DNA from: Desulfosporosinus acidiphilus SJ4
GTDB taxonomy: Bacteria; Bacillota; Desulfitobacteriia; Desulfitobacteriales; Desulfitobacteriaceae
Assembly (NCBI RefSeq): GCF_000255115.2
Contig: NC_018068.1
Location: 3,815,977 to 3,879,976 of the forward strand
DNA length: 64,000 nucleotides
Direction: 5' to 3'
The notes beneath the pieces are model-generated. The model ran no database searches. It was not told where the DNA came from and worked only from the letters and a program-made list of their open reading frames with translations. Of the stretch, positions 1 to 64,000 are shown piece by piece (positions within the stretch are counted from its first letter, which is position 1; each line of letters opens with the position of its first letter). The position numbers and the translations under genes are program-made.

Positions 1-105
1 CATATCGAACCATCGCTATCACCAAATCTTACTCTATATTTCCTACCGCGTTAACCATCCGCGAATTAACTAAAAGGTAAATCAATTTCGAAGTTCGATC
101 ATCGC

Positions 106-152
106 AATTGTGACCTGGTCACAATTATAAACTATCTCAAACGTTATTACAA
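106..152 (-). promoter_or_regulatory. sigma-A type promoter overlapped by a FapR-like palindromic operator
   Basis: Reading leftwards on the minus strand, a -35 TTGTAA (147-152), a 17-bp spacer and a perfect -10 TATAAT (124-129) form a good vegetative promoter. A 21-bp perfect palindrome covers 106-126, with arms AATTGTGACC and GGTCACAATT around a single T, so it overlaps the -10 and the expected start site. The centre ACCTGGT and the odd symmetry resemble the FapR operator that represses fatty-acid and phospholipid genes. In many Firmicutes fapR-plsX-fab genes follow rpmF, which fits this position. Possible minus-strand starts occur at the very edge (about 1-23) but too little is left to call a gene. 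The operator geometry is seen; the FapR assignment is inference. Confidence 0.6.
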
Positions 153-204
153 GAAATTAGCCTGTCGAAATAGGAGGGGAAGAAAGCAATAAAGAAAATA
201 AAAA

Positions 205-236
205 AACAAAGAACCCTAAATATAGAATTCTTTGTT
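205..236 (-). terminator. rho-independent terminator after rpmF
   Basis: Arms AACAAAGAA (205-213) and TTCTTTGTT (228-236) form a 9-bp stem. On the minus strand it is followed by a run of T residues. It lies about 20 bases past the rpmF stop and separates rpmF from the next promoter. Confidence 0.7.
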
Positions 237-256
237 CTCTCAAAACCTTATAAACC

Positions 257-436
257 TTAAGCTTCCTTGGAAATAACTACTTTGGAATTATAGTACCCAC
301 AGTTTGGGCATATATAGTGCGGCAGTTTCGGTTTATGGCATTGGGGGCATTCAATGTGGTTTGGTGCAGTGATTTTCCACATAGCCCGGCGTTTACGTAC
401 TCTTGATTTTGATTGGCGATGTTGCGGAACACCCAT
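257..436 (-). CDS. rpmF: 50S ribosomal protein L32
   Basis: This 59-residue gene starts at the ATG at 436 and ends with TAA at 257. The protein starts MGVPQHRQSKSRVRKRRA, a typical L32 N-terminus. It then carries two cysteine pairs, CPKC and CPNC, which form the zinc knuckle of the zinc-binding L32 variant. It is a structural component of the large ribosomal subunit near the exit-tunnel region. The gene lies 32 bases after yceD in the same direction, the standard bacterial yceD-rpmF pair, and is closed by its own terminator. A purine-rich stretch upstream of the ATG serves as the ribosome binding site. Confidence 0.97.
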   Translation of the reverse strand: MGVPQHRQSKSRVRKRRAMWKITAPNHIECPQCHKPKLPHYICPNCGYYNSKVVISKEA

Positions 437-468
437 AATTACACCCCCTTTAAATTCTCGAAAATTGA

Positions 469-978
469 TTAGTCATTGGCTTGCCACTTGGCCAGTGCTG
501 CAAATCGAGGATCTATAACTTCCTCTTTACACGAACATTTAGTCTGGTTTAGATTCGCACCACAGGTCAAACATAAACCTTGACATTCCTCTGAACAAAC
601 AAACTTCATAGGTAAAGCCAACACAAGTTGTTCAAAAATTCGTTGACTAATGTCAACCTCATCCTTTTCTAAAAGAAGTGCCGACTCCAGCAATTCTTCC
701 GTCGCCTGCGCCGGGAAAGCCCATTCATCTTGGTAGGGTAAATTAAGAGGGTAATCGAAAGGTTCCAGACATCGTCCGCAGATTACTTTCAGTTCCGTCT
801 CAATTGTTCCGCTAACCAGCACTGCTTTATTTGTGTTGATTACCTGAAGTTGTACGTGTACAGGCGCTGAGAAGGAGAATGATTCTGTACCTAATTCAAA
901 TGGCGAAAAATTTTCCACTACATCAAAATGGATGCTTTCTCCAGATGTGCGACGAACTTGAGCAACATTCACTTTCAC
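469..978 (-). CDS. yceD: DUF177/YceD family protein (large-subunit rRNA accumulation)
   Basis: This 169-residue protein belongs to the YceD (DUF177, B. subtilis YlbN) family, needed for normal 23S rRNA accumulation in E. coli and plants; its biochemical role is not settled. It has two cysteine clusters: CGRC in the middle (around residue 70) and a C-terminal set (CSEECQGLCLTCG, then CSC) that probably binds zinc. The stretch between them is acidic, as in the family. The start is the ATG at 978, and a perfect consensus promoter lies just upstream. Co-transcription with rpmF is the usual arrangement and is supported by the 32-base gap. Confidence 0.9.
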   Translation of the reverse strand: MKVNVAQVRRTSGESIHFDVVENFSPFELGTESFSFSAPVHVQLQVINTNKAVLVSGTIETELKVICGRCLEPFDYPLNLPYQDEWAFPAQATEELLESALLLEKDEVDISQRIFEQLVLALPMKFVCSEECQGLCLTCGANLNQTKCSCKEEVIDPRFAALAKWQAND

Positions 979-1005
979 CTTAAATCACCCCAATACACAT
1001 ACACC

Positions 1006-1034
1006 ATTATAGTTGGCACATTTTTCTTTGTCAA
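1006..1034 (-). promoter_or_regulatory. perfect consensus sigma-A promoter for yceD-rpmF
   Basis: On the minus strand the -35 is TTGACA (1029-1034), the spacer is 17 bases and the -10 is TATAAT (1006-1011), matching consensus at all twelve positions. It drives yceD-rpmF from the short gap downstream of ackA, so these ribosome genes do not depend on ackA transcription. Confidence 0.88.
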
Positions 1035-1050
1035 GGAAAACTCTTTACAC

Positions 1051-2247
1051 CTATTTTGCCGTCAATTCCTGTGCGTCGAGAGCAATCATCAATTCCTCGT
1101 TGGTCGGAATCACAAGAACCCGGCAACGGGCATTCGCTTTAGAAACGTCAACTTCTTCACCGCGTACCTTATTTTTCTCCAAATCAAGTTCAATGCCGAA
1201 GAATTCCATGTTGGCACAGATTGAAGCACGGGTACTCGCCGAATTTTCCCCAACCCCTGCTGTAAAGATAATGGCATCGACACCGCCTAATTCGGCAACA
1301 TAGGCTCCAATATACTCCCTGACATCATGAGCAAAAATATCCAGAGCTAACTGAGCACGAAAATTACCATGCGAGGCTGCCACTTCTATATCTCTAAAGT
1401 CACTGCTAACTCCAGAAACGCCAAGGGCACCGCATTTGGTATTCAAAAAATCATTCATTTGATCTACATTAAATTTTTCTTTGTTCATAATATAAGTTAC
1501 AATTGCCGGGTCTAAAGCTCCGGAGCGTGTACCCATAAGCAATCCGTCCAGAGGCGTAAATCCCATAGAAGTTTCCATAGACTTGCCGCCTTTGATGGCG
1601 GAGATAGAAGCACCATTTCCTAAATGACAACTGATCAGTTTTAAGTCTTTAAGAGGCTTTTGCAGAAGTACTGACGCCCTTTGGCTGACATATTTATGCG
1701 ATGTGCCATGAAAGCCATATTTCCGAATGCCATATTTTTGATAAAATTCATAAGGTAAACCGTAAATGTAACTATCCGGTTTCATGGATTGATGGAAGGC
1801 GGTATCGAAGACTGCTACTTGAGGCACATTGGGCATGATGGCCTGGCAAGCTTTGATCCCGGCAATATTTGGCGGATTATGCAGCGGTGCCAATTCTATA
1901 CATTCATCAAGAGCTTTCATCACATCATCATTAATAACCACAGAATTTGCAAATTTTTCTCCGCCATGAACAACCCGATGACCCACAGCAGCAATTTCAC
2001 CCAGGTCTTTCAGGGCACCATATTCAGGAGATACCAACGCTTTAAGTACAAGTTCAATGGCCACGGAATGATTGGGGATGCTCGTTTTCATAACTTCTTT
2101 TTTCCCTGAGGCGGTAGTGTGAGTGAGAACCGAACCTTGAAGACCAATTCGTTCTACAAGCCCTTTGGCGATAGGGTTTTTAGTATTCATGTCAATGGCT
2201 TGATACTTCAGTGATGAACTTCCACAGTTTATTACTAGAATTTTCAT
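1051..2247 (-). CDS. ackA: acetate kinase
   Basis: Acetate kinase (398 residues, normal length) interconverts acetyl phosphate plus ADP with acetate plus ATP in the cytoplasm, giving substrate-level ATP in anaerobes. The N-terminal phosphate-binding motif [11 protein letters not shown] starts at residue 5. The central motifs [11 protein letters not shown] and [10 protein letters not shown], and the late motif FTAGVGENS, belong to the ASKHA-fold acetate kinases. No phosphotransacetylase gene lies beside it, so the Pta partner must be elsewhere. The gene sits between ylbJ and yceD-rpmF, a place it commonly holds in Peptococcaceae-type genomes. The start is the ATG at 2247, preceded by a GGGG-type ribosome binding site. 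Confidence 0.97.
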
Positions 2248-2740
2248 TTCTAATCCCCTTCGTTTTTCCAGTCTCTTTTAGAATTCTCTTTTTAAGATAG
2301 ACTTAGTCTTCCCCGGAAAATTTGAATTTTTTCATAACTATAGTCTTCCACATTTTCCCATGGAATCTTCTTTTTCCTCAGTGAGTGTAGCACAGTTTTT
2401 AAGGTTATTTCAAGCCCTATCTCCATTTTTCTTCCAATTTCAGAAGATTGCGCTAAAACTTGCTTTCCTGCTGACTGAATTGCTTCAATTGCAAAACCAA
2501 GCTGAAAATTACAATATTCCCAATAAAAGGCATGGCCGGAGGACTCTGATATACTGGCAGACTTCTAGAGCCTGATATTTTTCCATATAAATTTAAAAAG
2601 AACACCACGAAAGGTCGATCTCGATTCGCTAGCCGTATAAGGTATTTATTTCCACAGCACCAGTTTTCATTCTTTGATGGTCCTCTAAGCGGCATGAGGG
2701 TCTGATAGTATAAAGAAAGGTGGAGGAGGGTGATCTTTCT
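2248..2740. other. 493-base divergent intergenic region between ackA and ylbJ
   Basis: The region separates divergent ackA and ylbJ and should hold both promoters. I saw no strong -35/-10 pair and no convincing sigma-E site for ylbJ. A 71-codon plus-strand reading frame at 2360-2575 has no family resemblance or good ribosome binding site and is not called. The ylbJ ribosome binding site is at 2722-2730. Confidence 0.5.
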
Positions 2741-3892
2741 ATGTCTGTAGTGATTCGCGTAATAGGTTTAAGTCTCCTTGCCTTGGGCATGTTTATATAT
2801 CCTCAGGAAGTTCTTAACTCTGCCGGTGCAAGCTTAACTTTATGGTGGCGTTTTGTTCTCCCGGCCTTACTTCCCTTTTTCATTCTTTCGGAGCTTCTCA
2901 TGGCTTCAGGCTTTGTCCATTTCCTCGGAGTTTTTCTGGAATCATTGATGCGTCCGATCTTTCGGCTTCCTGGTCAAGCAGCCTTTGTGGTGGCTATGGG
3001 GTATACCTCGGGCTTTCCTATGGGAGCAGTTCTCACCGCCAGACTTCGCAAAGCGGGCAAAATATCCCGTATTGAAGGAGAGAGATTACTGGCATTTACC
3101 AATAACCCAAGTCCTGGGTTTATGTTTGGGGCAGTTGCTTCGGGTATGTTAGGAAAACCATCTCTTGGAGTTGTCCTAGCCGCTTCCGTTTATCTCGCCA
3201 ATCTCATGGTAGGATTTCTCTTTCGTTTTTACCATTTCTCAGCCTCCCCTGCGCAATCGCTCAGATTGCCCTCGTTCCAACAGGCCTGGCACGAATTAAA
3301 AACCGCCCAACTCCAGGACAAACGCACCCTAGGACAACTTCTCAGTGACTCCATCAAGCAAAGCTTTACAACGGTACTCATGGTTGGTGGGTTTATGGCC
3401 TTTTTTTCTGTAATTCTCCGTCTCCTAAATATCTGGCGTATTACCTTTTTATTAGCATCTCTGAGTCATTATCTAGTAAGAGCAATTCCTTTATCAATTC
3501 AGCAAGCTTTCTTTAACGGCCTCTTAGAGATGACCATCGGTTGTCAACAAAGTATCCAGGCAGTTCCAATTATCAATCAGCAAATAGCTTTGTTGGCCTT
3601 GCTCATGGGTTGGAGTGGTCTGTCCGTATTTGCTCAAATTATTGGTTTCATTAGCGGTACTGATTTGAGAATTGCACCTTTTATTGCTGCCCGAACTCTC
3701 CACGGAATTTTCGCTTTAGGACTAAGTCAACTCTTCCTAAAATTCGCAAAATTGCCTGTCATGGCACTGCCCTCCCAGAGTCTTAGTCCTCAATCTCAAT
3801 TCTGGAGTACATGGCACCTTAGTCTTCTCATGTTTCTTGGTGCGTCAGGGATTCTTCTCTCTCTTGCTGCCAGCCAGCGGTTACATCGTTAA
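2741..3892 (+). CDS. ylbJ: sporulation integral membrane protein YlbJ
   Basis: This 383-residue polytopic membrane protein resembles YlbJ, a nucleoside-recognition (Gate) domain protein required for spore cortex formation in B. subtilis and made in the mother cell. The conserved YTSGFPMGA segment is followed by a basic ARLRKAGKIS loop and a NNPSPGFMFG motif, with about eight hydrophobic segments overall. I chose the ATG at 2741 because GGAGGAGGG lies at 2722-2730; the frame is also open from a GTG at 2720. In B. subtilis ylbJ lies in the ylbH-rpmF stretch. Here it has the same neighbours but points against them. Confidence 0.88.
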   Translation: MSVVIRVIGLSLLALGMFIYPQEVLNSAGASLTLWWRFVLPALLPFFILSELLMASGFVHFLGVFLESLMRPIFRLPGQAAFVVAMGYTSGFPMGAVLTARLRKAGKISRIEGERLLAFTNNPSPGFMFGAVASGMLGKPSLGVVLAASVYLANLMVGFLFRFYHFSASPAQSLRLPSFQQAWHELKTAQLQDKRTLGQLLSDSIKQSFTTVLMVGGFMAFFSVILRLLNIWRITFLLASLSHYLVRAIPLSIQQAFFNGLLEMTIGCQQSIQAVPIINQQIALLALLMGWSGLSVFAQIIGFISGTDLRIAPFIAARTLHGIFALGLSQLFLKFAKLPVMALPSQSLSPQSQFWSTWHLSLLMFLGASGILLSLAASQRLHR

Positions 3893-3930
3893 ATGATATC
3901 GAACTCTATAATCCACCGGAATGAGAAAGG

Positions 3931-3965
3931 GAGAAGGAAGAGCACGATCCTTACTCTTCCTTCTC
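3931..3965. terminator. possible bidirectional hairpin between convergent genes
   Basis: A perfect 12-bp inverted repeat has arms GAGAAGGAAGAG (3931-3942) and CTCTTCCTTCTC (3954-3965). It lies between the ends of ylbJ and the convergent coiled-coil gene and includes that gene's last codons. There is no long T run, so the terminator role is an inference from position. Confidence 0.45.
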
Positions 3966-4451
3966 TCTTTCGTAGTTAACCTTTTGTTCTTTGTCCTCTT
4001 TAGCTAAACCTTTTAATTCTTCATGATTCTTCCGCAAAGATTGAAGTGTTTCAAACAAACTCTCTTCAACATGTTGAAGCATATCATCCGCATATTGAAC
4101 TGCTCCAACCTTCACATTATGAGCAAATGTCTGAGCTTGTTTTACAATCTCTTCTCCATAGGTCTGAGCCTGCCTCACGACTTCATGTTCCACTGCCATC
4201 TTGTCTACATAAGCTTTTCCACGATCCATGAGTTTTTGGGCTTCCGCTTGTGCTTCATCGAGGATGCGCTGCCGTTCTTTCAAAACCCATTTGGCATTTT
4301 CCAGCTCTTCCGGTAAAGCGGCACGCACTCGATCAAGAAGTTCAAAAATCACGGCATCATCCACAAGGACTTTCCCAGTCATGGGGATTTTAGGTCCATG
4401 ATCTATAATTTCTTCTACCTCATTGATTAAACTCAAAACATCCTCTTCCAC
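3951..4451 (-). CDS. coiled-coil protein of unknown function
   Basis: This 166-residue acidic protein is mostly long alpha helix. Residues of about 60 to 130 are rich in Q, E, A and K, in heptad-like patterns such as EAQAEAQKLMDRGKAYVDK, recalling the peripheral-stalk subunits of rotary ATPases (F-type b, V-type E/H). No Walker motif is present, so the name ATPase sometimes given to such proteins is not supported. I chose the GTG at 4451 because AGGGGGAGG ends six or seven bases before it; an upstream ATG at 4496 would lie well inside rsmD. The gene starts just after the rsmD stop and is surely co-transcribed. A DivIVA-like or envelope scaffold role is possible but unproven. Confidence 0.7.
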   Translation of the reverse strand: MEEDVLSLINEVEEIIDHGPKIPMTGKVLVDDAVIFELLDRVRAALPEELENAKWVLKERQRILDEAQAEAQKLMDRGKAYVDKMAVEHEVVRQAQTYGEEIVKQAQTFAHNVKVGAVQYADDMLQHVEESLFETLQSLRKNHEELKGLAKEDKEQKVNYEREKEE

Positions 4452-4468
4452 GTAAATCCTCCCCCTCG

Positions 4469-5029
4469 CTATATATCCATTCTCTGGATATACCAAACTT
4501 TTGTATCACCATAGAGACTTATTTTCCGAACTTCTAAAGGATGAGATGTATTATCTGTTACATCCAGTTGTTCATCTTTTGCTGTTTCAGCAATAATAAC
4601 GCCATTGGTTTCTAAATTTGAGCTGCAACTCAAGACAGCTAAAGACTTTGCTGCTAAATCTTTATGATAAGGGGGATCTAAAAAAATAAGGTTAAAGACT
4701 TCATCCGGATTGTTCTCTAAGTACTTGAAGGCATCCACCAATAAAACTTTTGTCTTTGAACCTATGCCAAGCCGATCCATATTCTCTCGGATCACATTAT
4801 GGGCATTGTGACTCTTTTCAACGAGAACCGCTTCGCGTGCTCCCCGGGAAAGTGCTTCAAAGGCTAAATTTCCTGTGCCTGAGAAGAGATCAAGCACACG
4901 GGCATCTTGAACTCGGTCCCCTAAGACATTGAATATCGCACCTTTTACTTTATCCGAAGTCGGACGCGTCATCATTCCTTCCACTGCCTTTAGAATTCGT
5001 CCCCGCATTTCACCGGCTATAATTCTCAT
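4469..5029 (-). CDS. rsmD: 16S rRNA (guanine966-N2)-methyltransferase
   Basis: RsmD methylates G966 of 16S rRNA in the small subunit. The 186-residue product begins MRIIAGEMRGR, a family hallmark, followed by the RPTSDKVKGAIFNVLG segment. The SAM-binding motif is VLDLFSGTGNLAFE and the catalytic motif is DPPY (within LIFLDPPYHKD). I chose the ATG at 5029; an in-frame ATG at 5047 (MKFGGYM) has no ribosome binding site and lies in the promoter -10 region (TATAAT immediately upstream). GGAGG lies four bases before the chosen ATG, a short spacing. In B. subtilis the next gene (ylbI) is coaD; here it is the coiled-coil gene. Confidence 0.93.
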   Translation of the reverse strand: MRIIAGEMRGRILKAVEGMMTRPTSDKVKGAIFNVLGDRVQDARVLDLFSGTGNLAFEALSRGAREAVLVEKSHNAHNVIRENMDRLGIGSKTKVLLVDAFKYLENNPDEVFNLIFLDPPYHKDLAAKSLAVLSCSSNLETNGVIIAETAKDEQLDVTDNTSHPLEVRKISLYGDTKVWYIQRMDI

Positions 5030-5149
5030 ATACCCTCCAAACTTCATTATAGCAGAGCTTATACAGCTTTTCAGCCAATAATTTAGTTAATTGGACATTT
5101 TTCGTTTAGTATAACACAAATACTCTAAACTCGTTCTTTAATTTTCTTT

Positions 5150-5178
5150 GCATATGATTTATGTTTTTGCCAATACTA
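5150..5178 (+). promoter_or_regulatory. candidate forespore sigma-G/sigma-F promoter of gpr
   Basis: GCATA (5150-5154), a 17-base spacer and AATACTA (5172-5178) match the sigma-G pattern (GHATA, then CATNHTA) except for the first base of the -10. Forespore control is known for gpr in Bacillus. This would give a leader of about 130 bases. Confidence 0.45.
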
Positions 5179-5256
5179 TCCTTGTATTCGGTGATTTTTT
5201 ATAATCATAGAATACTCTTCCCCCATCCAGCTCTTCCTTTCGTTTTTCCTCTCTGT

Positions 5257-5291
5257 TCACTGGGAGCTAATTAAAGCCCCAGTGACTTTTT
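5257..5291 (+). terminator. terminator-like hairpin in the gpr leader
   Basis: Arms TCACTGGG (5257-5264) and CCCAGTGA (5278-5285) form a perfect 8-bp stem, followed by C and five T residues, just upstream of the gpr ribosome binding site (5297-5303). It looks like an intrinsic terminator yet lies between the candidate promoter and the gene. It could attenuate gpr or block read-through from elsewhere. Confidence 0.55.
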
Positions 5292-5314
5292 AAAGTAAAG
5301 GAGTTATAAGAAAA

Positions 5315-6301
5315 ATGAACAAATCTCAACTTTATCGCCACCTTAATGTCCAGGTTGATTTAGCGGTTGAAGCGCATCAGATGCTTCGCGGAGAGAGCGG
5401 CGAAGAAATTCCGGGGGTGATCATGGATGAGCAAAAACTCGACCATGCCAAAGTAACCATTATTACTGTGGAAACCGATGAAGGTGTTGAAGCCATTGGT
5501 AAACCCAAAGGTCAATACATCACCATCGACGCACCGGAAATCAGAAATAATGATTATTCTGTGCATGAAGCTATTACTCAAATTCTAGCCGACCGCTTAA
5601 TTGACCTCATGGATCTCTCAGAAGATGCCAGCATCTTGATCATTGGTTTAGGCAATTGGAACGCTACACCGGATGCTTTAGGTCCGCAAGTCATTGACAA
5701 GACTATGGTAACCCGTCACCTCTATCAACTATCTCCCGAAGAATTAAAGGGCAAAATGCGCAAAGTAAGTGCTATATCCCCCGGAGTCCTTGGTACGACA
5801 GGTATTGAGACTGCCGAAATCATACGCGGAATTGTTGATCATGTAAAACCCGACTTAGTCATTGCCATTGACGCCTTAGCAGCCGGCTCTCCGGAACGTA
5901 TTGGCACCAGTATTCAGTTAGCCGATACAGGGATACACCCAGGTTCAGGCGTTGGAAATCCCCGGGCCGGGATTAATGAAGAAACTATTGGCTGTAAAGT
6001 TATTGCTATTGGTCTGCCAACGGTACTGAACGCTGCCATCATTGCCCACGATGCAGTTGAAGGTATCTTCAAAGAATTTGTGACGAGTCCTTCTCTCTAT
6101 AAACTCTATAAGGGCATCAAGCCCGAGGTTTATAGTAAAATTATTGATGATGTGCTCTCACCCTTTCAAGGCAATCTTATGGTCACCCCCAAAGAAATTG
6201 ATTCGCTGATTCAAATTTCGGCTAAGATTATTGCCGGCGCATTAACGATCAGTCTACATCCAGGTATTGACCGTGAGGATTATGAACGATATCTGCAATA
6301 G
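5315..6301 (+). CDS. gpr: GPR germination endopeptidase
   Basis: This 328-residue protease cleaves small acid-soluble spore proteins (SASPs) early in germination, freeing amino acids. The start is the ATG at 5315 with AAAGGAG twelve bases upstream. It has the family core ILIIGLGNWNATPDALGP near residue 108 and a second conserved block LVIAIDALAAGSPERIG near residue 178, whose aspartates match the proposed aspartic-type active site. The first 15 or so residues precede the usual self-processing region, with the zymogen made in the forespore. A DNG-type loop and GSGVGNPRAG follow. The SASP-like gene lies convergent just downstream, so protease and possible substrate are neighbours. Confidence 0.95.
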   Translation: MNKSQLYRHLNVQVDLAVEAHQMLRGESGEEIPGVIMDEQKLDHAKVTIITVETDEGVEAIGKPKGQYITIDAPEIRNNDYSVHEAITQILADRLIDLMDLSEDASILIIGLGNWNATPDALGPQVIDKTMVTRHLYQLSPEELKGKMRKVSAISPGVLGTTGIETAEIIRGIVDHVKPDLVIAIDALAAGSPERIGTSIQLADTGIHPGSGVGNPRAGINEETIGCKVIAIGLPTVLNAAIIAHDAVEGIFKEFVTSPSLYKLYKGIKPEVYSKIIDDVLSPFQGNLMVTPKEIDSLIQISAKIIAGALTISLHPGIDREDYERYLQ

Positions 6302-6344
6302 TCCGCCGACTTTGACGATCTGACTATAGTTGTCAGAAAAACAG

Positions 6345-6381
6345 GGAAAAAGGCCAGGTAGTTTATACCTGACCTTTTTCC
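6345..6381. terminator. strong bidirectional terminator between gpr and the SASP-like gene
   Basis: A 16-bp stem with one mismatch spans 6345-6360 and 6366-6381 around a 5-base loop. The arms begin GGAAAAAGG and end CCTTTTTCC, so each strand provides a T run. It serves both convergent genes. Confidence 0.85.
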
Positions 6382-6398
6382 TTGAATGCCTTATTACG

Positions 6399-6524
6399 TT
6401 ATTGGGGAGTATTGGGAAAGCTTTTGTGTTTGCGATTGGCAATCCCAATCTCTTGAGCGACTTCATACTTGAACTTCTCTAATTCCGGTGAAAGTTGGAC
6501 CATAGGTTTCGTTGTTTTAGCCAA
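6399..6524 (-). CDS. short alpha/beta-type SASP-like protein
   Basis: This 41-residue protein starts at a TTG (6524) after a GGGGGTG ribosome binding site. Its centre, LSPELEKFKYEVAQEIGI, closely matches the first half of alpha/beta-type small acid-soluble spore proteins, including the conserved E-x-A region cut by GPR. Normal members are 60 to 75 residues and have a second DNA-binding half with a GGxMVK-type motif. That half is missing: the protein ends NRKHKSFPNTPQ. No other frame downstream restores it before the gpr terminator. It could be a minimal SASP, a diverged family member or a decayed gene. The location next to gpr and a plausible forespore promoter favour a functional gene. Confidence 0.68.
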   Translation of the reverse strand: MAKTTKPMVQLSPELEKFKYEVAQEIGIANRKHKSFPNTPQ

Positions 6525-6611
6525 AGCTTACACCCCCATAGATTTATTCAGTAAGGCAGCAGACCTGCTTCGCTGCTGCTTCGCTTTCAACCTTTAGGCT
6601 TTGTTCACTCA

Positions 6612-6641
6612 TATTATTCTTCTTTTGGCTTAAAACAATAC
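6612..6641 (-). promoter_or_regulatory. candidate sigma-G promoter of the SASP-like gene
   Basis: On the minus strand GTATT (6637-6641), an 18-base spacer and AATAATA (6612-6618) partly match the sigma-G consensus. The match is weaker than for gpr and rests mainly on the identity of the gene it precedes. Confidence 0.3.
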
Positions 6642-6693
6642 TCGGCAATTCTTTCCAAACGAATTAGCTTGTTAAAATGAATTAATTCTTCAC

Positions 6694-9297
6694 CTAATGA
6701 ACTCCGATTTTATCGGGCGGAAACATTTTTTGAACTTCTTGAAAGAGCAACGGATACTTTTTAGGTTCCCGCAAAGCCTTCTGGGCCATCTGATAAGCCT
6801 TTTCCACAAGCTGCCCATCACGAGAAAGATCCGCCAGGTGCAGCTGTCCCAGTCCATGCTGCCGGGTGCCTAACAATTCTCCGGTTCCGCGCAGCCTCAT
6901 GTCTTCTTCTGCGATTTTAAAGCCATCTTCCGTCTGACAAAGAATATCTAAACGACGGCTGTGAGTTTGTTCCGACAGCAAAAAGCAATAGGATTGTTCA
7001 CTTCCCCGGCCAACCCGCCCTCGAAGTTGGTGCAGTTGAGCTAAACCAAATCGTTCTGCCGACTCTATGACCATAACGGAAGCATTAGGGACATTTACTC
7101 CCACCTCCACAACCGTCGTTGCTACTAGGATATCAATATCTCCCGCTTGAAATTCGGCCATAATACTGTCCTTTTCCGAACCCTTCATCTTTCCATGCAG
7201 CAATGCCACTCGACAGTGAGAAAATCTCGCTTGGAATTCGGAAGCTCTCTGGGTCGCCGAAATGAGATCAAGCGTCTCTGACTCTTCAACTAAGGGACAT
7301 ACCACATAGATTTGCCTTCCCAAATTAACTTGCTCTTCCAAAAATTTCTCAAGCTTTGGACGACTGCGTTCCGTTAGTTTCCTGGTAACAATCGGTTTTC
7401 TTCCTGCCGGCATCTCATCGAGAACAGAAAGCTGCAAATCTCCGTAGAGAGTCAAGGCTAAAGTTCTGGGAATTGGCGTTGCTGTGAGTACTAGTACATG
7501 AGGGCTGTCACCTTTGCCCTGAAGCATTGATCTTTGGCGAACTCCAAAGCGATGTTGTTCATCGGTTATTGCCAGCCCCAGAGCTTTAAATACCACCGAC
7601 TCTTGTATCAAGGCATGAGTCCCCACAATAACCTGGGCGCTGCCCTCCGCAATCCCGGCCAAAACGCCTTCTCTCTCACTTTTACTCTGACTTCCCAGTA
7701 AACAAACCACTGTAATGCCCAAAGGAGTGAACACTTTCTCAAGGGCCTGAAAATGTTGAACAGCTAGGATTTCTGTAGGTGCCATCATAGCTCCCTGATA
7801 TCCTGAACCCACTGCCCGCAGCAAAGCCGCCATTGCGACAGCTGTTTTGCCAGACCCTACATCTCCCTGAACCAAGCGAGCCATCCCCTGAGGTTTAGCC
7901 ATATCTTGAAAAATCTCCTGAATCACACGCTGTTGTGCTCCTGTCAATTGAAAGGGCAAACTCTTATAGAAACTTTGAATCTCTTTTTCCCCTCCAAGCA
8001 GCGGGGGACTTCCAAGCCGCACTAATCCCTGCCGCAGCCCGGCAAAGGCTAATTGTAAAAGGAGCACCTCTTCCCAGACTAACCGATCCCTTGCTCTTGT
8101 AAGACGAGCGTAGTCCGCAGGGAAATGAATTTCTCGATGGGCTATGGGTCGTTCCATCCATCCATTTAATTCACTCTCCGGAATTATCTCAGGAAAGTTC
8201 TTCTCAACTTCATTCATTACATTTTTAATGATACTGCGAATAGCTTTGGAGGATAAGCGTGCAGTTTCCGAATAAACTGGCAAAATCGCCGGCGACCTAG
8301 GAACCGCTGAAGAATCGGTAGACTCTCCCACTTTTTCCATTTCAATATCTGTCACTAAAAGTTCCGGAACCTGTTGCTGCCAACGTACTTTTCCTGTCAC
8401 GATAACTCTTGACCCTACAGGGTATTGCTTCAAAATAAACGTCTGATTAAACCATATCGCTTGGATTAAACGTCCTTGTTGCTCAATACTCAGCTTGACC
8501 ACCTTAAGCCTGCCTCTGATAATTTGCCCGGCTGCGACTTTACCGGATAGGGTAGCCGACTCTCCGTCTTTTAATTCAGAAATCAGGCGTTTACGACGAT
8601 CTTCATATCTGCGGGGATAATAAAGCAGCAGATCAAAAACATTTTGAATCCCCAATTTTTCTAATTGTTTCGCTCTCTCCGGGCCAACCCCTTTTAAAAA
8701 CTGGAGGGTCTTTTCCCCTTCATTTCGTTTCGAAGATTTAGCTTCTCTATGGTCAGATTTAACATGATTATGTAGTTGCGCTGGTTTATGAACAACCTTA
8801 TCGATTTTCCTCGCCGGCGCTCCTTGAAAGAAATCCTCACCCCAAGCTTCTTGACTTTCAGACCTTTCCGGCTTCCCCGGTAACTCTAGTCTTTCTGATC
8901 TTCCTTCTCTTTCTGGTCTTTCTAGTCTTCCGGATCTCTCGGAGCTCTCTGGTTTCTCTTTGTTTATTACCCGGTCTTTTGTCTCCGGTATGTCCTCAAA
9001 ATTTTGCCCCTGCTGAAAGCGATTTTCTGCTTCCAGCAAAATCTCTTGCCGAAAACGCTTTAATTCCGAGAATGCTTCTCGTCGCCGAAGGGGACTCCAG
9101 GCGGAATAGTTTTGAGCTAATTCTCGCAGGAGTGCCATATCGTAACCTGGAAACAGTTGTTCAAGTCTGGAAAGTATTCCTCTCAAGAAAGAACTAAACC
9201 CTCCTAAAACCCCCGTGTTCAAGAACCCTTGTTTTTCTTCAGCAATCAGTGCTCTTTGAAGGTTATTGAGGACAAGTTGAATTTGAGTAAAATTCAT
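6694..9297 (-). CDS. recG: ATP-dependent DNA helicase RecG with an N-terminal extension
   Basis: RecG reverses stalled replication forks and branch-migrates Holliday junctions. At 867 residues it is about 180 longer than the usual 680-690. The first 95 residues form a helical segment, followed around 100-150 by an arginine/glutamate/serine-rich stretch with repeated ERxxR-type units. The canonical protein starts near residue 195 with FLKGVGPERAKQLEKLGI (helix-hairpin-helix), then the OB wedge domain. Helicase motifs follow: GDVGSGKTAVA, TDEQHRFGVRQR, TATPIPRTLAL and QLRGRVGRG. The ATG overlaps the sdaAA stop by four bases (ATGA), so the two genes are probably translationally coupled. The start is consistent with this coupling. 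Confidence 0.95.
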   Translation of the reverse strand: MNFTQIQLVLNNLQRALIAEEKQGFLNTGVLGGFSSFLRGILSRLEQLFPGYDMALLRELAQNYSAWSPLRRREAFSELKRFRQEILLEAENRFQQGQNFEDIPETKDRVINKEKPESSERSGRLERPEREGRSERLELPGKPERSESQEAWGEDFFQGAPARKIDKVVHKPAQLHNHVKSDHREAKSSKRNEGEKTLQFLKGVGPERAKQLEKLGIQNVFDLLLYYPRRYEDRRKRLISELKDGESATLSGKVAAGQIIRGRLKVVKLSIEQQGRLIQAIWFNQTFILKQYPVGSRVIVTGKVRWQQQVPELLVTDIEMEKVGESTDSSAVPRSPAILPVYSETARLSSKAIRSIIKNVMNEVEKNFPEIIPESELNGWMERPIAHREIHFPADYARLTRARDRLVWEEVLLLQLAFAGLRQGLVRLGSPPLLGGEKEIQSFYKSLPFQLTGAQQRVIQEIFQDMAKPQGMARLVQGDVGSGKTAVAMAALLRAVGSGYQGAMMAPTEILAVQHFQALEKVFTPLGITVVCLLGSQSKSEREGVLAGIAEGSAQVIVGTHALIQESVVFKALGLAITDEQHRFGVRQRSMLQGKGDSPHVLVLTATPIPRTLALTLYGDLQLSVLDEMPAGRKPIVTRKLTERSRPKLEKFLEEQVNLGRQIYVVCPLVEESETLDLISATQRASEFQARFSHCRVALLHGKMKGSEKDSIMAEFQAGDIDILVATTVVEVGVNVPNASVMVIESAERFGLAQLHQLRGRVGRGSEQSYCFLLSEQTHSRRLDILCQTEDGFKIAEEDMRLRGTGELLGTRQHGLGQLHLADLSRDGQLVEKAYQMAQKALREPKKYPLLFQEVQKMFPPDKIGVH

Positions 9298-10157
9298 AGA
9301 AAATCAGCTCGGATTTTGCGGCCGGTAGGAGTCATGGCAAGGCCGCCTTGAGCTGTTTCCTTCAAAGAACAGGACATTTGCTGTCCGATCTCTGCCATTG
9401 TATCGATAACCTCATCAATAGGAATGGCGCTTTTCACCCCTGAAAGAGCCATCTCGGCTGCTGTCAGGGCAATCATTGCTCCTGTGGCATTGCGTTTTAC
9501 GCAAGGCACCTCAACCAGCCCTGCAACAGGATCACAGACTAAACCCAACATTGACTTTAGAGCAATCGCAGCACCGTCCGCCGTTTGTCGGGGTGAGCCC
9601 CCCGCTAATTCTACCGCAGCTGCGGCAGACATGGCCGCGGCCGATCCGATCTCCGCCTGGCATCCGCCTTCGGCCCCCGAGACATTGGCTCGATCGGTAA
9701 TAACCATTCCTAGACCAGCCGCTGTAAAAAGGGCAGATAACAACTCCGTTTCCCCGACTCCGAGAATTTCTTCCAAGGTTAAAAGAACTGCCGGCAAAAC
9801 ACCACAGGAACCGGCTGTCGGCGCCGCAACAATTCTCCCCATGGAAGCATTGACTTCAGCGACAGCCAGGGCCCTGGCAATGGCGCCACTTAATGGAGCT
9901 CCGAGTAAAGTAAGTCCACTTTTGCGGCGGGCTTCGATTTTTGCCGCGTCCCCCCCCACCAAGCCGGAGACCGAACGTCGATTGCCACTCAATCCCATGT
10001 TGACAGACTCGCGCATAACCTTAAGATTCTTTCCCATGCGTTCAAGAAGAGCTTGCTCCGGTATTTCCAGTTCCTCAATTTGATTTAGCAGAACAACCTG
10101 GCTAATTTTTAGACCCTTATTTTCAGCCAAAACAACCCAATCTTCATAGGCACGCAT
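9294..10157 (-). CDS. sdaAA: L-serine dehydratase, alpha subunit (Fe-S)
   Basis: This is the catalytic subunit of the oxygen-sensitive 4Fe-4S L-serine dehydratase, which converts serine to pyruvate and ammonia. The 287-residue product has the cysteines expected for the cluster in SCGVLPA (about 120), GGCQAEIGSAAAMS (about 165) and CDPVAGLVEVPCVKRN (about 210). The alanine- and glycine-rich helices are typical. It lies 11 bases after sdaAB, giving the two-subunit form found in Gram-positives. Its stop overlaps the recG start. A 219-codon antisense frame over this gene is a product of its GC-rich codons and is not called. Confidence 0.95.
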   Translation of the reverse strand: MRAYEDWVVLAENKGLKISQVVLLNQIEELEIPEQALLERMGKNLKVMRESVNMGLSGNRRSVSGLVGGDAAKIEARRKSGLTLLGAPLSGAIARALAVAEVNASMGRIVAAPTAGSCGVLPAVLLTLEEILGVGETELLSALFTAAGLGMVITDRANVSGAEGGCQAEIGSAAAMSAAAAVELAGGSPRQTADGAAIALKSMLGLVCDPVAGLVEVPCVKRNATGAMIALTAAEMALSGVKSAIPIDEVIDTMAEIGQQMSCSLKETAQGGLAMTPTGRKIRADFL

Positions 10158-10168
10158 TCGGCCACCTC

Positions 10169-10867
10169 CTATTCCAGCGGTTCAATCGCCAAGGCCTGTT
10201 TAACGCTCGGAAGTCTCCGCGTTAAACCCAGTACAGCTTCATCAATCTTTTGATCCGTCTCCAAAACCATTAAGGCTTGGGCACCTTTCTTCTCACGGGA
10301 AACCCGCATTGTGGCAATATTAATCTGAGCAGTGGCTAAGAGTAACGTTACTTGCGCCACAACTCCAGGTAAATCTTGATGCAGGATGACTAGGGTGGGG
10401 TAATCCCCGTTAATATCCACCATAAAATTATTTATTTGACGAATTAAGATGGCCCCTCCCCCAATAGACGACCCCACTACTTGAATTGTTCCCATACTGC
10501 CTGTTAAATTAAACTTTACCGTATTAGGATGTACGTCCCCGAGATCATCTGTTTCAAAGCGAATCTTTAAGCCCTGTTCTTGGGCAAGTTTAGGAGCCTC
10601 GGGAATTCTTTCATCATCCGGCGACATGCCCAAAAGACCCGCTATTAAGGCCAAATTGGTTCCATGTCCCTTTCCCGTCTGGGCAAAGGAACCATGAAGC
10701 GTGATAACCCCTTCAAGAGGTTCCTCCCCTAAAATTTTCCTGGCCATGGTGCCTAAACGAACAGCACCAGCTGTATGTGAGCTTGATGGTCCGACCATAA
10801 TCGGTCCAAGAAGATCAAAGACATTACTTTTACTCACTGTTCCATCTCCCGCAATAAATTGAGACAT
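10169..10867 (-). CDS. sdaAB: L-serine dehydratase, beta subunit
   Basis: This 232-residue regulatory subunit has the family signature MVGPSSSHTAGAVRLG (about 25-40) and a C-terminal ACT domain (about 155-225: TLVILHQDLPGVVAQVTLLLA onward) that probably binds serine. It pairs with SdaAA to form the active Fe-S enzyme. It is the first gene of the sdaAB-sdaAA-recG unit, preceded by a TATAAT-like hexamer about 20 bases upstream of the ATG, but I saw no good -35. Confidence 0.94.
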   Translation of the reverse strand: MSQFIAGDGTVSKSNVFDLLGPIMVGPSSSHTAGAVRLGTMARKILGEEPLEGVITLHGSFAQTGKGHGTNLALIAGLLGMSPDDERIPEAPKLAQEQGLKIRFETDDLGDVHPNTVKFNLTGSMGTIQVVGSSIGGGAILIRQINNFMVDINGDYPTLVILHQDLPGVVAQVTLLLATAQINIATMRVSREKKGAQALMVLETDQKIDEAVLGLTRRLPSVKQALAIEPLE

Positions 10868-10955
10868 ACTTCTATAACTATATTATACGTTCTTAATACA
10901 TTTTTACCGTTCATGTCTGCGGTCTTTTCCCGCCCCGATAGGTGGAGAAAAGAAA

Positions 10956-10976
10956 ACCTCCGGAAATTCCGGAGGT
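10956..10976 (-). terminator. terminator after fakA
   Basis: Arms ACCTCCGGAA and TTCCGGAGGT around one base form a perfect 10-bp GC-rich stem. On the minus strand it is followed by TTTTCTTTT. It lies directly after the fakA stop. Confidence 0.85.
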
Positions 10977-10980
10977 CAAC

Positions 10981-12675
10981 CTATTCCACGCCAAAAATAT
11001 AATAGTAGAGCGGTTGTTTACCGGGGTGAACTTCAACTTCCACATTTGAGTTTTCTTCTTGGAGCCAAGTTTTTAACCGTTCAACTTCGTGTAGTTCCGT
11101 ATCTTCTCCATAGAATATGGTAACCAAATCACGGTCTTTCCACTCCATTTTCTCCAAAGTTGCTTTAGCAACTTCAAGAAGATTTTGTCCTGTTTCGACA
11201 ATTGTATCTTCGACTAAGCCAAGAATATCCCCTGCGGCAATGGCCAATTCCCCAAACTGTGAATCTCGTACCGCATAGGTCACTTCACCGGAACTGACGT
11301 TCTTTAAAGAACGCTCCATATTTTGAAGGTTAGCACTCGTTTCGCCTTCGGGATTTAGATTTAAAAGGGCTGAAATTCCCTGAGGCACCGATTTGCTGGG
11401 AATGACATAGACTTCTCGATCTAAAACCACATCTTTTACTTGACGTGCAGCCAAAATAATGTTCCCATTATTCGGGAGAATAAGGACTTTACGTGCTCGG
11501 ACTTTGCCAACGGCAGCCGCTAAATCCTCTGTACTGGGATTCATAGTTTGTCCGCCCAGGACCACCTCATCAACACCCAAACTTAAAAAAACATCGGCTA
11601 TTCCCTGTCCCATGGCCACGGCAACGACACCATATTCTTTCATAGGTGCTGCCTTGGTCTCCACACTCTCAGCAGATTCTGCGGATTTTGACTTCATGGC
11701 ATGAGCCATAGCTTCATTTTGTTCCAACATATTGTGAATTTGCACTTGATGAAGTGATCCCCACTGAATTGCATAATCCAAAATCTTGCCCGGGTTTTTA
11801 ACATGCACATGAATCTTTACTACTTCAGGAGTTCCCACCACAAGTAAACTATCCCCGCGATCGAATAAATCCTGACGAATTCTATCCACTTGCAAATCTG
11901 AGCCTTGAACAAGGAATTCCGTACAGTAGGGGAATTCTAAATCCTCAATCTGGATAAAACCTTGATTGGCTTGGCTATGCTCCTCAGAATGAGGAGTTTC
12001 CGCAGTGGGCCTTTGCTCCTGCTGGAATCCAACCTTAGTGGTTTCCCCAGTCAAGACTCCGATCCATCCGCCCAAAATAATCAGAAATCCCTGCCCCCCT
12101 GCATCTACCACACCGGCCTGCTTCAAAGCCGGCAACATATCAGGTGTTTTAGCAAGGGATTCTAAACCCTTCTTATGAGCTTCTTGCAGCGTCTCAAGAA
12201 GCGATCCTCCGGCTTTAGCTTTACTGAGCGCGGCTCGGGCTGTTTCCCGGGCAACCGTAAGGATTGTTCCTTCAACAGGTTTCATAACTGCTTTATAAGC
12301 CGTGTCAACCCCGGATTGCAAAGCCAGAGCCAATTGAAGAGGATTAGCCGCAGCCAGTCCGTCCAGTCCTTTGGCAATTCCACGTAAAAGTTGTGAAAGA
12401 ATGACTCCTGAATTACCACGGGCACCCATTAAGGAACCCATTGAAGCAGCAGCGGCAATATCGCTTATCGTAGCTCCGGTCGCCTTCTCAGCATCCCTGG
12501 CAGCGGATTGAATCGTTAGGAACATATTTGTTCCCGTATCTCCGTCAGGCACAGGAAAAACATTCAGAGCATCAACATCCTGTTTTTTTAGTTCTAAGGC
12601 CTGGGCACCGGCAACCATCATTTGTTTCCACTCTTGCGCTTCGAGAACGCTCTTTGCGTTTGAAACTGGTCTCAA
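10981..12675 (-). CDS. fakA: fatty acid kinase ATP-binding subunit FakA (DAK/DegV-associated, YloV)
   Basis: FakA phosphorylates exogenous fatty acids bound to FakB (DegV-family) proteins so they can enter phospholipid synthesis. The 564-residue protein starts with a DhaL-type kinase domain whose Mg-ATP motif PVPDGDTGTNM lies near residue 42, followed by a second nucleotide-site segment ARGNSGVILSQLLRG. The middle domain and the C-terminal EDD-like domain (with NNGNIILAA around 400) complete the YloV architecture. The start is a TTG at 12675 with AGGGGG eight bases upstream. It follows the Asp23 gene by 25 bases, the same pairing as yloU-yloV in B. subtilis. Confidence 0.93.
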   Translation of the reverse strand: MRPVSNAKSVLEAQEWKQMMVAGAQALELKKQDVDALNVFPVPDGDTGTNMFLTIQSAARDAEKATGATISDIAAAASMGSLMGARGNSGVILSQLLRGIAKGLDGLAAANPLQLALALQSGVDTAYKAVMKPVEGTILTVARETARAALSKAKAGGSLLETLQEAHKKGLESLAKTPDMLPALKQAGVVDAGGQGFLIILGGWIGVLTGETTKVGFQQEQRPTAETPHSEEHSQANQGFIQIEDLEFPYCTEFLVQGSDLQVDRIRQDLFDRGDSLLVVGTPEVVKIHVHVKNPGKILDYAIQWGSLHQVQIHNMLEQNEAMAHAMKSKSAESAESVETKAAPMKEYGVVAVAMGQGIADVFLSLGVDEVVLGGQTMNPSTEDLAAAVGKVRARKVLILPNNGNIILAARQVKDVVLDREVYVIPSKSVPQGISALLNLNPEGETSANLQNMERSLKNVSSGEVTYAVRDSQFGELAIAAGDILGLVEDTIVETGQNLLEVAKATLEKMEWKDRDLVTIFYGEDTELHEVERLKTWLQEENSNVEVEVHPGKQPLYYYIFGVE

Positions 12676-12700
12676 AACAGTATCCCCCTAATCTTTCGCA

Positions 12701-13057
12701 CTACTCTAAAACGCGAACTCCTTGTACGTTCACATTCACTTGGGATACGTTCAATCCCGTAAGTTTCTCTGTGGTATAACGAACGCGTTCCATGACATTA
12801 GCAGCGACTTCGGAAATTCGAACACCATAACCCACCACAATATGGAGATCAATTACCACTTCATTTTCATTAAGGGATACAACAACCCCTCGGGCCAAAT
12901 TTTCACGACCCAGCAAATCAACAAATCCATCGGTAATTTTGCGGGATGCCATACCAACTAAGCCGTAGCATTCTACAGCAGTGGCACCGGCAATAGTGGC
13001 GATCACTTCTTCCGAAATCTCGATTTTACCTAAGCTATTATTTATTTCCTTTCCCAT
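12701..13057 (-). CDS. Asp23/Gls24 family envelope stress protein (YloU)
   Basis: This 118-residue protein of the Asp23/Gls24 family starts GKEINNSLGKIEISEEVIATIAGATAVECYG. It contains the usual VVVSLNENEVVIDLHIVVGYGVRI core and ends VNVQGVRVLE. Family members associate with the membrane and respond to alkaline or envelope stress in staphylococci; a biochemical activity is not known. Linkage to fakA is widely conserved and suggests a lipid or envelope role. A strong GGAAGGGGAGGG ribosome binding site precedes the ATG. Confidence 0.92.
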   Translation of the reverse strand: MGKEINNSLGKIEISEEVIATIAGATAVECYGLVGMASRKITDGFVDLLGRENLARGVVVSLNENEVVIDLHIVVGYGVRISEVAANVMERVRYTTEKLTGLNVSQVNVNVQGVRVLE

Positions 13058-13096
13058 AAAGGACCCTCCCCTTCCAGCTTAGTCCACATGGATTCC

Positions 13097-13125
13097 ATTT
13101 TACCAAGTAAATCAAAAATGTTCAA
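13097..13125 (-). promoter_or_regulatory. sigma-A promoter of asp23-fakA
   Basis: TTGAAC (13120-13125), a 17-base spacer and TAAAAT (13097-13102) on the minus strand lie about 40 bases before the asp23 ATG. Each hexamer has five of six consensus bases. Confidence 0.7.
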
Positions 13126-13217
13126 AGAAAACTTTGGATATTTACTAAAGTCAGCGAAAAATAGTTTTAGACATAAGAATTTAGGAAAATTCAGGTGGGA
13201 AAACCTTGCCAATCTCT

Positions 13218-13247
13218 TTGACTTTTGCTAAAATAGTTAAGTATCAT
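13218..13247 (+). promoter_or_regulatory. sigma-A promoter of rpmB
   Basis: TTGACT (13218-13223), an 18-base spacer and TATCAT (13242-13247) precede rpmB. The predicted transcript starts within about 10 bases of the AAAGGAGG ribosome binding site at 13257-13264. Confidence 0.7.
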
Positions 13248-13273
13248 TTCGGCTGCAAAGGAGGATTTAGAGC

Positions 13274-13465
13274 ATGGCCAATGTTTGTGCAGTATGCGGC
13301 AAAGGGGTTGTCACCGGATTTCAAGTCAGCCACTCACATATAAGATCTAAACGCACTTGGAAACCTAACCTGCAGAGCGTTCATGCTATTGTGAACGGTA
13401 CTCCTGCCCGGATCAAAGTTTGCACCAGATGCTTACGTTCCGGCAAAGTCCAACGCGTTAGCTAA
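13274..13465 (+). CDS. rpmB: 50S ribosomal protein L28
   Basis: L28 (63 residues) is a large-subunit protein. It begins [21 protein letters not shown] and contains [10 protein letters not shown], both typical of the family. Cysteine pairs CAVC and CTRC mark the zinc-binding form, matching the zinc-type L32 earlier in the window. It is monocistronic: it has its own promoter, a strong ribosome binding site and terminators, and it is divergent from asp23-fakA. Confidence 0.97.
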
Positions 13466-13474
13466 TGAATCAAA

Positions 13475-13500
13475 AGTCCGACGATGGGTCGGGCTTTTTT
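13475..13500 (+). terminator. rpmB terminator
   Basis: An 8-bp stem (AGTCCGAC with GGTCGGGCT, including a wobble pair) around a short loop is followed by a run of six T residues. It lies ten bases after the rpmB stop. Confidence 0.85.
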
Positions 13501-13548
13501 CATACTATCGGAAAGCAAGCCTGCATTTAACCTTCCTATCACAAGTTC

Positions 13549-13582
13549 ACCTTGGCAGCCGCCCGTGCCGCCAAGGTTTTTT
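13549..13582 (+). terminator. second plus-strand terminator after rpmB
   Basis: Arms ACCTTGGC (13549-13556) and GCCAAGGT (13570-13577) are followed by TTTTT. It backs up the first terminator and shields convergent hslO. I saw no gene between the two hairpins. Confidence 0.7.
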
Positions 13583-13614
13583 AGCGTGATTGGCCGAGTG
13601 GGTTGGCCGATTAT

Positions 13615-14496
13615 CTAACGTTCTGCTCTTTCTCTAAGAACCTCTAAATCCTCTTTAGAAAATAGATAATGTTCATTACAAAAATGGCAAATCATTTCAG
13701 CCTTCCCGTCCGAGATTAAGTCTTCCAATTCTTCTCTGCCCAGCGAGACTAGAGAATCCCCTAAGCGGTCCTTGGAACAGGTACAGGAAAATCCAACCGA
13801 ACGACGCTCCAGGACTTGATAGGGAAGTTCTCCCAACAAATGGCCAAGCATTTCATCAATACCACGGCTCTCAGCCGCCAATTCGCTGATTCCGACCTTC
13901 AACTGCCCGAGGACATCTTCAAGCACCTGAATATCCTCATCCTTCGCTCCAGGCAGAGGCTGCATTAAAAAGCCGCCTGCCCCTGCCACATGATAGTCCT
14001 TTTCAACAAGTACTCCCAAGAGCATAGCCGAAGGGATCTGTTCCGACGATAATAAATAATGAACAAGATCCTCCGCAACTTCACCGCTGACCAGCGGAAC
14101 CATACCGGTATAAACTTCTCCGTTCTGCAAGCTCCGGCTCACCGCCAGCTCCCCAGCTCCCACCGCCGTCGCTACATCAAGCTTGCCATTGGGCTTTAAC
14201 GGCAGCTCTACCCACGGTTCCCTAACATACCCCCGAACTTCCCCAAGAGCATTACCCACGCTTACGACACCCTGCAGAGGCCCGTCTCCCAGTATGCGCA
14301 GAGTCACACTCTCATCGCCCTTCAGAGAACTCGCTAAGATAAGCGTCCCAGTCATCGCTCGGCCCAAAGCCGCTGCAGCGACAGGAGACAAACCATGACG
14401 TTTCCTCGCCTCTTCAACCGTATCCGTCGTCCTCACGGCAACCCAACGGGCCCTGCCCTCAAGCATCGTACCAATCCAAAGTTCATCCTGCTGCAT
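13615..14496 (-). CDS. hslO: Hsp33 redox-regulated chaperone
   Basis: Hsp33 is a cytoplasmic holdase that is switched on by oxidation of zinc-bound cysteines. The 293-residue protein has the four zinc cysteines near its C-terminus as CTC (around residue 240) and CHFC (around 272). The N-terminal half contains the family blocks SPVAAAALGRAMTGTLIL and LRILGDGPLQGVV. The start is an ATG at 14496 with GGAAC upstream. It lies 35 bases from thiN in the same direction. Confidence 0.95.
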   Translation of the reverse strand: MQQDELWIGTMLEGRARWVAVRTTDTVEEARKRHGLSPVAAAALGRAMTGTLILASSLKGDESVTLRILGDGPLQGVVSVGNALGEVRGYVREPWVELPLKPNGKLDVATAVGAGELAVSRSLQNGEVYTGMVPLVSGEVAEDLVHYLLSSEQIPSAMLLGVLVEKDYHVAGAGGFLMQPLPGAKDEDIQVLEDVLGQLKVGISELAAESRGIDEMLGHLLGELPYQVLERRSVGFSCTCSKDRLGDSLVSLGREELEDLISDGKAEMICHFCNEHYLFSKEDLEVLRERAER

Positions 14497-14531
14497 TAAT
14501 CTTCGTTCCTTTATCTAATTTTATAAGACCC

Positions 14532-15179
14532 TCAAGCTAATAAGACCACCAAAACCCACCCCTCGTGAACCTCAATGGTAACGCGCTCCCCTAAAGAGAC
14601 ATTGCTCACTCCCCGCGGAACATCCTGCCGCAAAACACCATGTTCCAGAGGATAATATAATCCCTCAGTACTGACAACAGCCCTCTCAGAAAGCGCTATC
14701 AAGGAAAGCTCCTGTCCCTTGTACGTCGAAATTTCCTCCCGCCCTTGGAGAACCCACATCTCATGATCAGGGTCCGCTAAATGAATGCGATACCCTTGCC
14801 GGGCGTAAGCCAGCATCAGTGCTAAATTACCTAAAAAGTGATCCATTCGTTTCCCTGTGGCGCCATAGAGCCAGATCTCCTGCTCCCCAGCAGAAAAAGC
14901 TTTCTCTTTGGCCCGCAGGAGAGCCAGTTCCAAATCCGTTTCGTCCTTTTCCCGAGGAAATTGTTCAATAAAACAACCGGCATTGCGGCATTGACTTAAA
15001 TTCTCGCCGGTAACCGAATCCAGATCCCCGATAAGCTGTTCCGGCATAAATCCGGAGTTAAGTGCATGATTGGCGCCGCCATCAGCACAAATCAAATAGT
15101 CCACCTTGTCCAGTGCTTGTTTTCCCCATTCTGAATCCCAAGCACCATTCGCCAATACCGCTATCATCATTTTATTCAC
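14532..15179 (-). CDS. thiN: thiamine pyrophosphokinase
   Basis: ThiN transfers pyrophosphate from ATP to thiamine, giving thiamine diphosphate. The 215-residue product has the motifs YLICADGGANHAL (about 28-40), QLIGDLDSV (about 50) and the acidic FPREKDETDLELAL (about 75), which together form the substrate and metal site. ATGKRMDHFLGNLAL follows near 125. Its start overlaps the rpe stop by eight bases, and rpe-thiN is a conserved pair in Firmicutes. Confidence 0.93.
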   Translation of the reverse strand: MNKMMIAVLANGAWDSEWGKQALDKVDYLICADGGANHALNSGFMPEQLIGDLDSVTGENLSQCRNAGCFIEQFPREKDETDLELALLRAKEKAFSAGEQEIWLYGATGKRMDHFLGNLALMLAYARQGYRIHLADPDHEMWVLQGREEISTYKGQELSLIALSERAVVSTEGLYYPLEHGVLRQDVPRGVSNVSLGERVTIEVHEGWVLVVLLA

Positions 15180-15840
15180 TCAGTGCTCCGCCAACTGCCT
15201 GCCGGAGTTTTTTTACGGCCAGCTTAGGATCTGCTTGGTCAAATACCGCGGAGCCTGCTACTAAAATATTTGCTCCGGCCTGAACAGCCAAAGGCGCTGT
15301 TTCCAAATTAATTCCGCCGTCAACTTCAATCTCGCAGGAAGACTGCTTTTGCTCAATATGGTGACGGAGCACCTGAATTTTAGGAAGAACGCTGGTGATA
15401 AAGTTTTGTCCTCCAAAACCGGGATTCACTGTCATTAACAGTACCATGTCCAAATCCTCAAGGATATATTTGAGCCCGTCTAATTGGGTTGCCGGATTGA
15501 GGGCAATCCCTGCCGTAAGTCCCTGTTCCTTAATTAGTTGAATAACACGATGGACATGGCGTGACGCTTCGAGGTGAAAGGTAATATGGTCCGCTCCTGC
15601 GGCAGCAAAATCTGCAATAAAGCGTTCCGGTTCTTCTATCATTAAATGGACATCAAAACGCATCTTAGAGTGGGGTCTCAGGGCTTTGACCAGCGCAGGT
15701 CCGAAGGTGAGATTCGGAACAAAATGCCCGTCCATGACATCAATATGTAAAACTTCGGCACCGGCATCCTCAACCAGACGTACCTGATCACCTAAACGAG
15801 AGAAATCTGCTGACAAAATAGACGGGGCAAGTTGAATCAT
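15172..15840 (-). CDS. rpe: ribulose-phosphate 3-epimerase
   Basis: Rpe interconverts ribulose 5-phosphate and xylulose 5-phosphate in the pentose phosphate pathway. The 222-residue TIM barrel has LAPSILSADF at the start, the metal-binding HIDVMDGHFVPNLTFGP block (33-50) and IEVDGGIN (about 172) at the catalytic aspartate. It lies two bases after rsgA and overlaps thiN, so the three genes are one transcription unit with prkC. Confidence 0.97.
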   Translation of the reverse strand: MIQLAPSILSADFSRLGDQVRLVEDAGAEVLHIDVMDGHFVPNLTFGPALVKALRPHSKMRFDVHLMIEEPERFIADFAAAGADHITFHLEASRHVHRVIQLIKEQGLTAGIALNPATQLDGLKYILEDLDMVLLMTVNPGFGGQNFITSVLPKIQVLRHHIEQKQSSCEIEVDGGINLETAPLAVQAGANILVAGSAVFDQADPKLAVKKLRQAVGGALSE

Positions 15841-15841
15841 C

Positions 15842-16735
15842 TTAATATCTCCTTTCAGCGGCTATAACTTCTTGTAGAAAAATTCGATAATGGTCGTAGC
15901 GAGTGCCGGATATTTCTCCATTTTCTTGAGCAGCTTTAATGGCGCAATCAGGTTCTTTATCATGTAAGCAGCTGCTAAACCGGCAATGGTTCCGGTGTTC
16001 GTCAAATTCGGGAAAGTAAGTTGCCAAGTCCTCCCGCTTCATTTTCGGCAGAAAGAGAGAGGAAAAACCCGGCGTATCCGCCACTAATCCTCCGGCACAA
16101 ACCATTAACTCGACATGACGGGTTGTATGACGCCCCCGCTGAGACTTCTGACTAATTTCGCCGGTTTTTAATTGTTTTCCATCGGATAAAGCATTAAAGA
16201 GACTTGATTTGCCTGCGCCTGACGGGCCGGCTAAAACACTAATCTTCTCTTCTAAACACTTCCTCAGCTCAGTGATGCCAATCCCTGTTTTATTAGATAC
16301 CTCAAAAACCGTATATCCGATGCGGCGGTATATATCCGGGATTGAGGATTTGGCCAGGGAGTCATCAGGCGGTGCCTCAGTCAAATACTTATCAAGTTTC
16401 GTGAAAATAATAAGCGGTTCGATTTCTGAGCAGGTCACCTGAATTAATAAGCGGTCCAGAAGATTCAGGTCGGGTTTAGGCGAAGTCAGAGCAAAAACAA
16501 GAAGGGCTTGGTCAACATTGGCTATTGACGGCCGGGTTAAGGAATTAAGCCTTGGTTCAGCCCCTTCAATTCTTGCCTTATTGTTCCCTTCAGGCAAAAT
16601 ACGCACCCGATCACCCGGCAGAAAGTCCTGATCTTTAATGCGAAAACGACCGCGCAGAGAACATTCCCATACTCGGTCTTCCGCATAGACATAATAGAAT
16701 CCACCGTATCCTTTAAGTAGAACTCCTTCGATCAT
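15842..16735 (-). CDS. rsgA: ribosome small-subunit GTPase RsgA
   Basis: RsgA is a late 30S assembly checkpoint GTPase. The 297-residue protein starts with an OB-fold domain. Its circularly permuted G domain reads G4 (FTKLD) before G1 (GPSGAGKSSLFNAL, about 170) and G3 (DTPGFSS). A C-terminal zinc finger has cysteines and a histidine in HRNHCRFSSCLH and a later cysteine in DCAIKAA. It follows prkC by about 40 bases; prkC-rsgA-rpe-thiN is the same order as in B. subtilis. Confidence 0.96.
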   Translation of the reverse strand: MIEGVLLKGYGGFYYVYAEDRVWECSLRGRFRIKDQDFLPGDRVRILPEGNNKARIEGAEPRLNSLTRPSIANVDQALLVFALTSPKPDLNLLDRLLIQVTCSEIEPLIIFTKLDKYLTEAPPDDSLAKSSIPDIYRRIGYTVFEVSNKTGIGITELRKCLEEKISVLAGPSGAGKSSLFNALSDGKQLKTGEISQKSQRGRHTTRHVELMVCAGGLVADTPGFSSLFLPKMKREDLATYFPEFDEHRNHCRFSSCLHDKEPDCAIKAAQENGEISGTRYDHYRIFLQEVIAAERRY

Positions 16736-16775
16736 ATAATTTCCTCACTAATTGCGTTTGACACTAAAGCACAGC

Positions 16776-18557
16776 TTAATGTTTAACATAGTCTTTATCG
16801 TCACGCGGCATAACACTTATGATTTGGGCTACTAAAGCCGAGACATCTTTTTTAATATTCAGCGCAAGAGGGCCGGGACCTCGCGATACTACGATTGTGA
16901 CTTGACTCCCCTGCTGAACCGCTTCTCCGGGATTAGGAGAAGTACTAATGACGAAATCCGCAGGAATCGTAGTAGAATCTTGAGTCTCAACCAAAGGAAC
17001 TAAATTATTCTGTTGCAGGATCGTTTTAGCATCTGCCGATGACTTATTGATCACATTAGGCATGTTGATGGTTCCAGAGGAAGATCCATTGTCAGGGCCG
17101 GAGCTAATTGTCAAAGTAATTGGCCCGCTCTTCGGCCAGGTAGCTGAGGGCGCTGGGTTTTGCTGGATCACATAGTCTTTAGGGATCGTTGGATTTGACT
17201 GGGTTGCAAAGGTTATTTTCCCTTTAAATCCATCATTTTGGATCATGTTTACAGCATCTGCCTTTGACATCGGACTCGTTGTTACATCCGGAAATGTCCC
17301 GGTGTCCGGGCCTTTACTCACAACCACCTGGATCTCTCTGCCGACTTTAACTACGGTGTCTGCTGCAGGATCCTGGCTAATAATGAGACCGTTCTCGACC
17401 TTATCATCGAACTCTTTCTTAACTTCCGGGTTGAGTGCCAATCCTGCTGATTTTAGGTAGGTCCCTGCTGTCGGCAGTGTTTGTCCAACCACATTGGGAA
17501 CTTTTGTAGTACCCACCAGAAGGTAATTTCTCAACGCTATTCCGCCGCCCGTTAAGAGCAGCAAAATGACGATGATTGCGGTAATCAAAGGCCAACGCTT
17601 TTTCTTTTTCTTCGTGGGTTTTAAATCACTTTTCGGTTCCTCATCACGAACACTGACAGGAGCCAAGACTTTCCCCATCCCATGATGAGTCATAGTGGCT
17701 TCCAAATCGTCTACGGGAAATACCTCCGGATGATTGATCGGACGACCGGCCTGAATGTGGTTCAAGTCTTCCAAAAGCTCCTTAGCGGAAGCATACCTTT
17801 GTTCCGAGGACTTAGCAATGGCCCTCATAATCACTCGCTCAAATTCTTTATCAACCCGCGGATTAAGTTTACTAGGCAGAGTTGGCTGTTCCTGAAGGTG
17901 CTTCAGAGCAATAGAGATGGGAGTTTCTCCATCATAAGGAACTCGGCCGGTAACTAATTCGTACAAAATTATGCCTAACGAATAGATATCCGATTGTTCA
18001 TTACTCTGCAGACCCTTGGCCTGTTCCGGCGACAAATAATGAACAGAGCCGATAATATCCCCAGTATGCGTCACTGTCGCAGAAGAAACTGCTCGTGCGA
18101 TGCCAAAATCCGTAACTTTAGCGTGTCCGTCCGCAGTCACTAAAATATTATGAGGTTTTATATCCCTATGAATAATATGGTGTTCATGAGCATTTTGAAT
18201 AGCACTGGTAATTTGGCGGGCGAGATTAATCGTTTGATCTGTGGACAGGGGAGCATACTCTCGAATAATTTCTTTGAGATTCCGCCCTTCCACATACTCC
18301 ATGACGATATATTCAGTATCCCCTTCTTTACCCACATCATAAACAGAGACAATATTTGGGTGAGAGAGACTTGCTACAGCCTGGGCTTCTCTTCGAAAAC
18401 GGCGAATAAAGTCATCATCCGTGGCAAACTGCTCTCTCAGCACTTTGATCGTTACGACACGATTAAGCAGTTGGTCTTTGGCTTTATATACAATGGCCAT
18501 TCCGCCGGCACCAATGCGTTCCAAAACTTCATAACGTCCCCCAAAGATTTTACTCAC
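16776..18557 (-). CDS. prkC: PASTA-domain Ser/Thr kinase PrkC
   Basis: This transmembrane kinase senses muropeptides and controls wall growth and germination in relatives. The kinase domain covers about residues 7-265 (GAGGM loop, IKVL lysine, HRDIKPHN catalytic loop, DFGIARA). It is followed by a basic juxtamembrane KKKKKRW and one membrane helix (about 330-350). Three PASTA domains then reach residue 560, and a short tail follows. I chose the GTG at 18557 since AGGTG lies six bases before it; a GTG at 18566 is also in frame. The gene abuts the class B PBP gene. Neighbouring stp encodes the opposing phosphatase, and the PBP and FtsW-type proteins are plausible targets. Confidence 0.94.
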   Translation of the reverse strand: MSKIFGGRYEVLERIGAGGMAIVYKAKDQLLNRVVTIKVLREQFATDDDFIRRFRREAQAVASLSHPNIVSVYDVGKEGDTEYIVMEYVEGRNLKEIIREYAPLSTDQTINLARQITSAIQNAHEHHIIHRDIKPHNILVTADGHAKVTDFGIARAVSSATVTHTGDIIGSVHYLSPEQAKGLQSNEQSDIYSLGIILYELVTGRVPYDGETPISIALKHLQEQPTLPSKLNPRVDKEFERVIMRAIAKSSEQRYASAKELLEDLNHIQAGRPINHPEVFPVDDLEATMTHHGMGKVLAPVSVRDEEPKSDLKPTKKKKKRWPLITAIIVILLLLTGGGIALRNYLLVGTTKVPNVVGQTLPTAGTYLKSAGLALNPEVKKEFDDKVENGLIISQDPAADTVVKVGREIQVVVSKGPDTGTFPDVTTSPMSKADAVNMIQNDGFKGKITFATQSNPTIPKDYVIQQNPAPSATWPKSGPITLTISSGPDNGSSSGTINMPNVINKSSADAKTILQQNNLVPLVETQDSTTIPADFVISTSPNPGEAVQQGSQVTIVVSRGPGPLALNIKKDVSALVAQIISVMPRDDKDYVKH

Positions 18558-18566
18558 GATTCTCAC

Positions 18567-19970
18567 CTACTTTCTGGCTAATGCTTCTTGAATAATTTGG
18601 CGCGCAATGGGAGCAGCCGCTCCTCCTCCGGTTCCGCCATGTTCTACAAAAACAGCTACCGCAATGCGTGGGGCCTCTGCAGGTGCAAAAGCAATATACC
18701 AGGCATGGGTAGGTTGGTTGCCTCCGGGTTCCGCCGAACCCGTTTTCGCCGCTACCTGGACACCCGGTAAAGCTCCGGGAGAAGCTGTTCCAGCGGTAAC
18801 GGCAGTCACCATTGCACTTGTTATCTTATCCGCTTCGTCCTTGGAAAGTGCCGTCAGCCAAGGCTGAGGCTTTGGTTCATATTCCACTGTTTGCGAAGGA
18901 TCGAGAACCCGCTCTACAATGTGGGGAGTCATGATAACTCCATGATTAGCAATACCTGCAGTAACCAAAGCCATCTGAAAAGGAGTAACTAAGACTTGCC
19001 CCTGTCCAAAGCAGCTTGCAGCAAGAAGATTCGTTGACAGAGATTCAGGAACCTTAGGTGAATTTGTGATCTGGCTCAAAGGAACATTCAGTTCAAATGG
19101 TATTTTTTGTCCAAAACCAAATCCTTTAGCCGCAGACAGAAAACTCTTATCGCCTGCCTGAACTCCAAAGGTCGCAAAATAAGTATTACAAGAATCGGCT
19201 AAAGCCATGTTATAGTTGACCCAACCATGAGCCTCCTGGTTTTGTTCCGGAATAACTTGTCCGTTGATAACTGTGGAACCTTTACACTCATAAAGATTTG
19301 TCGTGTTTAAACCGCTCCTAAATAAAGATGCGGAAGTCACTACCTTCATAATGGAACCCGGAGGGAAAAGGGAAAAAGCACGATTATCCAGAGGTTTTTC
19401 CTCTGTTTGCTTAATAATATCTTTCCAATGATCATCTAAATTTGTCGGGTCATATCCCGGCTGACTCACTAAAGCCAGCACTTCGCCGGTTTGAGGATCA
19501 ATGGCAATCGCTGCGCCTTTTTTCCCTTTGAGAGCATTATAAGCAACACTTTGCAAATGGGAATCTAAGGTCAGCACCACATCATCCCCTTGACGGGGCA
19601 AAGAAAACATTTGCTGAATTGTTTGAGCCGCAGTGGCGTTTTTGACTCCCATGAGCCAATTCGCCAAACTTCCCTCAAGTCCCGCTGCGCCAAGCCGGGC
19701 AGTAGAATATCCAAGAGTAGGCTCATACATTTCTCCTTTGGGATAGACGCGAACCCTTTTACCGTCGATTGTCTGAGTTTTGGCTATTATTTCGCCGTTA
19801 CGATCAAAAATTCCTCCACGGGTCACTCGGCTTTCCATAAGAATTAAGCGCCGATTCGCGGGGTTTTCCAAGAGAGTGTCGGCCTGAACTACCTGCCAAT
19901 AAACAAGTCCTAAACTCAAAACAAAGAAACTAAAGGCCATTCCTAATGCTACGCGACGAAGCCCTCGCAT
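18567..19970 (-). CDS. class B penicillin-binding protein (peptidoglycan transpeptidase)
   Basis: This 467-residue protein has an N-terminal membrane helix (about 8-30), a short pedestal region and a transpeptidase domain. The three active-site motifs are SIMK (serine nucleophile, in PPGSIMKVVTS), SCN and KTGS. It lacks PASTA domains and is shorter than FtsI or SpoVD. The gene overlaps the SEDS gene upstream by one base. This SEDS/class B PBP pairing suggests that they form a bipartite peptidoglycan polymerase, as PbpA/RodA do in mycobacteria beside pknB. The exact paralogue (elongation or sporulation) cannot be told here. Confidence 0.92.
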   Translation of the reverse strand: MRGLRRVALGMAFSFFVLSLGLVYWQVVQADTLLENPANRRLILMESRVTRGGIFDRNGEIIAKTQTIDGKRVRVYPKGEMYEPTLGYSTARLGAAGLEGSLANWLMGVKNATAAQTIQQMFSLPRQGDDVVLTLDSHLQSVAYNALKGKKGAAIAIDPQTGEVLALVSQPGYDPTNLDDHWKDIIKQTEEKPLDNRAFSLFPPGSIMKVVTSASLFRSGLNTTNLYECKGSTVINGQVIPEQNQEAHGWVNYNMALADSCNTYFATFGVQAGDKSFLSAAKGFGFGQKIPFELNVPLSQITNSPKVPESLSTNLLAASCFGQGQVLVTPFQMALVTAGIANHGVIMTPHIVERVLDPSQTVEYEPKPQPWLTALSKDEADKITSAMVTAVTAGTASPGALPGVQVAAKTGSAEPGGNQPTHAWYIAFAPAEAPRIAVAVFVEHGGTGGGAAAPIARQIIQEALARK

Positions 19971-21256
19971 TATGTTGCATACTCCCTTCCTTTGGTCTTA
20001 TTGCGCTGAGATCCCACAGCGGTAGCATTGGAAATATTCAGTAATACCCCCAATAGGATAAAATGAACGAGTATGGAACTTCCGCCATAGCTAACCCAGG
20101 GCAGCGGAATACCTGTCAAAGGAAGCAATTTAGTCACGCCGGCAAGAATAATTAAGGTCTCGGTTCCCAGGAGAATGCCAATTCCCGCCGCTAAAATCTG
20201 TCCAAAGCGGTCTTTGGCTCTTAAACTAATGGAAAACGCCCTCATAACCACGATGAGAAAGAGAAGAAGAACGGCCATGGCTCCGGCAAAACCAAGCTCT
20301 TCCGCTATCACAGAGAAAATGAAGTCTGTACTTGACGCAGGAACCATCGCAGCCCCTATGCCGTTGCCTAATCCCGTACCCAAGATCTTCCCACCGCTGA
20401 TGGCAAACAAGGATTGAGCAATCTGATATCCCATGCCCGTGGGATCTTGCCACGGATTCAGCCAAACTATCACCCTGACGCGGACATGCCTGAAAAGCAG
20501 ATACCCCAAGCTGCCCACCAATAAAAAAATGGGCAGAGAAATCCCTAAATACAAAGCTCGTTCAGTAACAACATAGATCATGAGAACAAACAGGGCATAA
20601 AACACCAAGGCTGTTCCAAGACTTTTCTGGGCTCCTAAAAGCCCGAGAGAAAATACGGCCATAACCAGAAACGGTCCTAGGGTCCGCCAATCAGGCAGCG
20701 AAAATTTCCCTACCTGAACCGTCCCAACCCGCAGCAACTCTTCATTTTCTTCCAGATAGGTAGCCATGAAAAGCAGTAAAGCCAGTTTTACAAATTCTTC
20801 AGGTTCGACCCCGACTCCTCCGATTCTTAGCCAACTTGTTGCACCGCCTGCTGCAAAGCCAAAGACAAGTGTAATAAACAGCAAGCTTACGGCCAACAAT
20901 CCCCATAAGTAACGAAACTTACCCAACTGCCGGTAATCCCTGACGGCAAACAAAATACCATAGAAAATCAACTGTCCGATATTGGCCCACCAAAATTGGC
21001 GCAGACCTATTACAGGACTAATGCGCACAAGAAAAACAAGTCCTAGGGCCAGTATTGCCTGCACAACCGGAAGGACATAAGGGTCCCCCTCATAATGAAG
21101 AACCTTTTCTGCAAAGCCCCCCATTAAGACAATGACTGTGAAGATCAGGGCCTGCCAAACAAGTTGGCTGCCGTCCCCTCCCCATTTTAGCAGAACCATG
21201 CCCAGCCACATAATTCCCATAATGATCATACGTGAAATAAAATAATATAGCATCAT
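19970..21256 (-). CDS. SEDS-family FtsW/RodA/SpoVE peptidoglycan glycosyltransferase
   Basis: This is an integral membrane protein of about 428 residues with ten or so helices. The conserved SEDS features are GGATSWLRIGG (about 135), QKSLGTALVF, the long loop with GLGNGIGAAMVPASSTDFIFSVIAEELGF, and GIPLPWVSYGGSSI near the end. SEDS proteins polymerise lipid II. I chose the ATG at 21256 (a second ATG at 21253 is equally possible), because GGAG lies just upstream and the frame above it overlaps stp. It pairs with the adjacent class B PBP. Confidence 0.92.
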   Translation of the reverse strand: MMLYYFISRMIIMGIMWLGMVLLKWGGDGSQLVWQALIFTVIVLMGGFAEKVLHYEGDPYVLPVVQAILALGLVFLVRISPVIGLRQFWWANIGQLIFYGILFAVRDYRQLGKFRYLWGLLAVSLLFITLVFGFAAGGATSWLRIGGVGVEPEEFVKLALLLFMATYLEENEELLRVGTVQVGKFSLPDWRTLGPFLVMAVFSLGLLGAQKSLGTALVFYALFVLMIYVVTERALYLGISLPIFLLVGSLGYLLFRHVRVRVIVWLNPWQDPTGMGYQIAQSLFAISGGKILGTGLGNGIGAAMVPASSTDFIFSVIAEELGFAGAMAVLLLFLIVVMRAFSISLRAKDRFGQILAAGIGILLGTETLIILAGVTKLLPLTGIPLPWVSYGGSSILVHFILLGVLLNISNATAVGSQRNKTKGREYAT

Positions 21257-21257
21257 C

Positions 21258-21977
21258 TTACTCCATAATACAACACAAGGCTGTAAAATTATCTGGCGCA
21301 CCCCGTTCTAAAATGAGCAGGCGCAGCCTTTCTAAGCATTCTTCCCAAGTACCGGGCTGGGAAAATTCACTCGCCAGTTCTTGATCACTGATCACATTGG
21401 AGAATCCATCTGTGCATAATAAAATGACATCCCCGGACTGAAGCGCTATTTTTTGACAATCCACTTCAATTTGCTGATCCGCGCCAATGGCTCTCATCAA
21501 GATATTGCGTTGGGGATGCTTCTCCGCTTCCTCCAGGGAGATTTGACCCAAACGCACCAGTTCACCAACCAATGAATGATCTTTCGTTAAAACCTTTAGT
21601 TCTTCCCCACGCCACAAATATGCCCTGCTGTCTCCGGCATGAGCAATTAAGGCACTTGTCTCACGAACGAGCAAAGCCGTAAGAGTAGTACCCATTCCGG
21701 CATTTTCAGGCTCCGTAGTCGACGATTCATAGACAACCCTATTTGCCTGAGCAAAAGATTCAACAAGCCATCCTTCTAAATCCTGATCAGTCAGTCCTTT
21801 CAGCCGGGGGGCCAGTTTCTCTAATTCGCGCAAGGCCGTGGCTGAGGCTATTTCTCCGGACCGATGCCCTCCCATACCATCAGCCACAGCAAAAATCCCG
21901 TGATCTGACAGAACTAAGAAGGAATCCTCGTTATTTTTTCTGATACACCCTTTTTCACTAAAGCTTAGCACTCTCAT
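21258..21977 (-). CDS. stp: PP2C-family Ser/Thr protein phosphatase
   Basis: This 239-residue phosphatase (PrpC/Stp type) reverses PrkC phosphorylation. Metal-binding aspartates are in VADGMGG (about 30-40), in HAGDSRAYL, in LLCTDGFSNV and in the C-terminal DNFT. I chose the ATG at 21977, with AGGTGG four bases upstream; it overlaps the end of the FHA gene by 20 bases. Its stop lies two bases before the SEDS start. All these overlaps indicate tight co-translation. Confidence 0.95.
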   Translation of the reverse strand: MRVLSFSEKGCIRKNNEDSFLVLSDHGIFAVADGMGGHRSGEIASATALRELEKLAPRLKGLTDQDLEGWLVESFAQANRVVYESSTTEPENAGMGTTLTALLVRETSALIAHAGDSRAYLWRGEELKVLTKDHSLVGELVRLGQISLEEAEKHPQRNILMRAIGADQQIEVDCQKIALQSGDVILLCTDGFSNVISDQELASEFSQPGTWEECLERLRLLILERGAPDNFTALCCIME

Positions 21978-22407
21978 TTTGCCACCTCGAGTATTGGAAT
22001 GTGATACTTCCAATTTTCACATAATCTCCGGCAACCAATTGAACCGGAGAATGAATTTGCTCGCCATTAACCCATGTACCGTTTGTACTCCCAAGATCTT
22101 CGACATAAGTCTGCCCTTTTTGGCAGCGGAAAACAGCATGGTCTATAGAAGCAAAATGATCTGGTAATACAATATCATTATTTTTACCCCGTCCTAAGCG
22201 CAGACCTTTCCCATCCACCTTAAATACCCGGCCTCGGGGAAGAGTATCTGTCCCTGTTAAAACCTCTATGCGTCCAAATTCTTGACTTGAGCGTTGAAAC
22301 ATCCCTTTAAGCTGAAGATCTGCCAAAAGGGCTGTAAAAACTCTAAAGATAAACAGATAAATTAAGGCTACAAAAATAAGCCGGCCGATCACTGTAACAA
22401 TTTGCAT
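21958..22407 (-). CDS. membrane-anchored FHA-domain protein (FhaB-like)
   Basis: This 149-residue protein has one N-terminal membrane helix (about 4-22, VIGRLIFVALIYLFIFRVF) and a C-terminal forkhead-associated domain that binds phosphothreonine. The FHA motifs are LRLGRGKNNDIVL, the SIDHAVF position and DLGSTNGTWVNGE. The start is the ATG at 22407, preceded by GGGAGGG. The membrane anchor and linkage to PrkC, Stp, SEDS and PBP recall actinobacterial FhaB (FipA). Its likely role is to recruit phosphorylated partners to the division or elongation site; this is inference. Confidence 0.87.
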   Translation of the reverse strand: MQIVTVIGRLIFVALIYLFIFRVFTALLADLQLKGMFQRSSQEFGRIEVLTGTDTLPRGRVFKVDGKGLRLGRGKNNDIVLPDHFASIDHAVFRCQKGQTYVEDLGSTNGTWVNGEQIHSPVQLVAGDYVKIGSITFQYSRWQNESAKL

Positions 22408-22458
22408 AAAACCCTCCCAATCCAACATCAGAGAGTAATCAATAACAACTCTCCAAAA

Positions 22459-23259
22459 TTACGGCAGAGGTACTTTTTGAATAACGAGAAGGCTTAACCC
22501 CATCTGAATTCGATCGCCTGGAGCCACCGTCTGATGTGTAATTCTTTGCCCATTGACAAAAGAACCATTGGTGCTCCCCAAATCATCGAGCCACCATCCG
22601 TTCTGCCCTGGCGTGATCTTTAAATGCCGCCTGGAAACCTCGGGATCATGGAGCACAATGTCACATTGCCCATGACGGCCAATAAACACATCATGATCCC
22701 CTAATTTAAACGATTGACCTTTATCCGGTCCCTCAATAATTTCGAGAAAATAATCGGAAATCCTTCCTGGACTGTCTGCTTCCCTGGAGTTTGTCGTGAC
22801 ACTTTCTCGGAAAATGGTCGTGTTTTCTCGCCAATTCGATTCTTTCTGAAACTCATTTTCGTTTTCCTCTTCATCTTCCCAGTCTACTTCAATAGAATCG
22901 TCAAAATCCACCTCAACAATCATTTCTCTGGGTTGAACGGTATCATCAGAATGCAGTTCAATAGCTGGTTTAGACAAGAAGGTATATCCTTCACGTGTAG
23001 CCTCAGAGTATAAATACTTGGAAAGCTCAATTAAAAAAACTTCTCCAAAACTTGCTAAAGGGCCCCAATCACTGGAATGGAGATAGACCCGGTAAATATT
23101 CGGCACATATACTTGAGAAATACTGATCTGTTTATGCCTGAACATAGCTTTCACCAGTTCTTTTGCCAGTTCAACCGGTTGAAGTCTGGCTCCCCCTTTT
23201 TTAAAAGCCCCCGTAAATAGAAATTCAGCCATTCCTTCAAATCGAGCTAATAGGCTCAT
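22459..23259 (-). CDS. DUF3662 + FHA domain protein (FhaA-like)
   Basis: This 266-residue protein begins MSLLARFEGMAEFLFTGAFKKGG and has an N-terminal DUF3662-like domain (to about 115). An acidic linker (EVDFDDSIEVDWEDEE) follows, then a C-terminal FHA domain with IGRHGQCDIVL, SRRHL and DLGSTNGSFVNGQ. The start is the ATG at 23259 with GGAGGG upstream; it overlaps the rlmN end by 23 bases, and longer in-frame readings have no ribosome binding site. The architecture matches FhaA of actinobacteria, which acts with PknB in peptidoglycan control. Confidence 0.88.
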   Translation of the reverse strand: MSLLARFEGMAEFLFTGAFKKGGARLQPVELAKELVKAMFRHKQISISQVYVPNIYRVYLHSSDWGPLASFGEVFLIELSKYLYSEATREGYTFLSKPAIELHSDDTVQPREMIVEVDFDDSIEVDWEDEEENENEFQKESNWRENTTIFRESVTTNSREADSPGRISDYFLEIIEGPDKGQSFKLGDHDVFIGRHGQCDIVLHDPEVSRRHLKITPGQNGWWLDDLGSTNGSFVNGQRITHQTVAPGDRIQMGLSLLVIQKVPLP

Positions 23260-24319
23260 GGTTACCCTCCCTCCACTGTCGCCGAAGTTGACCACAGGCT
23301 GCTTCAATATCCGTCCCGCGCTCTTCCCGCACGGATACGGAAATTCCTCCGGCTTCCAACACTCGAGCAAACGTTTTTAGCTTTTCAAGATCAGGACGTT
23401 TCATCCCTGTTCCTGTTACCGGATTAACGGGAATCAAATTAACATGGCCTAATTGGCCTTTTAATAATCGTACGAAATCTTCTGCTTCAGTTTGATTGGC
23501 ATTATCATCGGTCAACGCTACCTCAAAGGTTACTCGTCTTCGCGTAATACGGGAGTATTCCCGGCATGCTTCCATGAGCTGAGCCAAGGAATACCGCCGA
23601 TTCATAGGAACCAAATCACTTCTTGCCCTATCATTAGCAGCATGCAAGGAAACGGCCAGTCCAACCTGAGGATTTTCCTGCGCTAATTGGAGGATTTGGG
23701 GAACGACACCACTTGTTGAGATAGTCATGCGCCGCATTCCGATATTTAATCCCTTCTCCTGATTCATAAGCTTAATCGCCCCAAGCACTTCCTCATAATT
23801 TAACAGGGGTTCACCCATTCCCATAAAGACAATGTTCGTCACTTGAAAATCAGGATCTTCCCGCCGGATAAAGTACGTTATATCCAAAACTTGGCCTACA
23901 ATCTCTCCACTGGTTAAGTTTCTGCGGAAGCCCTCCATTCCCGTAGCACAGAAGGCGCATCCCACCGCACAGCCAACCTGGGTGGAGACACATACCGTAT
24001 GCCTGTCTCTCGATTGTTCTCGAGCATAATCCATCAAAACGCATTCGATCATTTCCCCGTCATGAAGACGAAACAGATATTTTCGAGTTCCATCGACTGA
24101 CCTCCGCTCTTTCAACAGTTCCGGCGGATGAAAACTCAAACGGGAGGATATCAGCTTGAGATCTCCCTTGCCAACATTTGCGATTTCATCCCAAGAACGC
24201 ACTGCCTTTTGTTGCACCCAGTGGAATAACTGAGCTGCCCGAAAGCGTTTTAGACCAAGTTCCCCGCAAACTGTCTGCAGTATTTCTTCGGTGCAGCTTC
24301 GCAAATCGTACATTTCCAT
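23237..24319 (-). CDS. rlmN: dual-specificity 23S rRNA/tRNA adenine-2 methyltransferase RlmN
   Basis: This radical-SAM enzyme methylates A2503 of 23S rRNA and A37 of some tRNAs. The 360-residue protein has the cluster motif CAVGCAFCATG (about 120-130) and GMGEPLLNYEEVL (about 170). The conserved late cysteine near residue 346 (EAACGQL) takes part in catalysis together with one at about residue 108. Its start is the ATG at 24319. The 3' end overlaps the FhaA-like gene. Confidence 0.95.
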   Translation of the reverse strand: MEMYDLRSCTEEILQTVCGELGLKRFRAAQLFHWVQQKAVRSWDEIANVGKGDLKLISSRLSFHPPELLKERRSVDGTRKYLFRLHDGEMIECVLMDYAREQSRDRHTVCVSTQVGCAVGCAFCATGMEGFRRNLTSGEIVGQVLDITYFIRREDPDFQVTNIVFMGMGEPLLNYEEVLGAIKLMNQEKGLNIGMRRMTISTSGVVPQILQLAQENPQVGLAVSLHAANDRARSDLVPMNRRYSLAQLMEACREYSRITRRRVTFEVALTDDNANQTEAEDFVRLLKGQLGHVNLIPVNPVTGTGMKRPDLEKLKTFARVLEAGGISVSVREERGTDIEAACGQLRRQWREGNHEPISSI

Positions 24320-24492
24320 AATAGTTATTATTCACCCAATTCGTTCCAGTTAAACTTCACTCATAAGAAAACTTAACATAACGACCTTTCAATTTATCTA
24401 ACCATGAATTCCCACTTTAATATGTGGGAGTGGTCCCCACTCTCTAAATAATGCTCATAAAAACTCAGGATCAAATACTCCATGGGGTTATC

Positions 24493-25851
24493 TCACGAAC
24501 CGGTACGATGAAATTTTGCTATAAAAAATCCATCTGTGCCGTGACGCTGGGGTAAAAGCTGAAGCATTCCTTTTTTAGCTTGTTGAAGATCCCTAGGATC
24601 CTCAAGTTTAAAGGGCAGCGCATCAGCTAAGTTCACAGGCTCAAACTCAGGATGAGCTGAGCGAAACTTCTTGATTAATTCAAAGTTTTCCTCCGGTTCA
24701 ATGGTACAGGTGGAATAAATTAAATCTCCTCCAACGTCTACACAGGAGGCGGCACGTTCTAAAATAGCAAGTTGAAGAACCGGCAAATCCTGAATGTCCC
24801 CTTCCGCTTTCTGCCAGCGCAGGTCTGATCTTCGCCGCAGCACACCCAAACCGGAACAAGGTGCATCCACCAAAACCCGTTGCTGAGAACAGGGTTCTAT
24901 CCCCGTCAAATCCCGGGCATCACCTAAACGAGTTTCAATGCAGGTTATCCCTAACCGCTGCGCCAATTGTTCAATGAGCTCTAACTTATGAGTATGGACA
25001 TCAAAGGCAACGATAACTCCCTCATCCTTCATCATTTGGGCCAGATGGGTCGTTTTGCCGCCCGGGGCGCTGCAGGCGTCCAGAACCCGCTGACCTGCTT
25101 CGGGCGAAACGACATGAGCGATTAATTGAGAACTTTCGTCTTGGACTGTAAAATAGCCCGCTTTAAAAGCTTCCAAACCTTCTATAGCGCCGAAATTTTG
25201 AATCCGCAAACTTTCAGGGACTCGTTCTCCGAATTCAACCAAAACTCCAGTTCCCATAAGCCGGTCCGCTAAATCCTGGCGTGAAATTTTGAGAGTATTG
25301 GTTCTGATCCAAGTCTGAGCGGGTTCATTATTGATCAGGCATAACGCTTCAGTCTCATCCTTTCCCCACCGTTTCAGCCAGCGCTGAATCATCCATTCAG
25401 GATGAGAATAACGAACAGAAAGATAACGAACCGTTTCCCGTTTGGCATCCGGCCAGGAAATATTCCAGCCATTAGCCAATACCTTGCGCAGAACAACGTT
25501 TACTAAGCCCGTAAATTTAGGAAAGGATTTGGCCAACTCCACACTTTCATTGACGGCGACGGCCATAGGAACCCTATCTACAAAGAGAAGTTGGAAAGCT
25601 CCGATTCGCAGAATAGCCCGAATTTCATGAGGAAGGGCTGACATGGGCTTGCTTAAATGAAGACGTAAGGCATAATCCAAGGTTAACTTATTCTTCAAAA
25701 CCCCATTCACCAAGAGCGTAATAAATTGACGTTCCCGCGGGTCTGACAATTTAGCAAGGGTTCTCTGTAGTAAAAGATTGGCATAAGCCCCTTCAACCTC
25801 AACACGGGTCAGAATTTGGGCAGCCATCCCGCGCGCTGTTTCTCTAGTCAT
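24493..25851 (-). CDS. rsmB: 16S rRNA (cytosine967-C5)-methyltransferase
   Basis: RsmB methylates C967 of 16S rRNA. The 452-residue protein has a NusB-like RNA-binding N-terminus (to about 135) and a Rossmann methyltransferase domain. The SAM motif is ACSAPGGKTTHLAQ (about 255), and the catalytic cysteines lie in DAPCSGLGVLRRRSD and STCTIEPEEN. I chose the ATG at 25851, with an AGGG ribosome binding site eight or so bases before it; a TTG at 25869 is also in frame. It overlaps the preceding peptidase gene by eight bases. A 173-base gap with small hairpins (CCCAC..GTGGG at 24411-24428) separates it from rlmN. Confidence 0.95.
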   Translation of the reverse strand: MTRETARGMAAQILTRVEVEGAYANLLLQRTLAKLSDPRERQFITLLVNGVLKNKLTLDYALRLHLSKPMSALPHEIRAILRIGAFQLLFVDRVPMAVAVNESVELAKSFPKFTGLVNVVLRKVLANGWNISWPDAKRETVRYLSVRYSHPEWMIQRWLKRWGKDETEALCLINNEPAQTWIRTNTLKISRQDLADRLMGTGVLVEFGERVPESLRIQNFGAIEGLEAFKAGYFTVQDESSQLIAHVVSPEAGQRVLDACSAPGGKTTHLAQMMKDEGVIVAFDVHTHKLELIEQLAQRLGITCIETRLGDARDLTGIEPCSQQRVLVDAPCSGLGVLRRRSDLRWQKAEGDIQDLPVLQLAILERAASCVDVGGDLIYSTCTIEPEENFELIKKFRSAHPEFEPVNLADALPFKLEDPRDLQQAKKGMLQLLPQRHGTDGFFIAKFHRTGS

Positions 25852-26530
25852 CCCTTCTACCCTGGGCAATGATGATAAAGCGTGCCAACTGGAGCACCGC
25901 TGCTAATGCCGCGGCGACATAGGTCAAGGCAGCGGCATTTAAAACAGAACGAGCGCCGCGGACTTCATCACTTCCCAGTAATCTTCCTTCCTGCAAGAGA
26001 CCTAACGCCCTGTGGCTGGCGTTAAATTCCACCGGCAAAGTAATTAATTGAAATAGAACAGCCAAGGAAAAAAACAAGATTCCCAACTGCAGCAGCCAGC
26101 CGAAGCTAGGCATAAACAATCCGACGAGAATTAACAGCGGTCCGGCCCCGCTGCCAAAATTGGCTGCCGGGACAAAGGATGACCTGAGCTGTAAAGGTAC
26201 ATATCCTGAGGAATGCTGTAGGGCATGCCCCGTTTCATGAGCCGCAACCGCTACTGAAGCCAGAGAATTCCCATAATACACGTCCTCACTCAAACTAATA
26301 ACTCTTGTACGGGGATCATAGTGATCTGAAAGGTTTCCCCGAATAGCCTCCACATTGACATCGTATAGCCCTCTGCTATTTAAGAGTGCTCTTGCGGCTT
26401 GAGCGCCGGTAAGTCCTGACTGAGCTCGGATTTTAGAGTAGTGGTTATATGCTGATGATATTTTATATTGTGCATAGAGTGACAATAGAATCGCCGGAAT
26501 CAAAAGAACCATTGTAGGATCCCAGAACAT
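25844..26530 (-). CDS. membrane zinc metallopeptidase (YugP family)
   Basis: This 228-residue protein belongs to the DUF2268-like/YugP neutral zinc metallopeptidases. An N-terminal membrane helix is followed by RALLNSRGLYDV and a zinc-binding HETGH motif (within AAHETGHALQHSSGY, about 93-97). Two or three C-terminal membrane segments (about 125-165 and 195-220) follow. Its substrate is unknown. It lies between fmt and rsmB, its usual location in this bacterial group, and overlaps rsmB. Confidence 0.88.
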   Translation of the reverse strand: MFWDPTMVLLIPAILLSLYAQYKISSAYNHYSKIRAQSGLTGAQAARALLNSRGLYDVNVEAIRGNLSDHYDPRTRVISLSEDVYYGNSLASVAVAAHETGHALQHSSGYVPLQLRSSFVPAANFGSGAGPLLILVGLFMPSFGWLLQLGILFFSLAVLFQLITLPVEFNASHRALGLLQEGRLLGSDEVRGARSVLNAAALTYVAAALAAVLQLARFIIIAQGRRDD

Positions 26531-26623
26531 AGCTTAACCTCCTTTTTATTCTAAGTACAGGATCTAAGGAAGAGTGAACTCGTTAAGCTAAAGAACTAAA
26601 GAACAAACTCCCGGTAAGTTCGT

Positions 26624-27583
26624 TTAAGTGAACTTTTCTCCCGCCTGACCGTGCCTTCCATTCAGAAAATCCCGCGCGGACATAGGACGCTTACCTGCGG
26701 GCTGCACCTCTGCAATCCAGAGAAGGCCATCTCCCGTTTGAACAAGCAGCCCTTCTTCCAACACCTCGAGAATTTGGCCCACCTCAGCGTTCGAACCCTG
26801 AAATGAGTTTTCTTTCTCCGCCGCCCTTTGCCCAGAGAATACTGTGCTCCGCCAGACCTTAAATTGCTCCTCTCGAAATAACGCGAAAGCACCAGGCCAA
26901 GGATTTAAGCCTCTGATTTGGTTATGCAGTTCAACAGCTGATCGAGTCCAGTCAATTCGTTCATGGTCGCGATTCAGAAGGGGTGCATAATTGGATTTTC
27001 CTGATTGGGCTGTGGCGGTTAGAGTACCTTGTTCTAACTCCCGCAGCGTTTGAATCAATAACTCTCCTCCCAGAAGCGCTAATTTATCATGAATTTCTCC
27101 CATAGTATCTTTTTGGGAAATTTTAATTTCACGTTTCAATAACATATCTCCGGTATCCAGCCCTTCATCCATGAGCATCGTCGTTACACCGGTATACTCT
27201 TCGCCGTTGATAATTGCCCAATGAATGGGGGCCGCTCCGCGATAAGAAGGAAGCAGGGAGGCATGTACATTAATGCATCCTCTGGAAGGCAAGTCTAAAA
27301 TCTCCTTGGAGAGAAGCTGCCCGTAAGCGACGACAATAATACATTCCGGAGCTAACTCACGCAAACATTGGATACCCTCAGGTGTCTTAATCTTAGCAGG
27401 TTGGAAAATCGGCAGATTTAATTCTTCAGCCGCAGATTTTACTGGGCTGGGTTTCAACTTTTTCCCGCGGCCTGCCGGGCGATCCGGTTGAGTGAAGACC
27501 CCCACAATCTCATGTCCATGACCGGCCAGGGCCCGCAGAGAAGGTACGGCAAAATCAGGTGTTCCCATGAAAACAATACGCAT
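26624..27583 (-). CDS. fmt: methionyl-tRNA formyltransferase
   Basis: Fmt formylates initiator Met-tRNA with 10-formyl-tetrahydrofolate. The 319-residue protein has MRIVFMGTPDFAVPSL at the start and SLLPSYRGAAPIHWAIINGE (about 108-127) with the catalytic asparagine-histidine region just before it. GVTTMLMDEGLDTGDML follows near 133. It lies 110 bases after def, the conserved def-fmt pair; that gap shows no clear promoter or terminator. Confidence 0.97.
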   Translation of the reverse strand: MRIVFMGTPDFAVPSLRALAGHGHEIVGVFTQPDRPAGRGKKLKPSPVKSAAEELNLPIFQPAKIKTPEGIQCLRELAPECIIVVAYGQLLSKEILDLPSRGCINVHASLLPSYRGAAPIHWAIINGEEYTGVTTMLMDEGLDTGDMLLKREIKISQKDTMGEIHDKLALLGGELLIQTLRELEQGTLTATAQSGKSNYAPLLNRDHERIDWTRSAVELHNQIRGLNPWPGAFALFREEQFKVWRSTVFSGQRAAEKENSFQGSNAEVGQILEVLEEGLLVQTGDGLLWIAEVQPAGKRPMSARDFLNGRHGQAGEKFT

Positions 27584-27693
27584 ACCAATTCTCCTTTTTA
27601 GAGAAGTTCGAGACTCGAAACCTTCTATGTTATATCATTTCAATTTTGCAAGCTGATGTGTCTGCGTATCCGACAGACCTGTACAGCCTTGAC

Positions 27694-28146
27694 TTATTTT
27701 CGATAGGTCTTTTTAGCTAAATCAACAAACAAAATTCCTTCAAGATGATCGATCTCATGCTGCAAGGCCCGGGCCATCAAACGGTCAGCATGAATATCCA
27801 CCATTTTTCCTTCCCGATTTAATCCCTGAACATGAACTTTCGCCGCCCGCACAACATCCCCTGTCATATCGGGAACGCTGAGACAGCCTTCCTCGGCAAG
27901 AGATTCTCCCTCTTTTTCCAAGATTACTGGATTAACCAGTTCAAGCAAAACGTCCCCTACTTTAACCACCACGACTCTCTTGGAAACTCCTATCTGTGGT
28001 GCTGCTAAACCCACCCCGTCTGCGGCTATCATCGTATCAACCATGTTATCCAAAAGCTTAATAATTGAAGGATTAATCTCTTTGACCTCTTTTGCTTTCT
28101 CCCGTAATATATCTGCACCAATTTCAACAATCTGATAAACTGCCAT
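27694..28146 (-). CDS. def: peptide deformylase
   Basis: This metalloenzyme removes the formyl group from new N-termini. The 150-residue protein has all three motifs in order: GVGLAAPQIG (44-53), EGCLSVP (86-92) with the metal cysteine, and HEIDH (130-134) with two metal histidines and the catalytic glutamate. It is the short, bacterial type 1-like form. It lies between priA and fmt. Confidence 0.97.
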   Translation of the reverse strand: MAVYQIVEIGADILREKAKEVKEINPSIIKLLDNMVDTMIAADGVGLAAPQIGVSKRVVVVKVGDVLLELVNPVILEKEGESLAEEGCLSVPDMTGDVVRAAKVHVQGLNREGKMVDIHADRLMARALQHEIDHLEGILFVDLAKKTYRK

Positions 28147-28212
28147 GATTAATACCCCTTTCTTCCAAGAAACTTATTTCTGTCTATCTTGATCAATAAT
28201 TAACCATAAACC

Positions 28213-30474
28213 TTAATTCGTCAGCGGGTCTGCCTCGATATTTAATATAATACCATTGCTCGCCGAACTTTTGAAAAAATCTTGAATTCCCTGATGTACA
28301 AGTTCTCTCAGTTCCTCAATAATGATCCCACGAACCGATATTTGCCACCGCCATTGGTTTTTCACTCTGGCCATAACAGCTTGAGCCGGCCCAAGGATAT
28401 CTAAATCAGTATTTCCAAATTTAGGATCTTGCATTCTTCCCCTCAAGCAAGCCCCCAAGCTATTGGCCCCTAAGATAACTCGTTCCTCTTTTTCATGAAG
28501 CAGCAAAACGCGAATGATATGCGTAAAGGGAGGATATTTGCGCCCTTTGCGATAGCGAATCTCTTCCCAAAAAAAACCTTCGAAATCATGGTGAGCAGCC
28601 TTTTCGATAGCGCTGTCTCCGGGAGAATAGGTTTGAATCACTACTTCGCCCGGCTTCACACTTCGTCCCGCCCTGCCGGCAACTTGCGTCAAGAGCTGAA
28701 AAGTCCGCTCTTTGGCTCTGAAATCCGGCATGTTCAGCATTTGATCGGCGGCTATAACCCCCACTAAGGTCACATTGGGAAAATCCAATCCTTTGGCCAT
28801 CATTTGGGTTCCTACAAGAATTGACGCTTTTTGCTGGCGAAAACTCTCTAAAATAGTTGTATGCGCTGCATGGTTTCGTGTTGTATCAAAATCTAACCGC
28901 AGAATCGACGCTTCCGGCAATAATCCTTGAAGTTCCTCTTCAACCCTTTGAGTACCTTGGCCGAAAAATCGGATATAGCGGCTCCCGCAATGAGGGCACG
29001 TCAATGGCGGCTGCTCTTTATGATCACAATAGTGGCAGCGCATGGACTGTCCTTGACTGTGATAGGTTAGAGCCACATCACAGTTTGGGCAGTTTACCAC
29101 ATAGCCGCATTCCCGGCAGACAACAAAGGTGGAATAACCTCTCCGGTTTAAGAAAAGCATGGTCTGCTCTCCCAATTCCAATCGTTCCCGAAGTTTTTGC
29201 AGCAAGACTCTAGAAAACATACTGCGATTTCCCTGCATCAGTTCCTTGCGCATATCTACAATTTCAACGGGAGGCAAGAAACTGTTCCCTATACGCCGTG
29301 TCATGGTTAACAAACGAATTTTCCCTGCTTTAGCTGCCGCATAGGCTTCTAAAGAAGGCGTCGCACTTCCCAATAAAACCACCCCGCCCACCTGCTCCAT
29401 CCTTTTACGAGCAACCTCCCGAGCATGATATTTGGGATTCTCATCTTGCTTATAAGCACCGTCATGCTCCTCGTCCAAAATAACGAGCCGCAAATTGGCC
29501 AAGGGAGCAAACACGGCTGAGCGTGCACCGATCACAATTCGTTTGTCTCCACTTAATATTTCTTCCCAGGATAGGGCTTTTTCTTTTGCTCCCAATCCGG
29601 AATGCAAAATAATCACCTTGTCGCGGAATTGAGTTTCGAAATAGCGAGCCATCTGAGCAGTCAGCGAGATTTCCGGAACCAGCAGAATCGCATCTCCGCC
29701 CTGAGAAAGTACGTGAGCAATGAGTTCCCGGTAGACTTCAGTTTTTCCGCTTCCGGTAACTCCGTGCAATAAGAAGGTTTGAAATGAACCTGTTTCCAAA
29801 GAAATCTTGACATCATTCACAACAGCTTCCTGTTCCAATGACAATTTATAGGTTCTTTCCTTGAGCTCTTGAGAACTAGGCACTGTCGCTTCCCGTCTTC
29901 TTCCCTTTGCTCCCATTGTCATAAAGGAATGCTCTTGTCTTACAAAACCTTTTTGAACCAACAGATCAAAAGTCTCTTCGCTAATTCCTGCTCGTTTTAA
30001 AAAAACGCTGCGGGAAATTTCTTTCTTCCGTGTCCGGGCAAGCACTTCAATAGCCCGAAAAGCATCTTCATCAAGCCAGCGCAGAGCTTTAACATCCAAA
30101 TCATCCGGGGAAGCGAGAAGAATTACCTTCTTTTCCATCTTACCCTTGAGTAGCGGCCAAACTGTATGTAAGCTTTGCGCCTTAGAGCAGAGAGTTGTTT
30201 TCGCCAGCCAGTCTGCCAATTCGATGAGCTCAGTGGGCACAAGACTATGTGCGTCGATGATTTCTAAAACCGGTTTAAGCGTTTTTCCCTCGAGTTCTTC
30301 CGGTAATTCAGTGCTCACTCCGACAACAAGTCCCTGAACCTTGCGATTTTGGAGATTAACAAGTACTCTCATCCCGATTTCTATTGCTACAAAGTGCTCC
30401 GGAACAAGATAGTGATAACTTTGATCAAAGCGTCGGTTAGCTACATCCAACAAGACCTCTGCATATCGTAACAT
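28213..30474 (-). CDS. priA: primosomal protein N' (PriA helicase)
   Basis: PriA restarts replication at repaired forks. The 753-residue protein has an N-terminal DNA 3'-end binding domain, Walker A HGVTGSGKTEVY (about 237-248) and the DEEH box (ILDEEHDGAYKQ). A set of eight zinc cysteines follows (CRECG, CPNC, CHYC, CPHCG, about 455-495), and then the helicase motif QVAGRAGR. The start is an ATG at 30474 with AGGAG nine or ten bases upstream. It is the first gene of the def-fmt-rsmB run in this orientation. Confidence 0.96.
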   Translation of the reverse strand: MLRYAEVLLDVANRRFDQSYHYLVPEHFVAIEIGMRVLVNLQNRKVQGLVVGVSTELPEELEGKTLKPVLEIIDAHSLVPTELIELADWLAKTTLCSKAQSLHTVWPLLKGKMEKKVILLASPDDLDVKALRWLDEDAFRAIEVLARTRKKEISRSVFLKRAGISEETFDLLVQKGFVRQEHSFMTMGAKGRRREATVPSSQELKERTYKLSLEQEAVVNDVKISLETGSFQTFLLHGVTGSGKTEVYRELIAHVLSQGGDAILLVPEISLTAQMARYFETQFRDKVIILHSGLGAKEKALSWEEILSGDKRIVIGARSAVFAPLANLRLVILDEEHDGAYKQDENPKYHAREVARKRMEQVGGVVLLGSATPSLEAYAAAKAGKIRLLTMTRRIGNSFLPPVEIVDMRKELMQGNRSMFSRVLLQKLRERLELGEQTMLFLNRRGYSTFVVCRECGYVVNCPNCDVALTYHSQGQSMRCHYCDHKEQPPLTCPHCGSRYIRFFGQGTQRVEEELQGLLPEASILRLDFDTTRNHAAHTTILESFRQQKASILVGTQMMAKGLDFPNVTLVGVIAADQMLNMPDFRAKERTFQLLTQVAGRAGRSVKPGEVVIQTYSPGDSAIEKAAHHDFEGFFWEEIRYRKGRKYPPFTHIIRVLLLHEKEERVILGANSLGACLRGRMQDPKFGNTDLDILGPAQAVMARVKNQWRWQISVRGIIIEELRELVHQGIQDFFKSSASNGIILNIEADPLTN

Positions 30475-30636
30475 GACGACGACTCCTAATCCTCATAAAT
30501 TCCTTCAATTCTAATTTTTATAAGAACACCTCCCTTATTTTATCATATTACTAGCTCCTAATATAATTAAAAGATTTTTACGTTTTCTTAGGTTTTTCTT
30601 TGACAACCCTTGAAAAATAATGATTGCAGAAAACCC

Positions 30637-30666
30637 TTGTCAAACTACCGTTAATTATGATATGCT
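30637..30666 (+). promoter_or_regulatory. sigma-A promoter of the uracil permease gene
   Basis: TTGTCA (30637-30642), an 18-base spacer and TATGCT (30661-30666) predict a start near 30673. This is just upstream of the PyrR hairpin and gives a leader of about 260 bases. Confidence 0.6.
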
Positions 30667-30683
30667 CTTAGCAATAACGGAAA

Positions 30684-30787
30684 CCCTTAACCTTTAAATT
30701 AGTCCCGTGAGGCTAAGAAGGGAATGACGGACCATGGATTGAACGTGGACACCTCTTTCTTGCTTGCGGGCAGGGAGGAGGTTTTTT
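30684..30787 (+). promoter_or_regulatory. PyrR-dependent transcription attenuator
   Basis: The segment AGTCCCGTGAGGCT (30701-30714) matches the PyrR binding-loop consensus ARUCCNGNGAGGYU at every defined base. It sits in a hairpin closed by CCCTT (30684-30688) and AAGGG (30718-30722). Downstream, 30751-30763 pairs with 30770-30782 as a 13-bp stem (with G-U pairs), followed by six T residues, a classical terminator. With UMP or UTP bound, PyrR would stabilise the first hairpin and favour termination, shutting off uracil uptake when pyrimidines are plentiful. Two further small hairpins (30874-30891 and 30892-30907) precede the gene. Confidence 0.88.
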
Positions 30788-30932
30788 AGTGCAAAAGAGG
30801 AGGTACGAGAACATAGGTTGATTCTCATCAGCAAAGCAAAAACACTACCGGCTGTAAGGAAGATTCCTTCAGAGTAAACCCGAGAGTTTACATGCCTGTA
30901 AAGGCATTAAGTAAGATTAGGAGGATGACACG

Positions 30933-32159
30933 ATGATGAATGAAGTACAAATAAACGAACGATTACCACTAACAAGAGCCATACCATTAGGGGTTCAGCA
31001 TTTGTTCGCCATGACGGGCTCGACAATCCTTGTACCTTTTCTTGTAGGATTGAATCCCGCGACGGCCTTGTTTTGTTCTGGTATCGGTACCATTGTATTC
31101 TTACTTTTGACACGCAGCAAAGTTCCGGCTTATCTCGGTTCATCTTTTGCCTTCATTGCGAGCTTGACGGCATTTATTAAAGATCAGCATAATTTAGGTT
31201 CCGCAATGGCCGGAGTTTTATCAGTAGGCATAGCATATCTTCTTATTTTCTGCATACTTCGTTTATTCGGCACTAAGTGGATTCATAAACTCATTCCTCC
31301 TGTTGTTGCAGGAAGTGTCGTCGCAATTATCGGTTTAAGTTTAACCCCAACCGCAGTACAAATGGCAAGTTCAAATTGGATTATTGCCGTCTTTACCTTG
31401 GCAGTAGCAGCCTTAATTAGTGTATATGGTAAAGGGTTTTCCAAAGTCATACCGGTTCTTATAGCGATTGTAGCAGGATATATACTCGCTGGATTTATGG
31501 GATTGGTTGATTCAGCCAAGATCGTTGCCTCTTTCAAAACGCCCTTTGTCTTACCTTTCCAAAGCTTTGGCGCAATTCACTTAGATATAACAGCTATTCT
31601 TACGTTCGCCCCCTTGGCTCTCATTACTCTGATTGAAGATTTGGGTCATATGATGATCCTAGGAAACATTACTCATACAGATATCATCGAAGATCCCGGT
31701 TTTGATAAGGTTGTCCTCGGAAACGGCCTGGCAACAGGCATAGCCAGTTTATTCGGGGGAGTTCCACTCACAACCTATGCGGAAAATATTGGAGTATTAG
31801 CGATTACGAAGGTATATAGCTCCTTGAATCTCTGGATTGCCGCTATCGCAGCCATTATTCTAAGTACCTTCAATCCCTTACAGGTATTGATCATGTCCAT
31901 TCCAACCGCAGTTATGGGCGGCGTAGTGGTCCTATTATTCGGAATGATCGGCGCAGCCGGACTCCGCACGCTGATCGAAGCGAAAGTTGATTTTTCATCA
32001 AACAAAAACCTTATTATTGCAGCAGTGATCTTTGCTGTCGGAATCGGAGAGCCTAATCACGGAATCATGTTTGCTACTCTGGCAGGGATCTTCTTAAATC
32101 TTATTCTCAAGGAAGAAACAGGCAACGTCTCAAATAAGACTAAACAAGCTGCCAAGTAG
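30933..32159 (+). CDS. uraA: uracil permease (NCS2 family)
   Basis: This 408-residue, twelve-helix membrane transporter of the nucleobase-cation symporter-2 family probably imports uracil with protons. Family features include QHLFAMTGSTILVPFLVGLNP near the start, GSSFAFIASL (about 70), the substrate-site glutamate region ALITLIEDLGHMMILGN (about 225-241) and the GGVPLTTYAENIGVLA motif (about 265-280). The start is one of two adjacent ATGs, at 30933 or 30936, after AGGAGG. The PyrR attenuator upstream strongly supports uracil rather than xanthine as substrate. Confidence 0.94.
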   Translation: MMNEVQINERLPLTRAIPLGVQHLFAMTGSTILVPFLVGLNPATALFCSGIGTIVFLLLTRSKVPAYLGSSFAFIASLTAFIKDQHNLGSAMAGVLSVGIAYLLIFCILRLFGTKWIHKLIPPVVAGSVVAIIGLSLTPTAVQMASSNWIIAVFTLAVAALISVYGKGFSKVIPVLIAIVAGYILAGFMGLVDSAKIVASFKTPFVLPFQSFGAIHLDITAILTFAPLALITLIEDLGHMMILGNITHTDIIEDPGFDKVVLGNGLATGIASLFGGVPLTTYAENIGVLAITKVYSSLNLWIAAIAAIILSTFNPLQVLIMSIPTAVMGGVVVLLFGMIGAAGLRTLIEAKVDFSSNKNLIIAAVIFAVGIGEPNHGIMFATLAGIFLNLILKEETGNVSNKTKQAAK

Positions 32160-32171
32160 CCTGTTGTATAT

Positions 32172-32212
32172 AAAATAGCCTAGCAAGGACACAAACCTTG
32201 CTAGGCTATTTT
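32172..32212 (+). terminator. uraA terminator
   Basis: A perfect 17-bp stem (32172-32188 with 32196-32212, arms starting AAAATAGCC and ending GGCTATTTT) around a 7-base loop lies 12 bases after the uraA stop. Confidence 0.92.
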
Positions 32213-32450
32213 TATTGAATTCCAACCGCAGCCTGATAGGCCGGTACCTTTGGCCGAGGAAAAGTCTATGTCATGATCCCGGATAAAGAGGAAACTTATG
32301 CTAATATAGCGAAACTTACTTGTAGTAAGATCTGTGTAAACTTTTCATATGCTTCTATAGCAAGAAGTGTCTGACAGGGTGGTTTTTAGGATAACTAGAG
32401 CAAACCTGAAACTCTTGACTTAAAATTTATCAAAGTGAGGAAAACGATTT

Positions 32451-32999
32451 ATGAAAAAATGGTTGGCCCTGACGCTTGTGATTTCAGTTTTAATCAATGT
32501 AATCCTGGTCTATAGTTTGGCTATAAAAATGGAACGTTTAAATACATCTTGGTATAGATTAACTTCAAATTTTGCAAACAGTATTCATAACTCTACGTCC
32601 AATACTTCGGTGATAGACACAGTAGACGGCATCGCTTCACAATATCAGGGCTTGAAGAATATTCAGCAACAATTATTCAACATGCAGCTTTTACCCGAAG
32701 GCAATGTCATTATCGAGGAAAATACGATAAAAAAATCCGAAACACTGCTGCAATATCAGTTTATCATCTTAGAAAGGATGAAACAGGAACTCAAGGAAAA
32801 TGGCAGTGTATCAAATACTACAAACGAGAACTACATGAAAGCAGAGCAAAGTTGGGATGCAGTATTTCAGAGTTTTAGCGGTCAATTGAAAAATGTCAAC
32901 CCTCTGGCACGTACTTTTAATGAGAACAAATGGCAGGCATTATTTGAGACGGCATTTAAGGCCAAAGATTCAGTACAACTAACACCGTTGTCACCATAG
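32451..32999 (+). CDS. hypothetical membrane-anchored or secreted protein
   Basis: I do not recognise this 182-residue protein. A lysine pair and a hydrophobic stretch (residues 5-27, LALTLVISVLINVILVYSLAI) form an uncleaved signal anchor or signal peptide without a lipobox. The rest is hydrophilic, rich in N, S, Q and T, and mainly helical, with an NSTSNTS segment near residue 48. This suggests an extracytoplasmic domain. The ATG at 32451 has GTGAGG about ten bases upstream. It stands alone: a terminator closes uraA before it, and a repeat and a terminator lie after it. Relatives are often envelope or sporulation proteins, but no function can be assigned. Confidence 0.75.
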   Translation: MKKWLALTLVISVLINVILVYSLAIKMERLNTSWYRLTSNFANSIHNSTSNTSVIDTVDGIASQYQGLKNIQQQLFNMQLLPEGNVIIEENTIKKSETLLQYQFIILERMKQELKENGSVSNTTNENYMKAEQSWDAVFQSFSGQLKNVNPLARTFNENKWQALFETAFKAKDSVQLTPLSP

Positions 33000-33345
33000 C
33001 GTTTTTAGAAATTACGAGCTGCTCGATTGCTAAGTATGAGGGTATTCACCAAGGTTGGGCAGGTAAGCTATTTATTTGGATTACCTAATTTAATTGGAGC
33101 AATAATATATTCAGTTCTAAAATAAAACTTATCACTTCTGACATTTCTTATGAGAACCAAGAAAACTCCTTCAGCTAAAGCCGAACCTCAGAACTTCGGA
33201 AAAGAGCTCTACAGACACCGAAGAAAACTTCTTGCAGTATTTAACCGAAGGTTATACTTTCTGATCGTATAAAATAGCTTAGCATTCCCCTTCACCAGAG
33301 AAATGCTAAGCTTTAATATTTCCAGATCTGTTTTCATCTTAAGTG
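33000..33345. other. 346-base intergenic region with a degenerate copy of repeat A
   Basis: The gap has no convincing reading frame. Its second half (33235-33271) matches the right-hand part of the two repeat A copies at 50.0-50.2 kb, differing from the second copy at only about seven of 37 positions. It includes CCGAAGGTTATAC and an ending GTATA. A hairpin follows at 33276-33312. Confidence 0.6.
33276..33312 (-). terminator. terminator of the ACT/ligase operon
   Basis: Arms AGCTTAGCATT (33276-33286) and AATGCTAAGCT (33302-33312) form a perfect 11-bp stem, with an AT-rich tail on each side. It lies 33 bases after the ACT gene stop. Confidence 0.75.
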
Positions 33346-33747
33346 TCACAGCAACGGCAAATTAAGTTCACGCATGGCTTTTTCCATGACCGCCTGATCC
33401 TGAGCCCTGATGACAACCCGAGCCTGCTCATTCTCTCTTTCCACAAAAGCGTACATATACTCAACAATAACATTATGTTTCACCAATTGGTTCAAAACCT
33501 CAGCAAGCCCGCCGGTTCGGTCAGGAACTTTTAGAACCCAGACCTGGGTTAAAGAGACAACGACTTTACGTTCGCGCAGCTTTTCGGTAGTGTGTTCAGG
33601 GTCATCCACGATAATTCGCAAAACCCCGAAATCCTTGGTATCCGCCAGCGACAGTGCCCGTATATTTACCTTAAGTTCCGCGAGAAGACTAATAACTTCA
33701 GCTAAGCGGCCTTTAGCATTTTCCAAAAAAATTGATAATTGTAACAT
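33346..33747 (-). CDS. tandem ACT-domain regulatory protein
   Basis: This 133-residue cytoplasmic protein consists of two ACT domains. The first covers residues 1-65 (QLSIFLENAKGRLAEVISLLAELKVNIRALSLADT). The second covers 70-133 (VWVLKVPDRTGGLAEVLNQLVKHNVIVEYMYAF). ACT domains bind amino acids or related ligands. It lies 11 bases after a phenylacetate-CoA ligase gene in the same direction, a pairing repeated widely in anaerobes. It may sense an aryl acid or amino acid for that enzyme. Confidence 0.9.
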   Translation of the reverse strand: MLQLSIFLENAKGRLAEVISLLAELKVNIRALSLADTKDFGVLRIIVDDPEHTTEKLRERKVVVSLTQVWVLKVPDRTGGLAEVLNQLVKHNVIVEYMYAFVERENEQARVVIRAQDQAVMEKAMRELNLPLL

Positions 33748-33758
33748 AAGTTCTCCTC

Positions 33759-35006
33759 CTATCTGCGCTTATCAATAACACGAACAGCTTTCCCCTCACT
33801 CCGAGGAATGCTTTTAGGTTCTACCAAACGAAGACGAACAGAAATACCCAGAATCTCTTCAATTTTTCGCTGCAAACGTTCCTGTCGATCTTCTAACTCT
33901 CGAACTTCATCAAAGAAGCTCGTCTCATTGACCTCAACCTGAATCTCCAATTGATCCAAATTCCCGGCTCGTTCAACAACAAGCAAATAGTGGGGCTCAA
34001 ACCCACCCGCGGATAAAATCGCCTCTTCCACTTGACTGGGAAAGACGTTAACCCCCCGAATAATCAGCATATCATCCACTCGTGCCGAAACACGGTCCAT
34101 TTTCCACCCCGTTTTTCCGCAGGAACAAGTACCGTAATGCAGTGTCGTTAGATCTTTGGTCCGATAACGCAAAACAGGAAAGCCTTCTTTATCTATACTT
34201 GTTATCACCAGCTCTCCCTGTACGCCTTCCGCAACCGGATTTCCGTTAGTATCCAATATCTCCGGATAAAAATGGTCATCAATATGCAGGCCATCATGAG
34301 CCGGGCACTCCATGGCTACCCCCGGACCCATGGTTTCGCTTAAACCATAAATATCATAGGCCTTTATTCCCAGACGGTCTTCAATCTGCTCTCTCATACC
34401 TTCCGTCCAAGGCTCGGCGCCAAAGACCCCAATCCTTAGCTTCAGTTCATCCCGTGAAATCCCTGATTCCTCAAGGCTTTCCGCTAAATATAAGGCGTAA
34501 GAGGGGGTACAGGCCAAGACCGTGGTTCCAAAGTCTCGCATCAGCATGAGTTGTCGAGCGGTATTTCCGCCTGAAATGGGAACTACCACCGCACCCAGTT
34601 CTTCACACCCGTAATGCAAGCCCATTCCTCCAGTAAATAATCCGTAACCATAGGCAATTTGGACGACATCTTTGGGGGTAACACCCGCTCTTCGAAGTTC
34701 GTCGGCAACGATCTGGGACCAGAGTTTGATGTCATTATGAGTATACCCCACAACAGTCGGTTTACCTGTTGTTCCGGAAGACGCATGAAGCCGGACAATA
34801 TTTTCCATCGGTTCAGCAAAAAGACCAAAAGGGTAATTTTGACGCAAGTCTTCTTTCGTTGTCAGCGGAATACGTTGGAAATCTCCAAGAGTACGAATAT
34901 CCCCGGCAGAATGAAGTCCCAGTTCTCGAAATCTCCTTTGATAATAAGAAATCGGCAACACTCGCTCAACCGTTCTACGCAAACCTTCCAGCCATTGTTG
35001 TTCCAT
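33759..35006 (-). CDS. paaK: phenylacetate-CoA ligase family protein
   Basis: This AMP-forming acyl-CoA ligase has 415 residues. It shows the PaaK-type P-loop LHASSGTTGKPTVVGYT (about 75-90), YGYGLFTGGMGLHYG, IYGLSETMGPGVAMEC (about 235) and the C-terminal hinge DDMLIIRGVNVFPSQVE (about 325). It probably activates phenylacetate or another aryl acid made from aromatic amino acids. I chose the ATG at 35006, about nine bases after GAGGG; a further ATG at 35015 has no spacing to a ribosome binding site. In anaerobes these enzymes often act with indolepyruvate ferredoxin oxidoreductase, whose genes are not in this window. Confidence 0.85.
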   Translation of the reverse strand: MEQQWLEGLRRTVERVLPISYYQRRFRELGLHSAGDIRTLGDFQRIPLTTKEDLRQNYPFGLFAEPMENIVRLHASSGTTGKPTVVGYTHNDIKLWSQIVADELRRAGVTPKDVVQIAYGYGLFTGGMGLHYGCEELGAVVVPISGGNTARQLMLMRDFGTTVLACTPSYALYLAESLEESGISRDELKLRIGVFGAEPWTEGMREQIEDRLGIKAYDIYGLSETMGPGVAMECPAHDGLHIDDHFYPEILDTNGNPVAEGVQGELVITSIDKEGFPVLRYRTKDLTTLHYGTCSCGKTGWKMDRVSARVDDMLIIRGVNVFPSQVEEAILSAGGFEPHYLLVVERAGNLDQLEIQVEVNETSFFDEVRELEDRQERLQRKIEEILGISVRLRLVEPKSIPRSEGKAVRVIDKRR

Positions 35007-35109
35007 TTCTACCATCCCTCTTTACCTAGTATTTTCGCAGTTTTCTTAGACAATTACAACTGCTATAACTGTCTCCTCTTTTCTTATCTGATATAATACA
35101 GTTTGCCTT

Positions 35110-35138
35110 ATAATACCCAATTCTCCAACTCACGTCAA
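35110..35138 (-). promoter_or_regulatory. sigma-A promoter of the ligase-ACT operon
   Basis: TTGACG (35133-35138), a 17-base spacer and TATTAT (35110-35115) on the minus strand precede the ligase gene by about 100 bases. Each hexamer matches five of six consensus bases. Confidence 0.7.
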
Positions 35139-35142
35139 GACC

Positions 35143-35160
35143 GTCTCTTCTCGCCATCCT
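35143..35160 (+). repeat. repeat C, copy 1
   Basis: An 18-base segment, GTCTCTTCTCGCCATCCT, is repeated exactly at 39797-39814. A related, less exact form (CGCCAT, then CTCCAGAAACACTCGGC) is near 46049-46077. All copies are intergenic. Confidence 0.6.
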
Positions 35161-35188
35161 GTTAGTCTCCAATGGAGTTAAATCAAAA

Positions 35189-35226
35189 AGAGGAGTCCCT
35201 CTCATTATTATGATAGGAACTCCTCT
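35189..35226 (-). terminator. metK terminator
   Basis: Arms AGAGGAGTCCCT (35189-35200) and AGGAACTCCTCT (35215-35226) pair with minor imperfections in the inner part. On the minus strand the hairpin is followed by TTTTTGATTT. It closes the yicC-to-metK unit. Confidence 0.85.
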
Positions 35227-35245
35227 CAAAGAATCTGAATTTAAC

Positions 35246-36436
35246 TTATAAACCGGCAAGCTTTTTTAAAGCTTCTACTTTATCGGTTCTTTCCCAGGGA
35301 AGGTCAAGGTCTGTTCTGCCGAAATGCCCATAAGCAGCCGTCTGGCGATAAATCGGGCGGCGAAGATCCAAATTTTTAATGATTCCCGCTGGGCGGAGAT
35401 CAAAGGTCTTCATCACTAATTCAACGATTTTCTCATCCGGCAGCTTTCCTGTTCCGAAGGTTTCAACGGAAACTGAGACCGGACGGGCTACACCGATGGC
35501 GTAAGCGATCTGAATTTCACAACGGTCTGCAAATCCGGCTGCTACCACGTTTTTCGCCACATACCGTGCCGCATAAGCGGCGGAACGGTCAACCTTTGTG
35601 GGATCCTTTCCGGAAAAAGCGCCTCCTCCATGGCGAGCCATGCCGCCATAGGTATCTACGATAATTTTCCGCCCTGTTAAACCACAATCCCCTTGTGGTC
35701 CTCCAATAACAAAACGTCCGGTAGGATTAATAAAGTATTTTGTATCTTCATTAAGCAATTCCTTGGGGACCGTGGGATAAATTACGTGCTGGAGCAAATC
35801 CCGGCGAATTTGTTCTTGGGTGACATCCGGATGGTGTTGGGTAGAAATCACGATGGTATCAACACGAACCGGCTTGTCTCCATCGTATTCTACGGTAACT
35901 TGGGTTTTGCCGTCCGGGCGCAAATAACTTAAAAATTCCGATTTACGGACTTCTGTTAAACGGCGTGCCAAACGATGAGCTAAGTCAATGGGTACAGGCA
36001 TATAGCTTTCAGTCTCATTGGTTGCATAGCCAAACATCATTCCTTGGTCACCGGCACCGATGGCTTCAATGTCAAGATCCGACATTTCCCCGGTTTTTGA
36101 CTCCAAGGCTTGGTTTACACCTAAGGCAATATCTGCCGATTGTTCTCCGATGGAGGTTAAAACTGCACAGGTATCAGCATCAAAACCATATTTAGCACGT
36201 GTATAGCCCACTTCCCGTACTGTTTCGCGGACAACATGCGGAATATCCACATAACAGGATGTTGTGATTTCACCACTGACAAGAACTAAACCTGTAGTAA
36301 CCATGGCTTCACAAGCAACCCTTGCATTAGGATCTTGAGTAAAAATCGCATCCAAAATAGCATCCGATATCTGATCGCAAATCTTATCGGGATGCCCTTC
36401 AGTTACGGACTCTGAGGTAAATAACCTTTTGGCCAT
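35246..36436 (-). CDS. metK: S-adenosylmethionine synthetase
   Basis: MetK makes SAM from methionine and ATP. The 396-residue enzyme has [19 protein letters not shown] (about 7-25), the hexapeptide GAGDQG (about 115) and the P-loop-like [19 protein letters not shown] (about 264). I chose the ATG at 36436 with AAAGGAG ten bases before it. It lies seven bases after the coaBC stop, so there is no room for a SAM riboswitch in front of it. Its expression must follow the upstream operon. Confidence 0.96.
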
Positions 36437-36443
36437 CAGCAAA

Positions 36444-37652
36444 TCACTCCTTTACTTTCACCCCAAGGATGTCAGCAATCTCTTTCACGAGATGTCGAGC
36501 AACCTCAAGCTTGCTCATTTTAGGAAAATCTATTTTTCTTCCGTCAGGAAAAAGAAAACTAACGATATTGGTCGAACTCCCAAACCCTGCCCCCTGCTTT
36601 GTAACATCATTTGCCACGAGAAGATCGACATTCTTACGCTTCATTTTTTCTTGAGCGTAGATTAAAAGATTTTCTGTCTCGGCAGCAAAACCGATCAAAA
36701 CCTGGGATTTCTTCTTGTGACCAAGTTCGGCTAGAATATCAGGATTGGGGACCAATTCAATAATTCGCCCCGACCCGTCTTTTTTAATTTTCTGCTCGGC
36801 CTGTATGGCAGGACGATAATCGGCTACGGCAGCAGCCTTGACAACAATATCCATGTCTTCAAAGCGCGACAAGACCTCATCATGCATCTCCAAAGCAGTT
36901 TGCACGGACACACGGGCAACTCCCCGGGGAGCAGACAAATCGGTGGGGGCGCTGACCAATATAGTCTCAGCCCCGGCTTCTTGCAAAGCCTGGGCAACGG
37001 CATAGCCCATCCGCCCGGAACTTCGATTGCCAAGATAGCGCACCGGATCTAATGGTTCTTGAGTTCCCCCCGCAGTCACAAGCGCTTTTTTTCCTTTTAA
37101 ATAATTCCCTATCTGAAAAAAGCGGAGGAGCGTCTCTACGATCTCTTCGGGTTGACTCATGCGGCCGTCTCCATCGGTGCCGCAGGCTTGAAAACCCGAA
37201 TCAGGCCCAATCAGACGTATTCCTCGTTCTTGAAGAATTGCAAGATTTCTCTGGGTAGCCGGATGATGATACATAGCATGGTTCATCGCCGGAGCTGCAA
37301 AAATCGGCGCCCGAGTCGCCAGCAAAACCGTGGACAGAAAATCATCCGCTAAACCGGTTGCCATCTTGGCTAAAATATTTGCCGTTGCCGGAGCGACAAT
37401 CACGACATCTGCTAACTCTGCTAAGGCAATATGTTCAACGTTCCATACCTTCGGTTCTTCAAACAGGTCAATATAGACCGGATTAGCAGACAAGCTCCTT
37501 AAGGTCAGCGGGGTTATAAATTCCGTCGCTGACTGTGTCATCACCACGTGAACTTCAGCATGAAGCTTTCTCAAGCGGCTTACCAAGTCAGCCGTTTTAT
37601 AAGCGGCGATACCGCCGCTGACTCCCACCAGAATTTTTCTGCCTGCTAGCAT
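36444..37652 (-). CDS. coaBC: bifunctional phosphopantothenoylcysteine decarboxylase/synthetase
   Basis: This fusion enzyme makes 4'-phosphopantetheine in coenzyme A synthesis. The 402-residue protein has the flavin-dependent CoaC half ([15 protein letters not shown] at the start, and the [12 protein letters not shown] motif near 115). The CoaB half follows from about 185 ([27 protein letters not shown], then [11 protein letters not shown] near 358). Its start overlaps the rpoZ end by seven bases. The gmk-rpoZ-coaBC-priA order is common in Firmicutes; here metK takes the place of priA. Confidence 0.96.
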
Positions 37653-37858
37653 GCTGAATGCTCATCAGGAATGCATTCATAGCTGCTGGTTGATTTGGAA
37701 ATCTCTTCAAGGGATATGCTGACTGATTTAACTCCCTTAGACAAATCCTCATGCTTCCCTTCTTCCATAATCGAACGTGCCCGCTTGGCAACTACAATAA
37801 CTAATGTATATTTACTGTCGACTTTTTCCATCAACTTATCAAGTGACGGTTGTTTCAT
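37646..37858 (-). CDS. rpoZ: RNA polymerase omega subunit
   Basis: Omega (70 residues) helps assemble RNA polymerase. The protein starts MKQPSLDKLMEKVDSKYTLVIVVAKRAR, with the family's YxLVxxxAKRAR motif. An acidic and serine-rich C-terminal half follows. It starts on the last base of the gmk stop codon and overlaps coaBC, so translation of the three is coupled. Confidence 0.93.
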   Translation of the reverse strand: MKQPSLDKLMEKVDSKYTLVIVVAKRARSIMEEGKHEDLSKGVKSVSISLEEISKSTSSYECIPDEHSAC

Positions 37859-38463
37859 TAGGATTCCTCCTTAAAAACGAACGGTTTTCGTTTGACCCGA
37901 CATTTTTCAGCGATAATAATACTCTTCAATTTATCAACAGCCGCAGGAATTTCATCATTGACCACAACGTAGTCATATTCACTGACATACTCCAATTCCT
38001 GTATAGCAGTAGCTAAACGCTTTTGAATAACTTCCTCAGACTCAGTTCCCCGTTTATGTATCCGCTCTGAGAGCGCAGCGAGGGAAGGAGGAACTATGAA
38101 GGTAAAGACTCCCTGAGGAAAACGCTTTTTAACTTGTAAGGCACCTTGGATTTCTATCTCTAAAATAACATCCTGACCGTCCACAATAGCTTGCTCTACT
38201 GCGAACCTTGGTGTCCCATAGTAGTTATCACAAAACTGAGCCCATTCCAACAATTCGTCTCTGGCGATCATTGCTTCGACATCTTCCCGCGAGCGGAAAA
38301 AGTAATGAACTCCATCCACTTCACCGGGACGCGGTAAGCGGGTGGTCATCGAGACAGAATATTTTAAATTAGGCATTTGGCGAAGCAATTCCTGACAAAG
38401 GGTTCCTTTCCCTGCACCCGAAGGTCCGGAAAGGACAATTAATAACCCATGACTTTTTTCCAC
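37858..38463 (-). CDS. gmk: guanylate kinase
   Basis: Gmk converts GMP to GDP. The 201-residue protein has the P-loop LSGPSGAGKGTLCQEL (about 9-24) and SVSMTTRLPRPGEVDGVHY in the GMP-binding region. ILEIEIQGALQVKKRFP follows near 95. It lies ten bases after remA. Confidence 0.97.
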   Translation of the reverse strand: MEKSHGLLIVLSGPSGAGKGTLCQELLRQMPNLKYSVSMTTRLPRPGEVDGVHYFFRSREDVEAMIARDELLEWAQFCDNYYGTPRFAVEQAIVDGQDVILEIEIQGALQVKKRFPQGVFTFIVPPSLAALSERIHKRGTESEEVIQKRLATAIQELEYVSEYDYVVVNDEIPAAVDKLKSIIIAEKCRVKRKPFVFKEES

Positions 38464-38472
38464 GCTACACCC

Positions 38473-38748
38473 CTAATCCGCCGGATCTTCCACATGATTG
38501 CTGGACTCTTTGGTTGAAAGGCGATGGGCCACAGTTTCCGGCTGCACTGCAGACAGAATCACATGATGGCTGTCACAAATAATGACAGCACGTGTACGCC
38601 GGCCGTAAGTCGCATCAATCAGCATACCCGCATCACGTGCCTCTTGGATGATACGCTTAATTGGGGCAGATTCCGGGCTTACAATCGAGATAATTCGGTT
38701 GGCAGAAACTATATTGCCAAAACCAATATTAATAAGCTTGATGTCCAA
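38473..38748 (-). CDS. remA: extracellular matrix regulator RemA (DUF370)
   Basis: RemA is a small DNA-binding protein needed for biofilm matrix gene expression in B. subtilis. This 91-residue homologue begins [20 protein letters not shown] and has the conserved [29 protein letters not shown] centre. The C-terminal tail is acidic and variable. It lies between yicC and gmk as in most Firmicutes (yloC-remA-gmk-rpoZ). Its targets in this organism are unknown. Confidence 0.95.
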
Positions 38749-38761
38749 AATGAATCCTCCA

Positions 38762-39640
38762 TTACTCTAAATTTTGAATCTGCTCGCGCACTTTCTCAAG
38801 TTCGCTTTTGACAATGACAACCTGTTTTCCGATAATCAAATCATTAGCTTTAGAACCGATGGTATTAATTTCGCGGTTCATTTCTTGAACCAAAAAGTCC
38901 AGTTTACGTCCAACAGAATCATAGCTGCGCAGAGCCTCACGACTCTGAGCCAAATGGCTGTCAAAACGAACCAGTTCCTCTGTAATTGAAGCGCGATCTG
39001 CAAAATAGGCAACTTCATTTGCTAAGCGAACAGGATCTAATTCTACACCGCCTAATAAGGTTTGGATCCGTTCCTGTAGCCGCTCCTGATATTCGGTCAC
39101 AACATGAGGCGCGCGTTCAGAAATTAGATGCATATGCTCTGTCAGCTGATCTAATCTTTGCAAAAGATCGACAGTTAGCTTTTCTCCTTCAGCACGGCGC
39201 ATTTGCCCGAAACCTTCGGCAGCTTTCAAGAGTGCCTTTGCACATTCACTCCACAAGGTATCCGGTTCGACTTCCGGTTCCTGAACTGAAAGCACCTCGG
39301 GTAAAGCCACTAATCGGTAAATATCCGCATCATAGGCCGTATGAAGAGCTGAAGCGAGATCCTTCAATGCCTTATCATACGACAGCGCCAATTCTTTGTC
39401 AACCTTCGCTAATCTCATTTTTCCTTCAGTTTCCACGATATTGATATGTACTTCTATCCGCCCACGTTTGAATTTTTCTTGTAAAATTTTGCGGACGCGT
39501 TCTTCGAACCCGACAAAATTACGCGGTAAACGAACAACAATTTCTAAGAAGCGATGATTGACGGCCTTCAACTCCACAGAAAACTGATAACCGCTGCCGC
39601 TTGCTTCCCCTCGTCCAAATCCCGTCATGCTATACGCCAT
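38762..39640 (-). CDS. yicC: YicC/YloC family endoribonuclease
   Basis: This 292-residue protein starts [12 protein letters not shown], the family hallmark. It has a YicC N-terminal domain (about 1-155) and a DUF1732 C-terminal domain from about 205. The latter includes [25 protein letters not shown] and [25 protein letters not shown]. coli YicC is an endoribonuclease that acts on small RNAs. It is the first gene of the yicC-remA-gmk-rpoZ-coaBC-metK unit, and a TATAAT-like hexamer lies about 90 bases upstream without a clear -35. Confidence 0.94.
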
Positions 39641-39969
39641 ACTTCACCCGGTAAGTCAATACAACCGGGCTGTTCACCCCTTTATGCTTAATCGGGCACG
39701 TTAAACTAAGTGTGGTCGTTGCCCATACTATATTATAACAGATCTGGGAATCATTTTCCCTAAGTAAAAAATCCCGAAAATCTCCTCCGCCCATCGGTCT
39801 CTTCTCGCCATCCTTGGCTTCAGAGACACTCGGCCGTCCTTGGCCAGCGGCTGTGAGGAGCTGCTTCGTGAGATGGATGTCTGATAATAAAAAGAGAACT
39901 GCGAGCCCCAAAAAGCACGCAGTTACTGTAGTTCAACATTCAAACTAAAGAATCGACCGGTCTGTCAGA
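39641..39969. other. 329-base intergenic region with repeat C and the dapF terminator
   Basis: The gap contains the second copy of repeat C (39797-39814), with CAGAGACACTCGGCCG after it. A GC-rich inverted segment (GGCCAGCGGCTGTGAGGAGC region) and the terminator of dapF follow. I saw no gene. Confidence 0.55.
39897..39924 (-). terminator. dapF terminator
   Basis: Arms AACTGCG (39897-39903) and CGCAGTT (39918-39924), with an inner GC pair pair, lie about 45 bases after the dapF stop. On the minus strand CTCTTTTTATT follows. Confidence 0.75.
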
Positions 39970-40815
39970 TTATTCAGCTCCCAGCCATTCTCCTTTAAAC
40001 ACATAAGCCGCAGGTCCCGTCATATAAACATGATTGTCGGCTCCCCACTCTATCAACAGGTCTCCCCCCGGGAGATGAACGGTCACAGTACGTTCCGTCT
40101 TCTTATTGAGTACAGCGGCAACTGCGGATGCACAAGCACCTGTCCCGCAGGCAAGCGTTGGTCCGGCACCCCGTTCCCAGACTTTCATGGTCATTTCCTT
40201 AGGGGAGTCAACGCGAATAAATTCTACATTGGTTTTACGCGGGAACAAGGGATGTTTCTCAATTGCCGGACCAAAACGCTCAAAGTCCAGAGCGGAATAA
40301 TCATTGACAAAAATGACACAGTGGGGATTTCCCATGGAAACGGCCGTATAATGAAATGTTTGCCCTAAGACTTCAAGAGGCTGCTCGACTACCGGCTCGA
40401 CTTCGCTAAGAACCGGAATAAGATCAGCTTTTAAAATAGGTTCGCCCATATCGACACGAACTCCCTGAACCTCACTTTCCTTAATATCAAGTACCAAGGT
40501 TAAAACTCCGGCCAGAGTCTCCACTCTCATCGGGTTTTGGGAGACAATTCCTCGGTCATAGACATACCGTGCAAAACAACGGATACCGTTACCGCACATT
40601 TCAGGTTCGGATCCGTCCGAATTTATGATACGCATCCGGGCATCCGCTACTTTTGATGGCAAAATTACAATTAACCCATCTCCCCCTATCCCAAATTGAC
40701 GGTGGCAGAGTTTCTGGGCCAGCTTCGGGTAATCTACCGGTTTTTCCGGTGTAAGAGAAAAATGATCGAGGAAAACAAAATCATTCCCCAGACCATGCAT
40801 TTTGACAAATTCCAT
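39970..40815 (-). CDS. dapF: diaminopimelate epimerase
   Basis: DapF converts LL- to meso-diaminopimelate for lysine and peptidoglycan. The 281-residue enzyme has the two catalytic cysteines in EMCGNGIRCFARY (about 73) and LACGTGACAS (about 218). It begins MEFVKMHGLGNDFVFLD. I chose the ATG at 40815 after GGGGGAG; an ATG at 40833 overlaps that ribosome binding site and is unlikely. Confidence 0.95.
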   Translation of the reverse strand: MEFVKMHGLGNDFVFLDHFSLTPEKPVDYPKLAQKLCHRQFGIGGDGLIVILPSKVADARMRIINSDGSEPEMCGNGIRCFARYVYDRGIVSQNPMRVETLAGVLTLVLDIKESEVQGVRVDMGEPILKADLIPVLSEVEPVVEQPLEVLGQTFHYTAVSMGNPHCVIFVNDYSALDFERFGPAIEKHPLFPRKTNVEFIRVDSPKEMTMKVWERGAGPTLACGTGACASAVAAVLNKKTERTVTVHLPGGDLLIEWGADNHVYMTGPAAYVFKGEWLGAE

Positions 40816-40910
40816 AGCACTTGCTCCCCCCATACATTTTTCGCTGTTTATGTTATAGTCGCTTTAAACATATCGAATATAACTTGAATAGACTCCTTTG
40901 ATTAGTCTGA

Positions 40911-40952
40911 CTAAAACGTTTAGATGGAGTAATCTCCATCTAAACGTTTTAG
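40911..40952. repeat. perfect 19-bp inverted repeat upstream of dapF
   Basis: Arms 40911-40929 and 40934-40952 are exact reverse complements around TAAT. They begin CTAAAACGTTTAG and end CTAAACGTTTTAG. The hairpin lies between the cation ATPase and dapF and can act as a terminator in either direction, although T tracts are inside the stem only. A second, shorter hairpin (GGCCTATATGCA at 41133-41144 with TGCATACAGGCC at 41150-41161) is 180 bases further on. The rest of 40816-41257 (442 bases) has no gene that I can support. Confidence 0.65.
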
Positions 40953-41257
40953 TATAGTTTACGTAATTTCTTATTAAAGGATACTACGCAAGATAAAACG
41001 GGTCAACCAGTTATGTTAAGTATACACGAGTGATTACAAGCTATCATTATTTCAGTGCTCACTTGATAGATCTGGGACTTACCCTTTAACATTAATATCT
41101 AAGTCTCATTCTCTAGTAGAAACCATGAATCCGGCCTATATGCAGCAAATGCATACAGGCCGTCCTTTCCGAAACGATGGACTCACTCCTATCGGGTGAG
41201 GTGTCTAACGAGATATACTTGAGACATGGATTTTGGGCTTGCCGGAAGCCCTACCTC

Positions 41258-44017
41258 TTAACGAAGTGTAGGCAGGGGCGGTTCACCTTTAGCTATCGAC
41301 GGTTTACCTTGCCAACTGTTCTTGAGAAGGCGTACTAAACCTATCAGAACTGAGGGTCCACCGGCTACGCAAATTATAATAATCCATTGCCAGCTTTGTA
41401 AGGTTGTGGTTTTAAAAATTGCCTGCAAGGGTGGAAGATAGATGACACTGAGCTGCATTATCGTTGAAACCAAGACTGCTCCTACCAGATAAGGGTTAGA
41501 AAAAAGGCCAACTTCAAAGATACCGCGCTCTTCCGAGCGACAATCGAAAACATGAAATAATTGAGAAAACACTAGGGTACTGAAAGCCATGGTTCGAGCC
41601 CCTAACATATTGACGCCCATAAAAAGTCCGATCACAAAAACCGAAAGAGTGCCAAGACCTATTAACGTTCCCCTGATACCGATTTTGCGAGCCAGACCGC
41701 GGGCAAATATGCTTTCCCCGGGAATCCTCGGCGGACGACTCATAATTTCCGGCTCCGCTCCATCTACTCCCAATGCCATCGCAGGCAAACCATCTGTAAC
41801 CAAATTCACCCAGAGAATTTGAATTGGCAGGAGGGGAAGGGGCAAACCTACAAGGGTTGCTAAAAACATTGTCAAAACTTCTCCCAGATTACAGGAGAGC
41901 AAGTAACGAATAAACTTACGGATATTATCATAAATTCCTCGCCCCTCTTCCACGGCAGCGACAATGGTCGAAAAATTATCATCTCCCAGAACCATGGAAG
42001 ACGCTTCCTTGGTCACATCGGTTCCGGTGACACCCATAGCAACCCCGATATCCGCTTCTTTGACCGCAGGAGCATCATTAACGCCATCACCGGTCATAGC
42101 AACCACTTGACCGTGGTTTTTAAAGGCACGTACGATCCGTAATTTGTCCTTAGGAGTAACACGGGCATAGACGGACAGATCCATAACACGCTGGCTGAGG
42201 TCTTCATCGGACATTCGCTCCAGCTCTTCTCCCGAGATAACTCCGCCTTTCCCTCTTAAAATCCCCAGTTCACGACCTACGGCCTCTGCTGTCAGCCGAT
42301 GGTCTCCCGTGATCATAACAGGCTTAACACCGGCCTGACGGCATAATTTTATTGCTCTAATTGCACTGGGACGCGGAGGATCAATCATTCCCAACAAACC
42401 TACGAAGGTTAGACCTTGTTCAATCCCTTCATCGAGCCTCTCGTTCTCCGCAAGGGGTTTTTCCGCCACAGCCAGGACGCGGAGAGCGTGCCGAGCCATC
42501 TCGTCATTTGCCCGCATAATGCTTTGCCTGCGCTGAGAAGATAACTCCACAGTACCTTGAGATGTTAACTCCTGCTTACAAAGCTGCAGGATTCTGTCCG
42601 GAGCTCCCTTAACATAGGCTTTACGACCATGCTTTGTTTTATAGACCACGGTCATTCTTTTACGGTCAGAATCAAAGGGTAATTCTCCGATCCGTTCTTC
42701 CTTCCGCTCCAAAACCTCGCGCCAGATCCCCGCCTTAGCCGCCGCCACCAAAATTGCTCCTTCAGTGGGGTCGCCTTCAATCCCCCAGGGAGCATCATTT
42801 CCCTTCGAGCGAAAAAGTCCTGCAACTTGAGCTCCCTTCTTCGTCAAGATTGCATTGTTGCACAAGGCAGCAATTTTTAAGCCTTCATGCAGAGGATCTT
42901 TTTCCTTCTCAGGATCAGCACCATAAAAATCCCCCTTAGGATCATAGCCCTGACCGGAAACCGTTATTTTTCTGCCGTCCGAATAAATTTGACGTACAGT
43001 CATTTCATTTTGAGTTAACGTCCCGGTTTTATCGGAACAAATCACCGTGGCACAACCTAACGTTTCCACTGCAGGGAGTTTGCGTATAATCGCCTGCCTA
43101 TTGACCATCCGCTGCACACCTACCGCCAAAGCAACAGTAACAATCGCCGGCAAGCCCTCGGGAATCGCTGCAACGGCAAGGGATACACCCGTGAAGAACA
43201 TCTTATAGAAATCTTCGCCCCGTAAAATTCCTGTAATCACTACGGCTAAACAAACAAGAATACTAATGAGGACCAACCATTTTCCCAATTCCGCTAAACG
43301 TTTCTGCAAAGGGGTTTCTTCCTCTTCTACGCTTTGAATCATCCCCGCAATAACGCCCATTTCTGTATCCATACCTGTGGCCACTACAACACCGGCACCT
43401 CGCCCGTTGACGACAGAAGTCCCCATATAGCCCATATTGCGCCGGTCGGCCATGGGGGTCAATTCATCAATTAGAGGTGAGATACTTTTGCCCACGGGAT
43501 GAGATTCTCCCGTCAAAGCAGATTCTTCTACTTGAATGTTAATAGCCTGAATCCAGCGCACATCGGCAGGTATCCGATCTCCTGCTTCCAGAAGTACTAT
43601 GTCCCCCGGCACCAGCTCGGAAGCCGGAATTCGTTGTTCAACGCCTTCCCGCAGCACCCGTGCCTCAGGAGCAGTGAGAGAACGCAAAGACTCCATAGAG
43701 CGTTCGGCACGAAATTCTTGAATAAACCCCAAAATCGCATTGATAATTAGGATTGTTAAAATTGTGATAGCATCTGCTATTTCCCCCAAAAGTCCTGAAA
43801 CTACCGTAGCAGCCAACAAAACCAGGACCATAAAATCTTTGAACTGTCCCAGAAAGAGAAAAACAGGATGAACTCCTTTTTTAGCTGCCAGGACATTTTT
43901 GCCCACTTCATTTAATCGTCTCTGGACTTCTTTGACATTTAACCCTTTACCCGGATGCACTTTCAATACCTCGGCCACATCAACCCAAGGCAGTACATGC
44001 CATGCCTGCTGCCGCAT
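41258..44017 (-). CDS. calcium-type P-type cation ATPase
   Basis: This 919-residue P2A-like pump probably exports Ca2+. It has the N-terminal cation-ATPase domain, the TGES phosphatase loop (LTGESHPV), the helix 4 [13 protein letters not shown] motif (about 290) and the phosphorylation site [10 protein letters not shown] (about 335). The KGAPD nucleotide site and [17 protein letters not shown] hinge follow, with ten membrane helices. [13 protein letters not shown] and [16 protein letters not shown] in helices 5 and 6 carry the ion-binding residues of SERCA/PMCA pumps. The start is an ATG at 44017 after GGAGGAG. It stands alone. Confidence 0.93.
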
Positions 44018-44169
44018 GTCTTAATCTCCTCCTCTTGCCCACTGAAACTTGTTCCTTGCTCTTTGTCCATCTCGTAGTACATGCTTATTCTGAAAAATGC
44101 TGAAAAATGCCTCAGTTGTACAAGTGTGTTATACTAAAAACGATTCGGGACAACGAAAGGAGACCTCTC

Positions 44170-46035
44170 ATGGCCTTAGATGGTGTGACCCTCGCCTATT
44201 TAGTCAAAGAACTTGCTCCTCAACTGGAAGGAGCACGTATCGATAAAATTTTTCAACCTGAAAAAGATGAAGTCCATTTCCAATTGAGACTGAACCAAGG
44301 CAACAAGCGACTCTTGCTTAACGCTGGGGCCACCTCCCCGCGCTTTCACCTGACTGACGAAACTAAAAAAAATCCTTCTGCTCCGCCCATGTTTTGTATG
44401 ATCCTGCGTAAACACCTGGAGGGAGGAAAATTAACCGGCATACATCAACGTGAACTGGAACGAGTGATCACCTTTGAAATTCAAAACTATAACGACCGGG
44501 GTGATCTTGTCACTCTGTTTCTCCATTTAGAAATTATGGGCAAACACAGCAATCTAATTCTTGTGGACCCAGCCGCCGGGATAATCCTCGACGGACTGAA
44601 ACGTTACTCCCATGCCCTAAGTCGTTACCGTGAAGTTCTCCCCGGACGAACTTATCTTGCTCCTCCTTCTCAAGGGAAACAGCCTCCGCTAGAAGATGAA
44701 GAAGCTTGGCGGCAATGCTTTTCTCCGGCTGATCTCGAAGCTAAAATCACGAAACTTCTCGTTTCCCATTTTGCCGGGATTAGTCCGGAATTGGCCCTTG
44801 AAGTGGTAATTCAAGCCGGCTTAACAGAGGATACTTACCTCCATCAGTGCGGCGACATTGATTTTTCGAGAATTTTCCAAGCATATCAACGGCTTTGTAA
44901 TCCCAAGGATGGTATGACAATTGAGCCCAGTCTTTATTACTCTCTTCAGCCCCAATCTCCTCCCCTTGCCTTTTCCTTTGTCCCCTTTCAGCAATATTAT
45001 GAGTTAAGAAAATCAACGTTCCTTTCTTTAAATGAAACGATTGAACGCTTCTTCCGAGCCAAAGCCACCGCTAATAACCTCGAAGCCAAACGCGGTTCAC
45101 TCCGCAAAGTCGTTCAAGAACAACAAACTCACTACCAAAAAAAGCTGGCAGTCTATGAAGAAACAATCACTGAGGCTAATTTCAATCTGTCCTATCAACG
45201 ATGGGGTGAACTCCTCACCGCCAATCTTCACCGAATTTCCTCCGGAGCGAAGGAAGTCACCGTTGAAGATTACCATGACCCCTCTCTGGCCCAAGTAACG
45301 ATTCCTCTTGATCCCAATCTTACGGCCATTGACAATGCTCAACGCTACTATAAACTTTACAACAAAGCCAAAGCTACATTGCTTAAAACCCAGCAGCTTC
45401 AAGAAGACGCCAACGAAGAAATCAACTATTTAAATTCCTTACGAGTTAGTTTAGATCAAGCTTCCACCCTTTCAGATCTTGAGGAAATTTATGCTGAACT
45501 TGCTGATCAGGGATATGTAGCGGGAAAACATATGCTCAAGGACTCTTCCAAATCTGGCAAAGGGAGTTCAAAGGCTAAAGCTAACGCAAAGTCAAAAACT
45601 AAAGTAAAACCAAAAGCTAAATCCTCCAAGGAAATGCTTTCTCCTCGGATCTACAGGTCAAGTCAGGACCGAATTATCTACGTTGGCAAAAATAACGCTC
45701 AAAACGATTGGCTTTCCCTAAGGAAGGGTAACCCCAACGATTTATGGCTCCATGTCAAGCAAATCCCCGGTTCTCATGTTCTCGTACCACTTGAGGACGG
45801 CGAAGAATTCCCTGACGATGCAACGTTAGAAGAAGCAGCCGCTTTAGCTATCTACTACAGCCAGTCAAGAGGGTCTTCTCAGGTTCCGGTAGATTACACT
45901 CATGTCAAACAACTTAAGAAACCCAACTCAGCCAAACCGGGCATGGTAGTCTACGAACAGAACTGGACCCTCTACCTTACCCCCAAGCAGGAAATCCTAG
46001 AACGACTATTGGCCAGCGAAGAGAATGCCCAGTAA
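44170..46035 (+). CDS. rqcH: RqcH, ribosome quality-control NFACT protein
   Basis: RqcH (Rqc2/NEMF homologue) binds obstructed 50S subunits and directs alanine tailing of stalled chains. The 621-residue protein has an NFACT-N domain (GATSPRFHLT, PPMFCMILRKHLEGGKL) and a coiled coil (about 290-450). A lysine-rich low-complexity linker (about 462-495, KANAKSKTKVKPKAK) precedes the NFACT-R domain (DRIIYVGKNNAQNDWLS, DLWLHVKQIPGSHVL). I chose the ATG at 44170 with AAAGGAG nine bases upstream; an upstream frame from 44107 has no ribosome binding site. It is divergent from the ATPase gene. Confidence 0.94.
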   Translation: MALDGVTLAYLVKELAPQLEGARIDKIFQPEKDEVHFQLRLNQGNKRLLLNAGATSPRFHLTDETKKNPSAPPMFCMILRKHLEGGKLTGIHQRELERVITFEIQNYNDRGDLVTLFLHLEIMGKHSNLILVDPAAGIILDGLKRYSHALSRYREVLPGRTYLAPPSQGKQPPLEDEEAWRQCFSPADLEAKITKLLVSHFAGISPELALEVVIQAGLTEDTYLHQCGDIDFSRIFQAYQRLCNPKDGMTIEPSLYYSLQPQSPPLAFSFVPFQQYYELRKSTFLSLNETIERFFRAKATANNLEAKRGSLRKVVQEQQTHYQKKLAVYEETITEANFNLSYQRWGELLTANLHRISSGAKEVTVEDYHDPSLAQVTIPLDPNLTAIDNAQRYYKLYNKAKATLLKTQQLQEDANEEINYLNSLRVSLDQASTLSDLEEIYAELADQGYVAGKHMLKDSSKSGKGSSKAKANAKSKTKVKPKAKSSKEMLSPRIYRSSQDRIIYVGKNNAQNDWLSLRKGNPNDLWLHVKQIPGSHVLVPLEDGEEFPDDATLEEAAALAIYYSQSRGSSQVPVDYTHVKQLKKPNSAKPGMVVYEQNWTLYLTPKQEILERLLASEENAQ

Positions 46036-46104
46036 ATTCGTATCTTCCGCCATCTCTGTCTCCAGAAACACTCGGCAGCCAAGTTGCGCTTGCTCCTGAC
46101 CAGG

Positions 46105-46136
46105 AAGTGAGCGAGCCTCTGATTGCTGAGTGAACG
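46105..46136 (+). repeat. repeat B, copy 1
   Basis: This 32-base segment (AAGTGAGCGAGCCTC, one variable base, GATTGCTGAGTGAACG) recurs at 53385-53416 with one difference. It follows a repeat C-like stretch and fills the gap between rqcH and mnmM. Confidence 0.75.
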
Positions 46137-46200
46137 TATAAATATTCAAGAACCTTTCGGTTTGCGGAGTAACCTGGTAATACATTTTCGTAAAGAAAAA

Positions 46201-46236
46201 GGCCCGTGAGAAACAAACTTTAGTTTCTCACGGGCC
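46201..46236 (-). terminator. second terminator after mnmM
   Basis: Arms GGCCCGTGAGAAAC (46201-46214) and GTTTCTCACGGGCC (46223-46236) form a perfect 14-bp stem, followed by TTTTTC on the minus strand. It can also stop rqcH read-through. Confidence 0.88.
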
Positions 46237-46249
46237 TGCTTAGATGGAG

Positions 46250-46290
46250 AAAAGTCAGCGCAGAAATTTTAAATTTCTGGGCTGACTTTT
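46250..46290 (-). terminator. first terminator after mnmM
   Basis: A nearly perfect 20-bp stem (AAAAGTCAGC, then CAGAAATTT, with the matching arms at 46271-46290) begins at the mnmM stop codon. It stands in tandem with the next hairpin. Confidence 0.8.
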
Positions 46291-46865
46291 TATCTGGGAA
46301 GTACTTTTTCTACACAAAGAAGTTCAGGAGGATTATTGACCTGATTCGTCAAACAGATGCGGGCAACATTATAGTTTTTTTGATCTAAAGTCGAGCTATA
46401 GCGAACTAAAGCCTCTTGCTCCGCTTTTCCATTATCATGTCCTGGATAAATAACCAGCAAAATAATTCCATCCGGCTCAAGGAGGTTTAAACATTTCTGA
46501 ACAGCTTGAAGAGTGGTTTCTTTTTGGGTTGTAATCGAATGATCTCCTTTAGGAAGATATCCAAGATTGAACAGGAATACTCTAACGGGTTCTTTAATGT
46601 ATTTCTCAATAGTCTCATGCCCGTCACAAATTAAGACAGCTCTGTCCAGGAAATTTAACTCCTGCAGCTTCTTACTTGTATTAACAAGGGCTTGTTCTTG
46701 AATATCGAAAGCATAAACTCTCCCATCTTTCCCCACTAAACTGCTCAAAAAGGCAGTGTCATTTCCATTGCCCATAGTGCAGTCAACTGCCCGGTCCCCC
46801 TCAGTCAATTTCGCTTTACAGATTTTCTTTGCTAATTCTATTACATTTGAAAAAATATCCTTCAC
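46290..46865 (-). CDS. mnmM: tRNA mnm5s2U34 methyltransferase MnmM (YtqB family)
   Basis: MnmM performs the final methylation of nm5s2U34 to mnm5s2U34 in tRNA wobble positions. The 191-residue protein has the SAM motif VDCTMGNGNDTAFL (about 26-39) and the family signature NLGYLPKGDHSITT (about 100). I chose the GTG at 46865, seven bases after AGGGG, since it gives the usual 190-residue size and N-terminus (VKDIFSNVIELAKK). The same frame stays open to 47018, deep inside the neighbouring reductase gene, but that reading is unlikely. It lies 28 bases after the reductase gene. Confidence 0.85.
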   Translation of the reverse strand: MKDIFSNVIELAKKICKAKLTEGDRAVDCTMGNGNDTAFLSSLVGKDGRVYAFDIQEQALVNTSKKLQELNFLDRAVLICDGHETIEKYIKEPVRVFLFNLGYLPKGDHSITTQKETTLQAVQKCLNLLEPDGIILLVIYPGHDNGKAEQEALVRYSSTLDQKNYNVARICLTNQVNNPPELLCVEKVLPR

Positions 46866-46893
46866 CTCTAAGCCCCTGACTGCCCGAACAATC

Positions 46894-47922
46894 TTATTTA
46901 CTGATAGATTTAATATGCTCCGCATATAAGTTCTGATTTCTTTGCAAAATATCCGGGATTGGAAGGTCATATGGACAACGTTCGATACAAATTCCGCAAC
47001 TAATGCATTGAGCAACACTTTCCATAGCCTTTTTGGAGAATTCTACCGAAACATCCGGTGACATTCGTTTGGCTACGATCGGGTAGCCCATCGCCGGTGT
47101 AATCATGACGCCATTGGGACAAGGCTGACAATATTCACAACGACGACAAAATTGAGACCCTAAATCCTTCCGATAGTTTTCCATGGCAGCTATATCTTCC
47201 TCGGTTACGACATTAGGCTGCTCATAGAAGGACAAAACTTCGTCGAGATAAGCAACCGAATCAAAGCCGGGGATCGTGATAGCCTCAGGATACTGTCTTA
47301 AAAATTTAAAGGCTAAAGCCGCACTGTCTATGACACCCCCGCCAAAAGGCTTCATGGAAAGAAAGGCCATTTCGTATTGTTGAGTCAAAGGAAGCATTTC
47401 TTCTTTCGCTTGATCTTCAAGGAAACTAAAAGGAAACATGATCGAGACAAAAAGTTTGGTCTTAATCAATTTAAGCGACATCTCGTAACTATGAGATGTA
47501 ATCCCTATATGGCGAATCTTCCCCTGTTCCTTCGCTTTGACAACAGCCTCAAAAGCCCCGCCGGGAGCAAGAATTGCTTTCCAGTCTTCTACTTTACTGA
47601 CCTGATGAAATTGGAATAAATCAATATAGTCCGTTTGGAGCAGGCGCAGACTATTTTCGATATGTTCCATGGCCCCCGCTGCATCCCTTTTCCCTGTTTT
47701 AGTCGCCAGCACAATCTTGTCCCGCTTCTCTTTCAGGGCCAAACCAATTTTCTCCTCACTGTCTCGATAAGCGTTTGCCGTATCAAAGAAATTAATCCCC
47801 CGCTCAAAGGCATACTGCAATAAATGAACTGCCTCCTTCGTACTGAGCCGGATAATAGGGATACAGCCAAAACCAACTTCAGAAATGTTTAATCCTGTTC
47901 TACCTAGTTTGCGATACTTCAT
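46894..47922 (-). CDS. aldo/keto reductase with C-terminal 4Fe-4S domain
   Basis: This 342-residue protein has an AKR barrel (about 1-260) with the catalytic tyrosine region FDTANAYRDSEEK (about 46-58) and lysine in ATKTGKRD. It is followed by a ferredoxin-like tail with cysteines in CRRCEYCQPC (about 262) and CISCGICIERCPYDLP (about 312). Such Fe-S AKRs are common in anaerobes, but their substrates are mostly unknown. The start is an ATG at 47922 after AAAGGAA. It shares a transcript with mnmM. Confidence 0.92.
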   Translation of the reverse strand: MKYRKLGRTGLNISEVGFGCIPIIRLSTKEAVHLLQYAFERGINFFDTANAYRDSEEKIGLALKEKRDKIVLATKTGKRDAAGAMEHIENSLRLLQTDYIDLFQFHQVSKVEDWKAILAPGGAFEAVVKAKEQGKIRHIGITSHSYEMSLKLIKTKLFVSIMFPFSFLEDQAKEEMLPLTQQYEMAFLSMKPFGGGVIDSAALAFKFLRQYPEAITIPGFDSVAYLDEVLSFYEQPNVVTEEDIAAMENYRKDLGSQFCRRCEYCQPCPNGVMITPAMGYPIVAKRMSPDVSVEFSKKAMESVAQCISCGICIERCPYDLPIPDILQRNQNLYAEHIKSISK

Positions 47923-47946
47923 AACGGTTAATTCCTTTCAGATAAT

Positions 47947-49158
47947 TTAGTTATCTGCCAAACGTTTTCTGTTAGAATAAATGGACAGCAATAACATTAG
48001 AACGGCGGAGGTACAGGCTACCCAAAAGACCAAATTCCATACCTCATTGATACCTCTCGAGCCAATGTAAAGGCCCATAAGCGACGTCCCTATGGCTCCT
48101 CCTGCGGCTTTATTCAGATTGGATAAAGCGCTGAATCGAGCTCTGAAGTTTCTTGGACTGTGATTGGCAATAAAGACGCCAAAATTAGTAGCCATTAGAA
48201 TTTCTCCCAATGTCCATAAAATGGTGGAGATTATGAACATAAAAAAAGAATTAATTCTACCAATCATGCCAAAGCCGATCGCATACAAAAAGCCTGCGAC
48301 AGCCATATTGGTCAGAGGCTTAAATCGTTTGGTGAAATGAGTAACTCCCATGGTTAAGAGAATAACCGTAAAGGCATTCACACTCATAAGCCAACCGAAT
48401 TGTTCCGGACCTTGAGCTAAGAATTTATGATCAAGCATAATCGGCAAAGAAAATCTATGTTGAATATAAACGCCGCAATAAATACTATAGATCAATAAAA
48501 GTAACATAATCATAGGTCTTCGCAGAAGAACCTCTAAAAGATTCCCGGATTCTTCTTTTTCCTCTTTTGTAACAGCAATCTCCAGGGCAAAGGGATTCAC
48601 TTCCGTAACATGGATAACGACAAGACTTACCGCAATGAATGACGTTATGGCATCACCCACGAAGAGCAGGGGCAGAGCATGATTAAACAAGAATCCTGCA
48701 ACAATCGGCCCCAAGGCAACCCCAACATTAATCCCCAAATAATTCAGCGAATACCCCAACTGTCTTTGATAAGGCGGTAAGATATCGGCGATCAGAGAAT
48801 TAACAGCGGGCCTAACAGCCCCATTGAAAAAAGTAGCTGCTAAAATACACAGAACAATAACAGAAGGGCTCTTGAGTATGGCACAAGGAATCAAGAAAAT
48901 TCCCGCTGCAGTTTGGGCAGCAATGTATACTTTTTTTCTGCCCAATTGGTCTGCCAGTTTACCTCCCAAAAGCGATCCTGGAATGCTTAGCAGCGATGTG
49001 ACCATAACGATGGCCCCCGCAGTTTCAAACGATAGGCCCAGTTTTTTTGTCAGATACAAGGTTAGGAAAGGAACTACAAAATCCCCGAACCTATTGATAA
49101 CCTGCACAACGAAAAAAATATAGATACTTTTTGGTAACCCTTTATAAGCATTTAACAT
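47947..49158 (-). CDS. MFS transporter
   Basis: This 403-residue, twelve-helix major facilitator protein has the loop 2-3 motif GGKLADQLGRKKVYI (about 64-78). Its topology suggests a proton-linked exporter of the multidrug (DHA1) type. There is no dedicated regulator beside it, and the substrate cannot be told. It ends 24 bases before the reductase gene, so the two may be co-transcribed. Confidence 0.9.
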   Translation of the reverse strand: MLNAYKGLPKSIYIFFVVQVINRFGDFVVPFLTLYLTKKLGLSFETAGAIVMVTSLLSIPGSLLGGKLADQLGRKKVYIAAQTAAGIFLIPCAILKSPSVIVLCILAATFFNGAVRPAVNSLIADILPPYQRQLGYSLNYLGINVGVALGPIVAGFLFNHALPLLFVGDAITSFIAVSLVVIHVTEVNPFALEIAVTKEEKEESGNLLEVLLRRPMIMLLLLIYSIYCGVYIQHRFSLPIMLDHKFLAQGPEQFGWLMSVNAFTVILLTMGVTHFTKRFKPLTNMAVAGFLYAIGFGMIGRINSFFMFIISTILWTLGEILMATNFGVFIANHSPRNFRARFSALSNLNKAAGGAIGTSLMGLYIGSRGINEVWNLVFWVACTSAVLMLLLSIYSNRKRLADN

Positions 49159-49210
49159 TGTTTATCTGATAACACCTTACCTAAAAAATCTCTCTATAAA
49201 AAATAAAAAA

Positions 49211-49894
49211 TTAATGAGAGTTACGGTTTTCTTCCACAGTGATCTGCCATTGAGTTCGAGCCATATTTAAGATCTTGGGCTCTTCGTCGCGCATCGGATG
49301 TTCCACTATCTTCGAAAAATAGCTAATAGCTTTGGTATATTGCCCAAGACGACGATATAACTCGCCAATAAGAAATAAAACTCTGAGTTCAGACATCGAA
49401 GTCCCGTTAAAATCAGAATAGGTATAAGAAGCTTCATATTCTTGAAGAGCTAGCTTCAGAAAACGACTTTCCTCTTCCAGTTTATCTTCCGTCCTGTAAA
49501 TCCATGCTAAACGCAGGCACAAGCCCGCCAAAACAGCATGTTTTTCCTTTTTCAAGGTAGCAGAATAGATTGCCAGCTTTAAGGACTCAATAGCTTTATG
49601 GGCATCCCGGAGCTGTCCAAAATCTTGTTTTTTCCACTCGTAGGATATCTTTGCGTTGATAATTTCTTTGGTACCTGAAGGGAAACTCTTGGAGAATTCA
49701 TCGGTAAAAGCGAAACCACATTCCGGACAGACTCTTACATAGTAAAAATGTGGATTAGGAGTTCCATCTTTGAAATGGGGGCAGAAGTCACTATCGATTT
49801 TATAGGGTGCGGCAAACCTTGAACGAACTCTAAGGGTATGAAACTTATGCCCACAGCATGGACAGTCAACTTCCTTTTCGTAAAAAGCTTCCAT
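49211..49894 (-). CDS. DUF2225 protein with zinc ribbon and TPR-like repeats
   Basis: This 227-residue protein starts with a zinc-ribbon-like segment (CPCCGHKFHTLRVRSRF, then FCPHF and CPECGFAFTDEFS to about residue 65). A helical part follows with TPR-like units (for example LCLRLAWIYRTEDKLEEESRFLKLAL and LFLIGELYRRLGQYTKAISYFSKI). DUF2225 has no known activity; these proteins are frequent in spore-formers. I chose the ATG at 49894 with AAAGGAG eight bases before it. It ends about 50 bases before the MFS gene. Confidence 0.88.
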   Translation of the reverse strand: MEAFYEKEVDCPCCGHKFHTLRVRSRFAAPYKIDSDFCPHFKDGTPNPHFYYVRVCPECGFAFTDEFSKSFPSGTKEIINAKISYEWKKQDFGQLRDAHKAIESLKLAIYSATLKKEKHAVLAGLCLRLAWIYRTEDKLEEESRFLKLALQEYEASYTYSDFNGTSMSELRVLFLIGELYRRLGQYTKAISYFSKIVEHPMRDEEPKILNMARTQWQITVEENRNSH

Positions 49895-50000
49895 CTCTCG
49901 CACTCCTTTCCATAATTTGCGTCTCTAATTAAAATCAAGTCAACAAGGCGCAGTTTGTTTAAGTGATTTAGTTCCCGGCTAAAGAAAACTTGGCGGGCGC

Positions 50001-50072
50001 CGAAGACACTGTCTTCGCACGAAATAGCCCTTCTTTCAGTACACAACCGAAGGTTATACTTTTCATAGTATA
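50001..50072 (+). repeat. repeat A, copy 1
   Basis: This copy has three stem-loops in a row. The first is CGAAGAC/GTCTTCG (50001-50017). The second is CCTTC with GAAGG around CAGTACACAACC. The third is TATAC (50055-50059) with GTATA (50068-50072). The next copy differs at only a few bases. Confidence 0.8.
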
Positions 50073-50138
50073 AAGAAAACTTAACTGTCGCTGAGCCTCT
50101 GGCGAAAGCGACGGCTAAGTTGCACTGATGCTAGAGGA

Positions 50139-50211
50139 CGAAGACACTGTCTTCGTACATATTAGCCCTTCTTTCAGTACACAACCGAAGGCTATACGTT
50201 CCGATAGTATA
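50139..50211 (+). repeat. repeat A, copy 2
   Basis: The copy is nearly identical to 50001-50072, including the CGAAGAC/GTCTTCG hairpin and the CAGTACACAACCGAAGG segment, with a 66-base insert between copies. A degenerate third copy is at 33235-33271. Confidence 0.8.
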
Positions 50212-50420
50212 AAAAAATTAAAACGTATCTCGACTATTGATTCGACTCTCTTCACTAAATTCCTTCATAATTTCCAAATTGAATCGTGTATATGATTAAG
50301 AATTAGATAAATCCCATTATAAGGTTTAACAATTTTTTAATAGAACATGTATGTCTGATCACAAAATCTACGCTATAATAATGGAGAAGACAATCTTCAA
50401 CTTTCTAAATAGATTCCGCT

Positions 50421-50446
50421 TCCCCTCTCCTTTGAGGGGACTTTTT
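50421..50446 (+). terminator. terminator-like hairpin in the spoVD-like leader
   Basis: Arms TCCCCTC (50421-50427) and GAGGGGA (50434-50440) form a 7-bp stem, followed by C and five T residues, 60 bases before the PBP start. It either ends a short upstream transcript or attenuates the gene. Confidence 0.6.
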
Positions 50447-50505
50447 ATAAGCCAGAACAGTTCCTCGTTAAGCGCTTGGATATGAAGGGCAGGTAGAAAA
50501 CAACT

Positions 50506-52530
50506 TTGAAACTAAGAAAAAAACAAGTAGCCTATTTTTCTCGCGATCGTTGGGTCCAAATATTCTTGGCTGCTTTAGTACTCGTGGTATTCGGCAGACT
50601 GATCGATCTTCAAGTTGTTCAAGCATCAGACCTTAAGCAAAAGGGTATTGAACGGCGAACAAATGATGAAAAGGTTCGGCCGCCAAGAGGCACCATTTAT
50701 GATGCCCAAGGGAATGTTTTGGCCCAAAGCATTCCTGTTAAAGAGGTCTATGCGGATCCTAAAACATTAAATGATCTGATTTCTAAAAAACAATTCAAAA
50801 GCAGCAAAGAAGATGTCGCCAAGGAACTGGGAAATATTCTCGGAATTGATCCCCAGAATATACTGTCTAGTCTTAACAAAATAAACTTATCGTGGATTAG
50901 CTTAGCACATCAAGTTGACATTCAAAAGGCCGATCAAATAATGGCCCTGAAAATTCCTGGAGTCGGCTTAAATGATGAAGAAAAACGCGTCAACCCCATG
51001 GGAAGTCTGGCTGCCTCCGCACTTGGCATTGTAAATCAAGCCGGTCATGGAGTTGAAGGGATCGAATCTTATTACGACAAAGATTTATTCGGTAGACAAG
51101 GCTTTATTTCCCAGGAGCAAGATACGCGCGCCCGCTCCATCTTAGGCGCTCCTTCTCAAGATGAACCTCCGGTTCCAGGGGATAACCTCACCTTAACCCT
51201 AGATTCAACCATTCAGTATTTAATTGAACAGCAATTAGATAGTTTGGCACAATCGACCCAAGCAAAAAGCGTCACTATTTTAGCGATGGATCCAAAAACA
51301 GGACGAGTTTTGGGAATGGGCTCTCGGCCAACCTTTGATCCTTCTAATTACCAGAACTCAAATCCTGAAGTCCGCCGCAACCTGGCCATCAGCATGACCT
51401 ATGAACCAGGATCTACGTTTAAGACAGTTACCGGCTCCGCCGCAATAGAAGAAGGAGTAATAACCCCGGATTCTGTATTTTACGACCCCGGCTACCTTCA
51501 AGTCGGTCCGAAAGTGATTACCAACTGGGATTCTAACGTGCAAGCTCGTGGAAACACCACCTTTACCCAGGGAATGCAGTCATCCTCCAACGTTGTCCTT
51601 GCCCAAGTCGGCATGAAACTGGGAATGGATAAATTTTACACATACTTAAGAGCCTTTGGATTTGGTTCTAAAACCGGTATTGATATCTCCGGCGAGGAAA
51701 GCGGCATAATTGTTCCTCAGAACAAAGCCAGAGAACTAGACCTTGCCACAATGTCCTTTGGTCAAGCAAATTCAGTGACACCTATTCAATTATTAACGGC
51801 TATCTCTGCCATTGCTAACGGAGGAACTTTGTATAAACCCTATATTGTTGATAAAATCACAACTCCTGATGGGCAGCTAGTCCAACAAAATAAGCCGACT
51901 CCAGTTCGGCAAGTTATCTCAAAAGAAACAGCAGCTCAAATGACAGGAGTATTGGAACAAGTTGTTAACAATGGGACGGGGTATCTGGCAAAAATCCCGG
52001 GAATTAACGTAGCCGGCAAAACAGGAACCGCTCAGAAGATTGATCCTAAAACCGGTGATTATTCGGCCACCGATTATATAGCATCCTTTGCGGCTTATGC
52101 ACCTGCCGAAAATCCCAAAATTGCTCTTTTAGTCATTGTCGACACACCAAAAATGGCCGATGGTGAACATGACGGTGGTCCTATTTGCGCTACCCCGGCA
52201 AAAGCAATCCTTGAAGGGACTCTGCAATATTATGGTATTCCTGTAGCCGGCGATACTCAAAGCAACGTTTCGATTTCTCCAAATGAAACCTCAGTTCGTC
52301 CCACTCCGAAACCTGTAACACCTGAGCGCGCACCAAGCGCCGAAGAAGTTGTAGTACCTGATTTAACGGGACTTACCATGCGCCAAGCCGGAGTCATATT
52401 AGAAAAGTCTGAACTGCACTTTAGTTTTACAGGAAGCGGTCTGGCCAATCAACAATCTCTGCCGGCAGGAAAAGTGGTTACTAAAGGTACAACCATTAAT
52501 GTGACGTTCTCCTCTTTGTCCTCCCCATAA
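50506..52530 (+). CDS. SpoVD-like class B penicillin-binding protein with PASTA domain
   Basis: This 674-residue transpeptidase has one N-terminal membrane helix (about 17-36) and a dimerisation domain beginning RPPRGTIYDAQGNVLAQS. Its active-site motifs are STFK (in YEPGSTFKTVT), SSN and KTGT (in AGKTGTAQK). A C-terminal PASTA domain (VVVPDLTGLTMRQAG onward, about 615-674) follows. The SpoVD/FtsI type makes the spore cortex or septal wall. It starts at a TTG at 50506, with a weak AGGT eleven bases upstream. It is outside any division cluster and convergent with an amidase gene; it is a second class B enzyme in this window. Confidence 0.9.
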   Translation: MKLRKKQVAYFSRDRWVQIFLAALVLVVFGRLIDLQVVQASDLKQKGIERRTNDEKVRPPRGTIYDAQGNVLAQSIPVKEVYADPKTLNDLISKKQFKSSKEDVAKELGNILGIDPQNILSSLNKINLSWISLAHQVDIQKADQIMALKIPGVGLNDEEKRVNPMGSLAASALGIVNQAGHGVEGIESYYDKDLFGRQGFISQEQDTRARSILGAPSQDEPPVPGDNLTLTLDSTIQYLIEQQLDSLAQSTQAKSVTILAMDPKTGRVLGMGSRPTFDPSNYQNSNPEVRRNLAISMTYEPGSTFKTVTGSAAIEEGVITPDSVFYDPGYLQVGPKVITNWDSNVQARGNTTFTQGMQSSSNVVLAQVGMKLGMDKFYTYLRAFGFGSKTGIDISGEESGIIVPQNKARELDLATMSFGQANSVTPIQLLTAISAIANGGTLYKPYIVDKITTPDGQLVQQNKPTPVRQVISKETAAQMTGVLEQVVNNGTGYLAKIPGINVAGKTGTAQKIDPKTGDYSATDYIASFAAYAPAENPKIALLVIVDTPKMADGEHDGGPICATPAKAILEGTLQYYGIPVAGDTQSNVSISPNETSVRPTPKPVTPERAPSAEEVVVPDLTGLTMRQAGVILEKSELHFSFTGSGLANQQSLPAGKVVTKGTTINVTFSSLSSP

Positions 52531-52541
52531 TTCTAAAGCCA

Positions 52542-52994
52542 TTAACAGCCCTTTGCTGCTTCTAGTTTCTTTTTAAGCGTATTCACCGGAAAGTTTCGTC
52601 CCGGACATTCAGTAACTGCTCCCGGTACTTCCCGGTGAAGCTCAACGTCTTCGATACCTAAGTTAAAGTCCAGCAGAAGCTGAACAATCTTATTTACCAG
52701 TCCGTCAAGCTGAGCCTCCGGTACCGTTGTCTCACTGAAATTTCCCACCAGGCAGACTCCTATTCCCATAGAATTTCGTTTGCCGGCTTTACAATGAGCT
52801 CCTTGCTGGGACAAGGGTCTTCCGTCTTGACAACTTCCGTCGGGCATAATTACAAAGTTATATCCGATATCACTCCACCCCTTAGTCTTATGCCACCCCC
52901 GTATCATTTTGGCATCAACTGGGACACTTTTACCAAAACGCTTCACCTCCGTGGGACTTGCCGTGTGGTGAATTACGATCTTTTGCCAATCCAT
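52542..52994 (-). CDS. N-acetylmuramoyl-L-alanine amidase (Amidase_2/PGRP fold)
   Basis: This 150-residue single-domain amidase cleaves the amide bond between MurNAc and L-alanine. The zinc ligands are in IHHTASP (start), ELHREVPGAVTECPGRNF (histidine and cysteine near the end), with YNFVIMPDGS in between. It has no signal peptide or wall-binding domain. This suggests a phage-like, cytosolic or forespore enzyme, or one leaving by lysis. I chose the ATG at 52994, eight bases after GGGGG. Only 11 bases separate its stop from that of the convergent PBP gene. Confidence 0.9.
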   Translation of the reverse strand: MDWQKIVIHHTASPTEVKRFGKSVPVDAKMIRGWHKTKGWSDIGYNFVIMPDGSCQDGRPLSQQGAHCKAGKRNSMGIGVCLVGNFSETTVPEAQLDGLVNKIVQLLLDFNLGIEDVELHREVPGAVTECPGRNFPVNTLKKKLEAAKGC

Positions 52995-53190
52995 TTCCAC
53001 TTCCCCCTTTCTTGCACACCTTCCGCAATAACTGCCTAAAGTTTTTAATATGCTGTTGCAATTGCGTTTAATTAATGATTTATGCAGCAGCCCTTATTCG
53101 CGTGAATGGAGAAAAATCGCTTCAAGCCTTGCTATGAGGATTCTTTACATCAAAATCATATTTAGATAAACCTTTAAGCCAGAAATAAAG

Positions 53191-53221
53191 AAAAGTATCG
53201 ATTGCTATAATCGATACTTTT
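53191..53221. terminator. bidirectional terminator between amidase and phosphodiesterase genes
   Basis: Arms AAAAGTATCGATT (53191-53203) and AATCGATACTTTT (53209-53221) pair perfectly over 13 bp around GCTAT. The T-rich ends give terminator ability in either direction. Confidence 0.8.
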
Positions 53222-53231
53222 TCATCATCTG

Positions 53232-53416
53232 ATGACCCTGCTTTAGCGGCATGGGGAAAGCGGAGCCGTGGTTCACATCAGGTACTACCCTGAGGTTCGG
53301 CACGAAAATGTCCGGTGGACATTTTTGCTCGAAGCGGCTATCTCCAAAGAATACTTATCCGCTGAAGATAGCTCCCGCGGAAGCAAGTGAGCGAGCCTCG
53401 GATTGCTGAGTGAACG
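53232..53416 (+). repeat. structured noncoding region ending in repeat B, copy 2
   Basis: Within the 462-base gap 53001-53462, this stretch has several hairpins and no gene. They include TCAGG with CCTGA (about 53267-53282), AAAATGTCC with GGACATTTT around GGT (53305-53325), and GCTATCT with AGATAGC (about 53336-53373). It ends with the 32-base repeat B (53385-53416), shared with 46105-46136. It may be a decayed mobile element or an RNA of unknown function. Confidence 0.55.
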
Positions 53417-53462
53417 ATGTGGGCGAAGCTACCCGACCCGAAGGCATGACCTAATTATTGGC

Positions 53463-54944
53463 TCAACTAACGCCAAAATGCTCTAATATCATAGTATATA
53501 AATCAATAATTCGCGGTTCCCGAACGGGGAGAGGCATACCGGTCACAATCATAGGCACGGTGGAATCCTCTTCTTCTAAGGAGCCATGGCTGCCTCCTCC
53601 GGGGTGAATCGGTGCCCCTTCTGCATAATACTCACATCCGGATATGGCGGAAACAACCACTCGATCTCCCTTGCGTGCTTCCAAAGCGGACATGAGACGC
53701 ATAAAGGCATCAGGGAATTTTCCAAATTCGATGGTATGCTCACCTGTCACTTGAGCATCAACCACGCTTAAATCCCCTTCAAAAGACCAGCTTTGACCAT
53801 AAACATCCGTAAAGGAACCCTCACCGGAAAAATAAAGCTGCCTTTCCGTCCCGCCTTGAAGAACAGAATATTTATTTTCCCCAGCTTTCCAGGAAATCTG
53901 GGCATTCCTTGCATCCTTGCCCAGAATATCCACAATTGACGGTAAAAGATCCTGTGATCTATGTAAAAGATAAATAAAGGCCATACGTTCATTCGGGCAG
54001 ACAGCAATTTCGTGGTATCCCTCTTCAGCCGTTTCCATGGGTCTCAAGCGCTTAAACATTTTAAGCTGTTGATCCAGATCAATTAGGTATTCGGGACCTA
54101 ATCCTACGGTTGATTGGGCATGATCTCCAGTGACAATCATGGCCGTTTTCTCTAAGGCCATATCCCAGGAACCAAATTCATCAAGGATTGACGCGATTTG
54201 TTGATCAGCCAGTTCCAAGGAAGGACCTGTGCGCAAAGGACCGTAATGATGAGAATTCTTATCATTATCCGGAAAGTAAACCACCGTGAAATCAGGCAAA
54301 CTACCATCATGAACAAGCTGCCGGGCTATTTCGCCTGAATAAACATCATTAAACCCAAAACGGTGAAAAGGACCCCTGGGATAAGCCGATGACCGCTGAG
54401 AAAAAGGCGGGTGAACCAGTTGTCCTAAGGTTAAATGAGAAGGGCCGAAAACCTCTTCAGATCGAACCTTAAAGCCAGTAGCTAATGCAATGAAGAACGG
54501 AAGTTTTGCCGTATATGTATGAGCAGCCCTATGCATAAAAAGGTTGATATTCCCGGTGCTGAATCCCGCAGCCTCTAATGTCTCATAGAGAGTAGGAGTA
54601 TCTGAAGCAAGATGCTCTCCGTTGAGGTTTAATAACAAATTACGAATAACCTTTTCGGGGCCGATCTTCAAAAGATTTTGCCAAGTTGCACCGTAATCGA
54701 CAATTCTTCGTATACTTTCATTGTACCAAATAAATCCGGGAACACCATGCCGGTGAGGGCCTGACCCGGTTATCATCGAGCTGGTGGCCACAGGTGTCAT
54801 GGTAGGGAACGTCGAAATAACCCGTTCAATATAAGTTCCATGTTCCGCCAAAAAACTGAGAGCGGGAGCATTCCCTTCTGCCAGAATTCTTCCTAATACC
54901 GTCGGGTGTAAAGAGTCTATCACAAAGAGGATGGCCTTTTTCAT
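53463..54944 (-). CDS. type I phosphodiesterase/nucleotide pyrophosphatase family protein
   Basis: This 493-residue protein belongs to the alkaline phosphatase superfamily (AP3A hydrolase/NPP type). Metal and nucleophile motifs are VIDSLHPT (first aspartate), FPTMTPVATSSMITG (threonine nucleophile, about 46), FPDNDKNSHHYGP (about 227) and VTGDHAQST (about 270). A later HPGGGSHGS (about 455) supplies a histidine. It has no signal peptide or membrane segment, so it is probably cytoplasmic. The substrate could be a phosphodiester or phosphonoacetate-type compound. A good promoter precedes it, and it stands alone. Confidence 0.88.
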   Translation of the reverse strand: MKKAILFVIDSLHPTVLGRILAEGNAPALSFLAEHGTYIERVISTFPTMTPVATSSMITGSGPHRHGVPGFIWYNESIRRIVDYGATWQNLLKIGPEKVIRNLLLNLNGEHLASDTPTLYETLEAAGFSTGNINLFMHRAAHTYTAKLPFFIALATGFKVRSEEVFGPSHLTLGQLVHPPFSQRSSAYPRGPFHRFGFNDVYSGEIARQLVHDGSLPDFTVVYFPDNDKNSHHYGPLRTGPSLELADQQIASILDEFGSWDMALEKTAMIVTGDHAQSTVGLGPEYLIDLDQQLKMFKRLRPMETAEEGYHEIAVCPNERMAFIYLLHRSQDLLPSIVDILGKDARNAQISWKAGENKYSVLQGGTERQLYFSGEGSFTDVYGQSWSFEGDLSVVDAQVTGEHTIEFGKFPDAFMRLMSALEARKGDRVVVSAISGCEYYAEGAPIHPGGGSHGSLEEEDSTVPMIVTGMPLPVREPRIIDLYTMILEHFGVS

Positions 54945-54978
54945 GATCGACCCCCTTCAAATAAACCTAGTAGAATTC

Positions 54979-55008
54979 ATTATAGCAAAATTATCTCCTT
55001 CTTGTCAC
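54979..55008 (-). promoter_or_regulatory. sigma-A promoter of the phosphodiesterase gene
   Basis: GTGACA (55003-55008), an 18-base spacer and a perfect TATAAT (54979-54984) lie 35 bases before the ATG. Confidence 0.65.
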
Positions 55009-55129
55009 GGATAACCGATTTTAAACACTTCCTGAGATTTGTTCCTGATATTTTCCCAGACTTCTTAAGCTAATTTTAAGATAATCTTGCTAAGGTATTT
55101 ATAAACATTACCGGCAAGGAGAGTTGGAC

Positions 55130-55249
55130 ATGAAAATCATCTCAAACCAAGAGACAAGTGCAGCCTTCTTTACAGTAGTACTATTCGTTACCGCCTGGTA
55201 CCATATCAAAAAAACAAAACAACAACTTGACCGGCAGAAAAATGATTAG
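55130..55249 (+). CDS. small single-span membrane peptide
   Basis: This 39-residue reading frame has a good ribosome binding site (AAGGAGAG about seven bases before the ATG). A hydrophobic span (about 10-26, AAFFTVVLFVTAWYHI) is followed by a basic tail KKTKQQLDRQK. I do not recognise it. It lies between divergent genes and is alone. The ribosome binding site, the clear membrane topology and its independent orientation support a real gene, although no promoter is evident. Confidence 0.55.
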   Translation: MKIISNQETSAAFFTVVLFVTAWYHIKKTKQQLDRQKND

Positions 55250-55265
55250 ATACAAATGACTATAA

Positions 55266-56123
55266 TTATCTAAATTCCTTATCAGCATCTTTTAGCTTGT
55301 TCAAAGTCACTGCCACTTCAGCTCCAAACAAAACAATAATACAGGAAATGTAAGCCCAAAAGGTAAATAGCATGATAAATGTCAGACTACCATAGATCAT
55401 CTCATATTGACCTAAGTTTGCCGTATACCAAACGAAGGCAACTCGTGAGAGGTATATACCTAACGTTGAGATCAGAGCACCTAAGAAAAGATAAAAATAG
55501 CTAATCGTTTGGGAGGGCAAAAACCTATAACAAAAAAGACAGGTCAAAAACAGCAGCAAAGGAAAAGACAAATGGGATATGCCGTGAAAAAACGCCAGCC
55601 ATAAGGGAATGCTTTGCTGAGGAGTAAGAAAATTCTTAACAAGAGCTACAGAGACAATCGTTGCCAAAGAAGAAACAACCGTTAGGCTGACTAGAACCAT
55701 GAGCATGCCAAACCCAACCAGGTACTGTTTAAGAAAAGACCTTCTCTCGTGAACGTTCCAAATGGTATCTAAAATTCTCTGAAAGGAAACAAAACCGCCT
55801 ACAGTGGTCCAAAGCAGCCCAAGAATCCCAAAAAGGCCCACTTTATTTGAGCCTAATAAGACCAATCTGGACACATTTTGGGAAAGATAGATCTTGGCAT
55901 CCGGCAAAGCCGGAACATAAGACTGAAAAACGGCAGATATAAAGTTCTGTACTGTCTCCTGAGGAATAAAAATCGAAGCACCATAAATCAATAAGAGCAG
56001 CAAAGGGATCATGGAAGAGAAGCCAAAAAATGCGATAGCCGCCGCTAAGGCGGCTATATTATGCTCCATGATCGACTTTAAGAGACTCCGTATAAACGCA
56101 AGAATCCTTCGCCAAAGAATCAT
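55266..56123 (-). CDS. YihY/BrkB family inner membrane protein
   Basis: This 285-residue protein has six membrane helices. Family features include HNIAALAAAIAFFGFSSMIPLLLLL (about 20-44), GLLWTTVGGFVSFQRILDTIWNVHE (about 102-127) and a late YGSLTFIMLFTFWAYISCIIVLFGAEVA (about 244-271). YihY/BrkB was once annotated as RNase BN, which is wrong. Its function is unknown, with a transport or envelope role suspected. It is convergent with the small membrane peptide gene and lies 92 bases after pyrE. Confidence 0.9.
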   Translation of the reverse strand: MILWRRILAFIRSLLKSIMEHNIAALAAAIAFFGFSSMIPLLLLLIYGASIFIPQETVQNFISAVFQSYVPALPDAKIYLSQNVSRLVLLGSNKVGLFGILGLLWTTVGGFVSFQRILDTIWNVHERRSFLKQYLVGFGMLMVLVSLTVVSSLATIVSVALVKNFLTPQQSIPLWLAFFHGISHLSFPLLLFLTCLFCYRFLPSQTISYFYLFLGALISTLGIYLSRVAFVWYTANLGQYEMIYGSLTFIMLFTFWAYISCIIVLFGAEVAVTLNKLKDADKEFR

Positions 56124-56215
56124 CTGCTAAAATCCACCCGCCTCTTGGAAACAACAACTCTGACCTAGCATTCCCAAGAAGCTGCCCTTTAACCCCCATG
56201 AGTTTTTAAAAGCTG

Positions 56216-56824
56216 CTAGATTTTTCTGCTTCCCGGCTTTATGGCCGGGATTCCTTGGGCACAAAGGGGACATTCCTGGGCATCATAGGCTTCAATCTTT
56301 AATTGCAGAATGGAACGCTTAGGTAAGCCAAAATCCACCGACCCGCCGCTGCGATCAACTAAAACCCCAACCCCAACCGGTATGGCTTCCATCTCTTGAA
56401 CTACTGTAAGGACTTCACGCACAGATCCCCCGGTTGTAATGACATCTTCTACCACCAGTACCTTTTCGCCGGGCGAAAGGCTAAACCCTCTGCGCAGTCT
56501 CATGATTCCATTTTCTCGTTCAGTGAATAAAGCACGAACGCCTAAAGCCTTAGCAACTTCATGAGCCACCAGAATGCCTCCCATGGCGGGTCCTATGACA
56601 GTTTCAATCTCCTTGTCACGAAAAGCCGAAGCTAACCCCTCCGCCAAAACTGCCGCCCGCTGAGGATACTGCAGCACTTGGGCACATTGCATGTATTGGG
56701 CGCTGTGTTTTCCGGAGGTCAAGAGAAAGTGGCCGTCTAAAAGGGCGTTGCTTTTTCTGAATAAATCGAGATAATCCTCTTCAGTAAGGGTCTGGTTTTT
56801 ATTGATGGTCTGATTTTCCGGCAT
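56216..56824 (-). CDS. pyrE: orotate phosphoribosyltransferase
   Basis: PyrE joins orotate to PRPP. The 202-residue enzyme has FLLTSGKHSAQYMQCA (about 33) and the PRPP motif VLVVEDVITTGGSVREV (about 118). It ends in a CPLCAQGIPAIKPGSRK segment with a CxxC pair, typical of clostridial-type PyrE. It is the last pyrimidine gene of the operon, 22 bases after pyrF. The ATG at 56824 has GGAGAG upstream. Confidence 0.96.
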   Translation of the reverse strand: MPENQTINKNQTLTEEDYLDLFRKSNALLDGHFLLTSGKHSAQYMQCAQVLQYPQRAAVLAEGLASAFRDKEIETVIGPAMGGILVAHEVAKALGVRALFTERENGIMRLRRGFSLSPGEKVLVVEDVITTGGSVREVLTVVQEMEAIPVGVGVLVDRSGGSVDFGLPKRSILQLKIEAYDAQECPLCAQGIPAIKPGSRKI

Positions 56825-56846
56825 AGTGTTCTCTCCTTTTCTTTTC

Positions 56847-57560
56847 TTAGGTCAGCCATAGTCTCTCTAAAGCTTCTCGAGGATTTTCAGCACGAGTAAT
56901 CGGTCTGCCCACCACGAGATAAGAACTGCCCGCCGCCAAGGCTTCATGAGGAGTTAAAACCCGCATTTGATCATCTGCTTCGCTCCAAGCAGGCCGAATT
57001 CCCGGAGTAACAATCAAAAAATCCTGGGCCGTATTCCTGCGAATCTCGCTGGCTTCTTGAGCTGATGCTACAACTCCATCTAAACCCGCCTTTTCAGCGA
57101 GTCTGGCCAAGGCCACAACATGTTCCTGCAACTTGCGCTGCACTCCCATTTCCTCTTTAAATTGGTGCTCCGACATGCTTGTCAAAACCGTCACTCCTAT
57201 AACTTTCGGAACAACTTGCAGTTTATCTCCTTCTTCACGGACGGCAGAAGCCGCTCGAGCCATCATTTCATAGCCACCGCTGCAGTGTACGTTGATCATA
57301 TCCACTCCGGCTTGTACAAACCCACGAATGGCTCGTTCTACGGTCGTCGGAATATCATGTAATTTTAGATCCAAAAAAATGGGGAATCCCAGTGCCCTTA
57401 GTTCCCGAATCATGGCCGGCCCAGCATAGGCGTACAATTCCATTCCGACTTTAAGCCAGCAGCCGCTTCCCTGAAGGGCATTTGCCAAAACAAGGGCGTC
57501 TTCTCGCCCTTTAACATCCAGGGCAACCATGATTCTTTTATTTAAGTTTCTACCCACCAC
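56847..57560 (-). CDS. pyrF: orotidine 5'-phosphate decarboxylase
   Basis: PyrF makes UMP. The 237-residue barrel has the LDLKLHDIPTTV catalytic motif (about 61-72) with its lysine-aspartate pair. MVALDVKGREDAL is at the start, and VTPGIRP and VGRPIT come later. The start is a GTG at 57560 after AGGAGGG. It is followed closely by pyrE. Confidence 0.96.
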   Translation of the reverse strand: MVGRNLNKRIMVALDVKGREDALVLANALQGSGCWLKVGMELYAYAGPAMIRELRALGFPIFLDLKLHDIPTTVERAIRGFVQAGVDMINVHCSGGYEMMARAASAVREEGDKLQVVPKVIGVTVLTSMSEHQFKEEMGVQRKLQEHVVALARLAEKAGLDGVVASAQEASEIRRNTAQDFLIVTPGIRPAWSEADDQMRVLTPHEALAAGSSYLVVGRPITRAENPREALERLWLT

Positions 57561-57652
57561 GATCCCTCCTGATTTCTAACAGTCATGTCCGGTGATCTCG
57601 TTTAGCCTAAACTTCCCGCCTAAGCAAAGTACGAAGATCGTTCCGGCTTATG

Positions 57653-58573
57653 TTAACCCCTATGGGCTAAACCCACTAATTCCTTCACTTTAGAGTACCC
57701 TCTTTGTTCACAGTAAGTACGGATACCCTCCAGAATTTCCAGGGGGGCCTGGGGGTTGTAAAAATTGCCTGTGCCAATACTGACGGCTGTTGCGCCGGCT
57801 AAGAGGAATTCCACCGCATCCTCCCAAGAAGTAATTCCCCCCATACCAATGATGGGTAAATCTACTGCTTCAGCCACTTGCCAAACCATCCGTACCGCCA
57901 CGGGACGAATGGCAGGCCCGGATAGCCCCCCAAAGGTGTTCGCTAAGACGGGACGCTGGGCATCGATGTCAATGCTCATTCCTAAAAGCGTATTAATGAG
58001 AGAGAGGGCATCCGCACCACCGCGTTGGACCGCTCGAGCCATCCCGACGATATCTGTGACATTAGGAGAAAGCTTAGCAATAACCGGCAGGTTTGTCTCA
58101 GCCTTGACAGCAGCCATCACTTCCTGGGCGCTCTGAGGGTCTGTTCCGAAATGCATCCCGCCATGTTTAACATTGGGGCAGGAAATGTTAACTTCTAAGG
58201 CCGTTATTCCTGAATCCTGCTGCAAGGCCCGGGCCATGGAGGCATAATCCTCCAGAGAAAACCCAGATATATTAGCTATTATTGCTGTGGGAGCTTGGCC
58301 AAGTTTCGGCAGATAAGATTTTAGGAATTCCTCTAATCCCGGGTTTTCCAGACCAACAGCATTTAAGAGTCCTGCCGGTGTCTCAGCAAGTCTGGGAACC
58401 GGATTGCCAAGGCGGGGCAGAGGAGTAATCCCCTTTAAGGTAATCCCGCCCAAAGCTTCAAGAGGACAATAGGCGAGATACTCCTCACCAAATCCATAGG
58501 TTCCGGACGCGGTGATTATGGGATTTCGGAGAGTAATTTCACCAAGCCGGGTCGTCATATCAACAGGTTTCAT
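57653..58573 (-). CDS. pyrD: dihydroorotate dehydrogenase B, catalytic subunit
   Basis: This is the FMN-binding subunit of the NAD-linked class 1B dihydroorotate dehydrogenase. The 306-residue protein has NPIITASGTYGFGEEY near the start, NISCPNVKHGGMHFGT (active-site cysteine, about 133) and GMGGITSWEDAVEFLLAGATAVSIGT late. I chose the ATG at 58573, nine bases after GAGGAGG; it overlaps the pyrK stop by 14 bases. Coupling with pyrK fits the heterotetrameric enzyme. Confidence 0.96.
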   Translation of the reverse strand: MKPVDMTTRLGEITLRNPIITASGTYGFGEEYLAYCPLEALGGITLKGITPLPRLGNPVPRLAETPAGLLNAVGLENPGLEEFLKSYLPKLGQAPTAIIANISGFSLEDYASMARALQQDSGITALEVNISCPNVKHGGMHFGTDPQSAQEVMAAVKAETNLPVIAKLSPNVTDIVGMARAVQRGGADALSLINTLLGMSIDIDAQRPVLANTFGGLSGPAIRPVAVRMVWQVAEAVDLPIIGMGGITSWEDAVEFLLAGATAVSIGTGNFYNPQAPLEILEGIRTYCEQRGYSKVKELVGLAHRG

Positions 58574-59408
58574 CCCAAACAACCTCCTCACCAGGAAAAA
58601 CCGGTCCGTCTAAACAAACTTTTTTGTGAATCAAGCGGCCCTCGCTATCCTTTAACGCACATACACATCCCAGACAAGCCCCTACAGCACAGCCCATTCG
58701 TTCTTCCAACGATACTTCTGCAGGAATTTTAAAGGTTTTACAGAGTTCTGCAACGCTCTGCATCATGCCCTTAGGGCCACATACCGCTATATGCACTCGG
58801 TTTTCTTGGGCTTCACCATTTTTGTTTCCAGGTTCCAGCTTATTGAGGGCTTCTCGAACCGGTTCCGTTACCAAGCCCTGGGAGCCGAGACTCCCATCCA
58901 AGGTACTGAGGCTCATTTCTATTGCCAATTCTCTCCACTGAGTCAATCCCGCGCTCTCCAAGAAGGCCTTGTTTTCTCCTCCCCAGAATAACCGCAGGTT
59001 CAACCCTTGGGCAATAGCCTTTTGAGCTAAGGCGAACAAGGGGAAAATACCAATTCCCCCGGCAACTAACCAGAGTTCTCCCTCTTGGGGCAAAGAAAAG
59101 CCATTTCCTAACGGACCTAGGATACTTAAACTCTCCCCGCAGCGAGCTTGGGCAAGAATCTTTGTTCCTCTGCCCTTGATTCGGTAAAGGAGCGTGATCT
59201 CCTCCCGCTCCTGACAAATCTCGGCAATGCTAATGGGACGCCGTAATAAAGGGTCTAAGGATGCTCGTGCAGAGTCCTGAACCTGCAGCGAAACGAATTG
59301 TCCTGCCTTGGCAATCTTGGCGAAGGGCCCTTTGAGAACCAATCGCCTAAGCTTTTGATCATAGTCACCCATGTCTTCATGTCTTACAATAAGTCCCTGG
59401 GAAAGCAT
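58560..59408 (-). CDS. pyrK: dihydroorotate dehydrogenase B, electron transfer subunit
   Basis: This FAD and 2Fe-2S subunit passes electrons from PyrD to NAD+. The 282-residue protein has RPISIAEICQE (FAD), GPLGNGFSLP and LVAGGIGIFPLFALAQ (NAD-binding). The four cluster cysteines lie near the end in CAVGACLGCVC and KVCLDGPVF. I chose the ATG at 59408, five bases after GGAGAGG, rather than an ATG at 59438 that lies before this ribosome binding site. Confidence 0.95.
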   Translation of the reverse strand: MLSQGLIVRHEDMGDYDQKLRRLVLKGPFAKIAKAGQFVSLQVQDSARASLDPLLRRPISIAEICQEREEITLLYRIKGRGTKILAQARCGESLSILGPLGNGFSLPQEGELWLVAGGIGIFPLFALAQKAIAQGLNLRLFWGGENKAFLESAGLTQWRELAIEMSLSTLDGSLGSQGLVTEPVREALNKLEPGNKNGEAQENRVHIAVCGPKGMMQSVAELCKTFKIPAEVSLEERMGCAVGACLGCVCALKDSEGRLIHKKVCLDGPVFPGEEVVWDETC

Positions 59409-59496
59409 AGCATCCTCTCCTTGCACAGCATTAAACACCTCAAACTTTGATAATTCAGAAGTGGGAAGTCATATGATTGGATCAAAATTTCTATAC

Positions 59497-62400
59497 TTAC
59501 AGCGGCAGAAGGCTTGGGGAAATACTTTCCAACACATGGAGAAGTGCCGCCGCCGTGTCCAAACTGGTAAAGCAAGGAATTCCGTACTCCACCGCAGCCC
59601 TGCGGATGGCAAAACCGTCGCTCTCCTGAACTCGCCCGTGAGTGGTGGAGTTGATCACATACCGAATTTTATGTTTTCGAATCCCGTCGATAATTTCATT
59701 GGAACCATCATGAAGCTTGGCAATGGGTTCAACTCTTATTCCTTTATTTGTTAAATATCGTGCCGTCCCGGCCGTCGCCAGAATCCGAAACCCTAGTTCT
59801 TCAAACCGTCGAACAAGATCGACCCCTTCTTCTTTATCCCGATCTGCCAAAGTAACTAACACGGTTCCGTAGGTTGTAAAGGAAAGTCCCATGCTTAAGA
59901 GAGCTTTATACAGAGCTTTCTCATAAGTCTTGTCCATCCCCATAACTTCTCCGGTAGATTTCATCTCCGGCCCTAAAGAAGGTTCAACCTTTTGCAGCTT
60001 CGAAAAAGAAAAAACAGGAGCCTTAACTGCCACTCGATTTTCCAAAGGCCAGATACCATGGGGAATCCCGATTTCTTCCCACCGCCTGCCTAAGATAACC
60101 TGAGTTCCCCAATCTACAATGGGCACCCCAGTCACTTTACTTAAAAAAGGTACAGTTCTGCTGGATCGGGGATTAACTTCCAAGACAAAGAGTTCCTTTC
60201 GATAGATGACGTATTGAATATTGATTAAGCCTTTTATTTGCAGCGACCGGGCCAAGGATTCTGTCAAAGCGATTATTCTCTTTTGCATCTCCTCTTCCAG
60301 GGATTGGGGAGGATATACGGCAATGGAATCTCCCGAGTGAACTCCGGCCCGTTCCAGGTGTTCCATAATACCCGGGATAAAAACGTTCTCCCCATCAGAG
60401 ATTGCATCAACCTCCACTTCCTTGCCCAGAAGATATTGGTCCATCCAGATTTCTTGGTCGGAAGAAGCACTGAAAGCGCGCTTTACGACCAGTTCCAGCT
60501 CCTTTTCCGCATAGACAATTTCCATGGCCCGTCCCCCGAGGACATAGGAAGGACGAACCACTAAAGGAAAGCCGATCCTTTCCGCCACTTGCCGGACCTC
60601 TGCCATCGTCCTGGCTCCGCCCCCCCGCGGGCGCTTAGCCCCTAATTCCTGCAAAACACGATCAAAGGTTCCTCTCTCTTCCGCGCGATCTATATTTTCC
60701 ACACTGGTACCTAAAATCCGGTAGCCTCGCCGCTCTAAGCTGCCAGCTAAACTGATAGCCGTCTGTCCCCCAAACTGAACGATAACACCCTCCGGTTGTT
60801 CTTTATCTAAAATCGCCGAAACATCTTCCAAGGTCAAAGGTTCAAAATACAGCCGGTCGGCAGTATCAAAATCCGTAGAGACAGTTTCGGGATTATTATT
60901 AACAATAATACTCTCATATCCCCTCCGTCTCAATGCCAGGACAGCATGCACCGAACAATAGTCAAATTCAATCCCCTGTCCGATCCGAATCGGCCCAGAA
61001 CCCAGGACCACAACCTTAGGCCGCTTATGGACCTCCCCTTCGTCTTCAACATCATAACTGGAGTAAAAGTAAGGAGTCGTCGCTTCAAACTCTCCGGCGC
61101 AGGTATCGACCATTTTGAAGACAGGTAATATTTTGTTCTTGCGGCGAAACAGATAAATTTCATCTTCTGTAGTATTCCAAAAATCTGCTATTTCCGTATC
61201 GGAAAAGCCTAATCGTTTACCTTTGCTTAAGGTTTCGGCATCCCAAGAAGAGATTTTTAAATTTCCGCCGAAGTCGACTAACCGTTGCAATATCATCAGG
61301 AAATAGGAGTTCCAGCCTGTAAGTTCCGCTAATTCCTCAAGAGGCCATCCCCTGCGTATTCCCTCGGCCAGAACAAACAATTCGCGATCATCCGGCTGCT
61401 GACAAGCAGTCTTTAGGTCTTGGTCGCTTAGGTTCTCTAATTCCTTCATGAGGACCCCAGATACTTTTATATCCAGCGAACGAATGGCTTTCAGCAAAGC
61501 AGTTTCTAAATTTCTGCCGATACCCATTACTTCTCCGGTGGCTTTCATTTGAGTTCCCAGTTTGCGATCCGCATCAGTGAATTTATCAAAAGGCCAGCGG
61601 GGTATCTTGACCACGACATAGTCCAAAGCAGGTTCAAAACAAGCGGAGGTCTTACCCGTTACGGCATTTTTTAGTTCAGTCAGCGCATACCCTAAAGCGA
61701 TTTTCGCTGCGACCTTAGCAATAGGATACCCGGTAGCCTTGGACGCCAGGGCACTGGAGCGGCTAAGCCGGGGATTGACTTCAATCACTACATATTCCAT
61801 CCTCGAAGGATGAAGAGCAAACTGAACATTGCACCCGCCTTCAATTCCCAGCCCATTGACGATCCGTCGCGAAGCGCTGCGCAGCATCTGAACTTCCCGA
61901 TCAGTTAACGTTTGACAAGGGGCAACAACAATGCTGTCTCCCGTATGTACTCCAACGGGATCCATATTTTCCATATGACAAATGGTAATACAGTTGCCTA
62001 ACCCGTCCCGCAAGACCTCAAATTCGACTTCTTTCCAGCCGGCGACGCTTCGCTCGACTAAAATCTGGCCTATAAGACTTGCCTGCAGTCCGCTTTGAGC
62101 AACTTGTTCCAGCTCCTCATTACTTTCGACAATTCCGCCTCCGGTTCCCCCCAGTGTGAAAGCGGGCCGCACGATCAAAGGATAACCCGTTTGCCCGGCA
62201 AACTCCAGAGCATCCTCGATGTTATCGACAATTTTGCTCTCCGGGATGGGTTCACCCAAACGCTGCATCAAGCCTCGGAAACTTTCCCGGTCTTCAGCCT
62301 GATCGATGCTCTGCAAGGAGGTTCCCATCAACGTGGTACCGCAGCGTTCCAAAACTCCGCGTTTAGCCAGTTGGTAAGCCAAGTTAAGGCCCGTTTGCCC

Positions 62401-62670
62401 GCCCATGGTCGGAATTAAACCGTCAGGTCTCTCACGTTCAATAATACGCTCTACAGATTCTACAGTTAAAGGTTCGATGTAAATTCGATCGGCCGTTTCC
62501 CGATCCGTCATAATCGTTGCCGGATTGGAATTTACCAGGATAACCTCAATTCCCTCTTCCCGTATTGCCCGGCAGGCCTGGGTCCCGGCATAATCAAACT
62601 CTGCCGCCTGCCCAATAATAATGGGGCCTGAGCCAATGACCAGAACCTTTTTCCATTCTTTCTTGGGCAT
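59497..62670 (-). CDS. carB: carbamoyl-phosphate synthase, large subunit
   Basis: CarB makes carbamoyl phosphate from bicarbonate, ATP and ammonia. The 1057-residue protein has two homologous ATP-grasp halves (first VLVIGSGPIIIGQAAEFDYAG, second VVVLGSGPIRIGQGIEFDYC) and a C-terminal allosteric MGS-like domain from about 925. Full motifs such as QFGGQTAISLA and EVNPR(L/S)SRSS are present. It starts right after the carA stop. Linkage to pyrimidine genes and not to arginine genes marks it as the pyrimidine-directed enzyme, probably UMP-regulated. Confidence 0.97.
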   Translation of the reverse strand: MPKKEWKKVLVIGSGPIIIGQAAEFDYAGTQACRAIREEGIEVILVNSNPATIMTDRETADRIYIEPLTVESVERIIERERPDGLIPTMGGQTGLNLAYQLAKRGVLERCGTTLMGTSLQSIDQAEDRESFRGLMQRLGEPIPESKIVDNIEDALEFAGQTGYPLIVRPAFTLGGTGGGIVESNEELEQVAQSGLQASLIGQILVERSVAGWKEVEFEVLRDGLGNCITICHMENMDPVGVHTGDSIVVAPCQTLTDREVQMLRSASRRIVNGLGIEGGCNVQFALHPSRMEYVVIEVNPRLSRSSALASKATGYPIAKVAAKIALGYALTELKNAVTGKTSACFEPALDYVVVKIPRWPFDKFTDADRKLGTQMKATGEVMGIGRNLETALLKAIRSLDIKVSGVLMKELENLSDQDLKTACQQPDDRELFVLAEGIRRGWPLEELAELTGWNSYFLMILQRLVDFGGNLKISSWDAETLSKGKRLGFSDTEIADFWNTTEDEIYLFRRKNKILPVFKMVDTCAGEFEATTPYFYSSYDVEDEGEVHKRPKVVVLGSGPIRIGQGIEFDYCSVHAVLALRRRGYESIIVNNNPETVSTDFDTADRLYFEPLTLEDVSAILDKEQPEGVIVQFGGQTAISLAGSLERRGYRILGTSVENIDRAEERGTFDRVLQELGAKRPRGGGARTMAEVRQVAERIGFPLVVRPSYVLGGRAMEIVYAEKELELVVKRAFSASSDQEIWMDQYLLGKEVEVDAISDGENVFIPGIMEHLERAGVHSGDSIAVYPPQSLEEEMQKRIIALTESLARSLQIKGLINIQYVIYRKELFVLEVNPRSSRTVPFLSKVTGVPIVDWGTQVILGRRWEEIGIPHGIWPLENRVAVKAPVFSFSKLQKVEPSLGPEMKSTGEVMGMDKTYEKALYKALLSMGLSFTTYGTVLVTLADRDKEEGVDLVRRFEELGFRILATAGTARYLTNKGIRVEPIAKLHDGSNEIIDGIRKHKIRYVINSTTHGRVQESDGFAIRRAAVEYGIPCFTSLDTAAALLHVLESISPSLLPL

Positions 62671-63822
62671 TTACATTCTCCCCTTTCTTGGGCAATTTCT
62701 TGCCACCAATTCTGTGAAACGCTGGAAAATCTCCTCATTTTCTTCCGGGCCGGGAGCTCCTTCCGGATGAAACTGAACTGACAGAACAGGATACGTTTCA
62801 TGCTCCATTCCCTCTACCGTTCCGTCGTTAAGATTCCTCATCGTGACTTCAAAACCGGTTCCTTTTAAAGAATCATCGATAACGGCATAACCGTGATTTT
62901 GTGATGTCATCGTAGCCTTACCTGTTCGGAGATCAAGAACAGGGTGATTTCCTCCGCGATGCCCATAGGGAAGTTTGTAAGTCTCCCCGCCCGCTGCCAG
63001 AGCGAGAAGTTGGTGTCCCAGACAGATACCTAAAACAGGCAGTTTACTATACAATTGGCGGACTGTATCAACTATTTCCGGCAATTCACTGGGATCCCCG
63101 GGACCATTGCTTAAAACCATACCCCTTGGCTGCTGCCATAAGATTTCCTCTGCCGTTGATCCGGCTGGAAACACCATAATTCGATAGCCTCTCTGTTGAA
63201 GAGAGCGCAGAATATTTCGTTTAACCCCAAAATCAAAGACGGCTATTAAAGGGCCTGAGCCCGGTATTTCATAGACTTCTTTAACGGTTGAGCGATAAAC
63301 CCAATGTTCATCTTTACATAAAGTGCTAGTATGATTTAATTGACAGTTACTCAGATTCTCAGAGCTTTCTTTCCGCACCTGCCAATAATCTTTTCCCTCT
63401 TCCCAAGACTTAACTAAAACTCCCGACAAAGTGCCGAAGTCCCTTAGATAGCGGGTCAATGCCCTTGTATCAACACCTTTTAGTCCTTGTACACCATGCT
63501 GCTGGCAATATTCTTCCAATGCCCCCTCAGCATGCAGGCTTCCCTCTCCTTGAGAAAGCTCGCGAACAATCAGGCCTTGGAGACGAGTTTTGTCTGCTTC
63601 ATTTTCTTCATGATGCCAGCCGTAATTTCCAATTTGCGGCTGAGTTAGAACTAAGATTTGCCCGGCATAGGATAAATCCGTAATCATCTCCTGATAACCG
63701 CTCATGGATGTATTAAAAACTACTTCCCGTGCTGTCGGTGAGGAAGAATAGTTCTCCCACTCGCCAAACGCTTCCCCTGCAAAGGTCGTCCCATCCATAA
63801 AAACGAGATAAGCCACCTTCAA
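62671..63822 (-). CDS. carA: carbamoyl-phosphate synthase, small (glutaminase) subunit
   Basis: CarA releases ammonia from glutamine for CarB. The 383-residue protein has the class I amidotransferase triad: cysteine in GICLGHQLLALAAGG, histidine and glutamate in VQFHPEGAPGPEEN. NTSMSGYQEMITDLSYAGQ is at the N-terminal side. I chose the TTG at 63822, five bases after AGAGG. GTG codons at 63825 and 63816 are alternatives, with poorer spacing. The 50-base gap to pyrC contains a short direct repeat (CTCTCTTTACTTT, twice on the plus strand). Confidence 0.95.
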   Translation of the reverse strand: MKVAYLVFMDGTTFAGEAFGEWENYSSSPTAREVVFNTSMSGYQEMITDLSYAGQILVLTQPQIGNYGWHHEENEADKTRLQGLIVRELSQGEGSLHAEGALEEYCQQHGVQGLKGVDTRALTRYLRDFGTLSGVLVKSWEEGKDYWQVRKESSENLSNCQLNHTSTLCKDEHWVYRSTVKEVYEIPGSGPLIAVFDFGVKRNILRSLQQRGYRIMVFPAGSTAEEILWQQPRGMVLSNGPGDPSELPEIVDTVRQLYSKLPVLGICLGHQLLALAAGGETYKLPYGHRGGNHPVLDLRTGKATMTSQNHGYAVIDDSLKGTGFEVTMRNLNDGTVEGMEHETYPVLSVQFHPEGAPGPEENEEIFQRFTELVARNCPRKGRM

Positions 63823-63875
63823 CACTTCCTCTCAAATACTCTCTTTACTTTTCTTCAAACACTCTCTTTACTTTC

Positions 63876-64000
63876 CTATAGAACCCTTCGATTTTCTTGT
63901 ACTAATCGTCCGCCGACCCAAACCATCACTGGAAAACCTTGAAGAGTCTGACCTAAAAACGGAGTATTGCGTGCTTTGGAAACCAAATTGCCAGGTTCGA
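63876..64000 (-). CDS. pyrC: dihydroorotase, C-terminal part (cut by the window edge)
   Basis: Only the last 40 codons are present, ending in TAG at 63876. The visible part includes SKARNTPFLGQTLQGFPVMVWVGGR in separate blocks, the typical dihydroorotase C-terminus. The operon therefore continues beyond the window, presumably with pyrB and pyrR. Confidence 0.9.
   Translation of the reverse strand, partial: EPGNLVSKARNTPFLGQTLQGFPVMVWVGGRLVQENRRVL

Follow-up and report, generated by a model that had tools for sequence, protein, structure and literature searches.

A divergent intergenic region of Desulfosporosinus acidiphilus SJ4, between a gene encoding a DUF2225/TPR protein (49211..49903, minus strand) and a gene encoding a penicillin-binding protein with transpeptidase and PASTA domains (50506..52530, plus strand), contains two related, hairpin-rich sequences. 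The original prediction for this locus offered two possibilities for them, noncoding RNAs that form a family or a mobile unit with palindromic structure. The window, which is the whole stretch of DNA analyzed here, comprises 64,000 nucleotides of the genome, and the positions given below refer to it unless genome coordinates are indicated. The evidence supports the mobile half of that alternative and does not support a dedicated RNA role.

Structure of the repeat in the window

The original prediction was partly confirmed in that the repeat is real, while its unit and limits had to be redrawn. The two copies lie where they had been reported, share 62 nt at 90% identity with a start-to-start distance of 138 nt, and each contain hairpins. 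The actual unit, as given by an alignment of 28 copies with a mean column identity of 93%, is 139 nt and not 72 to 73 nt; the shorter length is the portion common to a full copy and a derivative from which most of the large third hairpin has been deleted. The 66 bases and the imperfect hairpin that had been placed between the copies correspond to hairpin H3, the end of the full copy. The element reads consistently on the minus strand, with the full copy at 50209-50071 followed, with no gap, by a short copy at 50070-49980. The full-length copy (50071..50209, minus strand; G000:C3:3866047-3866185:-) matches model positions 1-139 of the repeat profile with an E value of 7.6e-35. The second copy (49980..50070, minus strand), directly behind the first, is internally deleted and ~91 nt long, as supported by its profile match (3865971-3866043:-, model 4-77, E=2.7e-13) and by repeats D1 and D2, and it keeps the left end, H1, H2, and the right end and lacks most of H3. 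Further short-form copies occur in the same genome at 3604575, 151545, 4500595, 15790, and 1098994. A third copy had been proposed at 33235-33271; a related, diverged stretch is indeed present, with other limits, its left part (model 2-55) matching the profile at 33215..33268 on the minus strand (E=1.2e-6). By eye, the similarity extends to about 33163, and inspection of the sequence places a hairpin just upstream, at about 33276-33311.

The full copy contains, all on the minus strand, the left subterminal hairpin H1 (model 12-34; 50176..50198), the core hairpin H2 (model 54-72; 50138..50156), which is the most conserved piece, and the right subterminal hairpin H3 (model 89-132; 50078..50121). 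The consensus of the 28 copies reads, in order, TACTATC AGAAA, H1, TGC AAGAAGA, H2, a linker, H3, and TTTTCTTTA, and that of H2 is CGAAGAC AGT GTCTTCG; in this alignment (A1), the row of the full window copy is placed two bases off. The two ends of the element are unlike each other (TACTATCAGAAA versus TTTTCTTTA). The right end TTTTCTTTA (50071..50079, minus strand) is target-like, and the tandem copy adjoins behind it. In front of the left end lies a host T-run, TTTTAATTTTTTT (50210..50222, minus strand), with no clear hairpin. A possible guide at model 37-43 (50167..50173, minus strand), found in the RNAalifold consensus of the 28 copies, is complementary to TTTTCTT; its consensus is AAGAAGA, and the window copy reads AAGAAGG.

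Copy number and distribution

A BLASTN search of the D. acidiphilus genome with a 233-nt query gave 42 matches, the second best with an E value of 2.3e-50, and the repetition within this genome is far above chance. A profile built from 28 copies (R1, a sequence-only model with rough E values) gave 124 matches in the same genome at E<=0.001 and detected matches in all 29 Desulfosporosinus genomes, this one included, at 1 to 112 each. The search of the genome and its relatives that had been suggested for the unit thus recovered many copies. At E<=1e-5, an order-wide profile search matched 41 of 73 genomes, namely, 28 of the 29 from the genus and 13 of the 44 others, which are spread across seven further genera. 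Genomes from other genera of the order (G030-G042, G051, G053, and G054) had 1 to 14 matches each. The exact core pattern was found in 46 stretches of named genomes, all of them Desulfosporosinus, a count that perhaps excludes the D. acidiphilus genome itself. Gene-less and rich in hairpins, the element occurs in many copies per genome in Desulfosporosinus. The earlier remark that no named family matches holds as far as tested: no Rfam family reached the gathering threshold in the window, the three matches below it at 49900-50300 had E values of 0.38-2.9 with nothing credible among them, and a literature search, mostly of papers available without a subscription, found no description of this repeat. 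It is a real, genus-wide, terminator-homing repeat that is apparently new to the literature.

Conservation of the fold

The 281-nt fold containing the copies has a z score of -3.78 on the plus strand and -3.01 on the minus strand (200 dinucleotide shuffles). The original prediction had also claimed that the fold is kept where the sequence varies, and the check for compensatory changes that it called for agrees: 12 of the 30 pairs of H1, H2, and H3 are changed on both sides, versus 4.0 +- 1.2 in shuffled alignments and 3 to 8 pairs in slid controls. In a structure-free alignment of 81 matches from 96 sources, these 30 pairs are paired at 89.6%. Most stem positions are conserved simply in sequence. 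The RNAalifold consensus also pairs AAGAAGA (37-43) with TTTTCTT (131-137), an interaction kept in at least 26 of the 28 copies for each pair. Just 5' of H1, AGAAA is complementary to TTTCT and is kept in 25 of 27 left ends from relatives, with its first base, A8, being A in 24 of 33 full copies of the D. acidiphilus genome. These short A/G-rich guides (AGAAA and AAGAAGA) may perhaps choose the site by pairing. Complementarity of the guides to the target and right cleavage site is present and guide-target covariation is absent, and the degeneracy is not shared by relatives.

Intrinsic terminators as the target

The usual target of the element is an intrinsic terminator, consisting of a hairpin and a T-tract, directly 5' of its left end. 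The terminator rules and the ORF caller used here are crude. By a simple rule, a terminator lies directly upstream of 68 of the 95 copies with a left end; the same rule gives 407 of 5700 at random positions and 3 of 39 at right ends read on the opposite strand. The window copy is an exception among the 27 of 95 that have no terminator by this rule, having a T-run but no clear hairpin. By an energy rule, a hairpin with a T-rich tail precedes 62 of 74 copies, and the distance from hairpin to junction is most often 6 to 8 nt. With the T pattern held constant, a strong hairpin lies in front of 37 of 49 copies versus 480 of 5810 control sites (400 kb). In 74 copies of the D. acidiphilus genome, T occurs at -7 (64 copies), -6 (71), -5 (67), -4 (51), -3 (71), and -2 (54) and is rare at -1 (6). 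The T-tract before 27 copies of relatives is the same except for the dip at -4, and the difference between -4 and -3 in the D. acidiphilus copies is absent from them. One copy in another locus (L080:966-1201) lies directly behind a T-box leader (RF00230), between the regulatory terminator and the gene. At its right end, the element has a hairpin and then TTTTCTTTA, which resembles the hairpin and T-tract of the target. With such a terminator mimic, a copy could offer a landing site to the next one. In the window and at locus L014, the next or previous copy is found at the right end of the element.

Orientation relative to replication

In the D. acidiphilus genome, 90 of 101 nonoverlapping copies are codirectional with the leading strand. 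Long ORFs show a similar bias (219 of 270 on the leading strand in a systematic 400-kb sample), and tested against this gene strand bias of 0.81, the excess is modest (p=0.022). The classes between convergent and divergent genes are decisive, because genes there do not set the orientation: 23 of 25 copies between convergent genes (p=1.9e-5 versus 0.5) and 13 of 15 between divergent genes (p=0.0074 versus 0.5) follow replication. Among copies at tandem genes, 47 of 49 follow it, and in the against-gene class, 4 of 9 do. By a strict terminator rule, copies are split 38 leading to 2 lagging, versus 143 to 101 for background sites, which surely include false terminators. Replication orientation is also found in 16 of 19 copies of relative G028 and, weakly, in 20 of 30 copies of relative G010. 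The orientation means that the strand on which hairpin, T-tract, and element read 5' to 3' is the lagging-strand template, and in the D. acidiphilus genome the top strand of the element is on this template in about nine of ten copies. Replichores were assigned from GC skew with the terminus set at 2.60 Mb; the sign of the skew changes between 2.29 and 2.65 Mb, so a few copies near the terminus could switch sides. The counts for D. acidiphilus use 107 of the 124 profile matches, the 17 dropped ones all having E values of 3e-8 or weaker; these were reduced to 106 by one match with no fetched locus, to 101 by merging neighbors, and to 98 with classifiable flanks. The counts for G010 and G028 rest on the 49 of 145 matches with E<=1e-7, those for G010 omit two rows adjoining a counted row, and the eight rows of G006 were left unused.

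Mobility and precision of insertion

The dispersed copies, the absence of copies from orthologous sites, a nested copy, and the defined target together support the mobile-unit half of the original alternative. The site in the window, between the DUF2225 and penicillin-binding protein genes, is conserved in relatives G017 and G001, and the element is absent there; divergence of the intergenic sequence makes the exact empty-site junction unreadable in these genomes, and loss of the element instead is formally possible. Strain BG likewise lacks, at the corresponding loci (L184, L196, and L204), three other copies of the D. acidiphilus genome (L130, L082, and L093). A comparison of 200 kb of G003 with 200 kb of its close relative G006 (about 95% identical) showed no differing copy of the element and is uninformative. 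At locus L017, one copy lies inside another, inserted between two bases, with nothing lost or duplicated except an ambiguous T. For target duplications of at least 3 nt, no clear excess was found among 33 full copies with 24 boundary choices at k=3, 4, 5, 6, and 8; the largest excess of flank identity was at k=3, with 4 observed versus 1.64 expected, and a match of 5 or 6 bases occurred in single copies. The left and right ends are constant in the 33 full copies across unrelated sites, and copies carry variable internal deletions and extra modules.

Candidate mobilizing enzymes

The only REP-type Y1 protein of the D. acidiphilus genome, with 188 aa, exceeds the PF01797 cutoff and scores 77 bits with NF047646, below its cutoff of 80. 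Around its RAYT-like gene (L032), no profile matches to the element were found. A partial duplicate of the first part of this REP-type Y1 gene, 94% identical, lies ~4.6 kb away (L032 and L033; G000:C3:4406656 and 4411319). The sole RT match of the genome is an open frame in which the first 12 positions of RVT_1 are missing; it carries an HNH domain and so is not of the endonuclease-less kind. Across the genus, RT domains are present in all 29 genomes, and a Y1 match is absent from 5 of the 29; G010 has 81 profile matches to the element and no Y1 match. The number of element matches is not correlated with that of Y1 (rho 0.20, p 0.31) or RT (rho 0.12, p 0.55). Element ends were found in none of 62 loci with Y1 (PF01797) or RT (PF00078) genes, covering 32 of 100 Y1 matches and 30 of 122 RT matches; the only profile matches in them were core pieces in RT locus L264, and locus L230 had one loose left-end-like match. 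IS200-type elements (two groups and further copies) were considered as partners and rejected, having other ends and no evident terminator target. RAYT-type loci were also rejected after they were compared with each other and shared no flanking copies of the element. With a Y1 gene that has no adjoining element, a genome with many copies and no Y1 match, no correlation in number, and no loci with the ends, the enzymatic step of the mechanism below is one that we infer.

Mechanism and alternative explanations

What this analysis shows is the target, the ends, and the strand bias, and these are best brought together by the reading that the repeat, which carries no gene, behaves as a nonautonomous mobile DNA element that probably inserts as a single strand in the manner of the IS200/IS605 and REP elements, mobilized in trans. 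We give this joint reading a probability of about 0.55. Single-strand insertion is proposed because there is no clear duplication of 3 nt or more, the hairpins are subterminal, the target is in the left flank, the right end is target-like, there is guide-like complementarity, and the strand concerned is the lagging-strand template. While this template is single stranded, the terminator hairpin would fold and expose its T-tract, and an enzyme would then join the element, as a single strand, 3' of the T-tract. The A/G-rich guides, AGAAA 5' of H1 and AAGAAGA after H1, would perhaps select the site, and they also fit the element's own right end. The likeliest enzyme would be a Y1 (HUH) transposase acting in trans. 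Insertion behind a terminator would rarely harm a gene, which would be the benefit of this choice of target. A variant is that the repeat belongs to a new class of single-stranded DNA elements that homes to terminators folded as hairpin plus T-tract on the lagging-strand template, has a right end mimicking a terminator, so that every copy would create a further landing site, and is moved by some enzyme other than a recognized Y1 transposase or a group II RT; this is a tentative proposal, which we consider clearly less probable.

Somewhat less likely again is a minimal RNA-based retroelement resembling group IIC introns, whose guided RNA would enter the single-stranded DNA of a terminator at the replication fork, by reverse splicing or copying, with an RT supplied in trans. 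Group IIC introns do target terminators, all 29 genomes have RT domains, insertion is precise, without duplication and on the strand of the terminator, the fold is RNA-like and covaries, and AAGAAGA resembles an EBS1 that could serve as a guide. Against this, no Rfam group II intron model matches, 139 nt is too short to accommodate the domains that known group II introns possess, a target-like right end is not known as a feature of introns, and neither the 30 RT loci (0 with element ends) nor the copy numbers connect the element with an RT. Still more doubtful is a cassette behind genes, either a functional RNA or a regulatory hairpin, that spreads by its usefulness, as a 3' UTR element, a second terminator, or an mRNA-protecting hairpin. 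It would fit the covarying stems, the terminator-like right-end hairpin with its T-run, and the 74 of 98 classified copies that are codirectional with the gene in front (49 tandem and 25 convergent), but it does not account for the copies between divergent genes, 13 of 15 of which have the same replication orientation, nor for absence at orthologous places, nesting, variable internal deletions, and extra modules. In addition, the element begins after the T-tract, so transcription is expected only by read-through, and the one minus-strand promoter-like site near the window copy, in the flank and left end, comes from a scan with 3 sites in total versus 1.8 expected from shuffles. A dedicated RNA role of the element is not supported, since most copies lie directly behind a terminator, at which transcription is expected to stop, and the only minus-strand promoter-like site near the window copy is in the flank and left end.

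Template switching between hairpins on the lagging-strand template, as a replication error with no dedicated enzyme, would explain the strand bias, the dependence on hairpin and T-tract, the tandem and nested mosaic forms, and the failure to find an enzyme; the ends, however, are constant in 33 full copies at unrelated sites, which points to a defined cutting step, and we regard this explanation as improbable. The least probable of all is a MITE of a DDE transposon with a chance preference for T-rich sites. Such an element would be short, gene-less, repeated, and intergenic, as the repeat is, but its ends would be terminal inverted repeats, whereas TACTATCAGAAA and TTTTCTTTA differ; no duplication of 3-8 nt was found in the 33 copies, and strict orientation to the hairpin and to replication is unexpected for double-strand cut-and-paste transposition.

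Insertions into the repeat and mosaic forms

An IS110-family element with a 368-aa transposase (NF033542) is inserted at an internal site of the repeat, AAGT/GTGCAACT, in L086 (3035110-3036986) and L090 (G000:C3:4514815-4516682); its transposase frame, split in L086, is open in L090. The right end of an IS110-family element lies at the same AAGT/GTGCAACT site in a third copy, L120 (near 42015). Downstream of the transposase gene, the noncoding region contains CATAAGT and also AGTTGCACTT, which matches the joined target in reverse complement over 10 nt across the junction. According to passages of one report, IS110/IS1111 elements pick their targets via an RNA from that noncoding region, and ISPa11 targets REPs (PMC11187229). 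Judged from these insertions, an IS110-family element homes into this repeat.

Long-form copies run on into a second structured repeat (GGCCATGACGATAAGC...). Since this second part also occurs alone, in the D. acidiphilus genome and in the genus, the long form represents a mosaic, and the idea that it is the parent of the 139-nt form was rejected. The GGCCATGACGATAAGC repeat and other modules are found both alone and inside copies of the element, and hairpin modules seem to be nested in one another as a mosaic in the genus. The second repeat (GGCCATGACGATAAGCGGACGAGCTTATCGCCACACTGCAACTC...GGCC) occurs alone, fused to the first, or inside it at L417 (G000:C3:758074), L394-L400, L402-L405, and others. 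L095, L085, L101, L110, and other long copies have extra left or right modules, e.g., TACTATCAGACCCCCATGCCGC...CAGGCAG before AAAGTATAACC. In the relatives' loci L076, L193, L205, and L174, the core module (GTGCGAAGACAGTG CTGCAAGAAGG...) is tandemly repeated and lacks the usual left end.

For a selfish element, terminators are safe places to land, and group IIC introns use them; a gene-less 139-nt element appears to use them by another route. If the proposed mechanism is true, the repeat would represent structure-guided target choice by a DNA element, would naturally record where the lagging-strand template is single stranded at gene ends, and would explain a large share of the repeats in the genus. 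The repeat also gives a concrete search for the trans-acting enzyme and is a case of an IS110-family element carrying a match to a repeat in its noncoding region.

Comparison with known systems

The element shares with REPs and REPINs mobilized by RAYT its short palindromic structure, its many intergenic copies, the lack of a gene, and the expectation of a transposase in trans, and IS110-family elements home into REPs as well (excerpts of PMC1525189). It differs from a REP in that it is not a single palindrome of 20-40 bp and occurs mostly in one orientation and not in inverted pairs, and from both REPs and REPINs in that no RAYT gene was seen beside its copies and its target is a terminator. 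In a paper on GTAG/CGTC-tagged REPs, the terms "Desulf," "Clostridi," and "terminator" do not occur (PMC3733652). The element resembles the IS200/IS605 family in its subterminal hairpins (here, H1 and H3), its target directly 5' of the left end, the lack of a clear duplication of 3 nt or more, its use of the lagging-strand template, and perhaps the guide-like complementarity to the left target and right end. A conserved tetranucleotide tag is a hallmark of REPs and REPINs, and the known IS200/IS605 targets are short sequences of a few bases that do not need a hairpin. For the repeat, no tnpA-bearing partner with its ends was found (0 of 32 Y1 loci). For that family, insertion into the lagging-strand template is described in excerpts of PMC6006769.

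Group IIC introns insert at intrinsic terminators, and introns lacking the endonuclease use replication-fork primers, according to parts of another report (PMC4424553). The element is like group IIC introns in having a terminator as its target and unlike them in its 139 nt, theirs being much longer, in matching no intron model, and in its target-like right end. BOX, RUP, and SPRITE of Streptococcus pneumoniae are short intergenic repeats that insert into one another, and SPRITE is terminator-like (excerpts of PMC10969869 and PMC3049150). The element is like them a short intergenic repeat with copies inserted into one another; they have another sequence and host, and in those excerpts, neither a terminator target nor a replication-strand bias is mentioned for them.
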